From Candidatus Hydrogenedentes bacterium CG07_land_8_20_14_0_80_42_17 (GTDB lineage: Bacteria > UBA8481), in NCBI GenBank assembly GCA_002780065.1, contig PEWQ01000153.1, forward strand, positions 1-9,525: DNA of 9,525 nt. The letters are read 5' to 3'. This document shows, in pieces, positions 1 through 9,525 of this stretch. The notes under the pieces were generated by a model that worked only from the letters and a program-made list of their open reading frames with translations, searched no databases and was not told the DNA's origin. How positions within the stretch are numbered: the first letter of the stretch is position 1; each line of letters opens with the position of its first letter. Made by a program: the position numbers and the translations under genes.

Positions 1-3000
1 AAACAAGCTGATCCAGCTTTTCCTGTTTTTCTTTAAGGCTCTTCTTTAATTCTTCATTCTCTTTTTTTACGTCATCAAGCCGGTTCGTTGCGTCATTAAT
101 CTCTCTTTGTGAAGCAATAAGTTTTTCCTCGAATAAACGCATCTTCTCTAAATATGCTTTAGAAGCCGCTTCCTGAGCTTCAGTCGCAACCAGGCTCTTC
201 TCTATTTCATGCCTGCCTCGTTCATTTTCGAGTTCTTGAGTTAAAGCATCAAGCCTGGACTTAATCTCTGCTTCACTCACTTTATATTCTCCAAACTCCT
301 TTTCGACTTTCGATAGCTGAGTCTCAAGCACGGACTTTTCTTTGCGAAGCATGTCAATCATAGCTTCACTTTCTTTTCTGTATGATTCAAGCCGGACAGA
401 AAGTTCTTCATTATTTTCTGATGCTTTCGAAAGTACTAATGCTTCCTTTTCTCTGAACCGGTCTGCTTCTTCTTTCCGAGCCTGCTCAGCTTCTTTCCGA
501 GCCTGCTCAGCTTCTTTCCAAGCCTTTTCAGCTTCCTGCCGAGCTTGCTCAGCTTCCTTTCGAGCCTTTTCAGCGCGGTTAGCTCGTTCGTTCTCCTGAA
601 TCAAACTTTCTTCCAATTGTTTCGATAATTCTTCTTTCGAAGAAATCTCGCGTCTAAACTTTTCGATTGAACCTTCGAGATTATTTTTTTCTTCTACTAA
701 AACTTCAGCTTTTGCTCGGTCATTCTCAAACTCTTGCAGTCGAGCAGTAAGTTCAGATATCTTCTGCTCAAGTTGAGTTCTCTTCAATGTCTCTTCGTCG
801 CGCAACTTCAATTCATTCTTCAGTCTCTGAATCTCATCGGCACTTCTCTGTGCACTCTCATCTTTTACTGCTGATGCAAGCTTCGTCTCTTCGAGAGCGT
901 TCTGCAGTTCTTGCTTCTCTTTCTGAGTCTTCCCGAATCTCTTCGCCATGTCTTCCATTCTTGTATCGTATTGCCCGATTCTACCTCTGCTTTGTTCTAT
1001 CTCTCTGCGATGCTTTTCAGCTTCATTTGCTGAACTCGCTTGATCTCTTCTCAGTAATTCCGTATCTTCAACAAGCTGTTCTACTCTTCGATTCGATATT
1101 TCAAGTTTTGTTCTTGCATCTTCCAGCTCTCTTTGAAGTTTTTCTATCTCTCTGCGATGCTTTTCAGCTTCATTTGCTGAACTCGTTTGATCTCTTCTCA
1201 GTAATTCCGTCTCTTCAACAAGCTGTTCGACTCTTCGATTCGATATTTCAAGTTTTGTTCTTGCATCTTTCAACTCTCTTTGAAGTTTTTTCATCTCATC
1301 AAGCGCGCCTTTGGTATTCGAGCTTCCTGAATCTTCGCTCGGGCCCGATGAAAGCAACTCCTGCCTCAAATGTTCTATCTCTTCGCGCATCTCCATCAAT
1401 AATTCAATATCGCCGGCAGGAATAAACTTTTCTTTTTCTTTCATCCAACGGCTGACCTCAGTCTTCAATATCTCGATGGATTTAAGTTCGAACTGCTTCT
1501 CTTTACGGAGTAAATCTCGGTCCTTCCGCAACTTCAAAACGTTCTCTTCTAATGCCTTCTTCTCTTTCTCGATCTCGTAGGTTCCTCGCGTTGTGTCTTC
1601 ACTTAACTGCTTGATCTGCATCCTCGCCAGATCCAATTCTGCGGCAATTTTATTGAATCGCTCTACAGAATCTTTCTTCTCTGATTCCGCATTTCTAAGC
1701 GACTTTTCAAGTTCTTCTATTCGACTGTTGTCTCTCTTCTCCGATTCCAAACGGAATTCAGAAGAATGAGAAATTTCATTCTTTACTTCGATAAGCTTCT
1801 GCTCCGATTCTGTCAGTTCACGCCGAGCTGTTTCGCAATTCGTCTCCAGTGATGAGAGCTCTTTTATTAATGAATCACGTCTTTCTTCAAGCTCTGCAGT
1901 TTCGTTTCGGAGTTTCTCGAGCGCTTCAGATTTTTCGTTTAATTCGTTGCTTATAATTTGCTCTTTCTCTTTCAAATCTTTGAGCTTTTCTTCTTCGCTT
2001 TTTAATTTTTCAGAATAAGTTGTCTCACTTATTTTCTTCTCTTCTTCCGCCTTCGTGATCTCTTCTCGAATTTGTGAAAGTTCCGCTGCCCCGGCAGAAA
2101 GCTCTTCTTCTATTAGAAGTTTCCGAGCTTTCAGCTCTTCATGCTCTTGATTCATCGATTCGATGCTGGCGCGAGTCTTCTCCAATTCCTGATTCAATTT
2201 AGATAATTCCTCGCTTTTTCCGCGCAATGCATCTCTTTCAGAACTGAAAGTTTTCTTCTCTTCTTGCAGCCGCCCGCATTCTTCCTTCAAAGCTTCCATC
2301 TGAAATCGAGTTGCTTCGACTTCTCCTCTCAATCCGGCTTTTTCAAGATTCATTCGAGCCCTAAGCGCATCGAGATCAGATGCTACTCCGTTCTTTTCCG
2401 ATTCAACCTTTTCCTTTTCTGTAAGCAATGACTGAAGTTCGGCTCTGCGAGCATTTATCTCCGCTCGAATCTCTTCTAAGTAATTTTTCTCTTCATCGGT
2501 TCTCTGATCAACAACAGCTTTTTTGCCGGACTCGATCTCATCCAGCTCATTCTTAATTCGTATTCTATCGTTCTCGAGGTTGGAACGTTCTTCTTCCATC
2601 GTAGTAAGCTCTTGCTTAATTCTTTCGTATTGAGTATTAACTTCGGCCAGTTCTTTTTTTGAATCTTCCAGATTTGTTTTCAATTCCGAAAGCTCGTCTC
2701 GCACAATAGCTCGGCTCTTTTCCAATTCATTCAGTTCAATTCCCGCAGAGTCGCGGCTCGATTCCAAAGATGACATTTCACTTCGAATAGCATTGCAGCT
2801 CTCTTCAAGTGAAGTCGTCTCTGCTTTCGCTTGAGAAAGTTTCTCTTCCTTATCTGATATCTCATTTGACAGAAGCCGGCTCCGCTCTTCCAACAAATTA
2901 ATTTCGTTCCTGACTCGATTCAAATCTTCTTCAGCAGTTTTAAAACTTTCTCTCTTCTCTTCAGCACTATTCAATTCATTGTCAAGCCGAGCTAATTCCT

Positions 3001-4363
3001 CGGTCTTTGTCAAAAGTTCTTTTTCAAGATTCGACGCTTCTTCATTCAAACGCTCACGTTCTTCATTCCTCAATTCAATCTCTCTGCGTAATGATTCAAG
3101 CCCCTGATTTAGTTCGGATAAAGTTTCTCTCTTCTTCGTCTCTTCTTCTGTCAAAGAAGCATCAAGCAATGATCTTCTTAACTCGATCTCCTTCAGCTCA
3201 TTCTCTATTTGCAGTTTATTCTTCTGCAGCAGCTCTATTTCATGAGCTAATCCCTCAAGTTCACGTTTGCGTTCCTCGGCAATTCCGCGCCCTTCACCTA
3301 TCTTCGAATTCAGTTCCTGTTCTTCTGCATGAAGAGATTCGATGATTGATCTCTTCTCTTCTATCTCAGTCTGCAAATCATCAGAATATCGGTTTTCTTC
3401 CTCTGCAAGTCGTAATGCCTCTTCGGCTTTCAACAGCAATCCTTCCATCTCGAATTTTTTCATCTCGAGTTCTGAAATCTCGTTCTGCATAAAGTTGCGC
3501 CGCTCTTCTAATTTCAATAACTCAGCGGAATTATCAATCAGCTCGTCTTCCCTCTTCTTTAGCTCGGCGATGCGTTCAAGAAGTTCGCTCGCTTCCTTTT
3601 CGAGCGACATTTTTCGAGTATTTATTTCCTGCTCAGAAGTATCAAGTGTCTCCTGAATCGGTTCTTCAATTGGATTATCCTGTTTCACTTCGATAGGCTC
3701 TTCAATAGACTGAATATCGTCTTTCGATTTTGATTTTGTATAAGAGCAAAGCGGACACTTGTCAGAGTCAATAAGCATGTTCGCTCCGCATTGAGGACAT
3801 TTTTCAAACTCGGGTTGATGGAAAAGAACTGTCTGTCGGTCGCTGAGAAGCATTCCGCAGATATAACACCTGTCGGCGCCAATCGCATTTTTTGTTTTGC
3901 AATGCGGGCAGATCATATGAGTCTCGTTCTCTTCTTTCTTCTCATCTTTTTCGTCATTCTCGTCCTGAGAAGCTATTCTGCCGCCCGACAGAGCCTTAAT
4001 CAGTCTCTGTTTATGCAAAGCCTCGGCTGAATGTATTGCCTGTTCGAGAGTCGAAAAAAGTGTGAACTCATGCGACGCTCCATGAACGCCGATCTTTTCA
4101 TCAATGAAACGGTCATTCCCCTCCACAACAAGAATTATTTGACCTTCGCGCCGCCTTGTTTTTCGCGATGCGCGAATTAAAATTTCTCCGCCGGACGGTA
4201 AAAGTTTTTCGAGTTCGAGTATGTCCACAACGATAAAAAAATCGTCCCGCGCAAGTATCCTGTCGATATTCACTGTCAATACAGGAATATCGATAGCATC
4301 CATCGAGCCTGATATTTTTATAACAGGAATCGAGCCGTTCTGTTCAGTCGTTATGGTCAGCAT
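1..4363 (-). CDS. Giant STAS / double zinc-ribbon / coiled-coil protein (partial, C-terminus off the left edge)
   Basis: One uninterrupted minus-strand frame gives 1,454 codons with no stop before the left edge. Residues 1-115 resemble a STAS (anti-sigma-factor-antagonist) fold: a beta-strand with SGSMDA, then VVDILELEKLLPSGG, where S57 sits at the usual phospho-serine position, then a second strand ILVVEG. Residues 116-150 are a charged linker. Two zinc ribbons follow, each CxxC-x10-CxxC: C152/C155/C166/C169 and C189/C192/C203/C206. From about residue 240 to the edge the protein is rich in E, K, R, L, S and N with heptad periodicity, i.e. a very long coiled coil. The clearest breaks are an IPAGD segment near residue 982 and a Gly/Ser/Pro hinge near 1004-1019. 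No signal peptide, membrane segment or ATPase motif is visible. The start is ATG 4363-4361, overlapping the ridA stop as TAATG, with AGGT about 12 bases upstream. STAS domains sense or relay signals by partner binding, so a scaffold or filament role is possible, but the function is unknown. Confidence is high that it is a gene and moderate for the STAS call. Confidence 0.9.
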   Translation of the reverse strand, partial: MLTITTEQNGSIPVIKISGSMDAIDIPVLTVNIDRILARDDFFIVVDILELEKLLPSGGEILIRASRKTRRREGQIILVVEGNDRFIDEKIGVHGASHEFTLFSTLEQAIHSAEALHKQRLIKALSGGRIASQDENDEKDEKKEENETHMICPHCKTKNAIGADRCYICGMLLSDRQTVLFHQPEFEKCPQCGANMLIDSDKCPLCSYTKSKSKDDIQSIEEPIEVKQDNPIEEPIQETLDTSEQEINTRKMSLEKEASELLERIAELKKREDELIDNSAELLKLEERRNFMQNEISELEMKKFEMEGLLLKAEEALRLAEEENRYSDDLQTEIEEKRSIIESLHAEEQELNSKIGEGRGIAEERKRELEGLAHEIELLQKNKLQIENELKEIELRRSLLDASLTEEETKKRETLSELNQGLESLRREIELRNEERERLNEEASNLEKELLTKTEELARLDNELNSAEEKRESFKTAEEDLNRVRNEINLLEERSRLLSNEISDKEEKLSQAKAETTSLEESCNAIRSEMSSLESSRDSAGIELNELEKSRAIVRDELSELKTNLEDSKKELAEVNTQYERIKQELTTMEEERSNLENDRIRIKNELDEIESGKKAVVDQRTDEEKNYLEEIRAEINARRAELQSLLTEKEKVESEKNGVASDLDALRARMNLEKAGLRGEVEATRFQMEALKEECGRLQEEKKTFSSERDALRGKSEELSKLNQELEKTRASIESMNQEHEELKARKLLIEEELSAGAAELSQIREEITKAEEEKKISETTYSEKLKSEEEKLKDLKEKEQIISNELNEKSEALEKLRNETAELEERRDSLIKELSSLETNCETARRELTESEQKLIEVKNEISHSSEFRLESEKRDNSRIEELEKSLRNAESEKKDSVERFNKIAAELDLARMQIKQLSEDTTRGTYEIEKEKKALEENVLKLRKDRDLLRKEKQFELKSIEILKTEVSRWMKEKEKFIPAGDIELLMEMREEIEHLRQELLSSGPSEDSGSSNTKGALDEMKKLQRELKDARTKLEISNRRVEQLVEETELLRRDQTSSANEAEKHRREIEKLQRELEDARTKLEISNRRVEQLVEDTELLRRDQASSANEAEKHRREIEQSRGRIGQYDTRMEDMAKRFGKTQKEKQELQNALEETKLASAVKDESAQRSADEIQRLKNELKLRDEETLKRTQLEQKISELTARLQEFENDRAKAEVLVEEKNNLEGSIEKFRREISSKEELSKQLEESLIQENERANRAEKARKEAEQARQEAEKAWKEAEQARKEAEQARKEEADRFREKEALVLSKASENNEELSVRLESYRKESEAMIDMLRKEKSVLETQLSKVEKEFGEYKVSEAEIKSRLDALTQELENERGRHEIEKSLVATEAQEAASKAYLEKMRLFEEKLIASQREINDATNRLDDVKKENEELKKSLKEKQEKLDQLV
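471..575 (-). repeat. Five tandem 21-bp heptad repeats in the coiled-coil gene
   Basis: Five consecutive 21-base units start at 471, 492, 513, 534 and 555. The first two are identical (TCTTTCCGAGCCTGCTCAGC plus T) and the other three are diverged. Each encodes one Ala/Glu/Lys-rich heptad of the type A-R-K-E-A-E-Q, covering about residues 1264-1298. The period equals one coiled-coil heptad, so gain or loss of units would lengthen or shorten the helix without breaking frame or register. Confidence 0.9.
996..1289 (-). repeat. 147-bp tandem duplication inside the coiled-coil gene
   Basis: Copies at 996-1142 and 1143-1289 are directly adjacent and differ at five of 147 positions, with no indels. 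The unit is 49 codons, exactly seven heptads, so duplication preserves both reading frame and coiled-coil register. The copies encode about residues 1026-1074 and 1075-1123. Three of the differences change an amino acid (K/E, E/D, T/A) and two are silent. The low divergence points to a recent duplication or to gene conversion. Confidence 0.93.
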
Positions 4364-4782
4364 TATTTTTTATTACCTGCAAAAGGCAAGGTCGGCGCAA
4401 TCGCGGATATTTCAATTAGAGCGTCCTTAGGCAAACCGGACACTTCCACCGTAACGCGTGCGGGAGGATTATCCGTATCAACTCGGCGCGCATAGCATTC
4501 ATTCACAATCCCGAAATCCGAGAGTGACTTCAGATAAATGTTAACGATTACCGCGTTCTTCAGAGACGTTCCCGATTGAGTCAGAACAGCGGAAAGATTA
4601 TCCAGCGCCTTTTCCGTCTGCTCAAGAATGCCTCCATCAACAATTCTGCCTGAATCTTTATCTATCGGAATTTGCCCTGAAGTAAATGCGAAGCCGTTCA
4701 TCATTACCGCCTGCGAATAAGGGCCTATTACAGTCGGAGCATCTCCGCTCTTAACTATTCTGCGAACACCAGTCTTCATCAT
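4363..4782 (-). CDS. ridA: RidA-family enamine/imine deaminase
   Basis: This 139-residue protein belongs to the RidA (YjgF/YER057c/UK114) family, small trimeric cytosolic enzymes that hydrolyse reactive 2-aminoacrylate and related enamines or imines released by PLP enzymes. Visible family motifs are GPYSQA at 20-25, TSGQIP at 34-39, the PPAR-VTVEV segment with the substrate-carboxylate-binding arginine R109, and LPKDALIEISAIA with E124 (equivalent to R105 and E120 of E. coli RidA). It is about ten residues longer than typical members, from slight extensions at both ends. Two adjacent ATGs (4782 and 4779) could start it; neither has a clear Shine-Dalgarno sequence. Its TAA stop shares a base with the ATG of the giant coiled-coil gene, so the two are probably co-transcribed and coupled. 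The family call is firm; the exact physiological substrate cannot be read from sequence. Confidence 0.95.
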   Translation of the reverse strand: MMKTGVRRIVKSGDAPTVIGPYSQAVMMNGFAFTSGQIPIDKDSGRIVDGGILEQTEKALDNLSAVLTQSGTSLKNAVIVNIYLKSLSDFGIVNECYARRVDTDNPPARVTVEVSGLPKDALIEISAIAPTLPFAGNKK

Positions 4783-4922
4783 ACATAAGAGATTAAATCA
4801 AATTTCAATCCACCGCAATAGTTTATAGTTTATGGGGTCAGGCTTGAACTTTTTTACTTTTTCATTTTTTTATTTCAAAAATTTGTGGTATTTGTAACTC
4901 TAATCAGATAGCATTTCTATTT
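4783..4922. other. Divergent intergenic region, mostly occupied by a repeat element
   Basis: These 140 bases separate ridA (leftward) from the radical SAM gene (rightward). Only 4783-4833 is outside the repeat element. On the minus strand that segment holds a weak promoter candidate: TTGCGG (4818-4813) and TTTAAT (4797-4792) with a 15-base spacer. Its predicted transcript would start within a few bases of the ridA ATG, which would fit the missing Shine-Dalgarno sequence there. The plus-strand promoter would have to lie in the element or left of it; I see no strong sigma-70 match, only weak boxes such as TTGTAA (4892) with TTCTAT (4915). The promoter suggestions are low-confidence inference. 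Confidence 0.4.
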
Positions 4923-4960
4923 ATGTTTACCAAAAAGGAAAAAAGTTCAAGCCTGACCCC
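4834..4960 (+). mobile_element. MITE-like element, copy 1
   Basis: A 127-bp AT-rich element starts GGGGTCAGGCTTGAACTTTT and ends with its inverted complement (AAAAGTTCAAGCCTGACCCC). The terminal inverted repeats match perfectly for 22 bases and for 28 of 29 overall. A second copy lies 4,403 bp downstream in the same orientation, with one internal substitution (C4912 versus T9315) and one at the outer base (G4834 versus A9237). No transposase is encoded, so any movement would need an enzyme in trans. Similar GGGGTCAGG-type termini are, from memory, associated with REP-like or IS200/IS605-type (Y1 transposase) elements; this link is unverified. The right end overlaps the first 13 codons of the radical SAM gene. 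No clear target duplication is seen, though both copies are preceded by TTTAT and followed by AAA. Confidence 0.75.
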
Positions 4961-6401
4961 AAAAATACTATTAATAAATCCGCCTTATACATTGGAAGAA
5001 AGATATGGGAAGAACCTTAAGCATTTCGGAGGAAACGCAGAGCCGTTAGGATTGGCGTATATTGCGGCGGCTGCCTTACAAGACGGCCACGAAATCGAAA
5101 TAATTGATGCGCCTGTTCAAAATTTTACATCTGAAATGATTCAGAAGAAAATAATAAATGAAAAGATCGAGTTAGTCGGTTTTACAATGCTGACACCGAT
5201 GTACAATAATGTTAAAAGAATTGTCGGTGATATTAAACAAAATTGTCCTGAAACGATTATTGTGATCGGAGGAGCACATGCTTCAGCTCTTCCTGAAGAA
5301 ACTATCAGCGATATAAAAAATGATATTGTCTGTATTGGCGAAGGCGAAAATACTTTTCGAGAAATCGCAAAAGCGATAGAAGAAAAAAAAGATTTAACTC
5401 AAATTAAAGGAATTTGTTTCAGACAAAATAATCAAATAATCAGAACAGCTCCTCGCCCTTTTGAAAAAAGCCTTGATGTCTTTCCGCCGCCTGCCAGGCA
5501 TTTACTTCCGATGGATAAATATTTTTTGACGGCGACACGAGTTAAAAAGAGCGGCTATTGCGGAACGGTCATCGTCGCTAGAGGTTGTCCGTTCGGATGC
5601 TCATATTGTTCTCATCCTTTCGGAAGAACTTTCAGAGCTCATTCGCCGGAAAGAATTGTAAATGAAATAAATGAGTTGATAGAAAAATACGGTGCGGTGC
5701 AAATAAATCTTGAGGCGGACACTCTCACAATAAATAAAGATTTTATTATGTCCTTATGCGACAAGATGATCGAAAATAATATTCATAAAAAGATTAAATG
5801 GACCTGTGAAAGCAGGATAGACACTCTTTCCGAAGAGATGCTGGTAAAGATGAAAGAAGCCGGTTGCTGGCAGATTTCTATCGGAGTTGAAAGTGGAGTG
5901 GACAGATTATTAAAAATTATAAACAAAGGTGAAACTAAAAAAGAGATCGAAGAGAAGGTTAAGATAATTCATAAAGTAGGAATTTCAATACGCGCATTTT
6001 TTATGTTGGGATTGCCTTCCGAAACAAGAGAAGATTCTTTTGAAACAATTAAATTCGCCCAGAAATTAAATCCCGATTGGGCTCAATTCACAATCACGAT
6101 TCCATATCCCGGAACGCCGTTATTCGATATTCTCAAAAAAAGCGAAGAAATAAATTCTTTCGATTGGAAGAATTACAAAACTTGGGGCGGCTGGACTGAA
6201 GATAATATTCCATACATTACTAAGGGAAGAACTTTGGAAGAATTAAAGAGCATGCAAAAATATGCTTTGAAAAAATTCTACCTTAGGCCGTCAATGTTTA
6301 TTAAATTTTTCAAACGAATCGATTCATTTGCAACTCTAAAAAAATACATAATCGGTTTACTTATTTTGTTAAAGGTTAATAAGTCTCAAACTTCTGAATG
6401 A
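4923..6401 (+). CDS. B12-binding-type radical SAM protein
   Basis: A 492-residue protein with the two-domain layout of cobalamin-binding radical SAM enzymes. The N-terminal Rossmann-like B12-binding domain (about 14-165) has ILLINPP, EPLGLAYIAAA, the GFT strand, IVIGGAHASALPEE and GEGE, but no DxHxxG motif, so cobalamin would probably bind without a protein histidine ligand, as in BchE-like enzymes. The radical SAM domain carries CPFGCSYC, the CxxxCxxC that ligates the [4Fe-4S] cluster (C222, C226, C229), followed by EADTLT, SIGVESG and FMLGLPSET motifs. The C-terminus is basic with a short hydrophobic stretch (YIIGLLILL) that could touch the membrane. Members methylate unactivated carbons or rearrange complex substrates; the substrate here is unknown. 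The only plausible start, ATG 4923, lies in the repeat element and has no Shine-Dalgarno sequence, so codons 1-13 are element-derived. It overlaps the next gene as ATGA. It looks more AT-rich than its neighbours, hinting at a separate origin. Confidence 0.92.
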   Translation: MFTKKEKSSSLTPKILLINPPYTLEERYGKNLKHFGGNAEPLGLAYIAAAALQDGHEIEIIDAPVQNFTSEMIQKKIINEKIELVGFTMLTPMYNNVKRIVGDIKQNCPETIIVIGGAHASALPEETISDIKNDIVCIGEGENTFREIAKAIEEKKDLTQIKGICFRQNNQIIRTAPRPFEKSLDVFPPPARHLLPMDKYFLTATRVKKSGYCGTVIVARGCPFGCSYCSHPFGRTFRAHSPERIVNEINELIEKYGAVQINLEADTLTINKDFIMSLCDKMIENNIHKKIKWTCESRIDTLSEEMLVKMKEAGCWQISIGVESGVDRLLKIINKGETKKEIEEKVKIIHKVGISIRAFFMLGLPSETREDSFETIKFAQKLNPDWAQFTITIPYPGTPLFDILKKSEEINSFDWKNYKTWGGWTEDNIPYITKGRTLEELKSMQKYALKKFYLRPSMFIKFFKRIDSFATLKKYIIGLLILLKVNKSQTSE

Positions 6402-6745
6402 GAATCGCAGTTGTCGATAAAGAAGAGTTTCAGCGTCGAATTCTAATTCTTTTATTAGAGTCAATTGGCGAAGAAAAGGTCGAGTCTTACGCTTCACTTG
6501 AAGAGATAAGCAATCAGTTTCATAATGAAGATATTGTGATAATTGATCTCTATAATTTTGAAAAATTTCAAATTGTTCGCGATTCCAAGCCGTTTGTGAT
6601 AGTTTCTGCTCAGGAACGCCATGACAAACTGCTTGCCGACTCTCTCTCAAATGGTGCCGACTCGTTTATTCTGAAACCATTTACCAAAGAGGGACTTGAA
6701 CAAGCAATAAAAGATGCCAAACTTATGAAGGAGACAACGATATGA
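6398..6745 (+). CDS. Stand-alone, atypical response-regulator receiver domain protein
   Basis: A 115-residue CheY-like protein without an output domain. Key receiver positions are visible: D7 at the end of the first strand (VVDKEE), phospho-acceptor D50 (VIIDLYN), S70 in the switch Ser/Thr position (VIVSA), and K93 followed by cis-Pro (LKPF). Two departures stand out. The second acidic Mg-binding residue after D7 is Lys, with glutamates next. The stretch from D50 to S70 is only 20 residues against about 30 in CheY, so the usual MPxMDG loop and much of helix 3 are missing. It may phosphorylate weakly or act as a pseudo-receiver binding partner. Its start overlaps the radical SAM stop (ATGA) and its stop overlaps the yicC start (ATGA), so it is translated as part of this operon. 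No histidine kinase gene is present in the window. Confidence 0.85.
   Translation: MRIAVVDKEEFQRRILILLLESIGEEKVESYASLEEISNQFHNEDIVIIDLYNFEKFQIVRDSKPFVIVSAQERHDKLLADSLSNGADSFILKPFTKEGLEQAIKDAKLMKETTI
6728..6733 (+). promoter_or_regulatory. Shine-Dalgarno sequence for yicC
   Basis: AAGGAG lies eight bases before the yicC ATG and inside the end of the receiver gene. It fixes the yicC start at 6742 and shows that this organism uses canonical ribosome binding sites. That makes their absence before the element-borne radical SAM start and before ridA more noticeable. Confidence 0.85.
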
Positions 6746-7620
6746 AATCCATGACAGGCTACGGTTTATCTAAAATTTCGGCAGACGGTTTAACCATCGA
6801 AGTTGAAATACGGTCGTGGAATCACAAAGGTTTGGATATACAATTTCGGCTTCCTGATTCTTGCAATTCAATGGAGCAAGAACTGCGGACTCTTATCGCC
6901 GATACTGCAATGCGCGGTAAGATTATCTGCTCGATACATCTGAAAGGAACCTTTCCCGGCAGAAAAATGCTTTTCAACGAAGACTTCATTCGAGAACTTA
7001 TTACTCATTTCAAGAAAATAGCCGAGGAGAATAAAATTCAACCTGTCATTTCAATTTCGGATCTCAAAGAAATTCCTGGTGCGCTGGAAGTCGAAGAAGA
7101 GATCGATGAAACGCTTCTAAAAAAAATTACAGATGTTTTAAAAAACTCCTTTGAATCTTGGGACTCTGCTCGAATACAGGAAGGAAAGAAGATGGAGTCC
7201 GCAATTAATCTTCTTCTGGAAGAGCTAGAAAAGGCCGTTGATGCAGTTTCCAGCCGTAGAAAACCCGCTGTTGAGGAATTAAGAACCAGGCTTAGCAAAA
7301 GACTGTGTGAGCTTATTGAGGCTCATAAAACAAAATTCGAAGCTAACAGGCTTGAAGCTGAAGTCGCAATGCTGGCGGAAAAGATGGATATCGAGGAAGA
7401 GATAGTCAGATTGAAATCTCATATCTTGACAATGAAAAAGCTGATTGAATCCGACAAGAATAAATCTATCGGGCAAGAGATCGGATTCATACTTCAAGAG
7501 GCGCTTAGGGAAGTAAACACTATCGGCTCTAAATGCCAGGATTTGGAGATCACTCAGGCTGTAATACACTCAAAAACAGCGATCGACAGAATGCGGGAGC
7601 TTAATGCAAATGTCGTCTGA
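6742..7620 (+). CDS. yicC: YicC-family endoribonuclease
   Basis: A 292-residue full-length YicC/YloC-family protein. The N-terminal YicC-like domain begins with the signature MKSMTGYG and VEIRSWNHKGLDIQFRLP, followed by LRTLIADTAMRGKI (about 48-61). A long helical middle (about 100-210) leads to the conserved C-terminal DUF1732 region with IGFILQEALREVNTIGSK (about 249-266). E. coli YicC is a hexameric endoribonuclease implicated in degrading small RNAs, and B. subtilis YloC is a homologue. The start has a strong Shine-Dalgarno sequence and overlaps the receiver gene by four bases. Placement directly before gmk is widely conserved in bacteria, which supports both calls; the small gene often found between or after them (remA or rpoZ) is absent here. 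Confidence 0.95.
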   Translation: MKSMTGYGLSKISADGLTIEVEIRSWNHKGLDIQFRLPDSCNSMEQELRTLIADTAMRGKIICSIHLKGTFPGRKMLFNEDFIRELITHFKKIAEENKIQPVISISDLKEIPGALEVEEEIDETLLKKITDVLKNSFESWDSARIQEGKKMESAINLLLEELEKAVDAVSSRRKPAVEELRTRLSKRLCELIEAHKTKFEANRLEAEVAMLAEKMDIEEEIVRLKSHILTMKKLIESDKNKSIGQEIGFILQEALREVNTIGSKCQDLEITQAVIHSKTAIDRMRELNANVV

Positions 7621-8248
7621 GAAATCACCGCGTCCTACAATTCTATTTGTCATCTCAGCTCCGTCCGGCGCAGGCAAATCGACGCTTGTTCAAAAGTTGC
7701 TCGAGTGCGATAAATCCCTTATCTTTTCCATCTCGACTACAACCAGACAAATTCGCTCCGGTGAACGCGACGGCACGGATTATTTTTTTACAGATAGAGC
7801 AACTTTTCTTCAAAAAGTCGAGAACGGAGAATTCATGGAGCATGCAGAGGTACACGGAAATCTTTACGGAACTGAATGGAAAAATTTACGCAGAGCCAAA
7901 GAGAATTCTTCTGACCTTTTGCTCGATATCGATGTGCAGGGTGGAGGGCAAATCAGAGTTCTCATTAAAGAAAAAAAAATCCCTAACGACTTGAAATTTG
8001 TAATTCCTGTTCTCATCTTCATTATGCCTCCTTCTCTTTCCGCTCTTGAATCAAGATTAAAAAATAGGCATACCGACTCGGACGAAATTATTGCTCGCCG
8101 TTTGAAGAATGCCGAAGCCGAAATCATTAAAGGAAAAAATTACGATCACATCGTCATCAACAATGAAATAGATGATGCTGTAAAAAAATTGCGTGAAATA
8201 GTCGAACTCGAGCGAGAGCGGGCGGCAGTCAGGATGGTTCTGCAGTAA
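7604..8248 (+). CDS. gmk: Guanylate kinase
   Basis: Guanylate kinase phosphorylates GMP (or dGMP) to GDP with ATP in the cytosol, an essential step in guanine nucleotide supply. The 214-residue protein has the P-loop SAPSGAGKST (18-27), the GMP-binding STTTR and SGERDGTDYFF segments, EHAEVHGNLYGT, DIDVQGGGQIR, and the lid region RLKNRHTDSDEIIARRLKNAE. It is slightly longer than typical (about 205) because of an extra stretch, about ten residues, after DIDVQGGGQIR (KEKKIPNDLKFVIP); this stretch is encoded over a nine-adenine run at about 7971-7979. The gene overlaps yicC. ATG 7604 and ATG 7610 are both possible, as GGGAG (7595-7599) sits four bases before the first and ten before the second. 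All catalytic motifs look intact. Confidence 0.96.
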   Translation: MQMSSEKSPRPTILFVISAPSGAGKSTLVQKLLECDKSLIFSISTTTRQIRSGERDGTDYFFTDRATFLQKVENGEFMEHAEVHGNLYGTEWKNLRRAKENSSDLLLDIDVQGGGQIRVLIKEKKIPNDLKFVIPVLIFIMPPSLSALESRLKNRHTDSDEIIARRLKNAEAEIIKGKNYDHIVINNEIDDAVKKLREIVELERERAAVRMVLQ

Positions 8249-9238
8249 ATGTCGACGGATAGAATATGGAAAAAAATCATTATTGAGAATCTTGGTTATT
8301 CTATTGGCGAGCGGCTATTGATAATCTCGGACAAAGAGATCGAAATCCCTATTCCTGCCGAACTTCCAGTTTCCGCTGAAATATGCGTTGCTCCGTCTTC
8401 TGGCGGTCATGGAATGGAGCCGGCTCTGGAAGTTTGGGAAGCCGCATTCGGCGCTGCAAGCGCGGCGCTGGAATTTAATGGCGTATTCGAAAAAATAATT
8501 TCAAAGAAATTAGATAGTATCGGCGAATCCTTTCTCGATAACTGGATAAGTAAAGCCGCTCCTCTGGCGCCAAATGCAGTAATTGCGATCACACATTTTT
8601 CAACTTCTCATACTCTCTTCAGAAAATTGCTGAATAGAGCCGGAACAAGATATGCGTCTATTCCATTATTCGAACCGTATCTGCTTCGAGAAAACGGGCC
8701 GATAGATATTGATTATCTCCAGTTAGAAGATAGATGCCGCAAACTCTACAATAAAATTAATGGCGCAAAGAAGATTAAAATTACAGCGCCTAACGGAACT
8801 GACTTAGAACTTGAAGTCGAAGGAAGACAATTTCATATCGATGACGGAAATCTTACAAAAAAAGGTTCGTTCGGAAATTTGCCTGCCGGCGAAATTTACA
8901 TTGCTCCGCTGGAAGGACGTTCGAATGGAACTTTGGTAATCGAAGATGGATCTGAAATTCATGTTGAAGACGGAGCTGTGGTAGAAATTTTTGGCGAGTC
9001 GAAACTGAGTAGAATCTTTTCAGAGCATTCGGACTGGCTAAAGATTGCTGAGCTTGGGATCGGAATGAATGACCGCGCCAATCGAACTGATAACGTTCTG
9101 GAGGCCGAAAAGATACTTAGCACGGTTCACATCGCGTTCGGAGACAATTCAGGTTTCGGAGGAACTCAGCGGATTCCATATCATGTTGACCATGTCGTTT
9201 TTAATCCAACGCTTATTGCCGACAGTATTTATTTATAG
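8249..9238 (+). CDS. M29-like metallo-aminopeptidase (aminopeptidase T family, COG2309-type)
   Basis: A 329-residue protein whose C-terminal half carries the metal-ligand pattern of M29 aminopeptidases: GEIYIAPLEG (E215), AELGIGMN (E268), STVHIAFGDN (H294) and HVDHVV (H312, D314). This matches in order the two Glu, two His and one Asp of the dinuclear metal site in thermophilic AmpS/AmpT enzymes. Family members remove N-terminal residues from peptides in the cytosol; the specificity here is unknown. It is shorter than the classical ~410-residue enzymes, lacking part of the N-terminal region, but resembles shorter COG2309 proteins. The ATG follows the gmk TAA with no gap, and AGGATGG upstream may serve as the ribosome binding site. 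The last base of its TAG stop is in the second repeat element, and the protein ends soon after the HVDHVV motif (FNPTLIADSIYL), so the insertion may have trimmed the tail. Confidence 0.85.
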   Translation: MSTDRIWKKIIIENLGYSIGERLLIISDKEIEIPIPAELPVSAEICVAPSSGGHGMEPALEVWEAAFGAASAALEFNGVFEKIISKKLDSIGESFLDNWISKAAPLAPNAVIAITHFSTSHTLFRKLLNRAGTRYASIPLFEPYLLRENGPIDIDYLQLEDRCRKLYNKINGAKKIKITAPNGTDLELEVEGRQFHIDDGNLTKKGSFGNLPAGEIYIAPLEGRSNGTLVIEDGSEIHVEDGAVVEIFGESKLSRIFSEHSDWLKIAELGIGMNDRANRTDNVLEAEKILSTVHIAFGDNSGFGGTQRIPYHVDHVVFNPTLIADSIYL

Positions 9239-9363
9239 GGTCAGGCTTGAACTTTTTTACTTTTTCATTTTTTTATTTCAAAAATTTGTGGTATTTGTAA
9301 CTCTAATCAGATAGTATTTCTATTTATGTTTACCAAAAAGGAAAAAAGTTCAAGCCTGACCCC
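9238..9363 (+). mobile_element. MITE-like element, copy 2
   Basis: This second copy matches copy 1 base for base except for T at 9315 (C in copy 1); the outermost G of copy 1 is A here (9237). It has the same long terminal inverted repeats and the same orientation relative to the downstream gene. Its left edge overlaps the TAG stop of the aminopeptidase gene. It carries the same ATG (9326-9328), which reads in frame and without a stop into the carbon-nitrogen hydrolase gene starting at 9383. It encodes no transposase. Its potential hairpin could also act on transcript ends between the two genes, but no classical terminator with a U-tract is evident. Confidence 0.75.
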
Positions 9364-9382
9364 AAATACCAAATACAAATAT

Positions 9383-9525
9383 ATGAAGATCGGAGTTATC
9401 CAAATAAATTCAATTAATGATCTTGAAGTCAATAAGGAAAAAATTAATTTTTTGATTCGCAGTGCCGTGCTTGATGGAGCCAAAGCTGTCTTTCTACCCG
9501 AAGTAGCTTTTTTTAGAGGCGCATC
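9383..9525 (+). CDS. Carbon-nitrogen hydrolase (nitrilase superfamily), N-terminal fragment
   Basis: Only the first 47 codons are present; the gene runs off the right edge. MKIGVIQINS followed by a helix rich in Asn/Lys/Ile and then GAKAVFLPEVAF is the typical N-terminus of the nitrilase superfamily; E40 in LPE would be the catalytic Glu of the Glu-Lys-Cys triad. Related enzymes hydrolyse amides or nitriles, for example omega-amidase, deaminated-glutathione amidase or N-carbamoylputrescine amidase; the subfamily cannot be decided from this fragment. The start at 9383 matches the family's usual N-terminus but has no nearby Shine-Dalgarno sequence. An alternative in-frame ATG at 9326 lies in the repeat element and would add 19 residues of low-complexity sequence. 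Confidence 0.8.
   Translation, partial: MKIGVIQINSINDLEVNKEKINFLIRSAVLDGAKAVFLPEVAFFRGA

Follow-up and report, generated by a model that had tools for sequence, protein, structure and literature searches.

In Myxococcus xanthus, the proteins FrzS and AglZ begin with a small signalling-type domain that has no working phosphosite, followed by a coiled coil (PMC1974792 and PMC2680258). The pseudo-receiver of FrzS, which lacks the phosphosite and sits on a coiled coil of 258 residues, directs polar localisation (PMC1974792), and the receiver-like domain of AglZ is joined to a coil reported to form filaments (PMC2680258). FilP and crescentin, which are intermediate-filament-like, have a segmented coiled-coil rod, and the survey in PMC2680258 took rod proteins without known domains and with more than 80 residues of segmented coiled coil. 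Among proteins with a STAS fold, SpoIIAA and RsbV are small and carry a phosphorylated serine (PMC4517449). Tandem CxxC-x10-CxxC ribbons are found in the DZR proteins (PF12773).

Here we describe a gene from a little-known bacterial lineage whose predicted product joins a STAS domain, two zinc ribbons and a giant coiled coil. Its plan is that of FrzS and AglZ, but the N-terminal domain is STAS where theirs is receiver-like, zinc ribbons are described only here, and the coil has about 1,215 residues. Judged by plan, this resemblance is one of convergence with unrelated domains, and not a family relation. The best structural and sequence matches of the head are SpoIIAA, RsbV, RsfB and RsbS, which share the STAS fold; unlike SpoIIAA and RsbV, however, the protein has proline in place of the phosphorylated serine, and its domain caps a giant coil. 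The segmented rod is shared with FilP and crescentin, a resemblance of plan, whereas the STAS and ribbon head sets it apart from the domain-free rods of the survey. The tandem ribbons are those of the DZR proteins, but the score is just below the cut-off of that family and the linker is unusually conserved between orthologs. The preliminary description of this DNA knew of no described protein with this combination at this size, and in the accessible open-access literature we likewise found no description of STAS, zinc ribbon and coiled coil combined. The domains and the plan are known; the combination is new as far as that literature shows.

Gene structure and domain organization

The window, by which we mean the whole stretch of DNA analysed (9,525 nt), is one entire contig of a source genome of 2.39 Mb (207 contigs, 87% completeness). 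The features of the coil gene and its upstream neighbor are given below.

4363..4782, minus strand: RidA-family (Rid/YjgF) gene directly upstream of the coil gene (PF01042, 119 bits; TIGR00004, 131 bits)
2..4363, minus strand: giant coil gene (STAS, double zinc ribbon, coiled coil), at least 1,454 aa, 3' end off the contig edge
4019..4363, minus strand: STAS domain, residues 1-115 (Pfam profile, structural matches, paralog alignment)
3857..3910, minus strand: ribbon 1, C152/C155/C166/C169 (CxxC-x10-CxxC motif)
3812..3856, minus strand: inter-ribbon linker GMLLSDRQTVLFHxP (GMLLSDRQTVLFH linker), residues 170-184, the longest run identical between the two orthologs
3746..3799, minus strand: ribbon 2, C189/C192/C203/C206 (CxxC-x10-CxxC motif)
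2..3646, minus strand: predicted coiled-coil rod, residues about 240-1454 (periodicity of 3.5 and heptad coverage)
992..1285, minus strand: two 147-bp tandem copies inside the coil, 49 aa or exactly seven heptads each, 96% identical
469..574, minus strand: five 21-bp tandem copies inside the coil, one heptad (7 aa) each

The open reading frame runs from the ATG at 4363 to base 2, with 1,454 codons and no stop, and is open at the left end of the contig. The single frame of at least 1,454 codons, the STAS-like N-terminus, the two identically spaced ribbons and the more than 1,200 residues of coiled coil, all proposed in the preliminary description, were recovered by the analyses reported here. 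When the 300 bases at the left end were searched against the source genome, no other contig proved to overlap them, and searches with the coil sequence found no additional coil pieces there. Neither of the two genomes that carry the gene includes its C-terminal end, as the contig of the relative likewise stops inside it. A domain in this missing part could alter the scaffold reading given below. No Rfam match was found within the window.

The STAS head and its acceptor position

By profile and by predicted fold, residues 1-115 are a STAS domain. Pfam PF01740 was matched by residues 4-109 over the entire domain (model positions 2-106 of 106) with 26.0 bits for the head alone and 23.1 bits for the full protein (cut-off 22.6), and the STAS domain of the ortholog was also above the cut-off (29.5 bits). 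The AlphaFold2 model of the head, built on two sequences, had a mean pLDDT of 73, and of about 83 over residues 1-110; the ortholog head, modelled with its own sequence first, gave a poor model (pLDDT 50), which forms no part of the evidence given here. In Foldseek, the head model matched RsfB, SpoIIAA, RsbS and RsbV (E 1.7e-7), and alignment to RsfB and SpoIIAA by VIA-align gave a Z of 15.7 and an rmsd of 2.1 over 110 residues. The predicted fold is that of a STAS domain and not an unrelated one.

To the same domain a candidate phospho-serine, S57, had been assigned, which the alignments do not support. In an alignment with the STAS proteins of both genomes, the column of the acceptor serine is occupied by P56 in both orthologs, and the residue before it is Leu or Thr where the acceptor loop has Asp. 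The same register was obtained with phmmer for RsfB and 4hyl. S57 is the residue after the acceptor column and is Asp in the relative, so it is not conserved and was rejected as a phosphosite. DSSG or NST stands at the acceptor site of the STAS paralogs in these genomes, and the Ser or Thr in a D-S-x-G loop that marks SpoIIAA/RsbV-type proteins is replaced by P56 in the coil protein. Proline in the acceptor column of both proteins, together with Asp in place of S57 in the relative, makes it probable that the head is a module for docking independent of phosphorylation. Other residues may still be phosphorylated.

Zinc ribbons and coiled-coil rod

The two CxxC-x10-CxxC motifs lie at C152-C169 and C189-C206. 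All eight cysteines are invariant across the two orthologs and fit the generic zinc-ribbon motif; binding of zinc or another metal by the two ribbons is inferred from this motif. The DZR model (PF12773) gave 26.3 bits for the head and 22.1 bits for the whole protein, under its cut-off of 27.3.

The hydrophobic periodicity of the coil, calculated in windows, peaked at 3.50 residues with a power of 6.7 (maximum 2.5 in 200 shuffles). Heptad registers covered 99% of residues 240-1454, while the mean of 20 shuffled sequences was 69% and their maximum 82%. The resulting rod of about 1,215 residues is interrupted by a Gly/Pro/Ser-rich stretch near residues 982-1020, and it exceeds the length of more than 80 residues used for segmented coiled coils in PMC2680258; the absence of known domains, the other property of the proteins in that survey, does not apply to it. 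The 21-bp and 147-bp repeats are exact heptad multiples, so the rod appears to have lengthened in evolution by duplication of whole heptads. In the visible part of the protein there is no stretch resembling a membrane helix, the highest 19-residue Kyte-Doolittle mean being 1.14. The usual threshold for such a helix is about 1.6.

Orthologs and distribution

One ortholog was detected, in the only other genome of the phylum examined. The two heads are 46% identical over 208 residues, and the STAS domain, the eight cysteines, the inter-ribbon linker and the start of the coil (at least 300 residues) are conserved. When a profile of the two heads was searched against 386 relatives, the whole head was matched in the two orthologs only; the other matches were confined to the STAS part or to a short piece of the ribbons, as judged from the table of matches for all but two, which were read. 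These two, weak ribbon matches with long frames from other phyla, were different proteins without the STAS-ribbon-coil layout. The complete architecture was not found outside the phylum in 384 sampled genomes.

The ribbon segment was also scanned across about 85,000 species with two degenerate patterns that had to be matched exactly, so that divergent members could be missed, and the sole full match came from Candidatus Hydrogenedentota bacterium J006 (RFFU01000106.1). This contig matches the contig of the relative that bears the ortholog. The same scan returned 13 further loci with weaker, mostly partial ribbon-like matches; an earlier scan with poorer patterns had found nothing, and there was no match among viral contigs and plasmids.

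Gene neighborhood and other features of the window

The TAA of ridA overlaps the ATG of the coil gene (TAATG), so the two genes are probably carried on one transcript. In the relative the gene order is RidA, a 146-aa protein and the coil gene; the linkage to RidA has been kept although the heads have diverged to the identity given above, but it suggests no particular function. The 146-aa protein of the relative (1763-2203 of its contig) looks cNMP-binding-like when read by eye, and proteins similar to it are encoded on other contigs of the source genome (best identity 33%). No kinase or phosphatase gene adjoins the coil gene.

Two copies of a 135-nt element bounded by terminal inverted repeats (GGGGTCAGGCTTGAAC...) lie in the window, at 4829-4963 and 9232-9366, and are 99% identical. 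At a threshold of E 1e-5, 49 stretches of the source genome match the element in whole or in its terminal parts, some of them counted on both strands, and no stretch of the relative's genome does; the element resembles a small mobile or REP-type repeat. The element provides the ORFs at 4923 and 9326 with an extra, probably spurious MFTKKEKSSSLTP start. At 6398-6745 the window encodes a single-domain response regulator of 115 aa (PF00072, 32.7 bits) without output domain, flanked by a B12-binding radical SAM gene and yicC. The product of 8249-9238 resembles M29 peptidases weakly (30.2 bits against a cut-off of 27), over residues 160-298 only, and has no NCBIfam match.

Possible roles of the protein

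We read the protein as a coiled-coil scaffold or filament of the cytoplasm, headed by a pseudo-STAS domain and zinc ribbons, and give this reading a probability of about one half. The STAS domain, being without a phosphorylation site, would probably serve as a constitutive module for protein docking or oligomerisation, and the two ribbons with their almost invariant linker may make up a second binding head that is compact and holds metal. The rod would dimerise via its heptads and reach a length of about 180 nm (1,215 residues at 0.15 nm per helical residue). Such a protein could act as filament or scaffold while its head recruits partners. A filament or scaffold with a regulatory, metal-binding head had been proposed before: of this, the scaffold or filament whose head binds partners remains the reading we prefer, and regulation by phosphorylation of S57 is not supported, given the proline at the acceptor position of both orthologs. 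Neither RidA nor, in the relative, the neighboring cNMP-binding-like protein suggests a cytoskeletal process, which counts against the scaffold.

The nearest structures are anti-sigma-factor antagonists, which would suit a partner-switching protein. An RsbW/SpoIIAB-like kinase or a stressosome-like complex would then be bound by the STAS head, with the coil as a tether to a cellular site and control by binding or by another phosphosite. Both genomes also contain other STAS proteins with DSSG, one of them in the source genome fused, as seen by eye, to a HATPase-like region. However, the coil protein itself has lost the acceptor serine and the preceding Asp in both orthologs, its S57 is not kept in the relative, and neither a kinase nor a phosphatase gene stands beside it, which makes partner switching unlikely. 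The C-terminus, unseen in both genomes, leaves room for a membrane anchor, and long coils often act as spacers; the protein would then be a membrane- or envelope-linked spacer, a long arm with the head at its tip binding a partner in the cytoplasm. Nothing like a membrane helix occurs in the visible part, however, and we regard this role as unlikely.

A coil that handles nucleic acids in the manner of SMC or Rad50, with the ribbons contacting nucleic acid or protein, is very improbable. Zinc ribbons often contact nucleic acids, and regions of the coil match SMC and Rad50 models, with 81 bits for SMC_prok_B. These matches are limited to the coil, though, and the curated cut-off is 567 bits, on which scores identity with SMC or Rad50 was rejected; moreover, the STAS domain sits where SMC and Rad50 proteins have the N-terminal half with Walker A.

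The scaffold reading can be extended, tentatively and with more doubt than belief, to a lineage-restricted bacterial cytoskeletal scaffold, in which the phosphorylation-dead STAS domain and the double ribbon with its invariant linker would recruit partners for a giant coiled-coil filament, as a STAS counterpart of the Myxococcus pseudo-receiver coils. The almost invariant linker between the ribbons offers a precise target when looking for such partners. If this is true, an uncultured phylum would have arrived at the plan of a coiled-coil rod with a pseudo-signalling head by way of another signalling domain, and STAS domains could serve scaffolds as phosphorylation-independent docking heads.
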